In this document: positions 1 through 64,000 of the stretch, piece after piece
Layout of the letters: each line of letters begins with the position of its first letter
Numbering within the stretch: position 1 is the stretch's first letter
Source of the DNA: Bacteroidia bacterium
GTDB lineage: Bacteria > Bacteroidota > Bacteroidia > JADZBD01
Assembly (NCBI GenBank): GCA_020852255.1
Contig: JADZBD010000008.1
Span: forward strand, 1 to 64,000
Length of the DNA: 64,000 nucleotides
Direction of reading: 5' to 3'
Made by a program: the position numbers and the translations under genes
Notes under the pieces: model-generated
Seen by the model: the letters and a program-made list of their open reading frames with translations, nothing else
Databases searched by the model: none
What the model was told of the DNA's origin: nothing

Positions 1-1070
1 AAGAAGTTGTTACGGTGGGGCAGGCGTTCACACTCGCGCCGGTGGTTGCAGAGAGTGCAGTTGCCGGTGTCCATGTGTACGTAGTGGCGCCGGTAGCGGT
101 AAGCGTTGCGCAGGCATTTTGGCAAATGGTTGCATTGGGAACGTTCACTGTCGGCAATGGGTTAACAGTTACAGTTACTACATGCGTATCCGTACAGCTG
201 TTGGCGTTGGTTCCTGTGACGGTATAGGAAGTTGTAACGGTAGGACAAGCGTTTACGCTCGCGCCGGTGGTTGCAGAGAGCGCGGTGGACGGAGTCCAGG
301 TGTAGGAAGTAGCACCCGTGGCGGTAAGTGTGGCGCAGGTGTTCAGGCAAATCGCCGCGTTGGGAACGTTCACTGTCGGTAAAGGATTAACCGTTACGGT
401 GATCACATGCGTATCCGTACAGCTGTTGGCGTTGGTGCCGGTAATGGTGTATGACGTGGTAACGGTAGGACACGCGTTTACACTGGCACCTGTGGTTGCA
501 GAAAGCGCTGTGGACGGAGTCCAGGTATACGTAGTTGCGCCTGATACAGTGAGGGTGGCGCAGTTATTCTGGCAGATGGTGGCATTGGCACCCGTGACGG
601 TTGGTAAGGGATTAACAGTGACAGTTACAACGTGGGTATCCGTACATCCGTTAATGTCGGTTCCGGTTACGGTGTAGTTCGTGGTAACGGTAGGACAGGC
701 GTTCACGCTCGCGCCGGTAGTTGCCGACAGCGCAGTGGACGGTGTCCATGTGTAAGTACTTGCTCCGGTTGCAGTGAGTGTGGCACAACTGTTTTGGCAA
801 ATGGTTGCATTGGGTACACTCACGGTTGGCAGGGGATTTACTGTGACCGTTCGCGTAGTAGTGGCTGTACATCCGTTCAATCCGGTTCCGGTAACCGTAT
901 AGGTGGTAGTAACCGTCGGGCATGCCGTAACGCTCGCGCCGGTTGTGGCGCTTAGTGCAGTACTTGGAGTCCAGGTATACGTATTTGCACCCGAAGCGGT
1001 GAGGGGAGTACAACTATTGATACAAACCGACGCCGGGTTAGGTGCAACGGTAATTGTGGGTGCCGGATTA
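1..1070 (-). repeat. 225-bp in-frame tandem repeat
   Basis: At least four copies plus a diverged fifth are spaced exactly 225 bp apart; equivalent positions fall at 106, 331, 556, 781 and 1006. Each unit encodes 75 residues of an Ig-like module. Copies are very similar at the DNA level, which suggests recent duplication or gene conversion. The array continues past the left edge. Confidence 0.93.
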
Positions 1071-2005
1071 ACGGTGACGGTGGTAGTATTTGTGAACGTA
1101 TTCACCGCGCAACCATTCACGGTAACCATGGCGGTGTATGTGGTAGTTACGGAAGGACAAACGACTACATTGGGTCCGGTTCCGATCTGAGTGGATCCTT
1201 GCCACCAGGTTTGGCTGTAGGTGATCGGCCCGTTGGGTACGAATCGTTTTCCGTCATTAGCGGCGGTCCACTGAGTAGGCCAGTTCCTTCCGGCAACAAC
1301 TGTTGCCAGCGTTCCGGTGGCGTTATGAAGTCCCTGAATGGCAGCACCTGCGTTCCATGTTGTACAAAGGGGTTTGTTCCAGATGAACATGTCAATCATG
1401 TTCGTGGTTTCGTAGAGTACGATCTGCTGCTGTGCTATCATTGAGTTGCAGGAGAACGAGAACATGGGAACCTGATACCAGGTTACAACAAAAGCGCGGC
1501 AGGGAGCAGTTCCTGTGACATAATAGCGGACGTCACTCTGACTTCCTACGGAGGGATCAATATCATGCCAGGGTCCCATAACGGAATTGATGGGATTCGC
1601 CGCGTTGGGAATGGCAGCATTGATCGGCCACTGGCAATAGCCTCCGGCATATGGAAGATTAAAAGAAATCAGACCGTTCGATCCTATCACGCACTGGGTG
1701 TAGGTATTCCCGTAAAACTGGAAACAGAAACCAATATTGATCACCTGGCTCCAGGTGTCGTCAATGTTGATCAGTACAGATGTTCCTCCCGTTCCAAAGG
1801 GAACAAAAGCCTGGTTGGCCACGGTATAACTGGTAGTTTGACGTGTAGGATAGTGCGTCATCGAAAGTGTGGTACACTGGTTGGCGCACACGGTACCTGT
1901 GGTCACGTTCGGGTAGGGACAAGGAATTGTTTGTGACCGGAGAAAGAGGCTTGTAAAAGTTGCAAGAGTCAGAAGAACTTTGCGCAGAGATGGGGAACGA
2001 TACAT
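1..2005 (-). CDS. Secreted repeat protein (adhesin-like), 3' end outside the window
   Basis: The minus-strand frame is open from an ATG at 2005 to the left edge, giving 668 visible codons without a stop. It begins with a signal peptide (basic residues, a hydrophobic stretch, then a cut near residue 25). Residues about 30-300 form a Cys- and aromatic-rich N-terminal region of the kind found in large Bacteroidota surface proteins. After that come Ig-like repeats of 75 residues, each with Cys-x3-Cys, a YxWTP core and an NPLPTV linker. Proteins of this build usually end in a T9SS type B (gliding-associated) sorting domain. That would lie off the window, so export by T9SS is inference. No enzymatic domain is visible. 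A promoter-like TACTTTTG lies upstream on the same strand at 2045-2038. Confidence 0.85.
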   Translation of the reverse strand, partial: MYRSPSLRKVLLTLATFTSLFLRSQTIPCPYPNVTTGTVCANQCTTLSMTHYPTRQTTSYTVANQAFVPFGTGGTSVLINIDDTWSQVINIGFCFQFYGNTYTQCVIGSNGLISFNLPYAGGYCQWPINAAIPNAANPINSVMGPWHDIDPSVGSQSDVRYYVTGTAPCRAFVVTWYQVPMFSFSCNSMIAQQQIVLYETTNMIDMFIWNKPLCTTWNAGAAIQGLHNATGTLATVVAGRNWPTQWTAANDGKRFVPNGPITYSQTWWQGSTQIGTGPNVVVCPSVTTTYTAMVTVNGCAVNTFTNTTTVTVNPAPTITVAPNPASVCINSCTPLTASGANTYTWTPSTALSATTGASVTACPTVTTTYTVTGTGLNGCTATTTRTVTVNPLPTVSVPNATICQNSCATLTATGASTYTWTPSTALSATTGASVNACPTVTTNYTVTGTDINGCTDTHVVTVTVNPLPTVTGANATICQNNCATLTVSGATTYTWTPSTALSATTGASVNACPTVTTSYTITGTNANSCTDTHVITVTVNPLPTVNVPNAAICLNTCATLTATGATSYTWTPSTALSATTGASVNACPTVTTSYTVTGTNANSCTDTHVVTVTVNPLPTVNVPNATICQNACATLTATGATTYTWTPATALSATTGASVNACPTVTTS

Positions 2006-2037
2006 TGGAACGATTTTGAACGGTTATTATAGTCAGA

Positions 2038-2045
2038 CAAAAGTA
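2038..2045 (-). promoter_or_regulatory. Bacteroidota -7 box TACTTTTG
   Basis: Exact TAnnTTTG on the minus strand, 32 bp upstream of the ATG at 2005. A TTG lies 15 bp further upstream, shorter than the usual 19-21 bp spacing, so only the -7 element is convincing. Confidence 0.5.
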
Positions 2046-2172
2046 TTGGGAAAATGGTTGCAACTCGCTGAAAATCAGATAGTCGACAAATCACCTGTTT
2101 TTGAAGACGAATGCCCCTTTTTTCCAGACGAATGAAATTTAGCAGAAAATAGTTGATTAGGACTACGAACGA

Positions 2173-5100
2173 TCAAGGCATCCGGCAGCCAATCACCAGG
2201 ATATCGTCAATTTGGGGGAGTTCACCTTTCCAGCTGGTCCAGGCTTTTTCCAATGCTCTTTTCTGATCAGCCAGGGGCGTGTTTTGAATGGACTGAAGGA
2301 GCTCCTGACAGCGTCCTTCCATAAATTTTTCTTCATCCGGCCCTCCGAACTGATCACAAAATCCATCCGTCAGAATGTAGAAAGTATCTCCGGTTTTTAA
2401 TTCCAGTTCGGCCTTCTCAAAAACGGGTGCTTTTTTTGTAACGAGTCCCACCGGCTGCTTCCCGATCTTCAATTTTTCACCTTTTCCGTTCCGGAAATAA
2501 AAGAGCGGTCTTCCTGTAGCGGCGTATTCCAGTTTTTTTTCTTTGTGATGAACCACACACAGACTTACATCCATTCCATCTACGGTATCGCTTTCGATCT
2601 CATTTTTTTTCAGGCTGTTCACTACTCCCTGGTGGAGTTTTTCAAGCAGCGCTTTGGGATCGTTGATCTTCAGATCATTTGCGATATGGTTCAAAAGATT
2701 ATTTCCGATGAGCGACATAAATGCACCGGGAACTCCGTGACCTGTGCAATCTACCGCGGCAATGAGGGTGCAGCCGTTTTGTGTGGTGAACCAGTAAAAA
2801 TCCCCGCTGACAATATCTTTAGGACGAAAGAAGATAAAGGCTTCCGGAATAAGATCATTGAGTCGTTCCGGGTTCGGCAGAATGGATTCCTGGATGCGCC
2901 GGGCGTAGTGAATGGATGAAGTAATGTCCTTGTTTTTTTTTCCGATGAGCACATTTTGTTTCTCCACCAGTTCTTTTTCTTCCCGGAGCTCCCGCGTTTT
3001 CAGACTCACCTGTTGTTCAAGATACAGCTGCACTGCTTTCATACGTTTTAAGCGCAGGGTAATAAAAAGCCATATGGTAAAGGCCAGAAAGAGGAGCAGG
3101 CTGCCGGTGAACCACCAGGTCTTCCAGAACGGCGGAGTTAGCGTAAATGAGTACGACAGAAAATCTTCAGACCACACACCGTCTCCGTTGCAGGCCCTGA
3201 ACTGAAATTCGAATTTTCCGGGCGGCAGATTGGAATAGGTAACTGTGGCGTCCGTGGAAGGCAGTGACCAGTCTTTATCAATTCCTTCAACGCGATAGGA
3301 GAAAAGTATGCCGGAGGATTTCTGATAGCTCAGCGCGGACATTTCAAATGTCAGATGATTTTTACTATACGGAAATTCAGGTGATCCGGGAAGAAGTTCA
3401 TTGTAACCTGTTTCGCCGAATTCAGTTAGATCTTCCTCCCGGAAAAACAGCCGGATACCGCCCAGCCGGAGCAGGGGAGGCGTCGTGTTCATTTTATCCT
3501 TTGACGGATCATAACGGAACAATCCTTTGATGCTTCCAAACCATATATTTCCGTTGTGTTCTTTCCATACGGATGCCGTATTGCATTCCACGCCAAAAAA
3601 ACCTTCTGCCTTCCCGTAATGTACGGTGTGAACTTTACCTGATTTTTCCCATTCTCTTATATTCAGTTTATCAATGCCATTATTGGTTCCCACCAGCAGC
3701 AAAGAATCATTGATGAATGCAATGGCATAAACGGTATTGGAAGAAAGTCCTTCCATCCGTGTGATTTTTCTTACTTCTTTCTTCACAGGATCAACACAAC
3801 TGATTCCTCCGAAATTTCCTGTCCAGATGCGGCCGTTTTTATCCTCCGTAATAGTCAGTACCACGTCGTCTGCCAGACCTTCGGCGGCGGAGTACCTTTC
3901 GAAGCGGATGCTGTCTCCGTCTTCCTTCACTTTTAAAATCCCACCCCCGGAAGTTCCCACCCAGATATCACCCTTTTCCGATTCGTACACTCTGAGGAAA
4001 CGATCGGTACCCGTTCCCTGCGGTTTGAAAAAATGCTGAATGTTTTTTCCCCTTATCAGGTTCAGTCCGTTGGCAGTAGCAATCCACACACGCTCTTTTG
4101 AATCATGAAAAACAGCTCTCACATTATTGGAACTTAGTCCTGCTTTCTCATCCAGTTTGCGGAAACCTGAGCCGTTGTAAATGAAAATTCCGCTGCCATA
4201 GGTGGTGATCCAGATGTCTCCTTTCTGATCTTCTGTAACGGACCATACTTTTTCGTCCGTCAGGCCTTCCTTCTTGCCGTAGTGTGTATACTTTGTTCCG
4301 TCGAATCGTGTTACGCCTTCCTGGTTTCCGTACCACCATTCTCCGCCGGAAGTTTTCAGAATGGAGAGGATCATCTCTGAACTCATCCCTTGTTCTTTCC
4401 CGTAGGAGGTGAACAGCTGTTTGCCCAGCCGGGCAGCACCGTTACCGTCTGTCCCAACCCAGAGATTTCCCTCGTGATCTTCCGTTACGCAGAAATGGCC
4501 GTCCACTCCCAATCCTTCTGCCCTCCCGTACTTAGTCCAAACACCGTTCTGCACATAATGAATACCGAAATCCAGGGTAGCTACCCAGTATCCGCCCTTC
4601 ACCGAAGGAAGAAGATCACGCACAATCATTTTTACTTCCGGGGGCAGGGGCGCATGAATGACGGTGATTTCACCGCCGGGATTCATTTTACACATTCCTC
4701 TTTCGGTACCAATCAGCAGTTCACCGTTCCATTCCATGAATGCATGAACGGCGGAATGCGGTAAGCCATTTTCGGTGGTCCGGTTGCTGATTTTAAGACC
4801 GGGACTTATTTCGAAAAATCCTTTGGTTGTTGTACCGGCATAGAGCATGCCATTCGAATGCAGGTAAAGGCTGGATATCACCAACCCTTCCAGTTCGTTG
4901 ACCGGCGTTACTTTACCGGAGGAGAAAAAGAAAAGTCCTTTACTGGTTCCGAACCAGACTTTTCCACCGGGTTCTGCTGCTACGCTGCGGATCATGAGAT
5001 CAGCAAGAACGTTTAATTCAGCAGGCACCGGCACGGGTTTTCCCTTGTGAATCCGGCTAACGCCTTTGGCAGTGGCAAGCCAGATGCCGGTTCCTGTATC

Positions 5101-5358
5101 AGCGGCCATGTCATATACAAGATCGTTACACAAGCCATCCGCCATCGTGAAGGTCCGGAAACGCTTCCCGTCGTACCGGCTCGCACCGCCTCCGTCTGTA
5201 CCGAACCAGATATAACCCTGTTTATCCTGCAGAATGCAATGGACCTGTGATTGAGGAATTCCTTCATCAATGGAAAAAATGGTGAAATTTTGTCTCTGGG
5301 ACAGAATTCTACCCGGAATCAGCAGCAGGAACAGGAGCGTCAGCCGCAGAAGAGACAT
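2173..5358 (-). CDS. Propeller-sensor SpoIIE-type protein phosphatase (SiaA-like role)
   Basis: A predicted inner-membrane sensor phosphatase of 1061 residues. The start at 5358 begins directly with a signal peptide and sits 1 bp after the stop of the upstream gene; a longer frame from 5412 is less likely. Order: signal peptide; about fourteen WxGT-type propeller blades, enough for two seven-bladed propellers as in hybrid two-component sensors; a Y_Y_Y domain; one membrane helix near residues 745-770; a coiled linker with SIHYARRIQ; and a C-terminal PP2C/SpoIIE domain with the metal-binding motifs GDFYW, ADCTGHGVPGAF, TDGFCDQFGG and DDILVIG. The family removes phosphate from Ser/Thr of a partner protein. 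The kinase and phosphoprotein candidates are encoded just upstream in the same operon. The propeller ligand cannot be told from sequence. Confidence 0.9.
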   Translation of the reverse strand: MSLLRLTLLFLLLIPGRILSQRQNFTIFSIDEGIPQSQVHCILQDKQGYIWFGTDGGGASRYDGKRFRTFTMADGLCNDLVYDMAADTGTGIWLATAKGVSRIHKGKPVPVPAELNVLADLMIRSVAAEPGGKVWFGTSKGLFFFSSGKVTPVNELEGLVISSLYLHSNGMLYAGTTTKGFFEISPGLKISNRTTENGLPHSAVHAFMEWNGELLIGTERGMCKMNPGGEITVIHAPLPPEVKMIVRDLLPSVKGGYWVATLDFGIHYVQNGVWTKYGRAEGLGVDGHFCVTEDHEGNLWVGTDGNGAARLGKQLFTSYGKEQGMSSEMILSILKTSGGEWWYGNQEGVTRFDGTKYTHYGKKEGLTDEKVWSVTEDQKGDIWITTYGSGIFIYNGSGFRKLDEKAGLSSNNVRAVFHDSKERVWIATANGLNLIRGKNIQHFFKPQGTGTDRFLRVYESEKGDIWVGTSGGGILKVKEDGDSIRFERYSAAEGLADDVVLTITEDKNGRIWTGNFGGISCVDPVKKEVRKITRMEGLSSNTVYAIAFINDSLLLVGTNNGIDKLNIREWEKSGKVHTVHYGKAEGFFGVECNTASVWKEHNGNIWFGSIKGLFRYDPSKDKMNTTPPLLRLGGIRLFFREEDLTEFGETGYNELLPGSPEFPYSKNHLTFEMSALSYQKSSGILFSYRVEGIDKDWSLPSTDATVTYSNLPPGKFEFQFRACNGDGVWSEDFLSYSFTLTPPFWKTWWFTGSLLLFLAFTIWLFITLRLKRMKAVQLYLEQQVSLKTRELREEKELVEKQNVLIGKKNKDITSSIHYARRIQESILPNPERLNDLIPEAFIFFRPKDIVSGDFYWFTTQNGCTLIAAVDCTGHGVPGAFMSLIGNNLLNHIANDLKINDPKALLEKLHQGVVNSLKKNEIESDTVDGMDVSLCVVHHKEKKLEYAATGRPLFYFRNGKGEKLKIGKQPVGLVTKKAPVFEKAELELKTGDTFYILTDGFCDQFGGPDEEKFMEGRCQELLQSIQNTPLADQKRALEKAWTSWKGELPQIDDILVIGCRMP

Positions 5359-5359
5359 T

Positions 5360-5737
5360 CTAAAAAGTATGGTAAGAGAAGGACAAACCGGAGAGCTCCT
5401 CAAATTCCTCACCGGCTTCTTTTATATCCTCGTCGCCGGTTTTATAGTACCATTGGATCTGAACAGTTTTGTTTTTTCCGCTGAGGGTGGAAAGTTTGTT
5501 CAGCATATCGAAGATCGGTTTATACGATGAGGAATTGAAATATTTCAGTTTAAAAACGAAAATTGTCTGCGGATTCGGATCAGAAACATACAGATCAATC
5601 CAGGCGAGAATACTTCCATAGAATTCGCGGGTGTCTTCCGGGTATGATTTTCCGGATAGTTCGAACACGCCTCCTGTTGAATCCAGCGTCACCGCGGGCG
5701 TGTCGGCCGTGGCTTCGATCCTCAGTGGATCCATCAT
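5360..5737 (-). CDS. SiaC-family regulatory phosphoprotein (DUF1987)
   Basis: This 125-residue cytoplasmic protein matches the DUF1987/SiaC family in length and sequence. It has an N-terminal strand region, the SYPEDTREFYG segment near residues 31-41, and a YFNSSSYK segment near 66-73. In Pseudomonas aeruginosa SiaC, a threonine in the equivalent segment is phosphorylated by SiaB and dephosphorylated by SiaA, as I recall. Here Ser69-Ser71 are the likely sites, which is inference. The start overlaps the siaB-like stop in an ATGA arrangement, and the phosphatase gene begins 1 bp after its stop, so all three are probably translated together. In Pseudomonas the output is a diguanylate cyclase; none is encoded here, so the effector is unknown. 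Confidence 0.85.
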   Translation of the reverse strand: MMDPLRIEATADTPAVTLDSTGGVFELSGKSYPEDTREFYGSILAWIDLYVSDPNPQTIFVFKLKYFNSSSYKPIFDMLNKLSTLSGKNKTVQIQWYYKTGDEDIKEAGEEFEELSGLSFSYHTF

Positions 5738-6303
5738 CAGTTTATTTTAGGGAAGTGTATATGAAGATCAAGCGAGAAAAACGTTACCCGGTCGTTCAGG
5801 GGTTTGAATTTAAAGATGAACTCGTCGCATTTCCTTGCAATACTGATCAGGCCGAGGCCTGCGCCGGATTTTTCGCTGAGCTCGGTTGTTCCCAGCACGG
5901 ATTTGTGCAAGGTCTTTAGTTCTTCCTTATTCAGCGGACCAATGCGGTTCAGCCTTTCTTTCAGCCGGTCCACCTCTTCGTTGAGCACAAGGTTTCCGGT
6001 TTTAACCGAATATCCTTTCTTATCCTTGCACACGAGAACAATTCCGGGTTTTTGCTCGCTCCCTGATTCGTTTACTGCTCCATACTTACGGATATTCTGC
6101 ATGCATTCTACCATCACCGAGAAAACACGGGCCCTAACCAGCGTGGCGCCGCCCTGTACGCCCGGATTTCTTTCAGCGAGCAATAGAATGGCGTTCACCA
6201 GGTCCTGGTTAAAATCACCTTTAAAGGAAAGAATGATGTTTTCCCGTTCGCACTCTTCAAACCAGTTGAAGACGAGCTTGGTTCTGTCCTGCGTTTCCTG
6301 CAT
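5737..6303 (-). CDS. SiaB-family protein kinase (DUF6272)
   Basis: A 188-residue cytoplasmic GHKL-fold protein. An N-box-like segment (ECMQNIRKYG, near residues 75-84) and a G-box-like segment (SGAGLGLISIARK, near 144-156) indicate an ATP-binding kinase of the SiaB type rather than a full histidine kinase: there is no dimerisation domain and no phospho-acceptor histidine box. It is the first gene of the operon followed by the SiaC-like substrate and the SpoIIE phosphatase, the order expected of a partner switch. The ATGA overlap with the next gene indicates translational coupling. Its direct kinase activity on the downstream DUF1987 protein is inferred from family and context. Confidence 0.83.
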   Translation of the reverse strand: MQETQDRTKLVFNWFEECERENIILSFKGDFNQDLVNAILLLAERNPGVQGGATLVRARVFSVMVECMQNIRKYGAVNESGSEQKPGIVLVCKDKKGYSVKTGNLVLNEEVDRLKERLNRIGPLNKEELKTLHKSVLGTTELSEKSGAGLGLISIARKCDEFIFKFKPLNDRVTFFSLDLHIHFPKIN

Positions 6304-6344
6304 GGGGGTAGTGTTAAGTGCTTCTAATATACAAAAAAACCGGA

Positions 6345-7073
6345 TTACTTCTCCCCGAGAATGGTAATGGGCCTGATCTTTCGCTTCAGGCGAAGCTGAA
6401 ATCGTTCGGTCGTATGCTGTACAATATGCTCTTTCATGTGCAGTACATCGTCTGTAAAGAGGAACAGTTCCAGATCTGCCGCATCGATGGTTCCCTGTTC
6501 CTTCATGAAGAGCAGATGTTCCTGCAATTCTCTGTGATAATCCCTTCCCATCAGCACCACGGGAAAGCGCTTCATTTTTCCGGTTTGTATCAGGGTAAGG
6601 GCTTCAAAAAATTCATCGAGGGTGCCGTATCCGCCGGGCAGCACCACAAAGGCAAAGGAGTATTTGGAGAGAAGTACCTTTCTAACGAAAAAGAAATCAA
6701 TGCTCACCCAGCGGTCGAGGTACGGATTCGGTTTTTGTTCCATCGGAAGAACGATGTTGCATCCCACCGACTTCCCGCCGGCTTCCTGCGCCCCTCTGTT
6801 GGCCGCTTCCATGATTCCGGGTCCTCCTCCTGTCATTACCGTAAAACCGGCCCGGGCCAGCTCTGCGCCCGCATTTCTTGCCATTGCATAATAGACATCT
6901 CCCTCCCGGAACCGGGCCGAACCGAAGACAGTAACGCATGGATTTAAAAAGTGAAATTTCCGGAACCCGCGCAAAAACTGCATACACACCCTGAAAACAA
7001 ATCCCAGTTCCCAGCTTCTGGTGTTCGGACCTTCAAAAAATACCTGCTCGTCGTGTTTCCGCCTCGGATTCAT
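6345..7073 (-). CDS. LOG/TIGR00730-family Rossmann protein
   Basis: A 242-residue protein with the two hallmarks of the LOG family: GGGPGIMEAANRGA (near residues 81-94) and PGGYGTLDE (near 146-154). Family members hydrolyse the N-glycosidic bond of nucleoside 5'-monophosphates, classically cytokinin ribosides. In bacteria many act as general nucleotide 5'-monophosphate nucleosidases. It is slightly longer at the N-terminus than the shortest members. It lies 41 bp upstream of the siaB-like gene on the same strand, so the operon may begin here, but no functional link is evident. Confidence 0.9.
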   Translation of the reverse strand: MNPRRKHDEQVFFEGPNTRSWELGFVFRVCMQFLRGFRKFHFLNPCVTVFGSARFREGDVYYAMARNAGAELARAGFTVMTGGGPGIMEAANRGAQEAGGKSVGCNIVLPMEQKPNPYLDRWVSIDFFFVRKVLLSKYSFAFVVLPGGYGTLDEFFEALTLIQTGKMKRFPVVLMGRDYHRELQEHLLFMKEQGTIDAADLELFLFTDDVLHMKEHIVQHTTERFQLRLKRKIRPITILGEK

Positions 7074-7120
7074 GCTGTAAAGGTAACATCATGATCCGAA
7101 TGTCATCCGTTCTGCCTGCT

Positions 7121-7753
7121 CTATTTGGGTTTCACAATAACCGAATGTGATTTCCAGGCAGCCAGTTCTCCTAATTGCTTTGAGATCTTATCGGCCCAGG
7201 TCTTCTGCTTTACCGCGTCTTTGCCGCTGTTGGTTTCAGTATTGTATTTGGCCAGTTCGCTGTTCCTGGCCATCAGGTTTGCTTTGTACATGCTCTGCAT
7301 GAAAGTGCTGTACGTGGCTTTGCTGAAAGCATAGGTGGAGAATTCCTTCCTCAGCTTCCGGGCCCAGACTTCGTACAGATCAAATTTGGTTTGCTCATGG
7401 AACAGTTGCTCCTTGGTTTTCCGCTCCGGCTTTACATACGAATCCTCCGGGTAAAAAATCGGCATGGTCTCCACAATTATGGTATCGCCGGATTTCGACT
7501 GAAAGTGGTTGTAAAATGTGGAGATCAGTGACATCACCTCCACTGCCCGTGTATTATTCCAGTTTCCTTTATAGTCCTTCCACGTTAGTTTGCGTGTGGC
7601 TGTCCATTCCAGCCGTTCCGGCTGCTTGGGATGCTTATGCCCGTCGTCGTGTTGATGGCCTTTATGATCCTGTTCCTGCGGGTGCGGCGTTACCGGCGGG
7701 AATAATCCCACCATCAGTCCCATTAACGGAATAAAGAAGAAGCGGATAATCAT
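7121..7753 (-). CDS. DUF922-like secreted protein with a degenerate metal motif
   Basis: A 210-residue protein with an N-terminal hydrophobic export signal, then a His-rich stretch (residues about 24-45, many His, Asp and Lys) that could bind metal. The rest resembles the DUF922 putative zinc-protease family: LTWKDYKG near residue 54, and an HEQ segment followed by FDLYEVWARKLRKEF. DUF922 members carry HEQxHFD, whereas here the second histidine is replaced by lysine (HEQTKFD), so an active HExxH site is not preserved. It may be a non-catalytic relative. The flanking genes give no functional clue. Confidence 0.65.
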   Translation of the reverse strand: MIIRFFFIPLMGLMVGLFPPVTPHPQEQDHKGHQHDDGHKHPKQPERLEWTATRKLTWKDYKGNWNNTRAVEVMSLISTFYNHFQSKSGDTIIVETMPIFYPEDSYVKPERKTKEQLFHEQTKFDLYEVWARKLRKEFSTYAFSKATYSTFMQSMYKANLMARNSELAKYNTETNSGKDAVKQKTWADKISKQLGELAAWKSHSVIVKPK

Positions 7754-7792
7754 AGCATATGCTTTTTCAGATTAACGCAAAAATCGTTCCAA

Positions 7793-10135
7793 TCAGTGAA
7801 CCACGCTCATTCGCAGTGCGGGTCCGTTTCCAAGACGGTAAAAATACACTCCGGGTTGCAGCACGGAAGTATTTAGGCGGATGCTGCCTGTGCCGGATGG
7901 AACCGGTTCTTCCATCACTTTTCTTCCCGTGATATCATAAACCAGCAGAGGAACTCCCGGCGTAACGCCGCTGAAGTTAATAAAGGTGTACTGGTCTGCA
8001 GGATTCGGCATATTCTGCTCTGTTTGCTGAAGGGGTTCCTCTGCAGTACCGGTAGGCGATTGTACGATTTTTTCCACCAGAACATCATCGAAGTAGAAGC
8101 CGTCGGCGGAGCCCCCGTTGTCGGTGTTGATCTCGAAACGTATAAGTATGTTCATTCCGATAAAGTTGTCAAGGGGCATGGTTTCTTTTTTCCAGCCAAA
8201 CACATAGGCATCATATACAGGCTCGCCCGGATCCTGGTATCCATTTCCGGTTTTAGTGTATTTTCCGCACAGGGGAGTCCATGTATTTCCTCCGTCGGAA
8301 CTGGCTTTCACCTGTACCCAGTCGAAGTTCGTTTCCAGTTCCCACCGCGCATAAAAGGAGAGTTGTGCTGTAACAGCGTTGCTGAGATTCAGACTGGAGG
8401 TGGTGATGGTTTCGTAGGCGTTATTGGAATAATTTCCGGAAGGAGAGTCTGTGATGGAACTTCCGGGCGACCAGAATTGCTGGGTAGTGGTGCCCCATCC
8501 GTTATTCGTGAAACCTGTCAGATTGCTTCCGTTGTTGGAAAAAACAATCGTACTCCAGCCGAAGCGCTTCACAATGGTATCCCGCAAGGTAAACGCACCG
8601 TTATTGACCTCGATAACATATTTAAACACTTGTCCGCCCGCCAGGTTTCCCATCAGTGTATAGGAGATGGAGTCACTGACCTCCTGGAGAAGGCCGAGGG
8701 AAGAATATGTTTTCGGAGGCCCAACGGATGTAATTTCCGGACCGAGCGGAACAATCGTAACGGTATATGTTCCGGGCGCATCCATTCCGAGTCGCTTGAT
8801 ACGGTAATTCAGATAACCGGCGGTGGCGGAAATATAATTCGGTTCATCGTCTGTGGTGTAAGCGTATTTGAGTACGAGATGGCAGGCGTGCAGGTTCTGC
8901 CAGATATTTTCTTTGCAGATATCAATAATACGGCTTTGCGGCGGCCAAAAGCCTTCGTCGCTGAGCCCGGCTTCCGGAGTAAATGCAAAAATCTTTGGTT
9001 TGGTAGATTGTTCACCGTACATCCAGTCGTCTGAAACACCGTTAGCGGTATACAACACGGTTTGATTCGCAGTACCGTAGCTGTATTTATTATACGTTGT
9101 CAGGTGATCTCCGTACGTGGTGAACTGAGCCGAATCAGGAGTGTAGATATTGGCGTCGTAGCCCCAGGGATAGATCATGAGATTCCCGTAGGTGTGGTAG
9201 TTCAGGCAAAGCCGGAACTGATGCTGGTTGCAGAAATCGCGCAGGTTTTGTGTTTCGGGTTCTGAAAAGGCGGAAGGACCGCGGTAAGTACTGGAGTTTG
9301 TATTAGGTGAGGATCCGTTGTTATCAAAACCCCAGTTGTAGCCATAATTTCTGTTCAGGTCTACGCCGTAAGTACCATCGCCGTTGTTCCGGCGGTTCTT
9401 TCTCCACATCCCGCCTCCGTTTGGATTGGTGGTCTGGTTGTACATGTATCCGTCGGGATTAACCAGCGGCACGAAATACATTTCACTGTTATCAACAAGG
9501 TACTGTACTTCCGGATCGGTAGCATAGTTTTCCAGCAGATAATACATATACATAATCAGCTGTGCCACTGAGGCAGGTTCGCGGGCGTGGTGCACCCCGG
9601 TGTACAGAATCTCCGGTTCATTTTCATCTACCGACGGGTTATCGGAAATCTTCAGCCAGTAAAGGGGCCGGCTTTGGGTGGTCTGGTAAGGTAAAGTTGC
9701 CTTTTGCTTGATCAGATTCGGATAAAGGGTGTACATATTATCCAGGTGGGAAATAATCTCGTTATAGGTGAAAAAACCTCCCATACTGCCAAGTGTAAAG
9801 TTCGATGGAGTGGGATAGGTAGGCGGTGCAGTGCATCCGATCGACTGGGTTTGGCTGTGTACCTTTTGTGAATTTTCAAGATACCATGCCTGCACATCCG
9901 GAATGATCACTTCCGTCTGAAATCCTTTGGAACGGATCAGGTCTAGCTCCGTAGCTGAGAAATCGTTGATAATCCAGAAACCGGGTTTACAAACGCCGTG
10001 GTCCAGTTCGAGCCCGAGCGAAGAAAGGGTTTCTGTTCCGTTGGCACCGGTGTATACTTTAACCCTGGAGTAAACCTCCTGCTGCGACCACAGGGCGGCA
10101 GGTAGAAAGAGAAGGAAAATGCAATATCTCAGCAT
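7793..10135 (-). CDS. Secreted M14-family zinc carboxypeptidase with T9SS sorting domain
   Basis: A 780-residue exported metallopeptidase. The ATG at 10135 begins directly with a signal peptide ending in ALWSQ; a longer frame from 10207 adds an unlikely leader. The zinc ligands are visible as HHARE (residues about 182-186) and a later histidine in NYHTYGN, with the catalytic glutamate in FTPEAGL. This is the carboxypeptidase A/T pattern. After the catalytic domain comes a jelly-roll region of the type next to Bacteroidota peptidases (near residues 545-690). A C-terminal domain of about 75 residues with NMPNPADQ, VYDITGRKV and GVYFYRL is a T9SS type A sorting signal. The protein is therefore likely exported by T9SS and retained on the surface or released. 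Confidence 0.93.
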   Translation of the reverse strand: MLRYCIFLLFLPAALWSQQEVYSRVKVYTGANGTETLSSLGLELDHGVCKPGFWIINDFSATELDLIRSKGFQTEVIIPDVQAWYLENSQKVHSQTQSIGCTAPPTYPTPSNFTLGSMGGFFTYNEIISHLDNMYTLYPNLIKQKATLPYQTTQSRPLYWLKISDNPSVDENEPEILYTGVHHAREPASVAQLIMYMYYLLENYATDPEVQYLVDNSEMYFVPLVNPDGYMYNQTTNPNGGGMWRKNRRNNGDGTYGVDLNRNYGYNWGFDNNGSSPNTNSSTYRGPSAFSEPETQNLRDFCNQHQFRLCLNYHTYGNLMIYPWGYDANIYTPDSAQFTTYGDHLTTYNKYSYGTANQTVLYTANGVSDDWMYGEQSTKPKIFAFTPEAGLSDEGFWPPQSRIIDICKENIWQNLHACHLVLKYAYTTDDEPNYISATAGYLNYRIKRLGMDAPGTYTVTIVPLGPEITSVGPPKTYSSLGLLQEVSDSISYTLMGNLAGGQVFKYVIEVNNGAFTLRDTIVKRFGWSTIVFSNNGSNLTGFTNNGWGTTTQQFWSPGSSITDSPSGNYSNNAYETITTSSLNLSNAVTAQLSFYARWELETNFDWVQVKASSDGGNTWTPLCGKYTKTGNGYQDPGEPVYDAYVFGWKKETMPLDNFIGMNILIRFEINTDNGGSADGFYFDDVLVEKIVQSPTGTAEEPLQQTEQNMPNPADQYTFINFSGVTPGVPLLVYDITGRKVMEEPVPSGTGSIRLNTSVLQPGVYFYRLGNGPALRMSVVH

Positions 10136-10228
10136 ATACAAAGGTTTGAACTTACAAGGTACGGAATTGGAAACGAGAACGCAAAATATCAGTGAACGGC
10201 CTGACAAGCAGTCACTTGAAAAAACGAG

Positions 10229-10236
10229 TACATTTG
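10229..10236 (+). promoter_or_regulatory. -7 box TACATTTG, 4 bp before the start codon
   Basis: Exact TAnnTTTG ending 4 bp before the ATG of the DUF5522 gene. With initiation about 4-7 bp downstream of the box, the mRNA would be leaderless or nearly so. Confidence 0.5.
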
Positions 10237-10240
10237 AGGT

Positions 10241-10441
10241 ATGGATTCCGGAAGCAAACTAACCGATGGCCTGAATGCAGAAGACTATTACGTTTCGGAG
10301 GAAGGGCATCTTGTGTTTACTGAAAAGTATCATCTGAAACGGGGGCATTGCTGCCAGAGCGGATGTAAGCATTGTCCGTATGGTTTTAATCCGCGAACGG
10401 GCTTGTTTGATAAAAAGAAGGAAATCAAAAATGGATATTAA
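10241..10441 (+). CDS. DUF5522 small Cys-rich protein
   Basis: A 66-residue protein matching DUF5522: ED-YYVSEEGHLVFTEKYHLKRG followed by the cysteine cluster CCQSGCKHCPYG. The closely spaced cysteines and histidine suggest a bound metal or iron-sulfur cluster, which is inference; no function is established that I know of. Its 3' end overlaps the urocanate hydratase start by 11 bp, and a purine-rich ribosome-binding site for hutU lies inside its last codons, so the two are co-transcribed. Confidence 0.8.
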   Translation: MDSGSKLTDGLNAEDYYVSEEGHLVFTEKYHLKRGHCCQSGCKHCPYGFNPRTGLFDKKKEIKNGY

Positions 10442-12434
10442 AAAATTTCGCCGGCTGATCTTACAGGGAATCCCTTCCCGGCTACCGCAAACCAGACCCC
10501 TGGATCCGTCCTTGAACCACGCCCCGGTCAGAAAGAATATTCTCTCAGGGGAAGAAAAGAAGCTGGCCGTTCGGAATGCGCTGCGTTATTTTCCGAAAAA
10601 ACATCACGCTGTTCTGGCCGCGGAATTTGCAGCGGAGCTGAAACACTACGGGAGAATATATATGTACCGTTTCCGGCCGGATTATAAAATCTGGGCACGG
10701 CCGGTTGGCGATTTTCCGGCCAGAAGCAAACAGGCGGCCGCCATCATGCATATGTTGTCGAATAATCTGGACCAGGCGGTGGCTCAGCACCCCGATGAGC
10801 TGATCACCTACGGAGGAAACGGCGCGGTGTTCCAGAACTGGGCGCAATATCTTTTAACAATGAAATACCTGGCGGAAATGACCGACCGCCAGACACTGGT
10901 TTTGTATTCGGGACATCCGCTCGGATTATTCCCGTCGCACCCGGAGGCCCCCCGTGCCGTGATCACCAACGGAATGATGATTCCGAATTATAGTAAGCAG
11001 GACGACTGGGAGAAATTCAATGCATTGGGTGTAACACAGTATGGGCAGATGACGGCAGGATCGTTCATGTATATTGGCCCGCAGGGAATTGTGCACGGCA
11101 CCACCATTACGGTGATGAACGCCGCGCGTAAATTTGCGGGCGGGTCAATGGCAGGGAAAGTATTTGTGAGTTCCGGTTTGGGCGGGATGAGCGGAGCACA
11201 GCCGAAAGCAGCGGTGATCGCCGGTGGGATAGGGGTGATTGCAGAAGTAAATCCCAAAGCGGTGTTTACCAGACATTCACAGGGCTGGGTCAACGAGGTT
11301 TTTACGGATCTCGGGCTCCTTATTAAAAGAATTGAAAAAGCAAGACAGGCAAAAGAGGCTGTTTCGCTTGCCTACCAGGGGAATGTGGTGGATTTGTGGG
11401 AGAAATTCGCGGAAGAAAACGTAAAAGTGGAACTGGGATCGGATCAAACTTCCCTTCACAATCCCTGGTCGGGCGGATACTACCCGGCAGGTTTTTCTTT
11501 CGATGAGTCAGTGAAAATGCTGTCCTCAGATCCTGTACGCTTCAAGGCGGAGGTACAGCGCTCACTGGTTCGTCACTCCAATGCGGTCAATAATATGTGC
11601 GCACGGGGAATGTATTTTTTTGACTACGGAAATGCTTTTCTCCTGGAAGCCTCCCGCGCGGGCGCTGATGTGCTCAAGGCCGATGGTAATTTTAAATACC
11701 CAAGCTATATTCAGGATATTCTCGGACCCATGTGTTTCGATTTCGGTTTCGGTCCCTTCCGTTGGGTTTGTACCAGCGGCAAAGCGGAGGATCTGGCAAC
11801 CACCGATGCGCTGGCACTAAAAGTGCTGATGCAGCTGTACAGAAAAGCCCCGGCAGATATTAAACAGCAGCTGGCGGATAATATTACCTGGATCAAAGAG
11901 GCTCAGAAAAATAATCTGGTGGTAGGGTCGAAGGCCAGAATATTATATGCCGATGCACAGGCACGCATACAGATTGCCACGGAATTTAACAAGGCCATTA
12001 AGGCAAAACGTCTGAAAGGTCCGGTGGTGCTGGGGAGAGATCATCATGATGTATCCGGAACGGATTCACCCTACAGGGAAACTTCTAATATTTATGATGG
12101 CTCGCGCTTCACTGCAGATATGGCAGTGCAGAATTTTGCGGGCGATGCTTTCCGGGGTGCCACATGGGTGTCGTTGCATAATGGCGGAGGCGTAGGCTGG
12201 GGTGAAGTAATCAACGGAGGTTTCGGATTGGTGCTGGATGGTTCCAAAGACGCCCGGCGCCGACTGGAACAAATGCTGTTCTGGGATGTTAATAACGGGA
12301 TCGCCCGCAGAGCCTGGGCACGCAATAACGAAGCAATGACTGCTCTGCGCCGTGAAATGAACCGAACGAAAGGACTTACTGTTACCTGGCCGAATATCGC
12401 GGAGGATGAACTTTTGGACCAACTCGGATTTTAA
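10431..12434 (+). CDS. hutU: Urocanate hydratase
   Basis: A 667-residue cytoplasmic enzyme of histidine degradation converting urocanate to imidazolone propionate with tightly bound NAD+. Recognisable family blocks are TYGGNGAVFQNW, the NAD-binding GLGGMSGAQPKA, ITNGMMIPNY, and the C-terminal SLHNGGGVGWGE. It is longer than the roughly 550-residue proteobacterial form but similar to other Bacteroidota versions. The start at 10431 is preceded by AGAAGGA and gives MDIKKF; the longer frame from 10380 reads through the upstream gene. hutH, hutI and hutG are not nearby, so the rest of the pathway must be elsewhere or absent. Confidence 0.95.
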   Translation: MDIKKFRRLILQGIPSRLPQTRPLDPSLNHAPVRKNILSGEEKKLAVRNALRYFPKKHHAVLAAEFAAELKHYGRIYMYRFRPDYKIWARPVGDFPARSKQAAAIMHMLSNNLDQAVAQHPDELITYGGNGAVFQNWAQYLLTMKYLAEMTDRQTLVLYSGHPLGLFPSHPEAPRAVITNGMMIPNYSKQDDWEKFNALGVTQYGQMTAGSFMYIGPQGIVHGTTITVMNAARKFAGGSMAGKVFVSSGLGGMSGAQPKAAVIAGGIGVIAEVNPKAVFTRHSQGWVNEVFTDLGLLIKRIEKARQAKEAVSLAYQGNVVDLWEKFAEENVKVELGSDQTSLHNPWSGGYYPAGFSFDESVKMLSSDPVRFKAEVQRSLVRHSNAVNNMCARGMYFFDYGNAFLLEASRAGADVLKADGNFKYPSYIQDILGPMCFDFGFGPFRWVCTSGKAEDLATTDALALKVLMQLYRKAPADIKQQLADNITWIKEAQKNNLVVGSKARILYADAQARIQIATEFNKAIKAKRLKGPVVLGRDHHDVSGTDSPYRETSNIYDGSRFTADMAVQNFAGDAFRGATWVSLHNGGGVGWGEVINGGFGLVLDGSKDARRRLEQMLFWDVNNGIARRAWARNNEAMTALRREMNRTKGLTVTWPNIAEDELLDQLGF

Positions 12435-12435
12435 C

Positions 12436-14535
12436 ATGAGGCGTATCCTTTTCCTGTTCCTGATGATGGCCTTTGTGTTGCCTCCGCTTCTTCGTGCGTC
12501 GGAGAAAGATTCCCTTTTTACTTTGCTTCGCTCCGGAGGGCTTCGGGATTCGGCGAAGTGTAAACTGCTGTATGAAATCGCCTATTATTATTCTAAAAAG
12601 GATCCCGACAGCTGTCGTTACTACGGAAAGAAAACACTGGAGTATGCTGTCTCAATCGGAAACCGCAAGTACGCAGCCATGTCTTATGGTGTGATCGGGC
12701 TCTCCCTGTTTAACCAGGGCGAATACATCAGAGCATTGGAACAAAACGAGATGGCCCGGAAAATAGCGGAGCAGGATAAAGACACGGTTTTGCTGGGAAA
12801 TATTTATAATAATCTCGGTAACAACTTCCGAAAGATCGGTAACGCTGAAAAGGCGGCTAAGTTTTATTTTATGACCATCGAGATCAAGGAAAAACTGAAC
12901 GATAAAAAGGGACTGGCCTCGGTGTACAATAACCTGGGAAACCTTTACAACGATCAGCGCCGGCAGGATAAATCACTGGAATATCACCTGCGATCGCTGA
13001 AGCTGAAAGAAGAGCTGGGCGATGAGAAGGGACTGGCAGCCTCCTACAACAATATCGGTGGTATTTTCCAGGAACAGGAACTGTTCGATAAAGCGCTGGA
13101 ATACCATCATAAGAGTCTCTTAATTAAGGAAAAACTGAAGGATAAGAAGGGACAGGGATCGTCGCTGGGAAATATAGGCATCACTTATGCAAAAATGGGA
13201 GAGTTGTCGAAAGCGCTGGAATTCACGCAGCGGTCAATAAAAATCAAAGAAGAGATTAACGATCAGGACGGACTGGCTAGTTCACTTATTACACTGGGAG
13301 AGATTTACTTTAAAAGAAAGGACCTGGTGAATGCCCGGCAGAGTTTTTTGCAAGCCCGGGAGTTGGCACAGCGGGTACATTCGCTGCGCATGCGTCTGCT
13401 GGCGGCGGACTGGCTGGCACAAACCACCGAAAAATCCGGCATGATGAAGGATGCCGCTTTTTTTTACAAAGAGTACGCTGTACTGAAAGACAGCCTGATC
13501 AGTGAGGAAACCAGCCGCCAGATGAACGAGCTGAATATGTTCTATGAAACGGAGAAGAAGCAAGCCACCATCAAAGAACTGGAACAATCGCAGCGGATCA
13601 ACGCGCTTGAGATTAAAAATAACCGCGGAAAAATCGCCCTGCAGCGCTTCGGATTGATTGGAGCCGGAATCATCCTTGCGCTGATTTGCTGGATGGCCTA
13701 CCAGTTTTATAAAAGCAGGAACAAGGAAAAACAGGCAGGCCGCATCATACAAATGCAAAAGGAAATACTTGAGGAGAAGAACCGGGATATCATTGACAGT
13801 ATCAATTATGCCCGTCGTATTCAGTCAGCCGTATTACCTTCAGAGCAGGTACTTCAGGAGCATTTTTCTGAATCATTTGTTATTTACCGGCCCCGTGATA
13901 TTGTAGGTGGAGACTTTTACTGGGTGGCACGGAGCGGCGATTATAGTTTTATTGCGGTGGCCGATTGTACCGGACACGGTGTGCCGGGAGGATTTATGAG
14001 TATGCTCGGGATTTCCTTTCTCGATGAAATAGTGCTGGAAAAGAAAGTAGAGGACCCGGCGGATATCCTCGACCTTCTTCGTCTGAAAGTAATCGTTGCC
14101 CTTAAACAGGGTGGGGGAGAAGCAAGCAGAGACGGGATGGATATTGCGCTGCTGCGCCGGAGTGAATCGTCCGGTGAAATCCTGTTCGCAGGTGCCATGA
14201 GCAGAGTGGTGGTGATCACGGAGGGAGAAAGCAGAGAGTACCGCGGAGATAAACAACCCGTTGGCGTTTTTCTGGAAGAGCAGAAGCAATTTTCCCAGAA
14301 AAAGATAGAAAGCAGGGCAGGCAGCATGATCTATCTCTTTACCGATGGCATAGCGGACCAGTTCGGCGGACCGAAAGGAAAGAAATTCAAGCATAGGAAT
14401 TTCGTAAAACTGCTCCAGGCGCATGCGACAGAACCAATTGATAATCAGGAGAATAGCATATTATCCAGCATCAATTCCTGGCGGGGTTCTTTTGAGCAGG
14501 TGGACGATGTTACCCTGATCGGAATTCGTTTGTAG
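12436..14535 (+). CDS. TPR-sensor SpoIIE-type protein phosphatase
   Basis: A 699-residue membrane-bound phosphatase. Signal peptide at the start (ATG at 12436, 1 bp after the hutU stop), then six to seven tetratricopeptide repeats (near residues 75-330, with YNNLG and ALEYH motifs), a coiled coil, one membrane helix (GLIGAGIILALICWMAY, near 405-421), the SINYARRIQ linker, and a PP2C/SpoIIE domain to the C-terminus. Metal-binding motifs GDFYW, ADCTGHGVPGGF, TDGIADQFGG and DDVTLIG are intact. The linker and catalytic part closely resemble those of the phosphatase at 2173-5358, but the input domain differs. No kinase or phosphoprotein gene is adjacent; it could act on the SiaC-like protein of this window or on another substrate. 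Confidence 0.9.
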   Translation: MRRILFLFLMMAFVLPPLLRASEKDSLFTLLRSGGLRDSAKCKLLYEIAYYYSKKDPDSCRYYGKKTLEYAVSIGNRKYAAMSYGVIGLSLFNQGEYIRALEQNEMARKIAEQDKDTVLLGNIYNNLGNNFRKIGNAEKAAKFYFMTIEIKEKLNDKKGLASVYNNLGNLYNDQRRQDKSLEYHLRSLKLKEELGDEKGLAASYNNIGGIFQEQELFDKALEYHHKSLLIKEKLKDKKGQGSSLGNIGITYAKMGELSKALEFTQRSIKIKEEINDQDGLASSLITLGEIYFKRKDLVNARQSFLQARELAQRVHSLRMRLLAADWLAQTTEKSGMMKDAAFFYKEYAVLKDSLISEETSRQMNELNMFYETEKKQATIKELEQSQRINALEIKNNRGKIALQRFGLIGAGIILALICWMAYQFYKSRNKEKQAGRIIQMQKEILEEKNRDIIDSINYARRIQSAVLPSEQVLQEHFSESFVIYRPRDIVGGDFYWVARSGDYSFIAVADCTGHGVPGGFMSMLGISFLDEIVLEKKVEDPADILDLLRLKVIVALKQGGGEASRDGMDIALLRRSESSGEILFAGAMSRVVVITEGESREYRGDKQPVGVFLEEQKQFSQKKIESRAGSMIYLFTDGIADQFGGPKGKKFKHRNFVKLLQAHATEPIDNQENSILSSINSWRGSFEQVDDVTLIGIRL

Positions 14536-14547
14536 ATGGTACGAAAG

Positions 14548-14578
14548 TTGTACCTGCACGGCAGGTTGTCTATATTTG
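14548..14578 (+). promoter_or_regulatory. Promoter TTG-N20-TATATTTG
   Basis: TTG at 14548-14550, then 20 bp, then an exact TAnnTTTG box at 14571-14578. This is the canonical Bacteroidota spacing. The box ends 5 bp before the ATG at 14584, so the transcript would be leaderless or nearly so. Confidence 0.65.
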
Positions 14579-14583
14579 TTAGT

Positions 14584-15009
14584 ATGAAAAGAAAGTTATT
14601 CCTCCGCTCCTTGTTTGGCGCCCTCGCTCTTTCCTTGGTTCTTGTATCCTGTCAGCCTGATGATCCGGAACCTACCCCTACGGACGACCGGGATAAGTTT
14701 GTAGGATCGTGGACTTGTCAGGAATCCAGTTCCCAGACAGGCAATTCTACCTTTACGGTACACATTAACAAGTCGGCAACGAGTTCCTCCCAGATCGAGA
14801 TCGAGAATCTTTATAATGCGGGATTCAGCAACAAGGCGACGGCGAATGTGAGCGGAAATAATTTTTCAGCGAGCAACCAGCCGTACACGAGCTTTATCAT
14901 TACTTCGCTGAGCGGCAATTCCACCGGCTCTACTACGCTTACGATGAATTACATCATTCAAAACGGAAGTATTTACGACACCTGCTCAGCGAATTGCACG
15001 AAGCAGTAA
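14584..15009 (+). CDS. Hypothetical lipoprotein
   Basis: A 141-residue protein with a lipoprotein signal peptide: basic N-terminus, hydrophobic stretch, and the lipobox LVSC at residues about 19-22. It continues with an acidic, Pro-rich spacer and a Ser/Thr/Asn-rich beta domain. The start at 14584 fits the lipobox distance and the promoter just upstream; a longer frame begins at 14536. It resembles the small lipocalin-like lipoproteins of Bacteroidota, but no family can be named. Convergent with purB, 2 bp apart. Confidence 0.75.
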   Translation: MKRKLFLRSLFGALALSLVLVSCQPDDPEPTPTDDRDKFVGSWTCQESSSQTGNSTFTVHINKSATSSSQIEIENLYNAGFSNKATANVSGNNFSASNQPYTSFIITSLSGNSTGSTTLTMNYIIQNGSIYDTCSANCTKQ

Positions 15010-15011
15010 AA

Positions 15012-16355
15012 TCAGATTCCCGTATAATTAAAAGGGGTGATCTTTTTTAATTCCCTTTTTACTTTCTCCCCCACTTTTAGTTTCCCGATGAATGCATGCA
15101 GGGATTCCTTGGTGATCTTCTCATTCTTTCGTGTAAGTTCTTTGAGGGCTTCATAAGGATTGGGATATCCTTCACGGCGCAGGATTGTCTGGATCGCTTC
15201 AGCCACTACGGCCCAGTTATCTTCCAGATCTCTTTCGAGGATCTTTTTGTTAAGCAATAGTTTTTCGATGCCCTTCATCATGGAAGCGTAGGCGATGAGG
15301 GAGTGGGCAAATGGAACTCCCACCACGCGCAATACGGTGGAATCAGTGAGATCACGCTGCAGCCGGGAAACCGGAAGCTTAGACGAGAGATGTTCAAAAA
15401 GTGCATTGGCCACACCTAAGTTTCCTTCGGCATTCTCAAAATCTATGGGATTCACCTTATGCGGCATAGCGCTGGAACCGACCTCTCCTTTTTTGATCGT
15501 TTGCTTGAAGTACTCCAGGGAAATATAGGTCCAGATATCTCGATTGAAATCAATAAACAATGTATTGATCCGCTTCAGGCAGTCGAACAGTGCAGCCAGA
15601 TTATCATAATGCTCGATCTGTGTGGTGAAGCGGGATCGTTTCAGCTCCAGTACGCCGTTGACCAGGTGATCAGCAAAGGCAGGCCAGTCGAGGTTAGGAT
15701 ACGCGGCAACGTGGGCATTAAAATTTCCCGTTGCTCCTCCGAATTTTGCTGAGAAAGGAATATCCAGTAATTGCAGCAGTTGTTCCTCAAGCCGTTCTGC
15801 AAAAACACTGATCTCCTTACCGAGACGGGTTGGGGAGGCCGGTTGTCCGTGTGTTCGCGCCAGCATGGGAATTTTATCCCATTCCTTCGCTTTTTTTCTC
15901 CAGATGTCAAGAATCCCGGAAAGTTCCGGAACAATCACATCTTCCATCACCTCCTTTAATAAAAGAGGAACGGACGTATTATTGATATCCTGGGAGGTTA
16001 ACCCGAAGTGGATGAATTCTTTTTGTGCCCCCAGACCCAGTTTCTCAAAGCGCTCTTTCAAAAAATATTCCACCGCTTTCACATCATGATTTGTGATCTT
16101 CTCAATGTCTTTGATCTGCTGTGCATCTTTCGTGCTGAAAGAGGTGTACAGTTTGCGAAGGGAATTGTACTTGCTTTTAGGAACGGATCGCAGAGGTGGC
16201 AGCGGGAGGCTGCAAAGCGCGATAAAATACTCTACTTCCACCAGCACACGGTACCTCAGGAGCGCTTCCTCGGAAAAATAAGCGCTTAACACGTGCGTAA
16301 TGCGCCGGTAACGACCGTCAACGGGAGAAATGGCAGAAAGCGGGGAGAGTTCCAT
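15012..16355 (-). CDS. purB: Adenylosuccinate lyase
   Basis: A 447-residue enzyme of purine synthesis that splits fumarate from SAICAR and adenylosuccinate. The fumarase/aspartase signature SSAMPHKVNPIDFENAEGN (near residues 295-313) is intact, with HGQPASPT and FGGATGNFNAH as the other active-site blocks. Length and sequence follow the E. coli PurB type (about 456 residues) rather than the shorter Bacillus type. hemL follows upstream on the same strand with a 24-bp gap, so the two may share a transcript. Confidence 0.96.
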   Translation of the reverse strand: MELSPLSAISPVDGRYRRITHVLSAYFSEEALLRYRVLVEVEYFIALCSLPLPPLRSVPKSKYNSLRKLYTSFSTKDAQQIKDIEKITNHDVKAVEYFLKERFEKLGLGAQKEFIHFGLTSQDINNTSVPLLLKEVMEDVIVPELSGILDIWRKKAKEWDKIPMLARTHGQPASPTRLGKEISVFAERLEEQLLQLLDIPFSAKFGGATGNFNAHVAAYPNLDWPAFADHLVNGVLELKRSRFTTQIEHYDNLAALFDCLKRINTLFIDFNRDIWTYISLEYFKQTIKKGEVGSSAMPHKVNPIDFENAEGNLGVANALFEHLSSKLPVSRLQRDLTDSTVLRVVGVPFAHSLIAYASMMKGIEKLLLNKKILERDLEDNWAVVAEAIQTILRREGYPNPYEALKELTRKNEKITKESLHAFIGKLKVGEKVKRELKKITPFNYTGI

Positions 16356-16379
16356 GAAAAGAATACGTGAAGGTACGAT

Positions 16380-17669
16380 TTATCCTGCAATTTTCCGGAC
16401 TCCCTGTACGAATACCGCCGCTGCGTGTTTGAGTTCGGATGCTGTATGCGCCGCGCTGATAAAACCAACTTCATATCCGCTGGGACCGAGATAAATCCCA
16501 TGCTCCAGCAAATAATGATAAAGAGTCGAAAATCTTTTCATGCTTTCATGATCCACCTCATCGGCTCTCCGGATCTGTTTTTTATCGGTGAAGGTGAACC
16601 AGAAAATGGAGCCCAGATGCCATATCCGGAACCCGGGAACATCTTTTGTTCCTGAATGTACCGCTTTCACAAAATCCTTAGTTTTCTTTTCCAGTTTCTG
16701 GTAAAATCCTTTTCGCAGGCAGGCCTTTAACTGGGCTATCCCGGCCGACATCGCTACAGGGTTACCGCTGAGCGTACCGGCCTGGTATACTTTTCCTTCG
16801 GGTGCAATCATGGACATGATCCTTGCAGAGGAAGCATACGCACCTACCGGAAATCCGCCGCCGATGATCTTGCCAAATGTGAAAATGTCCGGTTTTACCT
16901 TGTAATATCCATAAGCCCCTTCAAACCCCAAACGAAATCCCGAGATCACTTCATCAAAAATGAGCAAGGCACCTTCTGCCGAACATTTCTTCCGCAAAAA
17001 GGAAAGAAACTCCTTCCGCTGCAGCAGCAGTCCATTGTTCGCGGGCACAGGCTCGATGATAACACAGGCAATACTGTTGGGATGTTCTTTGAAGGCTTTT
17101 TCAACACCGGCTTCGTCGTCCAGGTGACACACCAGGGTGTTCTCTGCAATAGCGTCAGGAACTCCGGCTGAAGAGGAATTTCCGTGGGTGACGAGTCCTG
17201 ATCCTGCTTTTACCAGTAATGAATCCGAATGCCCGTGATAGCAGCCTTCAAATTTCAGCAGCTTCGTACGTCCGGTATATCCTCGTGCCATACGGATTGC
17301 AGACATAACAGCTTCCGTACCGCTGGAAACAAAGCGCATTTTTTCTATTCCGCGGTGATGCGTGATAATCAGCCGGGCCAGTTCATTTTCTAAAGCGGTG
17401 GGTGCACCGAACGAAGATCCTGCGCGCAGGGCTTTCACGGCTGCTTTGGTTACGAATTCGGGCGCATGGCCGTGGATGAGAGGTCCCCAGCTTCCGCAAA
17501 AATCCAGGTATTCATTTCCGTCTGCATCCCAGATCCGGCTTCCTTTACCTTTGGAGATGAACAGGGGGGTTCCTCCAACCGAACGGAATGCTCTTACCGG
17601 AGAATTAACTCCTCCGGGGAACAAATTAACAGCGGCGGAAAATAGTGACTTTGATTTGGTGTGATTCAT
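16380..17669 (-). CDS. hemL: Glutamate-1-semialdehyde 2,1-aminomutase
   Basis: A 429-residue PLP enzyme making 5-aminolevulinate in the C5 haem pathway. The PLP lysine is in FGKIIGGGFPVGAY; NSPVRAF near the N-terminus, the GTEAVMSA substrate segment and the FDEVISGFR block are all present. The start at 17669 (MNHTKSKSLF) matches family length; the frame from 17702 adds eleven unlikely residues. It sits between purB and a simple-repeat region. Confidence 0.95.
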   Translation of the reverse strand: MNHTKSKSLFSAAVNLFPGGVNSPVRAFRSVGGTPLFISKGKGSRIWDADGNEYLDFCGSWGPLIHGHAPEFVTKAAVKALRAGSSFGAPTALENELARLIITHHRGIEKMRFVSSGTEAVMSAIRMARGYTGRTKLLKFEGCYHGHSDSLLVKAGSGLVTHGNSSSAGVPDAIAENTLVCHLDDEAGVEKAFKEHPNSIACVIIEPVPANNGLLLQRKEFLSFLRKKCSAEGALLIFDEVISGFRLGFEGAYGYYKVKPDIFTFGKIIGGGFPVGAYASSARIMSMIAPEGKVYQAGTLSGNPVAMSAGIAQLKACLRKGFYQKLEKKTKDFVKAVHSGTKDVPGFRIWHLGSIFWFTFTDKKQIRRADEVDHESMKRFSTLYHYLLEHGIYLGPSGYEVGFISAAHTASELKHAAAVFVQGVRKIAG

Positions 17670-17891
17670 AAAGACCGGTTCTAATTTAAAACCATGGGGC
17701 AATTGGCGATTGAATTTTCAATTTGGAGATTTGTGGTGAGGGGATAAGGATACTAAGATAGAGAGATATTGGGGAATAGAGATATTGGGGATATAAAGGG
17801 ACAGAGATATATAGATGGATATTAAGATATATAAATATATAGAAAGAGGGGATTTATAGTTATTGGGAGATAGACCAACAAAAGTCATTGA
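17670..17891. other. Intergenic AT/purine-rich region with short repeats
   Basis: A low-complexity stretch between the divergent hemL and four-helix-bundle genes. It is made of GATAT/AGAGATAT words and short TATTGGGGA motifs. A 14-bp direct repeat (agagatattgggga) occurs at 17762-17775 and 17778-17791. The TATTGGGGA word reappears inverted as TCCCCAATA at 18281-18289, just past the four-helix-bundle gene. Confidence 0.7.
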
Positions 17892-18278
17892 ATGGGAGAG
17901 TCAAAATATATAGAGTTAGAGAACCTGGAAGTATATAAGGCAGCGCTGCGACTTTCAGAAATTGCATGGGCCGTATTCCAGCGTTTACCAAGGCATCTGC
18001 AGTTTTCAATAGGCGACCAGTTTATCAGATCATCTGATTCGATTGGCGCCAATATTGCTGAGGCTTATGGAAGGTATAGTTATTTAGACCGGATCAGAAT
18101 TTTATATATCGCACGAGGATCTTACTTTGAAAGTTGTAAACATTGGCTCCAATTGTTGGAAAAACGTTCATTAATTAGCAGGGAACATTTCCAGGATTAT
18201 AAAGCCACTGGCAAGAATTTGGAGTATAAGTTGAATAGGTGGATCAAGTCCTTACGTGAATTGAAAAAGGATCTGTAA
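17892..18278 (+). CDS. Four-helix-bundle protein (23S rRNA intervening-sequence type)
   Basis: A 128-residue protein of the four-helix-bundle family first found in 23S rRNA intervening sequences (S23/IVS-encoded). Visible family features are LEVYKAALRLSEIAW near the N-terminus, then QLIRSSDSIGANIAEAYGR-like helix 2 (residues about 46-62), and a C-terminal basic helix. Its biochemical role is unknown. It is flanked on both sides by simple repeats that are inverted relative to each other, which suggests that it moved or was copied as a unit. It is not inside an rRNA gene here. Confidence 0.9.
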   Translation: MGESKYIELENLEVYKAALRLSEIAWAVFQRLPRHLQFSIGDQFIRSSDSIGANIAEAYGRYSYLDRIRILYIARGSYFESCKHWLQLLEKRSLISREHFQDYKATGKNLEYKLNRWIKSLRELKKDL

Positions 18279-18301
18279 TTTCCCCAATACCTCATATATC
18301 T

Positions 18302-18357
18302 CTATATTTCTATATTTCTATATTTCTATATCTCTATATCTCTATATCTCTATATCT
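18302..18357 (+). repeat. Octanucleotide tandem array, seven copies
   Basis: Three units of ctatattt followed by four of ctatatct, with no interruptions, ending 8 bp before the kynU start codon. The last unit overlaps a near-match to the -7 box (TATCTTCG at 18353-18360). A slippage-prone array placed here could alter promoter spacing. Confidence 0.9.
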
Positions 18358-18365
18358 TCGTACCC

Positions 18366-19655
18366 ATGAAATTCGAATATAACCAGTCATTTGCCCTGAA
18401 TCTTGATAATGCGGACCCCCTGCGAGCATTCCGGGAGCGTTTCTATTTTCCGATGCTAAATGAGGAACCGGTGGTGTATTTCACAGGGAATTCACTGGGT
18501 CTCCAGCCAAAAACGGCACAGGAGTATATTCTGGATGAGTTGGAAGACTGGGCCAGCTTCGGGGTGGAAGGTCATGTGCATGCGCGAAACCCCTGGACTC
18601 CTTACCACGAATGGTTCGCGGGCCCACTCTCCCGGGTTGTGGGCGCAAAGGAAACCGAAGTGGTGGCTATGAACCAGCTTACAGTTAACCTGCACCTCCT
18701 CATGGTGTCTTTTTACCGCCCGACCGCACAACGGTATAAGATCATTTGCGAAGCTAGGGCTTTTCCCAGCGATCAGTATGCTATTGCCTCTCAGGTTCGC
18801 TTTCACGGTTTTGATCCTTCCACGGCGGTCATTGAAGTGGCACCCCGAAAAGGGGAATACCTGCTACGTGATGAAGATATTTTAAATACCATCCGGGAAC
18901 ATGGAAAGGAGACCGCACTGGTATTGTTTGGCGGAATCAATTACCTGAGCGGACAGTTTTTTGACTTGGAAGCTATTACCCGCGCGGCGCATGAAGCCGG
19001 TGCGGTGGCGGGTTTCGATTTGGCGCATGCCGCCGGAAATGTCCGACTGAACCTGCACCACTGGAATGTGGATTTTGCCTGCTGGTGCAGCTATAAATAT
19101 CTTAACTCCGGCCCGGGATCGGTGGCGGGTGCTTTCATTCACGAGAAACATCACGCGAAAGATCTGCCAATGTTTGCCGGATGGTGGGGGCATAATAAAA
19201 AGGACCGCTTTCTCATGGGAGCAACTTTTGATCCTATCCCGACTGCGGAAGCCTGGCAGCTTAGTAATGCACCGGTACTCATCATGGCTGCGCACAGGGC
19301 TTCGCTCGAACTATTTGAACAGGCGGGAATGGAGCGTTTGGTCGAGAAACAACATACGCTTACAGGATACCTGGAGTTTCTGATCCGGGACCTGAATGTT
19401 CAGCTGGAGAAAAATGAAAAAGCGGTGCGTCTTGAAATTATCACTCCGTTGGAAAAGGAAAGAAGAGGTTGCCAGTTGAGCATTGTGGCACATGGCGCAG
19501 GGAAAGAATTATTTACACGGATGATCGAAAGCGGGATCATCGCTGATTGGCGGGAACCAAATGTGATCCGCGTTGCTCCGGCACCCATCTATAATTCTTA
19601 CGAGGACTGCTACCGGTTCCGTAAGATTCTCGGGCAACTGCTGGGTGTTAACTGA
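18366..19655 (+). CDS. kynU: Kynureninase
   Basis: A 429-residue PLP enzyme of tryptophan catabolism that cleaves kynurenine or 3-hydroxykynurenine to anthranilate or 3-hydroxyanthranilate and alanine. Family blocks are FTGNSLGLQP near the N-terminus, GVEGHVHARNPW, FDLAHAAGN, and the PLP lysine in CSYKYLNSGPG. Length is typical. No other kynurenine-pathway gene is adjacent; nadC lies about 27 kb away in this window. Its 3' end overlaps that of the convergent aminotransferase by 8 bp. Confidence 0.95.
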   Translation: MKFEYNQSFALNLDNADPLRAFRERFYFPMLNEEPVVYFTGNSLGLQPKTAQEYILDELEDWASFGVEGHVHARNPWTPYHEWFAGPLSRVVGAKETEVVAMNQLTVNLHLLMVSFYRPTAQRYKIICEARAFPSDQYAIASQVRFHGFDPSTAVIEVAPRKGEYLLRDEDILNTIREHGKETALVLFGGINYLSGQFFDLEAITRAAHEAGAVAGFDLAHAAGNVRLNLHHWNVDFACWCSYKYLNSGPGSVAGAFIHEKHHAKDLPMFAGWWGHNKKDRFLMGATFDPIPTAEAWQLSNAPVLIMAAHRASLELFEQAGMERLVEKQHTLTGYLEFLIRDLNVQLEKNEKAVRLEIITPLEKERRGCQLSIVAHGAGKELFTRMIESGIIADWREPNVIRVAPAPIYNSYEDCYRFRKILGQLLGVN

Positions 19656-20871
19656 GTACTGCTTTTTCTTTGCTGACTGTACGGCCCGGATATACTTTCA
19701 GTGCGTTTTCCAGACAGGCCATGGCATTCTTCAGATCCTCCCGTTTAAGCACATAGGCAATACGGACCTCGTTGGTTCCGCTGCCGGGTGTGGAATAAAA
19801 CCCTGATGCGGGAGCGAACATTACAGTTTGCTTCTGATATTCGAATGATTCCAGCAGCCACTGGCAAAATTTATCCGAATTGTCAATGGGCAGGCGTGCA
19901 ATGCAGTAAAATGCTCCGCTGGGTTTGGGACAAAATACCCCCTCCATTTTATTCAGCGCTTCAATGACGTAATCGCGGCGGGCCACATATTCCTGTATCA
20001 CCTTATCGAAATATTCTTTCGGTGTGTTCAACGCGGCTTCACCGCCGATTTGTCCGAAAGTGGGCGGACTAAGCCGGGCCTGGGCGAACTTAAGAGCGGC
20101 GGCCATTACTTCTTTATTCTTCGAAATCAGCGCGCCGATACGGGCACCGCAGGCACTGTACCTTTTGGAAATGGAATCCAGAAGAATCACATTGTTCTCA
20201 ATACCTGAGAGGTGCATTACTGAAACATATTCTTTCCCATCGTAACAAAACTCGCGGTACACTTCATCAGAAAGAAGAAAGAGATTATGTTTTTTTACAA
20301 GCTCCTTCAGCTGTTCCAGTTCCTGGCGGGTGTATAAATAACCGGTAGGATTGCCGGGATTGCATATCATGATACCCCGTGTTTTGGGAGTGATCATTTT
20401 CTCAAATTCGGAAATGGGAGGCAATGCAAAACCGCTTTCTATATGGGAACCGATGGGTTTGATGACCACATCAGCGGAAACTGCAAAGCCGTTGTAATTG
20501 GCATAAAACGGTTCCGGGATAATCACCTCATCGCCCGGATTAAAACAGGTCTGGAACGCAAAGGAGAGTGCTTCAGACCCGCCGGTAGTAATAATAATTT
20601 CGGACGCTGAAACAGGAATATTGAAACGATTATAATACTCCGCAAGCTTTGTACGATAGGATTCAATCCCGGCAGAGTGCGAATACTCCAGCACCTTCAG
20701 GTCGGCCTTCCGGATGGCGTCCAGCATACTGGCCGGGGTTTCAATATCCGGCTGACCGATGTTGAGATGGTAAATTTTGATTCCTCGTTTTTTGGCCGCA
20801 TCAGCATAGGGTACCAGTTTGCGGATGGGGGACGGAGGCATGCTGTTCGCCTTATTGGAAATTCCGGGCAT
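19648..20871 (-). CDS. Class I/II PLP-dependent aminotransferase
   Basis: A 407-residue fold-type I aminotransferase of the AspB/alanine-aminotransferase group. Visible blocks are YHLNIGQPDIETP, ITTGGSEALSFAF, NPGNPTGYLYT, SDEVYREF, and the PLP lysine in SKRYSACGARIG. The C-terminal arginine that binds the substrate carboxylate is in NEVRIAYV. The sequence does not fix the amino donor; aspartate or aromatic amino acids are possible. Convergent with kynU, so a link to kynurenine metabolism is only a possibility. Confidence 0.9.
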   Translation of the reverse strand: MPGISNKANSMPPSPIRKLVPYADAAKKRGIKIYHLNIGQPDIETPASMLDAIRKADLKVLEYSHSAGIESYRTKLAEYYNRFNIPVSASEIIITTGGSEALSFAFQTCFNPGDEVIIPEPFYANYNGFAVSADVVIKPIGSHIESGFALPPISEFEKMITPKTRGIMICNPGNPTGYLYTRQELEQLKELVKKHNLFLLSDEVYREFCYDGKEYVSVMHLSGIENNVILLDSISKRYSACGARIGALISKNKEVMAAALKFAQARLSPPTFGQIGGEAALNTPKEYFDKVIQEYVARRDYVIEALNKMEGVFCPKPSGAFYCIARLPIDNSDKFCQWLLESFEYQKQTVMFAPASGFYSTPGSGTNEVRIAYVLKREDLKNAMACLENALKVYPGRTVSKEKAVLS

Positions 20872-20912
20872 GGTGTAGGATTTGGAATGGTAAAATTAAG
20901 AAAAAAGCAGGG

Positions 20913-21317
20913 TTACTTGCCCGACTTATTCTTGAGCACAACACCTTTGAAACGAAGTTCGTGCGGTGATCCTGTGGCGTTGGAAATCACCTGTATGGTG
21001 CGGTCCTGCCGGTCAAACTTGTTTTTTGTATCAAATTTAACCTTGATCTTTCCTTTCTGGCCGGGCAGTACAGGCTCTTTGGGAAATTCAGTGGTAGTGC
21101 ATCCGCAGGTAACTTTGATCTCTGTAATGATGATGGGAGCGCCGCCTGTGTTCTTAAATTCGTATTCCAGTGTCACCACCTCTCCTTCCTTCACAAATCC
21201 GAAGTTCTTTTTACTGTCAGTAAACGCGAGTGTGGCTCCCGGGGCAGTTTGTGAAAAGCCCCGGCAGTGAAATACCGGGGCGAATGCGATCAGTAAAAAA
21301 AGGAGCGCGCTCCTCAT
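20913..21317 (-). CDS. DUF1573 secreted protein (copy 3 of 3)
   Basis: A 134-residue exported protein: signal peptide followed by one DUF1573 domain, an Ig-like fold with the conserved VTCGCTTTEFPKEPVLPG core. The function of DUF1573 is unknown; it is common in Bacteroidota periplasmic or surface proteins. It is the last and most diverged of three tandem paralogues on the same strand, 7 bp after the second copy. Confidence 0.88.
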   Translation of the reverse strand: MRSALLFLLIAFAPVFHCRGFSQTAPGATLAFTDSKKNFGFVKEGEVVTLEYEFKNTGGAPIIITEIKVTCGCTTTEFPKEPVLPGQKGKIKVKFDTKNKFDRQDRTIQVISNATGSPHELRFKGVVLKNKSGK

Positions 21318-21324
21318 GCCAAAA

Positions 21325-21801
21325 CTATTTAGGTGTGGTTCCGGTAGGCGCTGGAACCGGCGTATTGGGTGCGGGCTGATTTGCGTTGGGATCGGCCTTC
21401 ACCTGTCCTTTGATGCGAATGATCTTGGTACCGCTCTTTGCATTGGACATTACTGTGATGGTCTTCTCAAAACTTCCCACCCGCTTGGTATCGTATTTTA
21501 CCTTGATCACTCCGGTTTCGCCCGGCTTAATCGGCTCCTTGGGAGGTGTGGGAACTGTGCATCCGCAGGATCCCGTGGCACTCTGGATGATCAGCGGCTC
21601 TTTACCGGTATTCTTGAACTTGAATTCCCTCTCTCCGTTGGAATTGTATTCAATCGTACCATAATCTACCACATCATTCTCAAAACTGATCTCCGGTGCA
21701 TTCGGATTGTCATTAACGGGAGGAGTAGTTGTAGGTTGTTGCGCCTGCACTGTAACCACCGCGGCAACGGCCATTAGCAGAGTAAGAAATGTCTTTTTCA
21801 T
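21325..21801 (-). CDS. DUF1573 secreted protein (copy 2 of 3)
   Basis: A 158-residue exported protein with signal peptide, a Pro/Thr/Asn-rich spacer (residues about 22-40) and a DUF1573 domain with FENDVVDYGTI, EFKFKNTGKEPLI and GSCGCTVPTPPKEP. A Pro/Asn-rich tail follows the domain. It is much closer to the copy at 21819-22352 than to copy 3, including the same spacer style, so the first two copies probably arose by a recent duplication. Same transcript as its neighbours. Confidence 0.9.
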   Translation of the reverse strand: MKKTFLTLLMAVAAVVTVQAQQPTTTPPVNDNPNAPEISFENDVVDYGTIEYNSNGEREFKFKNTGKEPLIIQSATGSCGCTVPTPPKEPIKPGETGVIKVKYDTKRVGSFEKTITVMSNAKSGTKIIRIKGQVKADPNANQPAPNTPVPAPTGTTPK

Positions 21802-21818
21802 CTTCGGTTTCTTAGAGG

Positions 21819-22352
21819 TTAGTTTTTAATACCTGTATTATTATTGTTCCCGGGAAACTGCTCTTCCTGAGGAGGCGCATCGATCTTTCCTTTAATGGTA
21901 ATGATCTTGGGAGAATTCTTCGCGTTGGATGTCACATTCACCGTCTTGGTGAAAGCCCCGATCCTGTTGCTGTCATATTTCACTTTTATCACTCCGCCCT
22001 GTCCCGGCATAATGGGCTCCTTAGGGTATGAGGGAACCGTACATCCGCAGGAAGCCTGCGCATTCTGAATGATCAGAGGTTCCTTCCCTGTGTTTTTGAA
22101 CTTGAACTCAAACTCGCAGGGAGCACCTTTCTGCAGTGTTCCGAAATCATGCGCATCGGTCTCAAATACGATTTCAGGCGCGGTCGGACTGGTATTCGGA
22201 GCCGGCGAGGTTGGCGGAGTGGGAGGGGTGGGCGTCAGCGATTGTGAACCGGTGGGCGCAATTACTCCCTTGGGAGGATCTTTCTTTGTGTCCTGGGCAG
22301 AAAGACCTGCGGCGATCATGGCACAGCAGGCCAAAAGAATCAGTTTTTTCAT
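21819..22352 (-). CDS. DUF1573 secreted protein (copy 1 of 3)
   Basis: A 177-residue exported protein that is first in the three-gene set. The ATG at 22352 begins directly with the signal peptide; the frame from 22376 adds eight residues across the promoter region. After the signal peptide come a long Pro/Thr/Ser spacer (residues about 26-60) and a DUF1573 domain with FETDAHDFGTL, EFKFKNTGKEPLI and ASCGCTVPSYPKEP. The Pro-rich spacer may reach across the envelope. A -7 box TATATTTG lies 21 bp upstream. Confidence 0.9.
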   Translation of the reverse strand: MKKLILLACCAMIAAGLSAQDTKKDPPKGVIAPTGSQSLTPTPPTPPTSPAPNTSPTAPEIVFETDAHDFGTLQKGAPCEFEFKFKNTGKEPLIIQNAQASCGCTVPSYPKEPIMPGQGGVIKVKYDSNRIGAFTKTVNVTSNAKNSPKIITIKGKIDAPPQEEQFPGNNNNTGIKN

Positions 22353-22373
22353 TTTTTCTTTGTTAACGGGTAT

Positions 22374-22381
22374 CAAATATA
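22374..22381 (-). promoter_or_regulatory. -7 box TATATTTG for the DUF1573 operon
   Basis: Exact TAnnTTTG on the minus strand, 21 bp upstream of the start codon at 22352, giving a leader of roughly 15 bases. Confidence 0.55.
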
Positions 22382-22637
22382 CTCAAATCAGGATGGTTCA
22401 TTTATCCGTTTGGTTGCATCTAAAATCATGCCAGTTATCGGCCGGGTTCTCAATGAAAACAGGCAGGAATCCCATACCAAAATTCTAATTTTTCCCACCC
22501 GAAGCGAGATAACTATTCATTTTAGTGATCCAGTCGGTGATTTTAAAGAATTGAATAACAACATATTAACGTTTTTTAATAATAAATGTTACAACAACAA
22601 ATGTAATAACAACTAATTTAGCCTAAAACTAAAAAAC
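22382..22637. other. Divergent intergenic region before the YceI gene
   Basis: An AT-rich regulatory region between the DUF1573 operon and the YceI gene. At 22584-22613 two adjacent 15-bp direct repeats (aaatgttacaacaac and aaatgtaataacaac) lie 24 bp before the YceI ATG, a possible operator. A near-match -7 box (TAATTTAG) follows at 22614-22621. No gene is seen. Confidence 0.55.
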
Positions 22638-23237
22638 ATGAAAGCAGCCCTTCTAAGCGGAGCAGTCATCGCCACAGTAGCGTTTACCCCCGCAACCAAA
22701 ACCGAAACAGTTACCTGGAAAATTGACACTTCTCATACAAAGGTCGCCTTTTCCGTAACGCACATGATGATTTCAGAGACCACCGGAAAATTTAAAATCT
22801 ATGAAGGTAAAGTAAGCAGCACCGGTACCGACTTTCAGAATGCGAGCGTTGAGTTCTCCGTAGATGTGAACAGCATTAACACCGACGATGAGAACCGTGA
22901 CAAGCATCTGAAGAGTGAGGATTTCTTCCATGCGGAGAAGTACCCAAAGATGACTTTTAAAAGCAAGAGCTTTAAAAAGGAGAAGGGAAACAACTACAAG
23001 TTAACCGGTGACCTTACCATCCGGGATGTAACGAAAACCGTCACTTTTGACGTGGTTCACAACGGCACGGTGAAGAGTCCCTGGGGACAGGAGGTGGCCG
23101 GGTTCAAACTTTCGGGCAAGATCAACCGTGTGGAGTACGGCCTCAAATGGAATGCGCTGCTGGAAGCCGGAGGAATGACGGTGAGCGAGGAGGTGCAGAT
23201 CCATTGTGCTGTGGAACTGATCAAGGATAAGAAGTAG
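22638..23237 (+). CDS. YceI-family lipid-binding protein
   Basis: A 199-residue secreted protein with a short signal peptide and one YceI lipocalin-like domain: WKIDTSHTKVAFSVTHMM near residues 29-46, SINTDDENRDKHLKSEDFF near 96-114, and GLKWNALLEAGG near 174-185. YceI proteins bind isoprenoid or other long-chain lipids in a beta-barrel; the ligand here is unknown. A strong terminator follows, and a MarR-type regulator gene comes next, a pairing that suggests control of this gene by the regulator. Confidence 0.93.
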   Translation: MKAALLSGAVIATVAFTPATKTETVTWKIDTSHTKVAFSVTHMMISETTGKFKIYEGKVSSTGTDFQNASVEFSVDVNSINTDDENRDKHLKSEDFFHAEKYPKMTFKSKSFKKEKGNNYKLTGDLTIRDVTKTVTFDVVHNGTVKSPWGQEVAGFKLSGKINRVEYGLKWNALLEAGGMTVSEEVQIHCAVELIKDKK

Positions 23238-23243
23238 GCTTTC

Positions 23244-23278
23244 GGGGGAATTTTCACTGAGAGAATTCCCCCTTTTTT
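23244..23278 (+). terminator. Intrinsic terminator after the YceI gene
   Basis: A perfect 9-bp stem (GGGGGAATT at 23244-23252 with AATTCCCCC at 23264-23272), an 11-base loop, and a run of six T at 23273-23278. Confidence 0.92.
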
Positions 23279-23279
23279 A

Positions 23280-23287
23280 TACTTTTG
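23280..23287 (+). promoter_or_regulatory. -7 box TACTTTTG, 5 bp before the marR-type gene
   Basis: Exact TAnnTTTG starting 1 bp after the terminator T-run and ending 5 bp before the ATG at 23293. The transcript would be leaderless. The overlap with the terminator tail is unusual. Confidence 0.45.
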
Positions 23288-23292
23288 ATTGG

Positions 23293-23745
23293 ATGAGACT
23301 GGAAGACGAGATCAGGCAGACCAAAGGATTCCGGAATCCGCTGGAGAGAACCCTTGTAAATATACATTTTACCAGTCGCTGGCTGGAAGGGCTGCAGGCA
23401 GAATTTATGCGTCCGCATGATCTGACGATTCAACAGTATAACATCCTTCGCATTCTTCGGGGTGCTCACCCCGAACCTGTCACCGTGAAAACACTCAGGG
23501 AAAGAATGCTCGATAAGATGAGCGATACTTCCCGGCTGGTTGAAAAGTTGCGTAAGAAGGGAATGATCAGCAGAAAACTCTGCAAATCCGACCGGCGGAA
23601 CGTAGACGTAACCATCACCGAAAAGGGAATTGCAACCTTGTCGGAGATAGACCATGCATTCACCGGGCTTTATAGGAAACTGGAAGTGCTGCCCGAAAAG
23701 GAGATCATTCTGCTGGGAGAACTTCTCGACCGCATCAGGGGGTGA
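23293..23745 (+). CDS. MarR-family transcriptional regulator
   Basis: A 150-residue winged-helix DNA-binding protein. The recognition helix and wing lie in residues about 40-105 (LTIQQYNILRIL, LRERMLDKMSDTSRLVEKL, SDRRNVDVTITEKG). Members repress transcription as dimers and release DNA on binding small aromatic ligands or on oxidation. It follows the YceI gene and may control it; the 15-bp direct repeats upstream of that gene are candidate sites. It has no cysteine in the usual sensing position near the N-terminus. Confidence 0.93.
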   Translation: MRLEDEIRQTKGFRNPLERTLVNIHFTSRWLEGLQAEFMRPHDLTIQQYNILRILRGAHPEPVTVKTLRERMLDKMSDTSRLVEKLRKKGMISRKLCKSDRRNVDVTITEKGIATLSEIDHAFTGLYRKLEVLPEKEIILLGELLDRIRG

Positions 23746-23778
23746 GGGAATTTCCCTTATTTTCGTTCTTCATTTCAT

Positions 23779-26427
23779 ATGGAGATCCCCAAAACATACG
23801 ATCCCGCCAACGTTGAAGACAAATGGTACCGCTACTGGAGCGAGAACGGTTTTTTTCGTTCGCTTCCTGACCACCGCGAACCCTACACGATTGTAATCCC
23901 GCCTCCCAATGTAACGGGTGTACTTCACATGGGACATATGCTGAACAACACCATTCAGGATGTGTTGATCCGTCGTGCGAGAATGCTCGGAAAAAATGCC
24001 TGCTGGGTACCGGGCACCGACCACGCATCCATTGCAACAGAAGCAAAAGTGGTGCAGATGCTCCGGGAAAGGGGAATTAAAAAATCAGACCTTTCCCGCG
24101 AACAGTTTCTGAAGTACGCATGGGAATGGAAGGAAAAGTATGGAGGAATCATCCTTGAGCAACTGAAAAAGCTGGGCGCTTCCTGTGACTGGGAACGCAC
24201 ACGCTTCACAATGGATCCTGATTTGAGTGAGGCAGTGACCGATACGTTTATAGACCTCTACCGGAAGGGTTATATCTACCGCGGGTTGCGCATGGTTAAC
24301 TGGGATCCTGTGGGATTAACCGCCGTTTCCGACGAAGAAGTGATCCATAAAGAGGTCAATTCCAAACTTTATTATGTTCGCTACCGCATTGAAGGAAGCG
24401 CGGAGGAGTGGATCACGATTGCTACCACACGTCCTGAAACTATTCTGGGTGATACTGCCGTGTGCGTTCACCCCGAAGATGAACGTTATGCCCACCTTAA
24501 AGGACGTAGTGTCATTATTCCCATCGTGAACCGGCGCGTTCCAGTTATTTTTGATGACTATATAGACCGTGAGTTCGGTACCGGTGCTTTAAAAGTTACT
24601 CCCGCCCATGATGTGAATGATTATGCCATCGGGTTGAAACATAAACTGGAGGTGATAGATACCCTTGCTCCCAACGGAACCATGAGCGAAGCGGCCGGGT
24701 TTTATATCGGAGAAGACCGTTTTGCAGTGAGAAAGAAAATAGCGAAGGACCTGGAAGCAGCCGGACATATGGTGAAGGTGGAGGACATCCGGAACAAAGT
24801 GGGATTCTCAGAACGGACAGACGCAGTGATTGAACCAAAATTATCACTGCAATGGTTCGTGAACATGAAGGGAATTTCAGCGCAGGCACTGAATGCCGTA
24901 GTTTCGGGAGAAGTGAAGCTGGTGCCGGATAAATTCAACAATACCTACCGGCACTGGATGGAGAATGTGCAGGATTGGTGTATCTCACGGCAACTATGGT
25001 GGGGGCAGCGTATTCCTGCCTGGTATGATCAGGAGGGCGAGGTGTACGTGGCAAAAACTGAGGCAGAGGCCCTTAAACTGTCGGGCGGCAAAAAGGTACG
25101 GCAGGATGAAGATGTTCTGGATACATGGTTCTCTTCCTGGCTGTGGCCGATTACGGTATTTGATCCGAAAGTAATTGGCGCAGGAAAGGGATACCAGGGG
25201 AATGCGGATATCAATTACTATTATCCCACCAATGACCTGGTTACTGCCCCCGAGATACTTTTTTTCTGGGTAGCCCGCATGATTATTGCAGGATATGAAT
25301 ACCGCGGAAAGAAACCCTTCGAAAATGTGTACCTGACCGGTATTGTGCGCGATAAGCAGGGAAGGAAAATGAGTAAGTCGCTGGGAAATTCTCCGGATCC
25401 GCTCGGACTCATAGAGAAATACAGTGCGGATGGCGTAAGGGTGGGTATGCTTTTATGTTCTCCCGCAGGAAATGATCTTCTTTTTGACGAGAGTTACTGC
25501 GAGCAGGGCCGGAATTTTGCCAATAAAATATGGAATGCTTTCCGGCTCATAAAAAGTTTCAGCACGGGAGGTGAAACATCCGACAGCAACCGCAGTGCCA
25601 TGCAGTGGTTCCATTCCCGTTTTGCCGAGCAGCAGCACATCATCAATGATCATTACCGGAAGCTTCGCATTAGCGACGCGCTGATGACTACCTATAAACT
25701 GGTGTGGGATGATTTCTGCAGCTGGTATCTTGAAATGATCAAGCCGGAGTTCAAAGACGGGAAACCGCAACCCCTGGATCGTGAAACCCTCGACCAAACG
25801 ATTGAGTTTTTTGAGGACCTTCTCCGCCTGTTACATCCTTTTATGCCGTTTATCACAGAAGAGCTCTGGAGCCTTATCTGTGAACGAGGTAAGGACCGGC
25901 TGATTGCGGCGCCCTGGCCGGTACCCGGCGAACCGGATCGTAAACTGCTGTCGCACATCTCCCTGCTGCAGGGATGGGCCGAAGGAATTAAGAAGGAGAA
26001 AAATAAACAGGGGCTCAAAATGAGGGAGCCCGTGATTCTGGCGCATAAGAATGCAGAATTTTTACTCGATCACCGCGACCTTGCCCTCAAGGTCACCGGA
26101 GCAGAAGATATGGTGCCGCTTGAACAGGTGGTGGGTAATGTGATGCTCAATACCTCCGGAACAGTTGCCGCAGAGGCTGGTGAGCGGAACAAAGCAGAGT
26201 ACTCACTCTACTTCAGTTTTCCTAATAGCAGCAAGGACAATTCAAAGGAACTGCTGGAAGAGCTTGCCTATCAGCAGGGTTTTCTTGAATCGGTCAATAA
26301 GAAGTTGTCCAACGAAAAATTTGTTCAGAACGCGAAGCCGGATCTGGTAGCGACCGAGCGGAGGAAGAAGTCCGACGCCGAAGCGCGGATCAGAGCTATT
26401 GAGGAGCAGTTAGGGAAGAAGCCGTAG
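23779..26427 (+). CDS. valS: Valyl-tRNA synthetase
   Basis: An 882-residue class I aminoacyl-tRNA synthetase. The HIGH-type motif appears as NVTGVLHMGHML (near residues 46-57) and the KMSKS motif as GRKMSKSLGNSPDP (near 526-539). The editing domain with TTRPETILGD and TDHASIATEAKV, the anticodon-binding domain and a C-terminal coiled-coil arm (last 70 residues) are all present; length matches the bacterial family. A near-match -7 box (TATTTTCG) lies at 23758-23765. Its 3' end overlaps the convergent hydrolase gene by 32 bp. Confidence 0.97.
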   Translation: MEIPKTYDPANVEDKWYRYWSENGFFRSLPDHREPYTIVIPPPNVTGVLHMGHMLNNTIQDVLIRRARMLGKNACWVPGTDHASIATEAKVVQMLRERGIKKSDLSREQFLKYAWEWKEKYGGIILEQLKKLGASCDWERTRFTMDPDLSEAVTDTFIDLYRKGYIYRGLRMVNWDPVGLTAVSDEEVIHKEVNSKLYYVRYRIEGSAEEWITIATTRPETILGDTAVCVHPEDERYAHLKGRSVIIPIVNRRVPVIFDDYIDREFGTGALKVTPAHDVNDYAIGLKHKLEVIDTLAPNGTMSEAAGFYIGEDRFAVRKKIAKDLEAAGHMVKVEDIRNKVGFSERTDAVIEPKLSLQWFVNMKGISAQALNAVVSGEVKLVPDKFNNTYRHWMENVQDWCISRQLWWGQRIPAWYDQEGEVYVAKTEAEALKLSGGKKVRQDEDVLDTWFSSWLWPITVFDPKVIGAGKGYQGNADINYYYPTNDLVTAPEILFFWVARMIIAGYEYRGKKPFENVYLTGIVRDKQGRKMSKSLGNSPDPLGLIEKYSADGVRVGMLLCSPAGNDLLFDESYCEQGRNFANKIWNAFRLIKSFSTGGETSDSNRSAMQWFHSRFAEQQHIINDHYRKLRISDALMTTYKLVWDDFCSWYLEMIKPEFKDGKPQPLDRETLDQTIEFFEDLLRLLHPFMPFITEELWSLICERGKDRLIAAPWPVPGEPDRKLLSHISLLQGWAEGIKKEKNKQGLKMREPVILAHKNAEFLLDHRDLALKVTGAEDMVPLEQVVGNVMLNTSGTVAAEAGERNKAEYSLYFSFPNSSKDNSKELLEELAYQQGFLESVNKKLSNEKFVQNAKPDLVATERRKKSDAEARIRAIEEQLGKKP

Positions 26428-27082
26428 GTTCTTCACGTAAAATATCCGTTAGTATCCGGTTCATTTCATTTGCCTCGTTGAGGGTCATAAAATGCCCGCC
26501 GTTTTTCACGGAAATATCGCAACGGACAAAGCGTGCAGGCAGGATCTTGTCGCGGGTGCCGTGGATGTGAACGAGATCGGGTGTAGGCGTACAGTTTTCC
26601 CAGCATACTACCTGGTCAACAGCCCATTTCAGAAATGCAGGATCTGTTCCGGCGATGATATCCCTGAGCAGTTTCTTTTCCTCAGCGCATCGCGCATCGA
26701 AGAGCCAGTTGGTAAAGGGATTTGTCCCCCTCAGAATTCCCGATGTGAGGATTTTATGTAAACGGATCTTTCCGGCAAGACGGTAATAATAAGGAATTTC
26801 GTTTTTTGTTTTGGCGGATGCGATCAGGATTACCTTGCGGGGAGTGATGTGCTTGGCCATTTCAACAGCAACCATTCCGCCAAAAGAGAGCCCGATCAGC
26901 ACTGGCTCCGGCGATGTAATCTGCGTGAGGAGTCGTGCCGCATACTGATCCAGTCTTTCGCGGGGTTCCGGCATTATATACTTGATGTGTGTTAAAGTGA
27001 AGCCGGGAAGGTGGAGTTTATGAAATATCCTTTCATCGGCTCCAAGCCCGCTGAAGAGATATATTTTTTTTACTTCAGGCAT
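26396..27082 (-). CDS. Alpha/beta hydrolase
   Basis: A 228-residue alpha/beta-hydrolase. The nucleophile elbow GLSFGG (near residues 83-88) carries the serine; the C-terminal histidine is in KNGGHFMTLNEA and an acidic residue is likely in HGTRDKI. The oxyanion region is FSGLGADERIF near the N-terminus. The substrate is unknown, and members of this size include carboxylesterases and thioesterases. The next gene upstream on this strand begins 42 bp away. Confidence 0.85.
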   Translation of the reverse strand: MPEVKKIYLFSGLGADERIFHKLHLPGFTLTHIKYIMPEPRERLDQYAARLLTQITSPEPVLIGLSFGGMVAVEMAKHITPRKVILIASAKTKNEIPYYYRLAGKIRLHKILTSGILRGTNPFTNWLFDARCAEEKKLLRDIIAGTDPAFLKWAVDQVVCWENCTPTPDLVHIHGTRDKILPARFVRCDISVKNGGHFMTLNEANEMNRILTDILREEPTASSLTAPQ

Positions 27083-27123
27083 GCGTGTATTCTATTCCGG
27101 GAGGGAAGCCGGAGGTGCAGGCG

Positions 27124-27582
27124 TTAATGGAAATATTGGTTGAAGATTTTAAAAGAAGCTTGAATCTCTTTTACCGTTGTTTCCGCTTCTTTCTGGTCTG
27201 CCGCGGTTCCCAGCTTTTCCACCAATTCCATGTACGGAAGCAGCCATTTATGCAGTTCGTCGTGCGCCGGGCCTTCCATGGTGCAATTAGAGGTGAGCAG
27301 GTCTGTGTGAGATTGCAACCGGGCAGCCAGACCGGTATAATCGCTTAGGCCGGCCGGAGAAAATGCGCTTAGTTCCTTTTCCATGTTGCGTAGATGAATA
27401 AGCATAAGGGAATCCACCACCCATTTTTCACCCTGGTTCAGTGCAAGGGCATCCTCTTCGTGGTGATCATGAGGTGTTCCGGAGATCGTATCCTGGGTTG
27501 AAACATTCGGTGTGCCGCTCTCTGTTTCCCCGCACGAGGGGAGCAGGAGGGAAAGGAAAATGATGAGATGGAATGGTTTCAT
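27124..27582 (-). CDS. Small lipoprotein with conserved Cys/His helix
   Basis: A 152-residue lipoprotein. The ATG at 27582 gives a standard signal peptide with lipobox LLPSC (residues about 12-16); the longer frame from 27648 would bury it. An acidic, His-rich linker (DHHEEDALA) leads into a predicted all-helical domain with a CTMEGPAHDELHKWLLP segment near residues 105-121. This resembles Bacteroidota proteins annotated as viral A-type inclusion protein, which is a name without known function. The Cys-Met-His-Asp-His arrangement could bind metal, which is inference. Confidence 0.75.
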   Translation of the reverse strand: MKPFHLIIFLSLLLPSCGETESGTPNVSTQDTISGTPHDHHEEDALALNQGEKWVVDSLMLIHLRNMEKELSAFSPAGLSDYTGLAARLQSHTDLLTSNCTMEGPAHDELHKWLLPYMELVEKLGTAADQKEAETTVKEIQASFKIFNQYFH

Positions 27583-27717
27583 AATGAATGTTCCGGCCAG
27601 GTTACAAAGGTCGGACCGGAAGGTTCTGTATTCTATGAGCAGCATCAAGCTTTAATACCTCAGCTGCCTGCGAAAGAAATTCCACAAAATGTAAAAACAC
27701 ACCTCCACATCCTGTCG

Positions 27718-27725
27718 TAATTTTG
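27718..27725 (+). promoter_or_regulatory. -7 box TAATTTTG, 4 bp before the start codon
   Basis: Exact TAnnTTTG ending 4 bp before the ATG at 27730, again a leaderless arrangement. Confidence 0.5.
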
Positions 27726-27729
27726 GATC

Positions 27730-28794
27730 ATGATGCTAAACATGACCGACTTCCGCGGAAGGGGCGCCCAGCTGGTGCTCAAAAACCCCTTTCTGAAACA
27801 TCACTACGCACAGGAGCATAAAGAATGTGCCGATGAACCGCTGCATTCTGACCTGAGGACCAGGTATTTTGAGGAAACATCCCGGCGAATCATTAATAAA
27901 GTGGATAGTCCGGATATTCCCTTGCCCTACAGCGCAAATCCCTACCAGGGCTGTGAACATGGCTGTGTTTACTGTTACGCCCGCCCAACCCACGAATACT
28001 GGGGCTTTAATGCGGGGGTGGATTTTGAGCGGAACATTATTATTAAGAAGAATGCAGCAGAGCTTCTTCGGAAAGAGCTTTTGCGAAAATCATGGGTCGT
28101 GGAACCCATCATGCTCTCCGGGAACACCGACTGCTACCAGCCGGTGGAACAAAAGCTGGAACTTACCCGCCAAATGCTGCAAGTTTGCCTGGAATTCCGT
28201 CAGCCGGTTTCCATTATCACTAAAAATTCTCTCATTCTGCGCGACCTCGACATTCTCCGCGAAATGGCTTCACTGCACCTTGTAAAAGTGATGGTATCCG
28301 TAACAACACTGGATGAAAAACTCCGGTTGCGCCTCGAACCACGTACAACTACTTCCACGGAAAGACTGCGCGCTATCAGTGAACTCAGCAGAGCAGGTGT
28401 GCCAACGGGTGTCATGTCGGCACCCATCATCCCCGGTCTGAACAGTATGGAAATACCAGCCATCATAAAGGCTGCTTCCGAAGCGGGAGCTGTAACGGCA
28501 GGCTATACCATGGTACGGCTCAATGGCGCTGTGGCAGAAATCTTTTCAGACTGGCTGCGCCGGTACTTTCCGGATCGTTCCGGAAAAATTCTGAACCAGA
28601 TTCGTGCATCTCATGGGGGTCATCTGCACGACCATCGCCCGGGTGTACGTCTGCAAGGGGAAGGAAAAATAAATGAAGCGATCTCACAATTGTTCCGGAG
28701 CGCGATTGAAAAGTACCTCAGGGGAAAAGCAGCTCCTTCCTTCGATCTGTCACTTTTCCGCCGTCCCCTTCAGTCACAATTATCCATGTTCTGA
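27730..28794 (+). CDS. PA0069-family radical SAM protein
   Basis: A 354-residue protein of the PA0069/Rv2578c radical SAM group. The cluster-binding CEHGCVYCYARP motif (C-x3-C-x2-C, near residues 76-87) is intact, and YSANPYQG precedes it. Downstream blocks SGNTDCYQPVE and SVTTLDEKLRLRLEPR are typical of the spore-photoproduct-lyase-related group. The substrate is not known. ATG codons also occur at 27733 and 27745, but the first fits the promoter. Convergent with asnB, 12 bp apart. Confidence 0.93.
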   Translation: MMLNMTDFRGRGAQLVLKNPFLKHHYAQEHKECADEPLHSDLRTRYFEETSRRIINKVDSPDIPLPYSANPYQGCEHGCVYCYARPTHEYWGFNAGVDFERNIIIKKNAAELLRKELLRKSWVVEPIMLSGNTDCYQPVEQKLELTRQMLQVCLEFRQPVSIITKNSLILRDLDILREMASLHLVKVMVSVTTLDEKLRLRLEPRTTTSTERLRAISELSRAGVPTGVMSAPIIPGLNSMEIPAIIKAASEAGAVTAGYTMVRLNGAVAEIFSDWLRRYFPDRSGKILNQIRASHGGHLHDHRPGVRLQGEGKINEAISQLFRSAIEKYLRGKAAPSFDLSLFRRPLQSQLSMF

Positions 28795-28806
28795 AACGTA
28801 ATCCTT

Positions 28807-30657
28807 TCAGGGATGAAAACGCCTCAGCCAGCGATGAAGTGCGATCAGCGCCCAGATGCGGTTGTATAAATAGGCGTTCCCCGGTCTTCGGTAGCGTTCA
28901 AGTAGTTCCTGTACCGCCTCGTACTTCACCATGCCGTAATGGAGTATGACTTCCCGCGCAAGGTATTTTTGAATGTATTCTTCCCATCGTTCCTTCAGCC
29001 AGCTTTCCAGCGGAAGAGCAAAGCCCTGCTTCGGGCGGCTGAAAAGCTCTGCGGGAAGATGGCGGAAAAGAATTTTTTTCAGAATGTATTTTGTTTCGCC
29101 GTTCCGCCATTTCATATTTTCCGGCATGCGGTCTGCCAGTGCAATCACCCGTGGATCCAGGTAAGGCACCCGTACCTCCAGGCTGTAATTCATGCTCGCG
29201 CGATCTACTTTTACCAGCAGATCGTCCGGTAAATAATACCTCCGGTCAAAACGGCTTTGCTTTACTGCGGCGGGCCAGTCCGGTTGTATCTCATTCAGAT
29301 AATCACGGAACCAGCCTTCCCTTACGCCCGGCCCGGTGGTGGTGGCGCGCAACAGTTCTTTTTCGGAAAAGAAGTATTGTTCCTGTGAGAAAATGTGTCC
29401 TTCAGTAAAAGTGTCGCGGTTGAAATCAAGCAATTCCGCCACGCGTTTGTTTCGGCTTCCTCCGGAAAGGCGCAGGAGCGATCGAAGCGCAGGCCTGGAG
29501 AAACGCAGCAGGGGATGTGCCATCCGCCTGGCCCATTTATAAGTACCGTATCCCATGAACAGTTCGTCGCCGCCCTCACCGGAAAGAGTAACCGTAACGG
29601 AATCTTTCGCCAGCTTGCTGACCATCAGCGTGGGTATGGCACTGGAATCTGCGAATGGCTCTCCGTAAATGTCGGTCACCTTATCAAACAACTCCGTGGC
29701 ATCATCCATTGAAACAATAAAGGGGTGGTGATCGGTACCAAGTTTTTCTGCAACCCTGCGGGCGTACTCTGACTCATCGAAGCGTGATTCCCTGAAACCG
29801 ATAGAAAACGTTTTTAGCGGTGCGGTACTCACCTTTGTAGCAAGCGCGGTAAGTAAACTAGAATCGATTCCCCCGCTCAGAAAAATACCGGAAGGCACAT
29901 CGCTTTGTAATTGCAGACGAATACTGTCCAGCAACGTTTCCTCCAAACATACTCCTTCCGGGTCCGCTCTCATTGTATTATTCCCGGAAACCAAAGGTTC
30001 GAAACGGTTTTCGGTTAGCTGACGCCCGTTGAATTCAAGATAGTGTCCGGGCCGGAGCTTATAAACGTTTCTGTAAATGCTCTGCGGAGCCGGAATGTAT
30101 CCAAGGTGAAGGAATAAGGGCACCACCGCTTTGTTTATCCGAAGCGAAAGTCCGGGTATATGCCGAAACGCGTTGATCTCAGATGCAAAATATAAGGTTC
30201 CGGAATGATCGTAATGAAAATACAGGGGCTTTATACCGCCGCAGTCGCGGGCAAGCAGGAGGGTATTCTCTTTCCGGTCGTAAATGGCCAGCGCAAACAT
30301 TCCGTTGAGCATCGGTAACGCGTCCACTCCGAGTTTTGCGTAAAGTTCCAGAAGTGTTTCTGTATCGTTTCCGCTGCGGAGCGGCCTGCCGGAGAGGTGT
30401 TCCTGCTGAAGTTGTTTGTAATTGTACACTTCTCCGTTATAAACCATCACATATCTTCCGCAGGACGAGTGCATGGGCTGATTACCCGCGTCCGACAGAT
30501 CCAGTATCCGCAATCTCCGGTTGCCCAGTCCTGCGTTTTTTTCAATGATTACCTCCCCGGCATCTGGTCCGCGGTGAAGGAGTGAATCATTCACACGGCG
30601 AAGTACATCCTCCGTCAGAGGATGATGTTCCGAATAATATCCGCAAATTCCGCACAT
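28807..30657 (-). CDS. asnB: Asparagine synthase (glutamine-hydrolysing)
   Basis: A 616-residue amidotransferase. Starting at 30657, the chain opens MCGICGYY, placing the nucleophilic cysteine at position 2 of the glutaminase domain; the frame from 30684 would mask it. The synthetase domain has the ATP-binding SGGIDSS (near residues 259-265). It is the last gene of the glycan operon and overlaps the stop of the upstream glycosyltransferase by 1 bp. Homologues in polysaccharide clusters are often thought to amidate a sugar acid rather than make free asparagine; that role here is inference from position. Confidence 0.93.
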   Translation of the reverse strand: MCGICGYYSEHHPLTEDVLRRVNDSLLHRGPDAGEVIIEKNAGLGNRRLRILDLSDAGNQPMHSSCGRYVMVYNGEVYNYKQLQQEHLSGRPLRSGNDTETLLELYAKLGVDALPMLNGMFALAIYDRKENTLLLARDCGGIKPLYFHYDHSGTLYFASEINAFRHIPGLSLRINKAVVPLFLHLGYIPAPQSIYRNVYKLRPGHYLEFNGRQLTENRFEPLVSGNNTMRADPEGVCLEETLLDSIRLQLQSDVPSGIFLSGGIDSSLLTALATKVSTAPLKTFSIGFRESRFDESEYARRVAEKLGTDHHPFIVSMDDATELFDKVTDIYGEPFADSSAIPTLMVSKLAKDSVTVTLSGEGGDELFMGYGTYKWARRMAHPLLRFSRPALRSLLRLSGGSRNKRVAELLDFNRDTFTEGHIFSQEQYFFSEKELLRATTTGPGVREGWFRDYLNEIQPDWPAAVKQSRFDRRYYLPDDLLVKVDRASMNYSLEVRVPYLDPRVIALADRMPENMKWRNGETKYILKKILFRHLPAELFSRPKQGFALPLESWLKERWEEYIQKYLAREVILHYGMVKYEAVQELLERYRRPGNAYLYNRIWALIALHRWLRRFHP

Positions 30658-31556
30658 TATTTTCCGAGCAGGATTCGTTTGCAAATAACCAGTGACCGGG
30701 TATGCATAAGAATAGCAGGCCTGCGGCGCACCGCTTTTAAAAAGTACTTGACGGATAATTTTCTGAATCCTGCGAGTGCCAGGTGAAGCGATACATAGGA
30801 ATCAGCGAAGGCTTCGATCTGAGGCTGATGCGGACCATAAACCTCACGCACTTTTTCATCTGCGAAGGCGTACTGAAGCGCAAGATCCTTCCTCCGGTAA
30901 AGTTTAACAGGTTCCGTATGGATCACACTTCTTCCTCCGTGATTAATCATGGTGGATGAAATGCGGGGGTCCACTTTGATGCCGCAGTTGGCTACTACCC
31001 GGAGCCAAAGCTCCCAATCCTCGCTACCCGACAACTCGCGGTCTTCATTGAATTTGAATCGGAGTGCGGTGTCCTTCCGGAGAAAAGCGCCGATACAGCT
31101 GAGCGGATTTCCTGTGATCAGCAGCCGGGTATCATCGTTCTGTAAACCGGAGGAATCAAAAATAACTTTTCCTTCCGGCTCACGGATCTCGTACGCTACG
31201 TGCAGAAAAGCAGGAAAGTTAAAATTCCGGACAGATTCTGCTGCGTTTTCGAGCAGGTCGGGATAGGGAAGGTCATCGGAATCAAGAAAAGTGATGTAAT
31301 CGCCCTTCGCAAGTGCAGTGCCGGCATTGCGCGCCGCTCCGCGTTCCGAATTGGTGATGCGATGATAGCGTAGACGGGCGTCTGCTCTTTGTCTGACCAT
31401 TTCTTCCGTACCGTCCGACCCGCCGTCATCCACTACAATCGCTTCATATTCCTGATAGGTTTGGGCTGCAAGGGCGTCAAGGGTGTACTCGAGCAGCACC
31501 TTGCGGTTGAAGGTGGGAATGATGACAGAAAAACTGCAGGTTCGCTCAGAGCTCAT
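30657..31556 (-). CDS. Family 2 glycosyltransferase
   Basis: A 299-residue GT-A enzyme: FSVIIPTFNRKVLLEYTLDAL at the N-terminus, the nucleotide-binding VVDDGGSDGT and the DxD-type LDSDDLPYPD (near residue 92), and SGSEDWELWLR as the acceptor-side block. It has no membrane helix, so it likely acts on a lipid-linked glycan at the inner face of the membrane. The start at 31556 overlaps the previous gene by 11 bp; ATG codons at 31559 and 31571 are alternatives. Confidence 0.9.
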   Translation of the reverse strand: MSSERTCSFSVIIPTFNRKVLLEYTLDALAAQTYQEYEAIVVDDGGSDGTEEMVRQRADARLRYHRITNSERGAARNAGTALAKGDYITFLDSDDLPYPDLLENAAESVRNFNFPAFLHVAYEIREPEGKVIFDSSGLQNDDTRLLITGNPLSCIGAFLRKDTALRFKFNEDRELSGSEDWELWLRVVANCGIKVDPRISSTMINHGGRSVIHTEPVKLYRRKDLALQYAFADEKVREVYGPHQPQIEAFADSYVSLHLALAGFRKLSVKYFLKAVRRRPAILMHTRSLVICKRILLGK

Positions 31557-32661
31557 CATAAAACATTTCAAGTTCCGAGATCATTCGTTCTGTACTGAAA
31601 TTCTTCACGCTCTCCGGAGCCTGCCGGGAAATCCGCTGGTATTGGTTCCCGTCGCGGTATAATTGCAATACAGCCGTGGCAACGGCCCCCGCATCCCTGA
31701 AGGGAACCGCTATTCCGTTTTCCCCGTCGCGCAGCACTTCCGTTGCAATGCCTGAACGGGTGAATACGCCCGGTACACCGGCAGCCATTGATTCAAGATA
31801 AACCTGTCCGAATGCTTCGGCCTGCTCGTCCACCGGGATATGTACAAACACATCAAAAAGGGAATACATCGCACGGGGATCCGGGTCAAATTCAAGTATT
31901 CGCCAGGAACTGCGGGGTAATGTTCCCAGTATTTTCATGTATTCTTCTTTCTTGTCGCCGCCGGTATTCCCAAGTAAAAGTACGGCCTCCGGGAGTTCCT
32001 GAAGGATGATCCGGAATGCTTCAAAAATATAGGTGATTCCCTTCCAGTCTGTAAAACGCGAAATCACTCCGATTTTCCACTGATCGTCCTTCAAACCGTA
32101 TTTTTTCATGCGATCTGAACGGATTTCAGGATCACGTATGAAATCAACTAATGTCATTCCATGATGAATGACGCGTATCTTTCCGGGATCTGCTCCTTCC
32201 CGGTTGCGCAGAACATTAGCAACATTTTCTGAGACGGCAATGATGCGGTGGGATGCCGCATTGATCTTCAGATCGTGTTTAACGGCACGGGGAAAGTACA
32301 CGTGGTGAAATGTGCTGTGATGGCGTGTGTGCAGGCGGCACGGAATTCCTGCCATCCTCCCGGCCAGTAAACCAAGATAGGATGCTTCAAATAGCTGACA
32401 ATGCAGAATGTCGGGCTGTTTTTTCTTCAGAAGCCGGTAGATCTTATAACCTGCAGAAAGAAGGTCTTTTTTTCCACGATAGGTAATGAAGGTAACAGGT
32501 ATTCCGTTTTTTTCCAGGATGGAAGGCAGCGGCCCGGGCTGTTCATGCAGCAGGATCACTTCCTGCCGGTATTTAGCGGCTGAGAGGCCTGAAAATGCCG
32601 CTTCGATGGTCCGCGACCGGTTAATATGGGAAATGATATGTATGATATTTCGTCTGTTCAT
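31546..32661 (-). CDS. Family 4 (GT-B) glycosyltransferase
   Basis: A 371-residue retaining GT-B enzyme. The C-terminal nucleotide-sugar domain has GVISRFTDWKGI, VFVHIPVDEQAEAFGQVYLE and SMAAGVPGVFTR, with the usual EAFGxxxxE pair. The donor is not known. Its ATG overlaps, in an ATGA arrangement, the stop of a short frame that encodes the C-terminal end of the broken FkbM gene; that fits former co-translation with an intact FkbM protein. Confidence 0.92.
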   Translation of the reverse strand: MNRRNIIHIISHINRSRTIEAAFSGLSAAKYRQEVILLHEQPGPLPSILEKNGIPVTFITYRGKKDLLSAGYKIYRLLKKKQPDILHCQLFEASYLGLLAGRMAGIPCRLHTRHHSTFHHVYFPRAVKHDLKINAASHRIIAVSENVANVLRNREGADPGKIRVIHHGMTLVDFIRDPEIRSDRMKKYGLKDDQWKIGVISRFTDWKGITYIFEAFRIILQELPEAVLLLGNTGGDKKEEYMKILGTLPRSSWRILEFDPDPRAMYSLFDVFVHIPVDEQAEAFGQVYLESMAAGVPGVFTRSGIATEVLRDGENGIAVPFRDAGAVATAVLQLYRDGNQYQRISRQAPESVKNFSTERMISELEMFYDEL

Positions 32662-33072
32662 GTTAGCGGCAGCCCCAGGTGGCGGGCGCCTTCTTTTTTA
32701 AGCAGGAGAATGTTACGGAAACAGCTCTTTCGTATCTTTTTAAAAGGAAGGGGCTCCGAGCGTTCATCCAGATCGAAATAAAGATAATCATAAGGCGCGA
32801 GCATGTGTTCCGGTTCCTTTCCTCTGGCTGCTTAACGATCCAGACTCGCTGAACCTATCCCAGCTTTCCCAAAAGAGCTGATTTTCCAGCACATAACCGA
32901 AATGCCGCATGCGGAAGGATATTTCTTCTCCCGGCATTTCCACCCAGAATACACCGTGAAAATGAAGATGACAGTACACCTTCTGATCCGGATAAAAGAG
33001 ATCCCGGAGAAGGGTAAAAACAATCTTTTTCCCCGGAAGAATGGCATACGCTTTTCGGAGAAATGCCTTCAT
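32658..33072 (-). pseudogene. FkbM-family methyltransferase remnant, internal deletion
   Basis: Two pieces of one FkbM-type gene in different frames. The first, from the ATG at 33072, encodes the typical N-terminus with FHGVFWVEMPGEEISFRMR, then ENQLFWESWDRFSE, before running into unrelated residues and a stop near 32788. The second frame, read from about 32830 to the stop at 32658, encodes PYDYLYFDLDERSEPL and RNILLLKKEG, the typical C-terminus of this family. The S-adenosylmethionine-binding middle, roughly 100-150 residues, is missing. The junction is near 32825-32850. The gene start overlaps the upstream glycosyltransferase stop (ATGA) and the second frame's stop overlaps the next gene's start, so the operon was built around an intact gene. 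Loss of O-methylation of the glycan is the expected effect, by inference. Confidence 0.8.
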
Positions 33073-33992
33073 GAATTAAATCCTTTAAAATGATAGACTC
33101 CCAGAAGCAGATTTATCCCCCGGAAATACAAGGGATCGAGCAGGCGAAGGGGAGGTATAGCCCTCACCGCAAATAAAAGCAGGCGGGGAGAGAGTCCGAA
33201 TACACGATATAGCAATTTCTTTCCCGCTCCGAATTCCGGAACGGCATCCGGGATGCCTTTGAGGACGGCAATTTTTCTTGTCACGGCCGACCTGCGTTTA
33301 CGCTCCAGCCAGGGAAGGGGTTCAACCCGGTCTGCTTCATTATGGTAAATCATGTTCAGGGGATCAATGTAAAGTTCCAGTCCCGCCTTGCTCACGCGAT
33401 TAGCGAAATCGCGGTCTTCAAAACCGGCAAATGGGAAATCGGTATCATACCCACCGGCTGCCATAAACAGATCTTTGGCCATAGGAAAATAACTGCTGGC
33501 GATGTGTTCACAGCGGAAGGGCGTGTGGTCATCCCAGTTCAGATCATGCCTCCACCCTTTGAGTGTAGTGAATCCGTTCCGGATCAGGAACCGGCCGAAG
33601 CGGGTTCGCACGAGGCGTTTACTCAATTCGGGAGGATAAATCCAGTTCGGGCCATAAACGCGACGCGGATAGAGTTGAAGTAGCTCCCAGGTGCGTTGGA
33701 GATTTTCCGCTTTTACCAGGTGGTCATCATCCATGAACAGCAAATGTGTGCCACTTGCAGCGTAAGCTCCGGTATTTCTGGCTCCGGCTACTCCCTTACC
33801 GCTGTGGTTCAGCAGTTTTATCCCGGACAAACTGCCGGCCTGCAGCGCAGGTTTTTGGTCAGGATCATCGTTGACTACGATCACCTCTGTGGGAAAGGAG
33901 AGTTTTTTCAATTCGGGTAAGAGCGCTTCCAGCGTTTGATGCAGGATCTGTTCTCTCTTATAGGTTGGAATAATGATGCTTAGCCCGTTCAT
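33069..33992 (-). CDS. Family 2 glycosyltransferase
   Basis: A 307-residue GT-A enzyme with LSIIIPTYKREQ at the N-terminus, EVIVVNDDPDQKP, the DxD-type FMDDDHLV, and FAGFEDRDFANRV as the ED acceptor motif. A weakly hydrophobic C-terminal segment (residues about 270-300) may touch the membrane. It overlaps both neighbours by 4 bp in ATGA arrangements. Donor and acceptor are unknown. Confidence 0.9.
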   Translation of the reverse strand: MNGLSIIIPTYKREQILHQTLEALLPELKKLSFPTEVIVVNDDPDQKPALQAGSLSGIKLLNHSGKGVAGARNTGAYAASGTHLLFMDDDHLVKAENLQRTWELLQLYPRRVYGPNWIYPPELSKRLVRTRFGRFLIRNGFTTLKGWRHDLNWDDHTPFRCEHIASSYFPMAKDLFMAAGGYDTDFPFAGFEDRDFANRVSKAGLELYIDPLNMIYHNEADRVEPLPWLERKRRSAVTRKIAVLKGIPDAVPEFGAGKKLLYRVFGLSPRLLLFAVRAIPPLRLLDPLYFRGINLLLGVYHFKGFNS

Positions 33993-35689
33993 CTCATCAT
34001 TTTTTTAAGTTCCCGGAATAATTCCACGCCCGCCGGCTGATCAGAAATATTCAGAATGCCCGGCCGCAGAAGCGCTATTTCTTCACGGGATGGGAATGAT
34101 CCTTTTTTCCAGGCTTCAAACATCTCGGCAGGATTGCGGAATGTACGTGAATAGCCTGCACGGTGCAGCAGACTGTATTGTGAAATACGGTCTTCAAACG
34201 GATTCAGGTAACAAAATGGCTTTTGCATATAGAGTGCTTCGAGCCCAATGCTGGAATTCTGACAGCATACCAGGTCCGAATCGCTGATAAGCTGCAATAA
34301 GCGGTCCTGCGACTCCTTCCCTACGATGATTGTATTTTTATAACCTCCGGAACGAATGGTATCCTCCGCGATGGTGTCGGTTTCCGAAGGATGTTTTTTA
34401 ATCACCAGCTGAAAACCCTCCTTCTGGCAACAGTCTGCGAGCTCACGGATGAGAAGTTTTTTCTGGTCCTGATAGCCTGCGTGCGTTCCTGACCAGGTGC
34501 TGGCGAAAAGTAGTTGGCGTTTTTTTTCCTTGTTTTTAACTGGTGGATCCGCTGTATCAAAACCCGTGAAACCAAGCGGAACATGTTCGGGGGTAGGATC
34601 TTTTCTTCTTTTCCATAGCTGAACGCTTTCAGGACCTATGCAAAACCGTTTACTGAAGGCGATGCCCGGTTCCATCCAGAAAGCATCATCGGTGAAAAGG
34701 CTGTATTCTACATATGCTGCGGGAATTCCCCGGAAACGGGCAGTGTCGGCAAGCCAGCGTCCGGGTTCGCCCAGGGTGTATGTTAAAACAAGATCGGGCC
34801 GGATGGTATCAAGCACCACCGGCATCCAATGATAATTCAGCAGCGTGGCTTCTAAAAAAGAATCCATTGCTTCCGGCAGAGGAAGCGGGATTTGCCTGGA
34901 TAATTCTTTGCGAAAAAATTCCGTTGACAGGGGATTGTGCGTCTTGAAATCCGAGTACTCATAAAAACGGATGCCATGTTTTCGGAAGAGCGCAATTTCT
35001 TTTTTTGCCGGCGATCCGATCAAACTGGCGTAATGGAGCACCACAAGTTCCGTTTCTTTGTCGGAGGAAGCGATTTCATAAAACCGTCGGAACAGCCGGT
35101 TGTTGAAAACAGGCGACTGGGTCAGAAAAAGAATCCTGCGCTTTCCTTTCTGTACTGCCGGCACGGCCGGATGAAGTGCCTTACCGGCAAGGCGGACAAT
35201 ATTTTTCTTTAACGGGCTTTTTTTAGCGCGGGTGCTCTTTAAACCCGGACTCAGCCTGCAATGAGGATCATAAAACCCGGCTGGAAAGAAATGAAAACGT
35301 TCTCCCATGCTTAACTCCGCTGTCAGGGAGGGCAGGCTCAATATTTTCCGGAATACCTGCAACTGCTCCCTGAGTATGAATGCGTCCAGAAAAGTTTCTT
35401 TCAGCGCGTAATGTAAAAGTGCTTTAGCAGTGTAAGTCGCCGGCTGTTTTGCAAGTACGGGCGGAATAAATTCCTTAGGCATACGCAGTTCCCGCAGGAA
35501 GGTATCCATCCATCGCAGCAAATGTTCGGCCGCCTTCAATTCCACACCGGCTTGTGCTGCGTTGAGAACGGAAACGTCGGCGCCAGCGCCCCGCGCCTTC
35601 AGCACCTGCTCTTTCCGCATCAGCAGGACGAGGAGCGCATCGGACCGCTTAAATTTTTCCGGATCGTCTGTGATCAGCCAGTGTTTCAT
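33989..35689 (-). CDS. GT-B-like capsule/surface polysaccharide protein
   Basis: A 566-residue soluble protein. Residues about 1-170 are a helical region unlike any family I can name. From about residue 188 the chain resembles GT-B proteins of surface-polysaccharide synthesis: RRILFLTQSPVFNN, PDLVLTYTLGEPGRW, a central FASTWSGTHAGYQ, VIKKHPSETD, and a C-terminal SSIGLEALYMQKPFCYLNP. The last blocks resemble the nucleotide-binding half of CDP-glycerol and capsule transferases. The specific reaction is unknown. The start overlaps the end of the flippase gene by 41 bp, unusually long for this operon. Confidence 0.7.
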   Translation of the reverse strand: MKHWLITDDPEKFKRSDALLVLLMRKEQVLKARGAGADVSVLNAAQAGVELKAAEHLLRWMDTFLRELRMPKEFIPPVLAKQPATYTAKALLHYALKETFLDAFILREQLQVFRKILSLPSLTAELSMGERFHFFPAGFYDPHCRLSPGLKSTRAKKSPLKKNIVRLAGKALHPAVPAVQKGKRRILFLTQSPVFNNRLFRRFYEIASSDKETELVVLHYASLIGSPAKKEIALFRKHGIRFYEYSDFKTHNPLSTEFFRKELSRQIPLPLPEAMDSFLEATLLNYHWMPVVLDTIRPDLVLTYTLGEPGRWLADTARFRGIPAAYVEYSLFTDDAFWMEPGIAFSKRFCIGPESVQLWKRRKDPTPEHVPLGFTGFDTADPPVKNKEKKRQLLFASTWSGTHAGYQDQKKLLIRELADCCQKEGFQLVIKKHPSETDTIAEDTIRSGGYKNTIIVGKESQDRLLQLISDSDLVCCQNSSIGLEALYMQKPFCYLNPFEDRISQYSLLHRAGYSRTFRNPAEMFEAWKKGSFPSREEIALLRPGILNISDQPAGVELFRELKKMMR

Positions 35690-37115
35690 TTGTTCTGATA
35701 GTGTTTCTGATGCCGAAGAAGGAGAGGAGGGCCGTTAAGAGCGGGAGCGAGAGCAGGATGTATGCGAGCAATGGAGCTGCCTGTGTGAAAGTAATAACCG
35801 TGCCGGCGATAAGCGATAGAATAAAGAATGCTGCACAAAAAGCATGAAAGGTGCCGAAATGAAATCTGAAATCGGAGACGCTCCGGTACAGGTTAATGGC
35901 GGGCAGCAACTGGGCCAATCGGGCGGCAAGAGAGGAAAATGCCGCTCCGGCAATTCCCAGCACAGGAATCAGTACCAGGTTGGCACTCACTGAAACCACC
36001 CCCATAATGAAATTCAGTGCGGGTAATCTTCTGGTCTGCCTGAAAAAGAAAACAGGTTCGGAATAGGCGATGTAGTAAAACCGTGGCACAAAACCGGCCA
36101 TCAGAAGCGGTACAATACCGGTTGCAGGCAGGTATTCCTCTCTTATAAAGGCGTGAATGAGAGGGTAGGCCAGGAGGCCCAGCGCACCGGCTCCCAAAAG
36201 AATGAGTGATCCTTTGAAACGGTAAATGGTGTGTATGGCCCTGCTGTGTGCATGATAACCTTTTTTAAAGAGATCGTAAATCGCAGGATAGGTAGCGTTT
36301 TGTATGGCAGTGATAAACGTGTCGCAGATACCGCCAATAGCCGCCGCGAGATTGAATGCGGCAAGCAGCGTAAGATTGAGTTCGTTTTCTATTACAATGC
36401 GATCGAATGAAGTGAAAATGATCCCGAACAGCACATAGGGAATTACAGGCAGGGCATAGTTCATGGAAGAAGGCAGGAATCGCCGGTCGAAACGTATACC
36501 TGTTTGTACCAGAAGGTAGATGAGGAAGAGAACCGTAACGGCAATGGTGGACCAGGTTTTAAATTCTACGACGGTTAGCGCATTTCCGTGCAGAGATAGA
36601 ATAGCATAGGCTTCCGCACCGGTGGTAAGCAGCAGCTGTCCGAGGGAGAAGAGGGCAAATGTTTTCATCCATTGAGCAGTGCGGAAATAGGCATTCATAA
36701 CAGAAATTAAGGAACAGGCGAGCGATTGCAGGAGAACGAACATTCCGAAATCACTGAAGTTAAACCTTTCCGATTTGAAGAGTAAGCGGAAAGCCCAGTC
36801 GCCGAAGGGGAAAAAAACAGCGGCGATGATCAGAGAAACAATGATCACAAAGAGCAGGATGGTGGAGACATAGGTGTTGAGCAGGCGCCGGTTCTTCCGG
36901 TAGTCGAAATAGTGACGTATCAGTGAATGTTCGAGGCTGAGCGTCATGAAAACCGGAAAGATAGCCGTGAGCAGTGTATAGAGCGAAATCAGCGCGAACT
37001 CCTCCGGAGGCAGGTAAAGTAAAAACACCGGCAGGAGGATCACCCGTGAGAGAGCGGGCAAAAGTCCCAGCGCGGTATACACGGAAGTTCCGGTTATGAT
37101 CTGCCTGATATTCAT
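35649..37115 (-). CDS. Oligosaccharide flippase (Wzx-type, MATE/MVF fold)
   Basis: A 488-residue membrane protein with about 12-14 predicted helices. It matches the polysaccharide biosynthesis/flippase family: a short N-terminus leading into helix 1 with YTALGLLPALSRV, LPPEEFALISLYTLL, and charged loops between helices. Such proteins move lipid-linked oligosaccharides to the periplasmic face. In this operon it would export the glycan built by the glycosyltransferases. It overlaps the preceding gene by 4 bp and the next by 41 bp. Confidence 0.9.
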   Translation of the reverse strand: MNIRQIITGTSVYTALGLLPALSRVILLPVFLLYLPPEEFALISLYTLLTAIFPVFMTLSLEHSLIRHYFDYRKNRRLLNTYVSTILLFVIIVSLIIAAVFFPFGDWAFRLLFKSERFNFSDFGMFVLLQSLACSLISVMNAYFRTAQWMKTFALFSLGQLLLTTGAEAYAILSLHGNALTVVEFKTWSTIAVTVLFLIYLLVQTGIRFDRRFLPSSMNYALPVIPYVLFGIIFTSFDRIVIENELNLTLLAAFNLAAAIGGICDTFITAIQNATYPAIYDLFKKGYHAHSRAIHTIYRFKGSLILLGAGALGLLAYPLIHAFIREEYLPATGIVPLLMAGFVPRFYYIAYSEPVFFFRQTRRLPALNFIMGVVSVSANLVLIPVLGIAGAAFSSLAARLAQLLPAINLYRSVSDFRFHFGTFHAFCAAFFILSLIAGTVITFTQAAPLLAYILLSLPLLTALLSFFGIRNTIRTNETLADHRRSGKI

Positions 37116-38812
37116 TTGATTTCCGGTTCAGCCAGGGCATACAGATAGAGTCTGTTTCCAATTCCGGCAGTTTCATAGCATTTTTCCTTCCTGAATTGAT
37201 TCATCTGCTCCGGAAGCGGCACGTAGCTCAGCAGATGCGTGGCACCCAGTGCTTTCATCGCAGACACATTCAAATCCAACAGCGGCCAGATGTTCCTATC
37301 CGTCTCCCGTACATACATCGTACGCCGGGAAGCATGATTGAAGAGGTAACAACGACTGCCCCAGTGATCAAAATATTTTTTGATGGTGGCATCTTTCTCA
37401 AGCTCTGCGGCAATAATTTCCCGGAAACGGTGCTTATATTCCAGGGGATAATTGCTCACATAACCATCAATGGTATGCAGTCCGTTCATTTGAGCGATAC
37501 CCGGATTTAACCCCAGGCATACAAAACGTTTTTTCCCCGAGCGAACCTCGGGATCGGCGGATATTTCAGAAAATAACGACGCGGAATAATACTGATCGTA
37601 TCGCATATAGATTCCCTCTGCTCCTTCAGAACGGAAGGTTTGCAGGGGAACATCGTTCCATAACAGCCAGCTTATCTGGGCAGCCAAAAGAATTTGTGCC
37701 GCCAGCCGCATGAGTACGGAACGGCGGTAGAGTTCCAGTAAGAGACCAAAAAAGAGCAAATACCAGAGAAATGGCTGAAGAAAATACAGACGCGAAGGGT
37801 CGATTAGCCGGAATATTTTTATACGTTCCGCTGCAGCGGCCACAGGCGACCAAAGCAGCAATCCGTACACGAGTGCAATCAGGCCGATGAAAAGGAAAAG
37901 CAGAAGCCAATTTTTCCGGTATGACCAGTGTTGCCGGAAGGCTGCAAGCAACAGCAGGGGAACAGAGAGCAGCAGTACGGGAAACTGCAGGCTTTGGGTG
38001 TGTTCCTGCGAATAAATAAACAGATCCCATCCGAGGAGAACAGCCCAGGGCAGGGTTACAGGATACATGAAGGCATGCATAGAGAATTCTTCCCGGTGAG
38101 AAATGTACCTGGCATCCAGAAACGTATCACGTAAAAGTGAAAATTCAGAGAGAAAATAACCCGCCGTGAGAAGAAGGGGTGAAAGTAAAAGCAGCAGAGG
38201 TACAGGCCGGTGCCGGAGGCCCCGCCAGGCGATATACAGCAGCAGCAGGGGAACCGCCACAATCCCTATCCATACCATATTAGAACAAAGGGGAAATACA
38301 AGAAGATAAAGAATATTTCCCACCCCCCCGGTTTTCCTGGTAATGCGTGAAATAACGAACACCAGCAGCGGTAAGCCGGCCACACTGCAGCCCGCGAATG
38401 GAAAGAAGGGCAGGAGGGAGAAACACAGTGAAGACCAAACCGCGAAGCGGTTTTCTGCCTGCATGATCCGGGTAAATAAAAGATACATTCCTGCAAAGGC
38501 AACCATCCTTATTAGCAGAAGATGGATAAAATAGGAGGTGAACGGTTCAAAAAGAAAATAGATCAGACTGATGAGGGAATAACGTGAAGGCAGACCGCTC
38601 TCCGGCAAACCTCCCATAATGGAGGGATAAGTTCCGCCCTGCAGTTCAGCGCCGCTCACCTGTCCGCCGATAATGGAATACAGTACATGATTGGAATCCA
38701 TCACATCATTCACTGTGAACAATGTTGCTTTTCCAAAAAAAAGTACAGGGAGCAATGGCAACAGGAAAATCAGTGCCGGGAAAATATACGGAACGATGCG
38801 GCGGCGTGTCAA
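37112..38812 (-). CDS. Large polytopic membrane protein (DUF6044-like)
   Basis: A 566-residue protein with about 10-12 membrane helices and a C-terminal soluble domain of roughly 150 residues. The first periplasmic loop after helix 1 has NDVMDSNHVLYSII and PSRYSLISLIYF, resembling the DUF6044 family linked to glycan genes. The arrangement (acidic residues in loop 1, many helices, C-terminal extracytoplasmic domain) is that of GT-C transferases, so it may transfer a sugar from a polyprenyl donor, which is inference. It starts 2 bp after the GtrB-like gene stop. Confidence 0.65.
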   Translation of the reverse strand: MTRRRIVPYIFPALIFLLPLLPVLFFGKATLFTVNDVMDSNHVLYSIIGGQVSGAELQGGTYPSIMGGLPESGLPSRYSLISLIYFLFEPFTSYFIHLLLIRMVAFAGMYLLFTRIMQAENRFAVWSSLCFSLLPFFPFAGCSVAGLPLLVFVISRITRKTGGVGNILYLLVFPLCSNMVWIGIVAVPLLLLYIAWRGLRHRPVPLLLLLSPLLLTAGYFLSEFSLLRDTFLDARYISHREEFSMHAFMYPVTLPWAVLLGWDLFIYSQEHTQSLQFPVLLLSVPLLLLAAFRQHWSYRKNWLLLFLFIGLIALVYGLLLWSPVAAAAERIKIFRLIDPSRLYFLQPFLWYLLFFGLLLELYRRSVLMRLAAQILLAAQISWLLWNDVPLQTFRSEGAEGIYMRYDQYYSASLFSEISADPEVRSGKKRFVCLGLNPGIAQMNGLHTIDGYVSNYPLEYKHRFREIIAAELEKDATIKKYFDHWGSRCYLFNHASRRTMYVRETDRNIWPLLDLNVSAMKALGATHLLSYVPLPEQMNQFRKEKCYETAGIGNRLYLYALAEPEIK

Positions 38813-38814
38813 CG

Positions 38815-39750
38815 TTATTTCTTTTCCGTGATCTCCTCAATGATATAATTCGGACGCTGACGAGCGGCATCCAGCGCCCGCCAGACATATTCTCCCACAA
38901 TCCCGATCGCAATCATCTGGAAAGAAGAAACGAAGAGGACTACAATCATGAGCGATGACCAACCTTCCACGGGTACCATCCCGCTGAATTTTGCGATAAC
39001 GATAAATAGGGCATAGCAGAGTGCAAGGAAACCGAGAATAAGTCCCATCGCTGAAATGAGGCGTATCGGAAAGAAGGAGAACGAAACAAAGGAATCAATA
39101 AACAGTTTGAGTTTTTTACGAAAGGTCCAGCGCGAGGTGCCCTTTTCCCTTTTCCGGCGTGTATAAGGAATGCAAACATATTCATAGTTCATCCAGGCCA
39201 GCAGGTAAATCTGATTCGTATTCTTTTCGTTGATGCGTACAGCCTGTTCCCTCAGCTGACGGTCGAACAGCACCAGGTCAAAACCTCCCTCGGGTATATT
39301 CGGAAGCGCCAGCTTTTTCATGAGCGAATGATAAATCCCTGAAAATATTTTTGTGGTCACTCCTTCTTCCCGGTCTGTGCGGTTGGCGATCACGAGCTTC
39401 GTTCCCTTTTTCCAGTGTTCGTACATTTTCGGGATGAGTTCCGGCGGATCCTGGAGATCAGCCGTGAGAATGATCGTGCAGTCGCCCGTGGCGTGATTCA
39501 TCCCGGCGAGAATGGCATTGTATGATCCGAAATTTCCGCTGAGCTTAATCACACGCACAAGCTCCGGATGGTCACGATGAAATTCCTTCAGCAACGGAAG
39601 GGTCCGGTCCTTGGAACCGTCATCCACCAGTATCACCTCCATTTCCACCTGGTCTTTCATGCATTCGCGCAGCGCAAGAATTTCCCGGCGGGTATCGGGA
39701 ATATTTTCTTCATTGAAGTAACAGGGAATGATAACAGACAGTTTATCCAT
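38815..39750 (-). CDS. Polyprenyl-phosphate glycosyltransferase (GtrB/DPM-type)
   Basis: A 311-residue family 2 enzyme with two C-terminal membrane helices (near residues 230-255 and 265-290). Blocks are [26 protein letters not shown], and the DxD-type [12 protein letters not shown], with [11 protein letters not shown] before the helices. GtrB-like proteins load a sugar onto undecaprenyl phosphate, making a donor for periplasmic GT-C transferases such as the candidate encoded next. The ATG at 39750 begins with the GT motif; the frame from 39852 adds 34 unlikely residues. It overlaps the fdtB-like gene by 8 bp. Confidence 0.92.
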
Positions 39751-40852
39751 TGAAGAACGATTTAATAGCGGTAATGATGTATTCCTGTTCTGGTTCTGCA
39801 AGAGCTTCATGACAGGGAATGCTGAGGCATCGGGCAGGGATACGTTCAGCAACCGGAAAGGATCCCTCCGGATAATTCAGAAACTCCAGGGCTTGTTGCC
39901 GGTGAGGCGTTACCGGATAGTGTATCATTGTGCCAATTCCTTTTTTATTCAGGTGCTCTTGAAGTTCTTTTCGTTTGCCGGTCCGGACTACATAAAGATG
40001 ATATGCGGATTCGCAGTGTTCAGCAAGAGCAGGAAGTTCCAGATCGCCGGTATCTTTTAGGGCGCGGTGGTAGGTGCCGGCAATTTTTTTTCTCCGCTGG
40101 TTGGCATCCTCAAGCCCACGGAGCCTGATCCGCAGAAAAGCGGCCTGCATTTCGTCCAGACGTGAATTAACTCCCGTAACCGTGTGTATGTATTTTTCTT
40201 TTGCCCCGTAATTTCTGAGCCGGCAGATACTGGAATATAATTCGGGATCGGAAGTGGTTACAGCACCCCCGTCACCCAAAGCACCCAGGTTTTTTCCGGG
40301 GTAAAAGCTGGTGGCACTGATTGCCCCGAAGGATCCTGTTCGTTTGTTTTTATACCGGGCTCCCTGCGCCTGCGCGTTATCTTCAATTACAAAAAGATTG
40401 TTTCTTTCTGCAAAAGCGAGAAGCGGTTCCATCTCGCAGGATTGTCCGTATAAATGCACGGGCAGGATCGCCTTTACATCGGGTCGCATGGCTTCGGATA
40501 GAAGCGATGGATCTAAATTCATGGTGTCGGAACGTACATCTACCGGCAGTGGCACAGCGCCGGCCTGAATCACCGCAAGATGGGTGGCAATAAATGTGTG
40601 TGCAGGCACTATCACACGGTCACCCTTGCCAATTCCCAGTGCCCGAAGTGCCAGCACCAGAGCGTCCAGCCCGTTCCCCGTTCCCGCGCAATAAGAACTT
40701 TCGCAAAAAGTTGCGAATTCCTTCTCAAAGGATTCAAGTTCTTCTCCGAGAATGTAATGCGAACGATCCAGTACCTTGAGAAAGGCTGTTTCCAGTTCCT
40801 TGCGCAGGGGCCGGTGAATGGCGGCAAGATCGAGAAAGGGGATGTTCTTCAT
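39743..40852 (-). CDS. fdtB: DegT-family sugar aminotransferase, FdtB-like
   Basis: A 369-residue PLP enzyme of the DegT/DnrJ/EryC1/StrS family. The PLP lysine is in [15 protein letters not shown], preceded by [13 protein letters not shown] and followed by [15 protein letters not shown]. Placed with a 3,4-ketoisomerase and an acetyltransferase, it most likely adds the 3-amino group to a dTDP-3-keto-6-deoxyhexose. Whether the sugar has the galacto (Fuc3NAc) or gluco (Qui3NAc) form cannot be decided here, so the gene symbol is provisional. Its start overlaps the acetyltransferase stop (ATGA). Confidence 0.85.
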
Positions 40853-41409
40853 TTTGGCCTGAGAACTCCGTCTGTTTCAATATAACTTTCCCCATTTTCC
40901 GAGGTCCATACCCTGTCTGATCCTGGAATCAGTTTCTTCCCGTCGCGTCCGACCCATGCGCGGAAAACAGCAGGATTTCCAAATACCATTGCGAAATCCG
41001 GCACATCGCGCGTTACCACGCTTCCCATACCTACCATGGCATACTTTCCCACGCGTACACCGGCGCGAATACTTGCGTTGGCGCCCAGGCTGGCTCCTTC
41101 CGCGATAAATGTTTCTTTCAGATCGAAATTCTTATTACCGCTGCGCGGAAGTAAGTCATTGGTGAATGCCACCCCGGGCCCTATGAATACATGGTCGGCA
41201 ATGTTTACGCCGGACCAGATATGTACCCCGCTTTTAACAGTCACGTGATTCCCGATGCGTACATTTCCTTCAATAAAGCAATGATCGCAGATATTGCATT
41301 CATTTCCGATGGCTGCACCGGGTAATATGTGCACAAAGGCCCAAATCCGTGTGCCCTCACCGATATGATCGGTTTCAACAATGGCCGAGGGATGAATTTT
41401 TTTACCCAT
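40849..41409 (-). CDS. fdtC: Left-handed beta-helix N-acetyltransferase, FdtC-like
   Basis: A 186-residue protein made of hexapeptide repeats ([51 protein letters not shown]). This is the left-handed beta-helix of acyltransferases; NDLLPRS near the middle is the usual loop in sugar 3-N-acetyltransferases such as FdtC, QdtC and WbpD. It would use acetyl-CoA to acetylate the 3-amino sugar made by the neighbouring aminotransferase. It overlaps the ketoisomerase gene by 8 bp and the aminotransferase gene by 4 bp. Confidence 0.88.
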
Positions 41410-41812
41410 TCAGTTTCCGGAATACTTCGCGGTCGCGGATATAATCTTCCTGAACGAAAGGCTGGGAGGCCAGGCACAGCAGCACACTGTGATGTTCGAA
41501 AAAGAGTGTTCTCCAGTATCGTTTTGGAATAAAAAGCCCCTGGTCGGGTTTGGTCAGTTCAAAAACATTTCGCTCGCCGTTCACGGCCTCAAGTTCGATT
41601 TTCAGCTTTCCCGAAACGGCAACCACCACTTGTTCCAGCGTATAGTGGGCATGGTGACCCCTTGTGATCTCCTCCGGAGTGAAATAGGTCCAGTATACCC
41701 GTTCTACACGAAAGGGCACTTGTTTTCCGTATTCAGCCACGGAAATGTATCCTAGTTCAGTGGAACCGATTTTATCGAAACGGATCAGATAGGGTCGTTC
41801 GAAGTCAGCCAT
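41402..41812 (-). CDS. fdtA: dTDP-6-deoxy-hexulose 3,4-ketoisomerase, FdtA-like
   Basis: A 136-residue cupin of the FdtA/QdtA/WxcM-like family. The active-site block TRGHHAHYTLEQVVVAVSG (near residues 51-69) carries the catalytic histidines, and GLFIPKRYWRT and LLCLASQPFVQEDYIR complete the fold. The reaction moves the keto group of dTDP-4-keto-6-deoxyglucose from C4 to C3. It is the first gene of the glycan operon. rmlA and rmlB, which supply the substrate, are not in this window. Confidence 0.88.
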   Translation of the reverse strand: MADFERPYLIRFDKIGSTELGYISVAEYGKQVPFRVERVYWTYFTPEEITRGHHAHYTLEQVVVAVSGKLKIELEAVNGERNVFELTKPDQGLFIPKRYWRTLFFEHHSVLLCLASQPFVQEDYIRDREVFRKLNG

Positions 41813-41888
41813 ATAGGCCTAAAAATAATGTATTTTTCGATTGGAGCCGAAACAGGAAGACCGGATGATAAAAGCATGCTATCTTTAG

Positions 41889-43436
41889 ATGAATTTCCAA
41901 ACCCGGTTGATGGGATCTGTATCTTCAGGTATTCGGAATTACTTCTTCGGGATCACCATCCTCTTTTCGTTTGTTTCTTTTCTTCTCAATGGCTGGAACC
42001 GGCATGTTATTCGCACCGAAGGCAACACCACGGCTGCCAACGCTTCACTGCGCGGTGAGTGGATGATCCTGAATGCCGATGATGAATATTACCTCAGCCC
42101 GGCGCAAAATCTTCTTGCTTCCGGCGAGTTGCGCCGTTCTCCGGCTGCCGGAAACGGCAGTTACTTTCGCAGGGTTCCTGTTTACCCGCTCATGCTTTCG
42201 GCATTTCTCGCGGTTTTCGGGCAGCAGACGCCTTTGTTTCTTCATCTTTTTCAATGTCTTCTCTTCGGCATTTCTGTGGGCTTGCTGTTTCTGATTTTGT
42301 GCCGGTGGGATCTTCCGCTCCGGTGGTCATTCACTGCGGCTGCTCTTTATGGTCTGTGGCCTTATACTGCTTTCTGGAGCGCGTTTACACTTACGGAGGC
42401 GGTTACACCGGTTCTGACGATGGCTTACCTCTGGTTTTTACAAAGTATTTCGTCCCATCCTTCTCGAAGAGGAAACTGGACCTGGGCCGGAGCGATATTG
42501 TCACTTCTGGTTTATACCCGGCCTTATATGATACTGGCGGCCCTGCCTTTGTTGATTTTGCTTTTTACCTCGCGCGCTCAGTTCCTGCGTCTGCTGCCGG
42601 CCGCCCTGTTGTTTCCGGTGATCGTAAGTGGTTCATGGCTCTTCCGCAATAAAATCCAAACCGGAGAATGGGTCCTCTTCGAACAGGCTTTTCATCCGCA
42701 ATCGCTGGACCGGATGAAACCGGAATTCCGTGGCATGTTCACCCTGGCCAAAGCCTGGGGTGTTACCGGACGGGAATTTAATGCGATGCATCAGCCCTTT
42801 TATATTGCTACCGTCGATGCGGATACTACATATGATTTTCCCGGAGAACTCATCCGGCATATTCCAAAGGATGTATTCACCGCCGACTCCGCCGGGTTGC
42901 TGAATGCCTTCCGTGCACACCGGAACGCGCTAAGGGAACAGGCGCCCTATTACCATGCGCTGCATGCAATGCCTGATGTGTACATGGCCTCTTCCATAGA
43001 GGCAGAAGCGGCCTACCGTAAAGCAGTGAGAACACTCCGCAACCGCAGTGCCTGGAAATACAGCATAAAACCCCGGTTGATGTATCTGCAGCGATTGATT
43101 TTTCATTCGGGGAGTGCGCATGTATTCGCCTTGCAGAAGGATGGTATTGTTTCGTCGGGATGGAAAGCGATCTTTTTCGCCGTGCATGCTTCCTGCTTCC
43201 TTCTCCTGATTCCTCTGTGCTTTTTGTTGCACCGGTATTCACGGATCCCCGGAATGATGCTTTCTGTACTGCTGGCGGCTGTTTTCTTCTCCTGCATTCA
43301 TCTGGAAATCGAGCAACGCTACATGCTTCCTTTTATGCCGCTGCTCTATGCCGGTTGTGTGCTGGGAATGTATGTGGCTGGTAACAACTTTTTCAGTCGC
43401 CACAGGAAAGAATCAGATGCCCAGCTTTTTCCCTGA
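41889..43436 (+). CDS. GT-C-type membrane glycosyltransferase (ArnT/PMT-like)
   Basis: A 515-residue polytopic membrane protein with about 9-11 helices. After helix 1 comes a periplasmic loop with ADDEYYLSPAQNLL and RRVPVYPLML, the acidic pair and layout of GT-C transferases of family 39/ArnT. The central helices (LYGLWPYTAFWSAFTLTEA) and a long C-terminal loop followed by three helices fit the same fold. It probably transfers a sugar from a polyprenyl-phosphate donor, possibly the one made by the GtrB-like protein; that is inference. A near-match -7 box, TATCTTTA, lies at 41880-41887. Its 3' end overlaps the convergent gene by 24 bp. Confidence 0.75.
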   Translation: MNFQTRLMGSVSSGIRNYFFGITILFSFVSFLLNGWNRHVIRTEGNTTAANASLRGEWMILNADDEYYLSPAQNLLASGELRRSPAAGNGSYFRRVPVYPLMLSAFLAVFGQQTPLFLHLFQCLLFGISVGLLFLILCRWDLPLRWSFTAAALYGLWPYTAFWSAFTLTEAVTPVLTMAYLWFLQSISSHPSRRGNWTWAGAILSLLVYTRPYMILAALPLLILLFTSRAQFLRLLPAALLFPVIVSGSWLFRNKIQTGEWVLFEQAFHPQSLDRMKPEFRGMFTLAKAWGVTGREFNAMHQPFYIATVDADTTYDFPGELIRHIPKDVFTADSAGLLNAFRAHRNALREQAPYYHALHAMPDVYMASSIEAEAAYRKAVRTLRNRSAWKYSIKPRLMYLQRLIFHSGSAHVFALQKDGIVSSGWKAIFFAVHASCFLLLIPLCFLLHRYSRIPGMMLSVLLAAVFFSCIHLEIEQRYMLPFMPLLYAGCVLGMYVAGNNFFSRHRKESDAQLFP

Positions 43437-44753
43437 ATATTTCTCGTAATACATACGAAGCACAAAAAGTGCGGAAAGATAGAATGGAATGCTCGGAATC
43501 CGGAGACGTACCAGTGAGCCGAAATTGGAAGTGGCCAATCCTACCGAGAAAGCAAAAAACAATGCAAACAATACGGAAAAGAGAAGAAGCGGATCCTGGA
43601 AAATATATTTGAAGAACCGCCCCACTCTCAGTTTGATCAGCAGCAGAATCGTGAGCAACAGCAAATAGGTGTTCTCCAGCGCAGCAAGGAGCATCACTAC
43701 GTTTTTAACATCCAGCAGCGTAGGACGGAACATTCCGGCAAACACCGCTTTGTGGGAAACACCGAGTATACTGGGAATATTATCATCGAATTCACCGATG
43801 TTGAAGGAGTTTCCCTGGTAATGCTCCGACTGCTGGTCGCGCTGTGAAACCACCGCTTTTTTAAGAATATTATCAAAACGGTATTGCCCCAACTGTTCCT
43901 GCATGCTGTCAAGGATCAGGTAACCAAGTGCCAGACCGATTATTACCAGCATGGGTGTAACCATCATTCGCAGGGAACGGTTTTCAATGTAGGCTGATAT
44001 ATTTCCGACATACCAGATCGTGGAACCCGGCAACACGGCGAAGAAAATATACGGTTTAATGGCCAGCATCAGGTAGGAGCTGAACAGCAGCATGAACGTA
44101 TTGAAGAACCGGATCCTGCGCCGTATAAATACCTCGTGAAAAGTGTAGGTATACCACCCGATGGCTCCGATCATCAGTGTGTCTTTCAGAATACCGGAAC
44201 CCCAGAAAACAACCGATGGAATATAAAGAACAGCGATCGCCAGCTGATCGGAGATGGAAGGATAATAGGAATAAAAGAAGCGGAATAGTTTCCAGATCCC
44301 GGAAAAAGATGCAGCCGCCAGCAAAATGGCAGTGGTAATAAAACTGTGTCCGCCCAAAAATGCGAAGACCGTAACAATCTTAACTACAAAAAACGAATGG
44401 TGATCATGCCGGTAAGCGGGCCAGTCGGTTTCTGTGTTAAAGTAGGAGAATACTTCGGGTCCGGGTGATCTGAACATCACTTCAAGAAAAGCGGTGAAAT
44501 TCTGATCGGCCAGTCTCCACATGGGTTTGGTGCTGTCGAAGTAGAGCGTGGAATCTCCTCCGTTATAGTAGAATGTGTAGATGAGACACACGGCGATGGC
44601 TCCCACCGTTTTTGCCAGCAGGCCTAATGTGAAGAAACGGTATTCGGGGTGCTTTTCAACCTTCGTGCTTTCATACCATTTGGCCCATACCAGCAGAAGA
44701 ATCAGGTAAAGGGGAGGCAGTAACAGATCAATAAGCTGATAGTAATCCCGCAT
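43413..44753 (-). CDS. Polytopic membrane protein, possible O-antigen polymerase-like
   Basis: A 446-residue protein with about 10 membrane helices and a periplasmic loop at residues about 60-110 with NGGDSTLYFDS. The central segment VFWGSGILKDTLMIGAIGWY and the layout resemble Wzy-type polymerases and related proteins next to glycan clusters, but no specific family can be named. It lies beside galE and the GT-C gene, so a role in the same glycan is likely by position only. A -7 box TAATTTTG is 12 bp upstream. Confidence 0.6.
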   Translation of the reverse strand: MRDYYQLIDLLLPPLYLILLLVWAKWYESTKVEKHPEYRFFTLGLLAKTVGAIAVCLIYTFYYNGGDSTLYFDSTKPMWRLADQNFTAFLEVMFRSPGPEVFSYFNTETDWPAYRHDHHSFFVVKIVTVFAFLGGHSFITTAILLAAASFSGIWKLFRFFYSYYPSISDQLAIAVLYIPSVVFWGSGILKDTLMIGAIGWYTYTFHEVFIRRRIRFFNTFMLLFSSYLMLAIKPYIFFAVLPGSTIWYVGNISAYIENRSLRMMVTPMLVIIGLALGYLILDSMQEQLGQYRFDNILKKAVVSQRDQQSEHYQGNSFNIGEFDDNIPSILGVSHKAVFAGMFRPTLLDVKNVVMLLAALENTYLLLLTILLLIKLRVGRFFKYIFQDPLLLFSVLFALFFAFSVGLATSNFGSLVRLRIPSIPFYLSALFVLRMYYEKYSGKKLGI

Positions 44754-44765
44754 GCATGCTTTTCA

Positions 44766-44773
44766 CAAAATTA
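44766..44773 (-). promoter_or_regulatory. -7 box TAATTTTG for the membrane protein gene
   Basis: Exact TAnnTTTG on the minus strand, 12 bp upstream of the start at 44753, in the divergent region shared with galE. Confidence 0.5.
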
Positions 44774-44820
44774 AGCCAATTTACGGGTGAACAACTTGGG
44801 AAATATGTAATTTGCGCTTC

Positions 44821-45861
44821 GTGAAGGACAGAGAGAGCATTCTGGTCACCGGGGGTGCCGGTTATATCGGTTCACATACCATCCTCGAAATTCTGCGGGA
44901 CGGATCCTATGATGTTGTTTCCGCTGATAATTTTTCCAATGGAGATGCGAATACGTTCCGCCGGATAGCAGAGATCAGCGGGAAAGAGGTAAAGAATTAC
45001 AACGTAGACCTGACCCGGGCCGCCGACACCCGCCGTATTTTTTCGGAAAACCCCCAGATCACGGCCGTTATTCATTTCGCGGCACTGAAATCGGTTCCGG
45101 AATCAGTTGAAAAGCCGGAGCTGTATTTTTCAAATAATGTTGGCTCTCTTGAGGTCTTGCTCGGAGAAATGCGAACCGCCGGCGTGAACAAACTGATTTT
45201 TTCCTCCAGCTGCTCGGTGTACGGGAACAGTCCTGTGCAACCGGTTACGGAAGAAACACCTCTGCAAAAGGCGGAATCGCCCTATGGTGCTACCAAGCTG
45301 AAGTGTGAAGAAATCCTGCGGACTTATTCCGCCGCGCACCCGGAGATGAAAACCGCCGCTTTGCGTTATTTCAATCCGGCTGGTGCACACGCCAGCGGGA
45401 AAACAGGTGAGATTCAGAAGCGTAATGTTACCGGACTGGTTCCTATTCTGTGCGCGGTAGCGGCAGGAGAACGGAAAGAGATATACATTCATGGTACCGA
45501 TTATCCCACCCGCGATGGAACCTGTATACGCGATTATGTTCACATCACAGATATTGCCAGGGCACATGTGCTGGCACATGCATGGCTCAACAGCAGTAAA
45601 AGTTCCGCAGGTATGCATGTGTTCAATCTGGGATCAGGCAATGGCACCACCGTGGAGGAAGCCGTTAATGCATTTCAAAAAGTCAACCATCTTACCTTGA
45701 ATGTGGTAAGGGGGCCGCGCCGGCCCGGCGACGTGGCGGCAATCTACTCCAACGGCGAAAAGGCAAAACGCGAACTGGGCTGGCAGCCTGAATTATCACT
45801 GGGAGAAATGATGCGTTCGGCCTGGGAGTGGGAGAAGAAATACCGGAGCCTTCAGTCGTGA
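44821..45861 (+). CDS. galE: UDP-glucose 4-epimerase
   Basis: A 346-residue short-chain dehydrogenase-type epimerase. The NAD-binding VTGGAGYIGSH is at residues about 8-18, and the catalytic residues lie in SSSCSVYG and the YGATK segment. It interconverts UDP-glucose and UDP-galactose, or the N-acetyl forms. No ATG exists in front of the fold. The start must be GTG at 44821 (chosen) or TTG at 44812, which would add three residues. Its 3' end overlaps the convergent rlmH gene by 10 bp. Confidence 0.93.
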   Translation: MKDRESILVTGGAGYIGSHTILEILRDGSYDVVSADNFSNGDANTFRRIAEISGKEVKNYNVDLTRAADTRRIFSENPQITAVIHFAALKSVPESVEKPELYFSNNVGSLEVLLGEMRTAGVNKLIFSSSCSVYGNSPVQPVTEETPLQKAESPYGATKLKCEEILRTYSAAHPEMKTAALRYFNPAGAHASGKTGEIQKRNVTGLVPILCAVAAGERKEIYIHGTDYPTRDGTCIRDYVHITDIARAHVLAHAWLNSSKSSAGMHVFNLGSGNGTTVEEAVNAFQKVNHLTLNVVRGPRRPGDVAAIYSNGEKAKRELGWQPELSLGEMMRSAWEWEKKYRSLQS

Positions 45862-46313
45862 TGATACTTCTCGTTACGTAAAATACTGAACGCCCGGTAA
45901 AGCTGTTCCGCAAGAAATACCCGTGCCAGCTGGTGAGGAAAGGTCATCTTCGAGAGGGCGATCATTCCTTCGGCGCGTTTTCTTACTTCCCCGCTGAAAC
46001 CAAAGGCCCCACCCGTAACCAATGTGCATTTTCCGCTGCCTTCTGTGGTTTTACGTAACCATTCAGACCACTCGCGGGATGTGTACTCCCTGCCTTTCTC
46101 ATCCAGCAGGATCAGCCGCTCTTTTTCTTCCAGCGCATCCAGTATCCACTTTCCTTCCCGGTTTCGCTGTTCTTCCGGATCACCTTTTCCTTCGGGCAGC
46201 TCTTCCCAGCTCACTGTATAATAACGCGCGATTCTTTTTTTGTATTCTTCCATCAAGTCGAGATGCGGACCCCGGTCCGTCCGGCCTATCGTCAATATCC
46301 TGAGTTTCACCAT
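45852..46313 (-). CDS. rlmH: 23S rRNA pseudouridine-1915 N3-methyltransferase
   Basis: A 153-residue SPOUT-class methyltransferase that modifies helix 69 of 23S rRNA. The knot region carries the AdoMet-binding LVTGGAFGFS (near residues 98-107), and the C-terminal FPHQLARVFLAEQLYRAFSI is nearly universal in the family. Length is typical (about 155). Confidence 0.96.
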   Translation of the reverse strand: MVKLRILTIGRTDRGPHLDLMEEYKKRIARYYTVSWEELPEGKGDPEEQRNREGKWILDALEEKERLILLDEKGREYTSREWSEWLRKTTEGSGKCTLVTGGAFGFSGEVRKRAEGMIALSKMTFPHQLARVFLAEQLYRAFSILRNEKYHHD

Positions 46314-46328
46314 CTGTGTGAATAATCT

Positions 46329-46336
46329 TAACTTTG
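46329..46336 (+). promoter_or_regulatory. -7 box TAACTTTG
   Basis: Exact TAnnTTTG on the plus strand, 53 bp upstream of the DUF4783 gene start, giving a leader near 45-50 bases. Confidence 0.4.
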
Positions 46337-46389
46337 TGAACCGTTGCCTAAATGTACCGGTTTGGCGTGATTCTTGTATCTAAAATCCC

Positions 46390-46785
46390 ATGTTCATGAA
46401 ACTTCAGGCGGTGATTGCCTCTGTTGTTATGCTTCTCTGCTGGGCCAACCCGGGCGATATCAGCGATGATATTGCCGCCGCGTTCCGGAAGGGAGATGCC
46501 AAAGGGCTGGCAAAGTACATGGGTGAGCAGGTGGATCTTGTGATTCTGGAGAAGGAGGAGGTGTACAGCCGTTCCCAGGCTGAACTGATCCTGAAAGACT
46601 TCTTTACGAAAAATCTACCCAAATCGTTTAATGTGGTGCACAATGGCGTTTCCAAAAATGGATCAAAATTCGCCATTGGAAAGCTGGTGACGGGCAAAGG
46701 CTCCTTTAAGGTGACATGGTTCATCAAGAAGGAGAACAATGTCTTCTACATCCACCAGCTGCGTATTGAAAAAGAGGAAGAATAA
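46390..46785 (+). CDS. DUF4783 secreted protein
   Basis: A 131-residue exported protein with signal peptide and one DUF4783 domain, an NTF2-like small fold: ISDDIAAAFRKGDAKGLAKYM, SRSQAELILKDFF, and WFIKKENNVFYIHQLRIE at the end. The function is unknown. An ATG at 46396 is an alternative start only two codons in. Its 3' end overlaps the longest nadC frame by 47 bp; in Bacteroidota this gene is often beside nadC, as I recall. Confidence 0.85.
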   Translation: MFMKLQAVIASVVMLLCWANPGDISDDIAAAFRKGDAKGLAKYMGEQVDLVILEKEEVYSRSQAELILKDFFTKNLPKSFNVVHNGVSKNGSKFAIGKLVTGKGSFKVTWFIKKENNVFYIHQLRIEKEEE

Positions 46786-47638
46786 TCCCCCTTACATCAC
46801 CGGCAAACGGATCCGGGATTTTGTGAAATCCGCCCTGCAGGAGGATCATGGCAGTGGCGATCATACTTCCCTTTCTACTATTCCCCCGGGTAAAAAAGCC
46901 CGTGCACGGCTGATTGTGAAGGAAAATGGGGTGCTGGCAGGAGTACAGCTTGCCACGGAAATATTTTTTCAGGTAGATCCCCGGCTCAAGGTGGTATTGA
47001 TGGCAGCAGACGGCGCACCGGTCCGGCGGGGCGATATCGCTTTTGTGGTTATTGGACCCGCCCGGTCCATTTTGCTGGCCGAACGTCTTGTGCTGAATGT
47101 GATGCAGCGCATGAGCGGTATCGCTACGCAAACAGCTCATCTGATGCGTTTGTGTAAAGGAACCGGTGCTCAGGTGCTGGATACACGCAAAACCACTCCC
47201 AACTTCCGCTTCGCGGAAAAATGGGCAGTCCTGCTGGGAGGTGGTGCAAATCACCGTTTTGGTTTATACGACAGAATTCTTGTAAAAGACAATCATATTG
47301 ATATCAGCGGAGGTATAGTGCCGGCCATACGCAAAGTGAAAAAATACCTGCGCACCAAAAAACTCCGCATTCCTGTTGAGGTGGAAGCCCGGTCGCTCCG
47401 CGAAGTAAAACAGATCGTAGGGGAGGGTGGGGTGCAACGCATTCTGCTGGATAATATGACCACAGGAGAAATGCGGAAAGCCGTAAAGTTTATTGGGCGC
47501 AAAGCGGAAACGGAAGCGTCCGGCGGTATTGATGAACACAGCATTCGAAAGGTAGCACTCACCGGAGTGAATTTTATTTCGGTGGGAGCGCTTACGCACC
47601 GTGTTCGTAGTCTGGACCTTTCACTGAAGGCTTTCTGA
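46739..47638 (+). CDS. nadC: Nicotinate-nucleotide pyrophosphorylase (quinolinate phosphoribosyltransferase)
   Basis: A 299-residue enzyme of de novo NAD synthesis converting quinolinate and PRPP to nicotinate mononucleotide. Key blocks are ALQEDHGSGDHTS at the N-terminus, LNVMQRMSGIAT, DTRKTTPNFR, VKDNHIDISGG, VEVEARSL and ILLDNMTTGEM. The start is uncertain: ATG at 46739 lies 47 bp inside the previous gene, and the only other candidate before the fold is TTG at 46766. nadA and nadB are not in the window; kynU is. Confidence 0.95.
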   Translation: MSSTSTSCVLKKRKNNPPYITGKRIRDFVKSALQEDHGSGDHTSLSTIPPGKKARARLIVKENGVLAGVQLATEIFFQVDPRLKVVLMAADGAPVRRGDIAFVVIGPARSILLAERLVLNVMQRMSGIATQTAHLMRLCKGTGAQVLDTRKTTPNFRFAEKWAVLLGGGANHRFGLYDRILVKDNHIDISGGIVPAIRKVKKYLRTKKLRIPVEVEARSLREVKQIVGEGGVQRILLDNMTTGEMRKAVKFIGRKAETEASGGIDEHSIRKVALTGVNFISVGALTHRVRSLDLSLKAF

Positions 47639-47639
47639 G

Positions 47640-48569
47640 ATGGATAGGATAACCCGCTTTTTTATGAATCTGCCGCCGGTACGTGCGGTACTCCGCCTTT
47701 CTAAAAGAACAGTTCCGCCCGGCTTTGGCGGAATTTCCGTTTATGAGGCCGGTGTCTATTTCCGGCAGGGACTCACCAAGGGAGCTCTCCCAACCCGCGC
47801 CGCCGCACTGGCCTATAACTTTTTCCTGGCCTTGTTTCCTTCCGTCATCTTTCTTTTTACGCTTATTCCATATGTACCTATTGAAGACTTTCAGCCACGA
47901 TTGATGGAGACCATCCGCATGGTGATGCCCGAAAATGCCTATGCAGCAACGGAAGAAACCATTCAGGAAATTCTTACAAGGCAGAATGGAGGACTCCTGT
48001 CGCTGGGATTTTTAATGGCGCTGTATTTTTCTACCAACGGTTTCAATTCCATGATCAACGCATTCAATAACACCTTTCATGAGCTCGAAAAACGCAATGT
48101 GTTCATGCAGCGGCTCGTGTCGCTGGCACTGGTGCTTATTTTTGTCCTGATCCTTGTTCTGGGTGTCGGAACGCTGGTAACCGGGGAGTGGATGCTTGCC
48201 CATGTAGTTTCAGAAGGCAGTACAGGAGGACGTTTCCTGGTCAATATTTCACGCTGGCTGGTGCTCTTTCTTTTATTCTGGGTGATGATCTCCTCCGCCT
48301 ATTTTATGGCGCCCGCCCGCAGAAACAGAGGCTGGAAGTTCTTTAGTCCGGGTTCGCTTATCGCCACTCTTCTCAGCATTGTTACATCACTGGGTTTTGC
48401 TTATTTTGTGAATCATTTCGGGAGTTATAATAAAATATATGGCTCCCTTGGTACGTTGATCGTAGTGATGATGTGGATCTACCTGAATTCTCTGGTACTT
48501 CTCCTCGGATTTGAGATCAATGCAAGCATTCATTCCGCCCGGCGGAAAAAAATTCTGGCAGAAAAGTGA
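47640..48569 (+). CDS. YihY/BrkB-family inner-membrane protein
   Basis: A 309-residue protein with six predicted helices. Family blocks are RAAALAYNFFLALFPSVIFLFTLIP (helix 1), LSLGFLMALYFSTNGFNSMINAFN, and WIYLNSLVLLLGFEINASI near the end. Often annotated as RNase BN or virulence factor BrkB, but the family's function is unclear and RNase activity is not supported. The start is 1 bp after the nadC stop. Confidence 0.93.
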   Translation: MDRITRFFMNLPPVRAVLRLSKRTVPPGFGGISVYEAGVYFRQGLTKGALPTRAAALAYNFFLALFPSVIFLFTLIPYVPIEDFQPRLMETIRMVMPENAYAATEETIQEILTRQNGGLLSLGFLMALYFSTNGFNSMINAFNNTFHELEKRNVFMQRLVSLALVLIFVLILVLGVGTLVTGEWMLAHVVSEGSTGGRFLVNISRWLVLFLLFWVMISSAYFMAPARRNRGWKFFSPGSLIATLLSIVTSLGFAYFVNHFGSYNKIYGSLGTLIVVMMWIYLNSLVLLLGFEINASIHSARRKKILAEK

Positions 48570-48589
48570 GTCATCAGTATAAAACCGTT

Positions 48590-49384
48590 ATGAAACAGAT
48601 GGGACTGGCGCTGAACAGCTACGGCAAGGCCTGGGATTTCATCATGAAAAACGGGTTGTGGAAGTTTTTCTTCGCAACGCTGACGGTTTCCGTCGGATTG
48701 TGGGTGGGAGGTTATTACGCCATTCACTGGGTGAGTAACGAGGTGGCAGATTGGATCGTAAACACCGTGTCCGGATGGTTTGGAATGAACGGCGACGGCT
48801 TTATCGGCGCGGTGGTGAAATGGAGCCTGGAACTCCTGGTGGCTATTGCCGTGTGGATTATGTATCTCTCCGTTTTTAAGAGCATCATGCTCATCATTAT
48901 TTCACCGCTGCTGGCTTACATCTCAGAGCGGGTGGATGAGATTATTACCGGAAATCATTATCCCTTCGACGGCGATCAGATGATGAGGGATGTGGTACGG
49001 GGCGTCGCCATTTCACTGAGGAATCTATTCCTGGAACTGGGGTTTACTTTTGTTTTTTTTGTAATCTCTTTTATACCGGTGATCGGGTGGGCCATCAGCC
49101 TGGTAGGTATGTTTGCCGTTGCCAGCTATTTCTACGGATTCTCCATGATGGATTACACCAATGAGCGAAGGCGTATGACGATCCGCGACAGCATCCGGTT
49201 CATCCGCAACCACCGCGGCATCGCCATCGGGAACGGAATGATCTTTTCACTTTTTTTCATGATCCCCTTCTTCGGTAAATTTGTAGCTCCGGTGATCGCT
49301 CCGCTTTGGAGCGTGGTGGCCGCTACCCTGGCTATTCATGAAATGGTGAACCTCAAGTCGGGACAACAGAAGTATGGAACCTGA
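48590..49384 (+). CDS. EI24-domain membrane protein
   Basis: A 264-residue protein with about five helices, matching the EI24/CysZ-like family: KAWDFIMKNGLWKFFFATL at the N-terminus, SIMLIIISPLLAYISERVDEIITG, and FYGFSMMDYTNERRRM near the middle. CysZ members are sulfate permeases, but many EI24 proteins in Bacteroidota have no known substrate. The start at 48590 fits the family; a GTG at 48566, overlapping the previous stop, is an alternative. The 3' end overlaps mqnA by 11 bp. Confidence 0.85.
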   Translation: MKQMGLALNSYGKAWDFIMKNGLWKFFFATLTVSVGLWVGGYYAIHWVSNEVADWIVNTVSGWFGMNGDGFIGAVVKWSLELLVAIAVWIMYLSVFKSIMLIIISPLLAYISERVDEIITGNHYPFDGDQMMRDVVRGVAISLRNLFLELGFTFVFFVISFIPVIGWAISLVGMFAVASYFYGFSMMDYTNERRRMTIRDSIRFIRNHRGIAIGNGMIFSLFFMIPFFGKFVAPVIAPLWSVVAATLAIHEMVNLKSGQQKYGT

Positions 49385-50138
49385 GTACCGCATTTCCTGT
49401 GTAACCTACCTGAACAGCCTTCCTTTTATCCATGGATTGAAGCATTCCGGGTTCCTGCGCAGTTCCCGTTCATCACTGTCCCTCGATATCCCATCCCAAT
49501 GTGCTGAGAAAATGTTACAGGGTGCAGCAGACGTTGGTATTCTTCCGGTAGCCATGATTCCGGCGGTAAAGGACCTCCGGATCATTTCAGATCTCTGCAT
49601 TGGAGCCGACGGACCGGTAGGAAGTGTGATGCTGTTTTCCCGGGTTCCGCTCGATCAGATCAAAACGGTTTACCTCGATTATCACTCCCGCACTTCTGCC
49701 GTGCTCGTTCGTATTCTGGCCCGGAATTGGTGGAAGATCAATCCGGAATGGAAGCAGGGAAGCCCCGGATTCGAAGATCGTGTTGAAGGCGAAACCGCAG
49801 CCCTGATTATTGGCGACAGGGCATTGGAACGGGAAGGAAAATACCCGTACATCTTCGATCTGGCCGAGCACTGGAAACTGTTCACGGGTTTGCCCTTTGT
49901 TTTTGCTGTTTGGATGGGAAAGCGTTCTCTGCCCGAATCCTATCTTACTCCCTTCAACCAGGCGCTCGAAGCAGGCGTGAGCGAGATCCCGGCCCTCGTT
50001 CAAACACTCCCCCCTTCCTTTATTGCGCCGGAACGGGTTAAGAAATACCTCGAAAATAATATCCATTACCGGTTGGATGATGCTGGAAAAGAGGCCATAA
50101 GGCAATTTCTTGAATTCAAGGCCGGACTTGGCCTGTAA
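49374..50138 (+). CDS. mqnA: Chorismate dehydratase (futalosine pathway)
   Basis: A 254-residue member of the periplasmic-binding-protein fold enzymes MqnA. Blocks CVTYLNSLPFIHGL at the N-terminus, ADVGILPVAMIPA, and SRTSAVLVRILA are typical; ALIIGDRAL and LPFVFAVWMGK follow. It makes 3-enolpyruvylbenzoate from chorismate in the futalosine route to menaquinone. That implies the organism uses this route and not the MenD-MenF one; mqnB, mqnC and mqnD are not in the window. Confidence 0.93.
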   Translation: MEPEYRISCVTYLNSLPFIHGLKHSGFLRSSRSSLSLDIPSQCAEKMLQGAADVGILPVAMIPAVKDLRIISDLCIGADGPVGSVMLFSRVPLDQIKTVYLDYHSRTSAVLVRILARNWWKINPEWKQGSPGFEDRVEGETAALIIGDRALEREGKYPYIFDLAEHWKLFTGLPFVFAVWMGKRSLPESYLTPFNQALEAGVSEIPALVQTLPPSFIAPERVKKYLENNIHYRLDDAGKEAIRQFLEFKAGLGL

Positions 50139-50139
50139 G

Positions 50140-50170
50140 TTGTATAATACCTGAAAAACCTTTAGGTTTG
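50140..50170 (+). promoter_or_regulatory. Promoter TTG-N20-TAGGTTTG
   Basis: TTG at 50140-50142, 20 bp spacer, exact TAnnTTTG at 50163-50170. This is the canonical Bacteroidota layout, 23 bp upstream of the next start codon at 50194. Confidence 0.7.
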
Positions 50171-50193
50171 TTTTATCTGATAACCACTGATTT

Positions 50194-51855
50194 ATGAAAA
50201 AACTGTACATCGCGATGGCACTGATCCTGGGTGCCGGCTTAGTGAATGAAGGATGGTCCCAGAAAAAGGGAAATATCGTTGAGCAAAGTGAAGACCAGGT
50301 AAAGCTTTTTACCGCACGGCAGGATTTTTTACGGGGCGATTATGTTAAAGCCCTCAACCTCTACAAAGAGGTACTTAAAAACAAACCGGAGGACGCGGAC
50401 GTTAATTTCCGGGTGGGAGAATGCCTTCTGGCCATGCAGTCTTATGAAGAATCATTAGAGTACCTCGAAAAGGCAAAATCCATTAACCCGGCAGCGAATT
50501 CTGAGCTGGACTATTGCCTCGGAAAGGCGTATCAGGGCGTGGATAAACTGGACAAGGCCATTGAAGCGTATACCTCCTTTAAAACAGGCAATGAGGGAAA
50601 AGCAAAGGAATATGAGGTAGATGCGCTTATCAACCAGTGCCGCACGGCCCAGGAGCTGATCTCTAAACCGGTGGACGTGGTTGTGAATAATGCCGGCGAT
50701 CTCATCAACTCTTCTTACGACGATAAAGGCCCGTACATCACCGCCGACGGAAAAACACTCATCTTCACCTCCCGGCGACCCGTGGGAGGTAAAAAGAAGG
50801 ATAAGATTGACAAGGATGGTGATTTCGGATATTTCGAAGATATTTATATGTCGAAGTGGGATGATGTGAAAGGCGGCTGGACGGAAGCGGAGCTGATCAA
50901 AGGTTCCCTCAACACGGATGGGTACGATGCCTGTACTTCCATTTCTCCGGATGGAAAGATTATCTATGTTTACCGTAATGTTGAGGGAGAAACCAAGTCG
51001 GGAGACATTTATTTTTCCAAAGTGATGACCTCCGGAAAGTGGGGAGCACCAAAGCCTTTAGGCAAACCGTTCAATTCTTCTTACTACGAAGACCAGGCCT
51101 GCATCTCGTCCGACGGGAAGAAAATGTTCTTTGTTTCTGAACGCCCGAAGGAAGGAGAACACAAAGGGTACGGACAGGGAGACATCTGGATGTCTACAAA
51201 AATTTCAAAAAGTGAATGGGGACCTCCCGTAAACCTCGGTCCGGATGTGAACACAGCGGACGATGAGAACGGATTATTCCTTCATCCTGACGGGAAAACA
51301 CTTTTCTTTTGTTCGAACGGACATAACACCATGGGTTCGTATGATATTTTTATGACGGTGTTCGAGAATGGCAAATGGTCGAAACCCAAAAACCTCGGCT
51401 ATCCTATCAATACTACACGAATGGAAGCTAAGTTTGTTCTGAGCACCGATGGCAACACGGCGTATATCGCCAGTAATCGCCCGGGCGGACAAGGTGAACG
51501 CGACATCTATATCGTAGACATGAGCAAATACGATATCATGGGCGTGAAAGCGGATGCCAACAAGGGCCCTATGTTATCCATCCTTAAGGGTACTGTATTT
51601 AATGATGCCGGCCAGGGTACGGAAAATGCAAAAGTAGTGATCACCGATAAGGCTACAGGCACCGTGGTGGGAGAAACAATGTCCGGTGATGATGGCTCTT
51701 ATTTCTTCACCCTCACCGGAAACAAAACCTATATCATTGAAGTTTCCAAGGATGGGTTGGATACTAAAAAGGAGGAATTCCTGTTAAAAGAGGATAAAAA
51801 GCAGACCTACACCGAAGTGAAGCATATTATTCTGAGTAAGCCTAAAAAGAAGTAA
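50194..51855 (+). CDS. PorE-like envelope protein without OmpA domain
   Basis: A 553-residue exported protein. Signal peptide (cut near residue 22), tetratricopeptide repeats (residues about 38-135), a WD40-like propeller of PD40 repeats (about 165-430, with ISPDGKIIYVY, ISSDGKKMFFVSE, LHPDGKTLFFCSN, LSTDGNTAYIASNR), and a carboxypeptidase-regulatory-like domain (about 460-540). PorE of the type IX secretion system has this order followed by a C-terminal OmpA-type peptidoglycan-binding domain, which is missing here: the frame ends in a Lys-rich tail right after the regulatory-like domain. It may therefore act in the envelope without anchoring to peptidoglycan. It has its own promoter and a strong terminator. 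Confidence 0.82.
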   Translation: MKKLYIAMALILGAGLVNEGWSQKKGNIVEQSEDQVKLFTARQDFLRGDYVKALNLYKEVLKNKPEDADVNFRVGECLLAMQSYEESLEYLEKAKSINPAANSELDYCLGKAYQGVDKLDKAIEAYTSFKTGNEGKAKEYEVDALINQCRTAQELISKPVDVVVNNAGDLINSSYDDKGPYITADGKTLIFTSRRPVGGKKKDKIDKDGDFGYFEDIYMSKWDDVKGGWTEAELIKGSLNTDGYDACTSISPDGKIIYVYRNVEGETKSGDIYFSKVMTSGKWGAPKPLGKPFNSSYYEDQACISSDGKKMFFVSERPKEGEHKGYGQGDIWMSTKISKSEWGPPVNLGPDVNTADDENGLFLHPDGKTLFFCSNGHNTMGSYDIFMTVFENGKWSKPKNLGYPINTTRMEAKFVLSTDGNTAYIASNRPGGQGERDIYIVDMSKYDIMGVKADANKGPMLSILKGTVFNDAGQGTENAKVVITDKATGTVVGETMSGDDGSYFFTLTGNKTYIIEVSKDGLDTKKEEFLLKEDKKQTYTEVKHIILSKPKKK

Positions 51856-51876
51856 GCGCTGCTCTTTAGTTAAAGT

Positions 51877-51912
51877 GAAGAGTCCGGTAGTCATCCGGAC
51901 TCTTCTTTTTTT
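51877..51912 (+). terminator. Intrinsic terminator, probably bidirectional
   Basis: A perfect 11-bp stem (GAAGAGTCCGG at 51877-51887 with CCGGACTCTTC at 51895-51905), a 7-base loop, and seven T at 51906-51912. It also lies 25 bp past the pdhB stop on the other strand, where the T-run is weaker. Confidence 0.93.
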
Positions 51913-51929
51913 AAAATAGCCGGCAGCAA

Positions 51930-52913
51930 TCACCTCACCGCATACATCACTTCCTTCACGGCCTTTATTACTTTGACCATGCTGGGAAGCGCCTCCTCAA
52001 TGAGGGTAGGTGCGTAAGGAAGGGGTACATCCGCTGAAGTGACCCTCCGAACGGGTGCATCCAGGTAATCGAATGCTTCTTTTTGAACTTTAAAAGCCAC
52101 CTCTGTGGATATACTCCCTAAAGGCCAGGCCTCTTCTACTATCACCAAACGATTGGTTTTCATCACTGACCGGATCACCGAATCGTAATCAATGGGACGG
52201 ATCGTTCGGAGATCTATTACCTCGGCACTGATTCCTTCCGCATCCAGTTCCCTGGCCGCTGCCAATACCATTTTCGTAATCTTCCCGAAAGTAACCAGCG
52301 TTACATCGCTGCCCTCGCGCTTTACTTCGGCAACGCCAATGGGCAATAAGTATTCTCCCTCGGGAACTTCTCCTTTGTCTCCGTACATCTGCTCGCTTTC
52401 CATGAATACCACCGGATCATTATCGCGGATGGCGGATTTTAGCAATCCTTTCGCATCGTAAGGATTAGAAGGAACAATCACTTTCAATCCCGCTGTGTTC
52501 GCATACCAGTTATCAAAGGCATTCGAGTGCTGCGCCGCCAGCATACCGGCCGAACCCGTAGGTCCGCGGAACACAATAGGCATCGGGAACTGTCCGCCCG
52601 ACATACTCAGCATCTTTGATGCCGAATTGATCACCTGATCAATGGCCACCAGCGAGAAATTAAATGTCATGAATTCTACAATGGGCCGTAAACCATTCAT
52701 GGCCGATCCCACCGCTATCCCCGCAAAACCTAATTCAGCAATCGGCGTGTCAATGATCCGCTTCGGACCAAATTCGGCCAGCATTCCTTTGCTCACCTTG
52801 TAGGCACCGTTATATTCGGCTACCTCCTCACCCAAAAGATAGACCGAAGCGTCGCGGCGCATCTCCTCGCTCATGGCCTCCCGGAGGGCCTCCCGGAATT
52901 CAATGGTTCTCAT
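51930..52913 (-). CDS. pdhB: Pyruvate dehydrogenase E1 component, beta subunit
   Basis: A 327-residue subunit. Blocks LLGEEVAEYNGAYKVSKGML, DTPIAELGFAGIAVG, EFMTFNFSLVAIDQVINSA and FRGPTGSAGMLAAQHS match the beta subunits of branched E1 complexes; the C-terminal transketolase domain has SADVPLPYAPTLIEEAL. With the alpha subunit it decarboxylates pyruvate and passes the acetyl group to E2. The start at 52913 (MRTIEF) matches family length; the frame from 53024 adds a 37-residue leader that crosses the promoter. The alpha subunit gene is elsewhere. Confidence 0.94.
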   Translation of the reverse strand: MRTIEFREALREAMSEEMRRDASVYLLGEEVAEYNGAYKVSKGMLAEFGPKRIIDTPIAELGFAGIAVGSAMNGLRPIVEFMTFNFSLVAIDQVINSASKMLSMSGGQFPMPIVFRGPTGSAGMLAAQHSNAFDNWYANTAGLKVIVPSNPYDAKGLLKSAIRDNDPVVFMESEQMYGDKGEVPEGEYLLPIGVAEVKREGSDVTLVTFGKITKMVLAAARELDAEGISAEVIDLRTIRPIDYDSVIRSVMKTNRLVIVEEAWPLGSISTEVAFKVQKEAFDYLDAPVRRVTSADVPLPYAPTLIEEALPSMVKVIKAVKEVMYAVR

Positions 52914-52933
52914 GTTGATCAGTTCAGGGGACA

Positions 52934-52941
52934 CAAATTTA
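52934..52941 (-). promoter_or_regulatory. -7 box TAAATTTG for pdhB
   Basis: Exact TAnnTTTG on the minus strand, 20 bp upstream of the pdhB start at 52913. Its position supports that start over the longer frame. Confidence 0.55.
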
Positions 52942-53008
52942 GCATAAATACCTGAAAAACAGGGGGGATAAACTAATTTTCCACGACCTGTTTCTACCTG
53001 AGAATCAC

Positions 53009-53016
53009 TAAATTTG
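53009..53016 (+). promoter_or_regulatory. -7 box TAAATTTG for etfBA
   Basis: Exact TAnnTTTG on the plus strand, 23 bp upstream of the etfB start at 53040. It diverges from the pdhB box about 70 bp away. Confidence 0.55.
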
Positions 53017-53039
53017 CCCCTCATTAAATCCCCCTTAGA

Positions 53040-53780
53040 ATGAAGATCTTAGTGTGCATCAGCAATGTTCCCGACACCACTTCGAAGATCACTTTTACGC
53101 CCGACAAAAAGGCCTTTAATTCTACCGGCGTGCAATTTATCATCAATCCGTACGATGAGATAGCACTTACCCGTGCACTTGAGTTAAAAGAAGCCTCGGG
53201 CAACGGTTCCGTAACGGTGATTCATGTTGGACCTGCTGCCAATGAAGCAAATATCCGCAAAGCGCTCGCTATTGGAGCCGATGACGCCATCCGAATTAAT
53301 GCCGAAGCAACTGACGGATTTTTTACCGCAGTTCAGATCGCCACTGTCGCAAAAGACAAGGGTTACGATCTGATTCTTGCCGGAAGAGAAAGCATTGATT
53401 ATAACAGCGGACAAGTGGGTCCCATGATCGCTGAGCTGATGGGATTACCTTCCGTATCGGTGGTGCAGAAACTCGATATCGCAGGCGGGGAAGCGCTAAT
53501 GGAACGAGAGATTGACGGTGGTAAGGAAATCCTCAGCTGCAAACTCCCCCTCGTGGTTACCGCTCAAAAAGGAATGGCAGAACCGCGCATTCCCAACATG
53601 CGGGGCATCATGACTGCTCGCACCAAACCGCTGCAGGTTGTGGAACCCTCAGGAAATGAAAAGTTTTCCGAAAGCCTTGCGTTTGACAGTCCCGCCCCTA
53701 AACAGGCCGTAAAACTGGTGGAAGCCGGAAAGGAGGAAGAACTGGTAGCCCTGCTGCACAACGAAGCAAAAATTATTTAA
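53040..53780 (+). CDS. etfB: Electron transfer flavoprotein, beta subunit
   Basis: A 246-residue subunit binding AMP. The N-terminus MKILVCISNVPDTTSKI, the INPYDEIALTRALELKE block and the family signature DLILAGRESIDYNSGQVGP (near residues 111-128) are typical. With EtfA it accepts electrons from acyl-CoA dehydrogenases. etfA follows after 10 bp. Confidence 0.95.
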   Translation: MKILVCISNVPDTTSKITFTPDKKAFNSTGVQFIINPYDEIALTRALELKEASGNGSVTVIHVGPAANEANIRKALAIGADDAIRINAEATDGFFTAVQIATVAKDKGYDLILAGRESIDYNSGQVGPMIAELMGLPSVSVVQKLDIAGGEALMEREIDGGKEILSCKLPLVVTAQKGMAEPRIPNMRGIMTARTKPLQVVEPSGNEKFSESLAFDSPAPKQAVKLVEAGKEEELVALLHNEAKII

Positions 53781-53790
53781 CTGCACATTT

Positions 53791-54756
53791 ATGGTACTTG
53801 TATATACAGAAAGCTGGGAAGGCAAATTCAAGAAGGCCACCTTTGAAGCGGTGTCTTATGCCGCAGAGGTGGCAAAGAAACTCGGAACCGGTGTAGTGGC
53901 CGTTAGTATAGGAAATGTTTCACCTGACGACCTTGCTGCTCTTGGAAAATACGGCGCCACAAAAGTGCTGTCGGCAAAGGGCGATACAACACTTCAGCCC
54001 GGAAGCTGGGCGGCCATCATTGCCGGAGCGGCTCAGAAGGAAAATGCCAAACTGGTGATACTTTCTCATACCTACACCGGAAAATCGGTGGCCCCGCGGC
54101 TGGCAGTCCGGTTGAAAGCCGGTCTTGCGGCTGGAGCTGTTCAGCTGCCTTCTTCTCTTTCACCCCTGACAGTACGAAAGAAATGTTTTTCCAATAAAGG
54201 TTTTACAGATGTTACTGTTTCTACGCCTGTAGCCCTGATCGCCATTACCCCTAATTCGTACCAGGTGAATACAGGAAGCGGAACAGCGGCAGTGGAGGAA
54301 TTCAATCCGCCGGACAGTTCAACAGGAGGCAGCCTTACCTGCAAAGAAACCAAAAAAGCTACCGGTAAAGTAGCACTCACCGAAGCGGAGATAGTGGTCT
54401 CCGGCGGCAGAGGAATGAAAGATCCGGCCAACTGGGGAATGCTGGAAGAAATGGCGGGTATTCTTGGAGCGGCTACCGCCTGCTCAAAACCCGTGGCAGA
54501 CATCGGTTGGAGACCGCATCACGAGCATGTTGGACAAACCGGAATTACCATCGGTGCCAATCTGTACATTGCAGTGGGAATTTCCGGCGCCATTCAGCAC
54601 CTTGCCGGAGTGAGTTCTTCCAAAGTAATGGTGGTGATCAATTCGGATAAGGAAGCGCCCTTTTTCAAAGCGGCGGACTACGGTATTGTCGGCGATGCGT
54701 TTGAAGTGGTGCCCCGGCTCAATGCGGCACTTAAGAAACTCAAATCGTCGTCCTGA
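53791..54756 (+). CDS. etfA: Electron transfer flavoprotein, alpha subunit
   Basis: A 321-residue FAD-binding subunit. The N-terminal domain has YAAEVAKKLG and LVILSHTYTGKSVAPRLA. The C-terminal FAD domain shows VVSGGRGMKDPANW, GWRPHHEHVGQTGITIGANLY, and AVGISGAIQHLAGVSSSKVMVVINSD. Together with EtfB it passes electrons to the quinone pool. All FAD-contact blocks are intact. Confidence 0.96.
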   Translation: MVLVYTESWEGKFKKATFEAVSYAAEVAKKLGTGVVAVSIGNVSPDDLAALGKYGATKVLSAKGDTTLQPGSWAAIIAGAAQKENAKLVILSHTYTGKSVAPRLAVRLKAGLAAGAVQLPSSLSPLTVRKKCFSNKGFTDVTVSTPVALIAITPNSYQVNTGSGTAAVEEFNPPDSSTGGSLTCKETKKATGKVALTEAEIVVSGGRGMKDPANWGMLEEMAGILGAATACSKPVADIGWRPHHEHVGQTGITIGANLYIAVGISGAIQHLAGVSSSKVMVVINSDKEAPFFKAADYGIVGDAFEVVPRLNAALKKLKSSS

Positions 54757-54791
54757 ATTAATTTGTAAATTTAGAGTACCCTACCTCCCGC

Positions 54792-55403
54792 ATGAAAAAA
54801 ATCCGCTTAGATATCGTTGGACTTTCTTATAGCCAGACGCAGAGCGGAGCCTATGCCCTGGTGCTGGGAGAGCAAACCGGCAAACGCCGCCTTCCCATCA
54901 TCATCGGCGGATTCGAAGCGCAGGCCATCGCCATTGAACTGGAAAAAATGACTCCGAGCCGGCCGCTAACGCACGACCTCTTCAAAAGTTTTGCCGAAAC
55001 GTTCAATATCACCGTTGAGGAAGTCATTATCTATAACCTCGTGGAGGGTATTTTTTATGCGAAACTGATTTGTAAGAAGGATGGGAAGGATACCGTGGAG
55101 ATTGACGCCCGCACGAGCGATGCCATTGCGCTGGCAGTACGGTTCGCCTGCCCCATCTCTACCTACGAATTTATCCTCTCTCAGGCGGGCATTATTCTCG
55201 ACGATGAATCGGTGACCGAGCCGGCTTCAAAAATGGAGATCGAGGAAGCCCAGTCCTCAAAAAGCGGGAGCGCAGAGGATGGAGATCTTTCAAAGCGTTC
55301 TACCGAAGAACTGAAAGAGATGCTCAACGAAGCCCTTGGCGATGAGGACTATGAAAAGGCTTCCCACATCCGCGATGAACTGAACCGCCGGAAAAAATCC
55401 TGA
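54792..55403 (+). CDS. Bifunctional nuclease family protein (DUF151) with UVR motif
   Basis: A 203-residue protein. Residues about 1-135 form the DUF151 domain: LGEQTGKRRLPIIIGGFEAQAIAIELE, RPLTHDLFKSFAETF and the RTSDAIALAVRF block. An acidic linker leads to a C-terminal UvrB/UvrC-type motif (ELKEMLNEALGDEDYEKASHIRDELNRR), a short helix pair. Plant members have RNase and DNase activity, hence the name; the bacterial role is not settled. Confidence 0.92.
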   Translation: MKKIRLDIVGLSYSQTQSGAYALVLGEQTGKRRLPIIIGGFEAQAIAIELEKMTPSRPLTHDLFKSFAETFNITVEEVIIYNLVEGIFYAKLICKKDGKDTVEIDARTSDAIALAVRFACPISTYEFILSQAGIILDDESVTEPASKMEIEEAQSSKSGSAEDGDLSKRSTEELKEMLNEALGDEDYEKASHIRDELNRRKKS

Positions 55404-55407
55404 ATCC

Positions 55408-56703
55408 TTGCTGAGTATCGAGTCCATAGCGCGTGGGATGCTGGGAATCCTGACCCTCACAGCGCTGTTATACCTGCTTAGTTCTAACCGCAAAGCTATT
55501 CCCTGGAAACTCGTGGGAGCTGGCATTCTTTTTCAGCTGGTATTCGCCATACTGGTTCTGAAAGTTCCGTATGTGGATGACGGCTTTGAATATGTGTCTG
55601 CTTTTTTTGTGCGTGTGCTTAGCTTTACAAGGGAGGGAGCGCAGTTTATTTTCGGAGGACTCATGGATGTTAATTCCTACGGTTTTATTTTCGCGTTTCA
55701 GATCCTTCCCAGTATCATTTTCTTTTCCGCACTCACCAGCTTGTTTTATTACCTGGGCATCCTTCAGCGCATTGTTTACGGCCTGGCCTGGCTTATGAGC
55801 AAAACAATGAAGATATCGGGCGCCGAGAACCTCTCCACCGCAGCGAATATCTTTCTGGGCCAAACGGAAGCCCCGCTGCTCATCAAACCTTTCCTGGCAA
55901 CAATGTCTAAAAGTGAACTGCTTTGCATTATGGTGGGAGGTATGGCCAATACGGCAGGTGGTGTGATGGTAACCTACATGGGATACCTGGGCGGCGCAGA
56001 CGAGGCGGCTCAGCTTTATTATGCCCAGCACCTGCTCGCCGCTTCGGTGATGAGCGCGCCGGCTACCCTGGTGGTTTCCAAAATGCTTATCCCGCAAACA
56101 GAACAGATCCGGGAACATATTGAGGTTCCTAAGCAAAGTATGGGAGGAAATGCACTCGAAGCCATCGCAAACGGTACCACCGAAGGAGTTAAACTGGCGG
56201 TAAATGTGGCGGCTATGCTCATTGTTTTCATTGCCCTGATCGCCATGGTGAATTACGGCATGAAGAATATGCTCGGGGAGTGGACCGGCTTGAACGATTG
56301 GATCAGGGATCTAACGGCCGGCCGGTACGACGGGTTCACCCTTCAGTTTATCCTGGGCTATGCCTGCGCTCCGCTTACATGGATGCTGGGAATTTGTTCT
56401 TCTGATATGGTGGCGGTAGGGCAGTTACTCGGGGAAAAAACCATACTCAATGAACTCTATGCCTACAAAACCCTTGGAGAGATGAAGGCGGCGGGGCTGT
56501 TCACCGAGCAGAAAAGCCTGATCATGAGCACGTATATTCTTTCCGGGTTTGCCAATTTTGCAAGCATAGGTATTCAAATCGGTGGCATAGGGGCACTGGC
56601 GCCCACCCAGCGGGGTATGCTCTCGCGGCTGGGCATTAAAGCCATGATCGGAGGTGCCATCGCTTCCCTTTTCACCGCCGTACTGGTGGGAATGCTCAAC
56701 TGA
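55408..56703 (+). CDS. Concentrative nucleoside transporter (NupC/CNT family)
   Basis: A 431-residue symporter with about 10-11 helices. Family blocks are NRKAIPWKLVGAGILFQ near the N-terminus, AANIFLGQTEAPLLIKPFL (the nucleoside-binding region), and GFANFASIGIQIGGIG near the end. CNT proteins import nucleosides with sodium or protons. The start is TTG at 55408 or ATG at 55438. TTG is preferred because the first residues belong to helix 1 of the family, and it lies 4 bp after the previous stop. Confidence 0.93.
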   Translation: MLSIESIARGMLGILTLTALLYLLSSNRKAIPWKLVGAGILFQLVFAILVLKVPYVDDGFEYVSAFFVRVLSFTREGAQFIFGGLMDVNSYGFIFAFQILPSIIFFSALTSLFYYLGILQRIVYGLAWLMSKTMKISGAENLSTAANIFLGQTEAPLLIKPFLATMSKSELLCIMVGGMANTAGGVMVTYMGYLGGADEAAQLYYAQHLLAASVMSAPATLVVSKMLIPQTEQIREHIEVPKQSMGGNALEAIANGTTEGVKLAVNVAAMLIVFIALIAMVNYGMKNMLGEWTGLNDWIRDLTAGRYDGFTLQFILGYACAPLTWMLGICSSDMVAVGQLLGEKTILNELYAYKTLGEMKAAGLFTEQKSLIMSTYILSGFANFASIGIQIGGIGALAPTQRGMLSRLGIKAMIGGAIASLFTAVLVGMLN

Positions 56704-56762
56704 CAGAAACTCAGTTCTTCCTGGTCTTAATAACTTTTTATTCCGGGCTCATTTCTTCCGCT

Positions 56763-56770
56763 TAATTTTG
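56763..56770 (+). promoter_or_regulatory. -7 box TAATTTTG for thyA-folA
   Basis: Exact TAnnTTTG, 21 bp upstream of the thyA GTG start, giving a leader of about 15 bases. Confidence 0.55.
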
Positions 56771-56791
56771 GTCTTATAATTCGCATACAGG

Positions 56792-57586
56792 GTGAAACAG
56801 TACCATGATCTCATGAAGCATGTTCTGGAACACGGAACAAAAAAAACGGACCGTACCGGAACGGGTACGCTATCGGTTTTCGGATACCAGATGCGGTTTG
56901 ATCTGGCGGCAGGTTTCCCGCTTCTGACCACCAAAAAAGTGCATACCCGTTCTATTATTCATGAACTTCTTTGGTTCCTGAAGGGTGAAACGAATATTAA
57001 GTACCTGAAGGATAATGGGGTCAGTATCTGGGATGAATGGGCGGATGAGCAGGGCAATCTCGGTCCGGTATATGGTTCACAGTGGCGATCGTGGCCCGCC
57101 GCCGATGGCAGGCATATTGATCAGGTCACCGACATAATCCGGATGATCAGAGCCACTCCTGATTCCCGCCGCCTGATTGTTTCGGCCTGGAATGTTGGAG
57201 AGATCGGAAAAATGAAATTACCCCCCTGTCATGCTTTTTTTCAATTCTATGTGGCGGATGGCAGGCTGAGCTGCCAGTTATACCAGCGAAGCGCGGATAT
57301 TTTTCTGGGAGTTCCTTTCAACATAGCATCCTATGCACTTCTAACCATGATGGTGGCACAGGTATGTGATTTAAAGCCCGGTGATTTCGTTCATACGCTG
57401 GGCGACGCGCATCTGTATTCGAATCATCTGGATCAGGCACGCTTGCAGCTTTCCCGTGATTTCCGGCCACTTCCCGTGCTCCGGCTGAATCCTGAGGTGA
57501 AGGATATTTTTGCATTCCGTTACGAGGATTTCGTAATCGAGGGTTACGATCCCCATCCGCATATCAAGGCCGAGGTGGCGGTATGA
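56792..57586 (+). CDS. thyA: Thymidylate synthase
   Basis: A 264-residue enzyme methylating dUMP with methylene-tetrahydrofolate. The catalytic cysteine is in [11 protein letters not shown]; other blocks are [44 protein letters not shown] and HLYSNHLDQ. The start is GTG at 56792, giving the same length as the 264-residue E. coli enzyme and the same MKQY opening; an internal ATG at 56813 would lose conserved residues. The stop overlaps the folA start (ATGA). Confidence 0.97.
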
Positions 57587-58080
57587 AAATCAGCATCATC
57601 GTTGCGGTGGCAGAGAATGGAGTGATCGGGAAGGATAACCGCTTGATCTGGCGCCTGCCGGACGATATGAAATTTTTCAAGGAAAAAACGCAGGGTCACC
57701 ATGTGATCACAGGGCGGAGAAATTATGAGAGCATTCCGGAGAAATTCCGGCCACTGCCGGGGCGCATTAACCTGGTGGTCAGCAGAAGTGAAACTTACAC
57801 TGCCCCCGGGGCACAGGTATTTCATTCTATTGAAGAGGCAATTGAATATGCTGCGGGCAGGGGCGAGGAGGAGTGTTTCATTATCGGCGGTGGCGAAGTG
57901 TACCGGCAGTGTCTGAGCCGGGCAAACCGCGTTTACCTTACCCGTGTTCACGGGCGTCCGGACGGAGATACCTATTTTGAGTTTCCTGTTCCCGGCTTCC
58001 GTCGCATTTCCGCCACGGCACATCCCACGGATGAAAAGCATGTTATGGCTTTCACAATTGAGGTATGGGAGCTGCAGTAA
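57583..58080 (+). CDS. folA: Dihydrofolate reductase
   Basis: A 165-residue NADPH enzyme reducing dihydrofolate, which thymidylate synthase produces. Blocks are [21 protein letters not shown] (catalytic Asp in the last pair), [21 protein letters not shown] and [13 protein letters not shown]. The operon with thyA through a 4-bp overlap ties supply and use of folate together. The next gene is convergent, 52 bp away. Confidence 0.97.
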
Positions 58081-58132
58081 TCGGGCCGGGCTGTCTTTTT
58101 GAAGGTGGGCGTATCGCCCAATCTATATCGAA

Positions 58133-58861
58133 CTAACTTCCCGGATTCTTTAGTCGTTTCAAAACTTTTTCAAGATATCTCTCCTGGGGAAGGAGATTCA
58201 GCTGAATGCGCCGTGCATAATGAATACTGTCTGTCACCTCTTTATTCCGTTCACGAAGTTTTTCTTCCGCCTCTTTTCGTAAAATGATTTCGCGGCTAAG
58301 CTTATGGTTCCATCCCCAGAGGCTCATCAGGGTGCATAATCCGCCGGGAACCAGGATGTGAATGGCGTACGGCCAATGCATAAACTTGAACAAAGCACCG
58401 AGAAACAACAGGTTGACACCTAAGAAATTAGCGATGGAAAGCAGGGTAGTGTCATGCCAGCTGTTGGCAAAGGGCTTCCATTTCCGGTAGGTAGCTATCA
58501 AACCCAAAGGACCAAAGGCAAAGCAATACCATAGACCACCGATAACTATCGCCATGTTTGAACCCGGAAGATGAAAATACTTCATGATTAAACCAGCTAT
58601 GAGCAGGGCAAAAGAAATAAGTCGGTAAAGACTCTTCACCTTGTTAAGCCTTGGAGAGTCAGCCTTTATAAAGAGAAAGGCAAAGCCCAGCGGTATAAAT
58701 ACCGAGGTTGTAATCATCAGCAGAGCCCTCATCCATTCCAACTCCAGCTGATCGTAGAAGATCACCCCGGGGATAATAAGAAGGGAGAAACACACAATCA
58801 GAAACAGTCCCAGGCGGGAAATAAAGCTGGTCTTGCCGTTATTTTCTTTCGAGCGACTCAT
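58133..58861 (-). CDS. Six-helix membrane protein ending in the SpoIIE-sensor linker
   Basis: A 242-residue protein with about six membrane helices and a short C-terminal cytoplasmic tail. Two helices are followed by a KxxHxP motif (IMKYFHLPGS and LFKFMHWPYA), the pattern known from GldL and other Bacteroidota membrane proteins. After the last helix a coiled coil leads into VTDSIHYARRIQLNLLPQ. This is the linker that precedes the PP2C domain in both phosphatases of this window (SIHYARRIQ, SINYARRIQ). Here the chain stops about 20 residues later with no phosphatase domain, and no remnant lies downstream. It may be a truncated sensor or a stand-alone regulator of such phosphatases. Confidence 0.75.
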   Translation of the reverse strand: MSRSKENNGKTSFISRLGLFLIVCFSLLIIPGVIFYDQLELEWMRALLMITTSVFIPLGFAFLFIKADSPRLNKVKSLYRLISFALLIAGLIMKYFHLPGSNMAIVIGGLWYCFAFGPLGLIATYRKWKPFANSWHDTTLLSIANFLGVNLLFLGALFKFMHWPYAIHILVPGGLCTLMSLWGWNHKLSREIILRKEAEEKLRERNKEVTDSIHYARRIQLNLLPQERYLEKVLKRLKNPGS

Positions 58862-59026
58862 TCAGCCGGGCAACTACCCGAAGCGTTAAAATTAATCAAA
58901 GTAAGGAGTTTTAAATTGGCAATACGGTCCAGGAAAACCTCGTGAGGTGGAATAGCTCGTAATTCTTGCTGCTTTCTCGCTACCCGGGTTCATTTAAAAG
59001 TTGAAACCACTCCAAATAAGAGTGAA
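58862..59026. other. Short intergenic region
   Basis: A gap of 165 bp between the membrane protein start and the SBBP gene end. No gene, terminator or tRNA fold is evident. Confidence 0.5.
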
Positions 59027-61096
59027 CTATTGCTTTATGAATCTAAATGACAGTTTTGTATAATCACCAATACTTATTAAATAAGTTCCGTTCGAAAGGC
59101 TGTGGAGCATCAGCGCAGTGTTTTCGCCGGTAAGTGTGCCCGACAGTAAGGTTTCACCATTTACATCTGAGATATAATAAATGGAACCAATCAGCTCTTT
59201 TGGTATTCTAATGTTAATTCCTTCATCCGAGGGATTCGGAAATACGGAGCATTTTCCTTCCTCATCATATTTTATGTAGTGTGTAGTCAAAATTGCGTAA
59301 CACAGAGAGGTGTCAGTGCAGTTATTTTGCGTTACTATCACTGCATAATTTCCGTTTACCGGGGGAGTAAAGTTCTGGAATGTCTGACCTGTAATTACTG
59401 CATATCCGTTGTTACAGTCAATCCATTGATATAAAGCCCCTACCGCGTTCGCAGTTAATGTGGGATCATTATTGAGGACTGAAACATCTGCCGAATTAAT
59501 AGTAAGGTTAACGGTGATGATGCTGTCGCATCCGGTAACACTATATAAGGTATCCATGTATTGTCCGCTGGTCATCCATGTATAGAGACCGCTTGGAGAA
59601 ACGAGGCTGTCGCAGGCAGAAAGCACTATATTTGAATACGTGGCTGAGCATTGTCTCATCTTCTGAACAAATGCATCCTGGTTTCCATACGAAGCGATGT
59701 TAAACACTCCCATATCAGGATCAAAATCTACCGTACCTACGAAATAACCTGCGGTATAAACGCCAAATAAAGTGTCTACCGCCACAGCTCGGCCATAATC
59801 AGCATAAATGCCGCCGAGTTTTTTGGCCCACACAAAATTTCCTGAACTGTCAAGTTTACTGATAAATGCATCATCTGTATAGCTTGAATTGAATATAGTG
59901 GATGCAACGTTATAAGTGCCTGAGCCGGGATCAAAATCAGCAACTCCGTTGAAATGCCCCGTGGTATAAACATACCCGCTGTCATCAATAGTAATACCAC
60001 GGCCGGCATCAACATTGATACCTCCGATTTTCAGGGCCCAACTCAGCGCCCCTGCACTATCAAGTTTCCAGATATACACATCTTCACCGCCTGACGAAGA
60101 GGAGAGGGTAGTGGTGCCGGAACCCGGGTCAAAATCAACGATTCCCTGAAAATAACCGGTTGAATATACATTTCCCCGATTGTCTGTTCTCACTGAATAC
60201 GCCCTGTCATTCGCATTATTGCCGGCCTTGCACGCCCATCTGAATGCACCGGTAGAGTCAAGCCTGCTGACAAATACATCATCAGAACCGGCAAGGAATG
60301 AACTCAGGTTGGCCGTTCCTGAACCCGGATCAAAATCAGCAGTTCCCCTAAAATATCCGGTGGTGATTACATTTCCAAAAGCATCGATGGTAATTGACAT
60401 CGCTACTTCTGAAGAAGTACCTCCCATTTTTTTTGCCCATCCAAAATTTCCGGATGCATCGAGTTTTAAAACAAAAATATCTTCCAGTCCTGACGCTGCC
60501 AGGTTGTAAACTCCGGTGCCGGGGTCAAAGTCAACAGTACCGGTGAATTTTCCGGTTGCGTAAACGTTACCATATGTATCAAGCGCAATAGCAGTACCAA
60601 GGTCGGTTCCGGTATTTCCTGCGCTTTTCGCCCATATAAAATTACCCGATGCATCAAGTTTGCTGATATAGATGTCCTGTCCGCCGGCAGCAGCAAGATT
60701 ATACACCCCCATGCCGGGATCAAAATCAGCGGTACCGGAAAAATTGCCTGTTGTATAAACGGATCCGTCATTGCCCACTGTGATAAAATCGGAATACTCG
60801 TTTAAAGCGCCACCCAGTTGCCGGGCCCAGATGAGATTGCCGTAAGGATCAAGTTTGCAGATGTAGGAATCGCTTCCTCCGTTCGAGGTTAAGTTATACA
60901 CACCTGGGCCCGGATCAAAATCACCTGTTCCATTGAAATAGCCTGTTACATAGGCGTTCCGGGATGCATCTACGGTAATATGATTTCCATAATCAGCAGA
61001 AGAGCCTCCCACATGTACCGCCCATTCGAAGCTCTGAGCTTTAATGGCGGTTGCAGAGGTAATAAGTATGGATGAAATCAGAACCTTTATTGTCAT
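59027..61096 (-). CDS. SBBP-repeat secreted protein with T9SS sorting domain
   Basis: A 689-residue exported protein. Signal peptide cut near residue 20, then seven SBBP beta-propeller repeats of about 56 residues, each with a DFDPG motif (the seventh reads DFDPD) preceded by a VYTTGNF/VYATGKF-type strand and followed by LDASGNFIWAK-type strands. Seven repeats suit a single seven-bladed propeller. After that comes an Ig-like/Cys-containing region (about 470-610), and the last 75 residues (FPNPSDEGINIRIP, YYISDVNGETLLSG, SNGTYLISIG) are a T9SS type A sorting signal. The ligand is unknown. A -7 box TACATTTG lies at 61172-61165. Confidence 0.9.
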   Translation of the reverse strand: MTIKVLISSILITSATAIKAQSFEWAVHVGGSSADYGNHITVDASRNAYVTGYFNGTGDFDPGPGVYNLTSNGGSDSYICKLDPYGNLIWARQLGGALNEYSDFITVGNDGSVYTTGNFSGTADFDPGMGVYNLAAAGGQDIYISKLDASGNFIWAKSAGNTGTDLGTAIALDTYGNVYATGKFTGTVDFDPGTGVYNLAASGLEDIFVLKLDASGNFGWAKKMGGTSSEVAMSITIDAFGNVITTGYFRGTADFDPGSGTANLSSFLAGSDDVFVSRLDSTGAFRWACKAGNNANDRAYSVRTDNRGNVYSTGYFQGIVDFDPGSGTTTLSSSSGGEDVYIWKLDSAGALSWALKIGGINVDAGRGITIDDSGYVYTTGHFNGVADFDPGSGTYNVASTIFNSSYTDDAFISKLDSSGNFVWAKKLGGIYADYGRAVAVDTLFGVYTAGYFVGTVDFDPDMGVFNIASYGNQDAFVQKMRQCSATYSNIVLSACDSLVSPSGLYTWMTSGQYMDTLYSVTGCDSIITVNLTINSADVSVLNNDPTLTANAVGALYQWIDCNNGYAVITGQTFQNFTPPVNGNYAVIVTQNNCTDTSLCYAILTTHYIKYDEEGKCSVFPNPSDEGINIRIPKELIGSIYYISDVNGETLLSGTLTGENTALMLHSLSNGTYLISIGDYTKLSFRFIKQ

Positions 61097-61164
61097 CGTT
61101 TTTATGTTATGATTAAGTAGGGCTTATTCTTAAGAGGCTGCGGACCGATTTTGGTGGGTGTGTT

Positions 61165-61172
61165 CAAATGTA
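61165..61172 (-). promoter_or_regulatory. -7 box TACATTTG for the SBBP gene
   Basis: Exact TAnnTTTG on the minus strand, 68 bp upstream of the start at 61096. The leader would be about 60 bases. Confidence 0.35.
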
Positions 61173-61180
61173 CAAAGAAA

Positions 61181-62072
61181 TCAGGGGAAGGCATTTAATG
61201 TACTCTTGTTGTTGCGGGTCTTTATTGTTCGATGGTTCTTAAACTTAATAAATAAGTCAACAATGTATTCTATTTCACTCGCAGTCAATTTGTGTGAAAG
61301 AGGCAAACATAAAATATTTTCAGATATATATTTACAATCAGAAAGGTCATATTTTTTGCAGTCTTTATATAAATTACTGTCGCTGATTAATGGATGAAAA
61401 TACCTTTTTGCAAAAACCTGATGCGATGCTAAATAATTCTGAATTTCTGATACTGTTGCTCCAAAAGTGATTGGGTCAATTATTATTGGAAAATAAATGT
61501 AATTATAAGTTGTATTTTCTGATATTTCTATTGTATGTATACCTCTTATGTTTTTTAATAATTCACGATAAAGTAGAGTTGCCTTTTTTCTGTTTTCTAT
61601 TGCATTATCAACAAGGCTCAAAGAAGCTAATCCGAATGCAGCCTGAAACTCATTCATCTTAGCATTTAATCCATACTCGGTTATACAGGAATTTTTATCT
61701 ATTCCCGAATTTGCCAGTACATCCAGGAGTTCTTTTGTTTTTTTATCATGGCTGATAACTGCTCCTCCTTCTATCGTGTTAAAAACTTTGGTTGCGTGAA
61801 AGCTCAGTACAGATAGGTCGCCATAATTCAATACGGATTGGCCATTTATTTTAACACCAAAGCAATGCGCAGCGTCATAAATAACTTTTAGCTTGTACTT
61901 ATTTGCAAGTTTATCAATTTCTCTTACGTTACACGGATTACCGAACATATGCACCGGAAGAACAGCACATGTCTCAGAGCTAATGGCTTTTTCCACCGAT
62001 GAGATATTGATATTCAGAGATGATTTGTCGATGTCAACAAATACCGGCCTGAGATTGTTCCAATATAGTGCT
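61181..62072 (-). pseudogene. DegT-family sugar aminotransferase, N-terminus lost to the IS insertion
   Basis: The minus-strand frame encodes the C-terminal 296 residues of a DegT/DnrJ/EryC1/StrS aminotransferase. The first native residues are ALYWNNLRPVFVDID near 62071-62030, which in intact members lie about 85-90 residues from the start. The frame then runs through VLPVHMFGNPCN, VIYDAAHCFGV and the PLP lysine segment SFHATKVFNTIEGGA to a normal C-terminus. Upstream it enters the IS21 end and stops. The open frame could start at a GTG at 61996, but such a product lacks part of the PLP domain. The segment is clearly richer in A and T than the rest of the window, as often seen in transferred glycan genes. 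The substrate is probably a dTDP-keto sugar. Confidence 0.85.
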
Positions 62073-62090
62073 TGTATTGGAAATTCCGCT

Positions 62091-62178
62091 TAAACTGACC
62101 CCCTGATTCCGGGGCAAACTGACCCCTCTAATCCGGAGCAAATTGACCCCACTTCTGCGCGGCAAACTGACCCCCCCC
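62091..62178 (+). repeat. IS21 multiple terminal repeats (four copies)
   Basis: The word CAAACTGACCCC, or a one-base variant, occurs at 62091-62102, 62115-62126, 62139-62150 and 62163-62174, spaced exactly 24 bp. IS21-family elements carry such repeats at their ends as transposase-binding sites. Confidence 0.9.
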
Positions 62179-62261
62179 TGTTTTTGATCTGATCATGCTG
62201 ATTTAGCGGACCTGCTCCGGATTGGCTGTGTTGTAACAACTTCACAGCAAATCTAGGAAAA

Positions 62262-63806
62262 ATGGCTAATAAACCAATCAGTATGAGCATCGTACGACAA
62301 ATCATGAAGCTTTATTCCAGGGGAATAGGCAAAAAGCGCATAGGCCACCGGCTTGGCGTATCCAAGAACACGGTAAAACAATACATCGGAGTAGTAGAGA
62401 AGCTGCAAAGACCCTGGGATGAGCTTATGCAGCTGAGTGACCATGAACTCAATCAGTTGGTTCATCCCCCCCGGCAGTCGGTAGTGGATGAGCGAATAAA
62501 GCAGGTGTTTGATTTCTTTCCTGAGATGGAGAAGCGTCTTCGTAGACGCGGCATGACCGTGGCCCGGCAATATCTTGTATTCAAAGAGCGCTACCCTTCA
62601 GGACTGAAGGAAACCGCCTTTTACCGGTACTACGGCAAATGGAAGAAGAAAGTCTACCCGGTGATGCATATTGAGCATAAGGTAGGCGATATGATGTATG
62701 TGGATTATGCCGGGGCCACGCTGCCTTATGTGGAGGCCGATACAGGAGAAATAAAGCAGGCACAGGTCTTTGTGGGGATACTGGGCTGGAGCCAGTACGC
62801 TTATGTAGAAGCCTTACCAAGTCAGGTGATCGATGACTTCATAGCCGGCTGTGAGAACAGCTTCTGGTATTTTAAGGGCGTTCCGCTGGCCATTGTCCCT
62901 GACAATTTGAAGTCGGCCGTGTTCAAGGCCAACAACTATGAGCCCACACTTAATGAAAACTTTAAAGCGTTCTGCGCTCATTACGGCATAGCCATTTTAC
63001 CGGCACGTGTCCGGAAACCTCAGGATAAGGCCCATGTGGAGAACATGGTCAAGATCGCCTATCAGCGCATTTACGCCAGCCTGCCGGAGAAGGAGATCCT
63101 GACCCTGGAGGCGCTCAACGCGGAGATACGCAGGCACCTGAGCTGCGCACTCAACGATGTGCCCCTTACAGGCAAACAGTGCTCCCGCCGGGATCAATGG
63201 ATGCTGGAGCTTCCTACGCTGCAGCCCTTACCGGAGAAACGCTATGAGATGCGAAAGATCAAACAAGTCACCGTGATGAAGAACGGGCATATATATCTCA
63301 CGGAGGATCAGCATTACTACAGCGTACCCTACGAGCTGATCGGGAAAAAACTAAAGCTTCAGTACTCGCGCTCCGTGGTGGAACTCTACGAGCAATACCG
63401 GTTGATCGTCTCCCATAAGAGGATCAAAAGCCCCCATAACTACACCACCGTTGCGGAACACATGCCTCCGCAGCACCGCTATGTAACCGATTGGAGCCCG
63501 GAGTTTTTCATGGAAAAGGCCCGTGCCATTGACCCATCCGTGGAATACTACATCAGCCAGGTGCTGGCTAAAAAGGTTCATCCCCAGCAGGCGTATAAAT
63601 CCTGCCAGGGAATCTTATCCTTTGCCCGGCGTGTGGGCAATGACCGGCTGATAAAGGCCTGCAAGCGCGCCCATGAGATTGGCTACTATAACTATAAAAC
63701 GATAGAGGACATTCTTCAGAAAAACTTTGACCGCTACGAGGACGAACCCCAGCCCACACACATGCCAGCCCACGAGAATATCCGGGGAGGAGATTATTAT
63801 CAATGA
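62262..63806 (+). CDS. istA: IS21-family transposase IstA
   Basis: A 514-residue DDE transposase. The N-terminal helix-turn-helix is near residues 18-42 (GIGKKRIGHRLGVSKNTVKQY). The catalytic triad fits Asp in YVDYAGA (near 148), Asp in IVPDNLKSAVF (near 210), and Glu in AHVENMVKIAY (near 266). A C-terminal beta-barrel region with YSVPYELIGKK follows. The frame is complete, so the element may be active. istB overlaps it by 4 bp. Confidence 0.97.
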   Translation: MANKPISMSIVRQIMKLYSRGIGKKRIGHRLGVSKNTVKQYIGVVEKLQRPWDELMQLSDHELNQLVHPPRQSVVDERIKQVFDFFPEMEKRLRRRGMTVARQYLVFKERYPSGLKETAFYRYYGKWKKKVYPVMHIEHKVGDMMYVDYAGATLPYVEADTGEIKQAQVFVGILGWSQYAYVEALPSQVIDDFIAGCENSFWYFKGVPLAIVPDNLKSAVFKANNYEPTLNENFKAFCAHYGIAILPARVRKPQDKAHVENMVKIAYQRIYASLPEKEILTLEALNAEIRRHLSCALNDVPLTGKQCSRRDQWMLELPTLQPLPEKRYEMRKIKQVTVMKNGHIYLTEDQHYYSVPYELIGKKLKLQYSRSVVELYEQYRLIVSHKRIKSPHNYTTVAEHMPPQHRYVTDWSPEFFMEKARAIDPSVEYYISQVLAKKVHPQQAYKSCQGILSFARRVGNDRLIKACKRAHEIGYYNYKTIEDILQKNFDRYEDEPQPTHMPAHENIRGGDYYQ

Positions 63807-64000
63807 ATTATATGTCAAACATCAAAAACCAAAACTACATGAATCCAATCTTAGAAAAAATGAGACAAATGCGTCTGACAGGAATGTCACGTGCCTTTCA
63901 ACTTACGCTGGAGAGCGGAAGGAATGAGAAGTTCACTCCCGATGAGATGGTTGCCCACCTTATTGATGCCGAGTGGGATGAGCGCTACAACCGGAAAATG
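63803..64000 (+). CDS. istB: IS21-family helper ATPase IstB, 5' end only
   Basis: Sixty-six codons from the ATG at 63803, which overlaps the istA stop (ATGA), to the right edge. The visible part has the typical IstB N-terminus: LEKMRQMRLTGMSRAFQL and the EMVAHLIDAEWDERYNRK segment. The AAA+ ATPase domain (Walker A and B) would lie beyond the window. IstB forms an ATP-dependent oligomer that helps IstA choose and bend the target. Confidence 0.93.
   Translation, partial: MNYMSNIKNQNYMNPILEKMRQMRLTGMSRAFQLTLESGRNEKFTPDEMVAHLIDAEWDERYNRKM

Follow-up and report, generated by a model that had tools for sequence, protein, structure and literature searches.

A probable FkbM-family methyltransferase pseudogene with an internal, frame-changing deletion in a surface-polysaccharide operon of a Bacteroidia bacterium

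Why do two glycosyltransferase genes in a tightly packed surface-polysaccharide operon stand 407 bases apart, and what occupies the space between them? The window considered here, a stretch of 64,000 nucleotides from a Bacteroidia bacterium (assembly GCA_020852255.1, contig JADZBD010000008.1), carries a minus-strand run of such genes from 41812 down to 28807, in which the genes at 33992-33069 and 32661-31546 are separated by an interval with no frame of at least 100 aa. A survey of the spaces separating frames of 100 aa or more ranks it second in size among the internal gaps of the window, after one of 551 bases at 1014-1564, and shows no other large gap in the operon. The initial annotation saw in this interval an FkbM methyltransferase gene reduced by internal deletion. 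The analysis presented here makes it very probable that the locus is a pseudogene of an FkbM-family methyltransferase, with an internal deletion that changed the reading frame.

Two ends of one gene within the operon

The operon opens with genes for an FdtA-like isomerase, a hexapeptide acyltransferase, and a DegT aminotransferase (39743..41812, minus strand), likely an acetamido-dideoxyhexose cassette, which we take to be of the Fuc3NAc/Qui3NAc type. Two long frames adjoin it, at 41889-43436 on the plus strand and 43413-44753 on the minus strand, neither having a Pfam match at E 1e-5. Further along the minus strand come a polysaccharide flippase-like protein (35649-37115), a surface-polysaccharide protein with weak family matches (33989-35689), and an intact family-2 glycosyltransferase (33069..33992), which is followed, after the locus in question, by an intact group-1, GT4-like glycosyltransferase (31546..32661), a second family-2 glycosyltransferase (30657..31571), and an asparagine-synthase-like amidotransferase at the operon end (28807..30684). 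On either side of the locus, the genes of the window have open frames and even spacing. The overlaps with both neighbors are also preserved in the DNA, as had been proposed, each as an ATGA motif, with the upstream gene at 33072-33069 and, at the stop of the C-terminal frame described below, with the downstream gene at 32661-32658.

Between these overlaps, at 33072-32658 on the minus strand, lie the two ends of one FkbM-type methyltransferase gene, in differing frames. The N-terminal remnant frame (32788..33072, minus) encodes 94 aa and matches positions 8-85 of a 299-position profile built from 35 intact homologues, with 76.0 bits, whereas the C-terminal remnant frame (32658..32831, minus; 57 codons and a stop) matches positions 247-297, with 28.8 bits. 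Both ends thus resemble a single full-length family in the correct order, which points to FkbM ancestry, and the 161 positions between them (86-246), containing nearly the whole Methyltransf_21 domain, are absent from the locus; on these points the initial annotation, which had placed both family ends in different frames around a missing AdoMet-binding middle, is borne out. Homology to intact relatives spans approximately residues 1-75/79 of the N-terminal frame, the remaining 15-19 residues being out of frame, and begins at about residue 4 of the C-terminal one. In BLASTP, both remnants match one and the same homologue (L003; E 4.7e-19 for the N-terminal remnant and 8.7e-9 for the C-terminal one, which aligns with its C-terminus), and the C-terminal frame also matches the C-termini of L004, L005, L006, L007, and L009 (E 2.7e-6 to 0.008). 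No Pfam or NCBIfam match was obtained for the 94-aa frame, and a Methyltransf_21 or other AdoMet-binding domain is thus missing at the locus.

The locus measures 415 bases versus approximately 0.88 kb expected, which gives a net loss of about 0.46-0.5 kb, and, since the frames of its two parts differ, the net number of bases lost is not divisible by three. Residues strongly conserved in the relatives after an FW pair and before the C-terminal piece are mostly missing here, and the break is therefore placed at approximately 32822-32847 (minus strand), where some 13-25 bp align with neither part and about 161 codons are missing; the range of 32820-32860 suggested earlier for the junction is consistent with this placement. 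At the junction, no direct repeat could be seen that would account for the deletion, a repeat search having given only weak two-copy matches, and neither inverted repeats nor a simple-repeat tract of note were seen at the site. As a possible source of the junction sequence, the window offered an 11-base exact match, which was not above those of 30 control stretches. Plasmid records scanned with a 418-bp stretch at this site gave no match.

Intact relatives and comparable gene order

When 84,980 genomes were scanned using an alignment of the N-terminal portion, 39 related loci emerged, 36 of which have frames no shorter than 252 aa. These intact relatives are mostly of about 290-305 aa and do carry the part missing here, with the Methyltransf_21 domain located within it (residues 94-238 and 93-249 in two of them). 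The expectation that full-length homologues should exist was therefore correct, while the size proposed for them, 230-280 codons, was mostly too small. The short frames of the remaining three loci (71, 85, and 64 aa in L047, L048, and L054) end at a stop or frameshift with the middle domain still readable behind. These broken homologues, at L047:4007, L048:238, and L054:3998, represent decay or draft-sequence errors. A short form shared across species, which would have counted against the deletion reading, was looked for and found at none of the 39 loci, and a deletion of this kind is likewise absent from all of them, including the three broken ones. The short form therefore does not represent a conserved protein; as far as this collection shows, it is a private loss rather than a family of small proteins. 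In a separate search of 98 other genomes, the first 79 residues of the N-terminal frame found matches in eight, the best at 44% identity; one weak match among these (L010) was judged unrelated, its surroundings being devoid of FkbM features. The profile combined six of these eight loci, with L008 and L010 excluded, and the 39 loci minus ten, namely the three broken ones, two at contig ends (L036 and L049), a twin of L022 (L023), and four distant ones (L051, L052, L053, and L055).

The remnants resemble a mainly Bacteroidota subfamily of the FkbM family (PF05050, TIGR01444), whose members of about 290-305 aa carry the PF05050/TIGR01444 domain in their middle, but they differ from it in that the domain itself is gone. 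Members of this subfamily occur at comparable places elsewhere, in L030 and L046 with the missing part present. In the Bacteroidota draft genome L030, the order is GT2b, FkbM (299 aa), FkbM, sulfotransferase, GT4, and GT2a, so that the glycosyltransferase immediately before an intact FkbM gene is related to the upstream one of the window, and those further downstream are related to its two downstream ones (34.7, 35.8, and 46.2% identity for GT2b, GT4, and GT2a, respectively). The two tandem FkbM-domain genes of that genome (L030:3974-5730) share an ATGA overlap and precede the sulfotransferase. In L046, an intact copy stands directly before a relative of the GT4 gene (38.2%), in a cluster that also has relatives of the Fdt-like genes, and in L018 a relative of that same glycosyltransferase stands directly before the intact copy. 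L030, L046, and L018 are distant organisms, and what their gene orders show is a common neighbourhood rather than the ancestral arrangement in this very strain. The search within the order covered two genomes, and in the nearest relative compared, the one other genome of the same family, which belongs to another genus, the gene is absent.

Conservation was counted on 34 homologues, L003 being removed as a twin of L019 with the same length and score. Across residues 1-68 of the N-terminal part, all 16 columns conserved at 80% or more are kept, as are 23 of 28 at the 60% level, and both remnant frames are still open. These kept residues and open frames fit a recent loss, as had been suggested, although they would give it no date. 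The C-terminal part, with few columns, keeps 5/7 at 80% or more and 11/16 at 60%, and the former count is weak evidence as an indicator of age.

Alternative readings of the short locus

An assembly artefact, in which the gene is whole in the cell but about 0.47 kb of it was left out by the assembler, or a minority strain variant was chosen, seems unlikely. The genome is a draft of 28 contigs, and the finding that 3/39 related loci from public drafts are broken too shows either decay or sequencing error to be frequent in genomes of this kind. Nevertheless, the flanking genes of the window are regular, as described above, the 418-bp stretch is present only once in the assembly, and no middle fragment of the gene was found elsewhere in it. 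Moreover, a clean loss of this size requires a repeat or mixed strains, and no such repeat is seen, although one copy of it could have gone with the missing segment and so escape notice. That the missing segment is kept elsewhere in the genome and able to return, as in phase variation, is hardly credible. Surface-glycan genes frequently vary. In Vibrio cholerae O1, loss of RfbT methylation is reported to switch the serotype (PMC9929944). However, PF05050 has just one further match in the genome, to a distinct, intact protein on contig C9, which covers only profile positions 92 to 262, so that the missing middle is not elsewhere in the assembly, and the site shows neither inverted repeats nor a simple-repeat tract of note.

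A working small protein built from the N-terminal region of the family alone is very improbable. The 94-aa frame is open and retains the conserved residues, but among the 39 loci only the three plainly broken genes give a frame this short, its terminal 15-19 residues are out-of-frame sequence, and it is followed immediately by the corresponding C-terminal remnant.

Consequences for the operon and comparison with known systems

According to the pseudogene reading, an ancestral gene of approximately 290-300 codons would have stood between two surface-polysaccharide glycosyltransferases and would have lost about 0.46-0.5 kb internally, with a shift of frame. Since the remaining frames contain no AdoMet-binding domain, there is strong reason to infer from the sequence that the locus would yield no methyltransferase. 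The intact neighbors probably still assemble the glycan, presumably minus the methyl group that this enzyme would have added. The idea that the event left operon translation undisturbed is not supported in that form, since the N-terminal frame stops at 32788, approximately 126 nt ahead of the next start at 32661, and its ribosomes therefore do not reach the downstream ATGA. The next gene could be expressed via its own initiation or via a restart at the ATG of the C-terminal frame (32804-32802), leading into the old ATGA overlap; coupling through this lower overlap would need such a restart, for which this ATG is a candidate.

Loss of this kind is ordinary for surface-glycan loci. It is quite improbable that selection favored the deletion because it alters the glycan, whether as an antigen or as a means of escaping phages, with the rest of the operon kept and a restart at 32804 maintaining translation of the next glycosyltransferase. 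The locus is a further case of piecemeal loss among surface-polysaccharide genes and is mainly of use as a correct pseudogene annotation, and the remnant could also be tracked as a marker among related strains.

A familiar parallel is provided by the rfbT/wbeT mutants of Vibrio cholerae O1 (Ogawa to Inaba), in which varied mutations are reported to abolish the O-antigen methyltransferase and alter the surface antigen (PMC3727987, PMC9929944). RfbT belongs to another, distantly similar family, its Pfam family PF05575 matching two intact FkbM homologues weakly. The likeness would lie in the loss of a methyltransferase acting on a surface polysaccharide and, should selection prove to be behind the loss in the present operon, this would parallel the known change of serotype.
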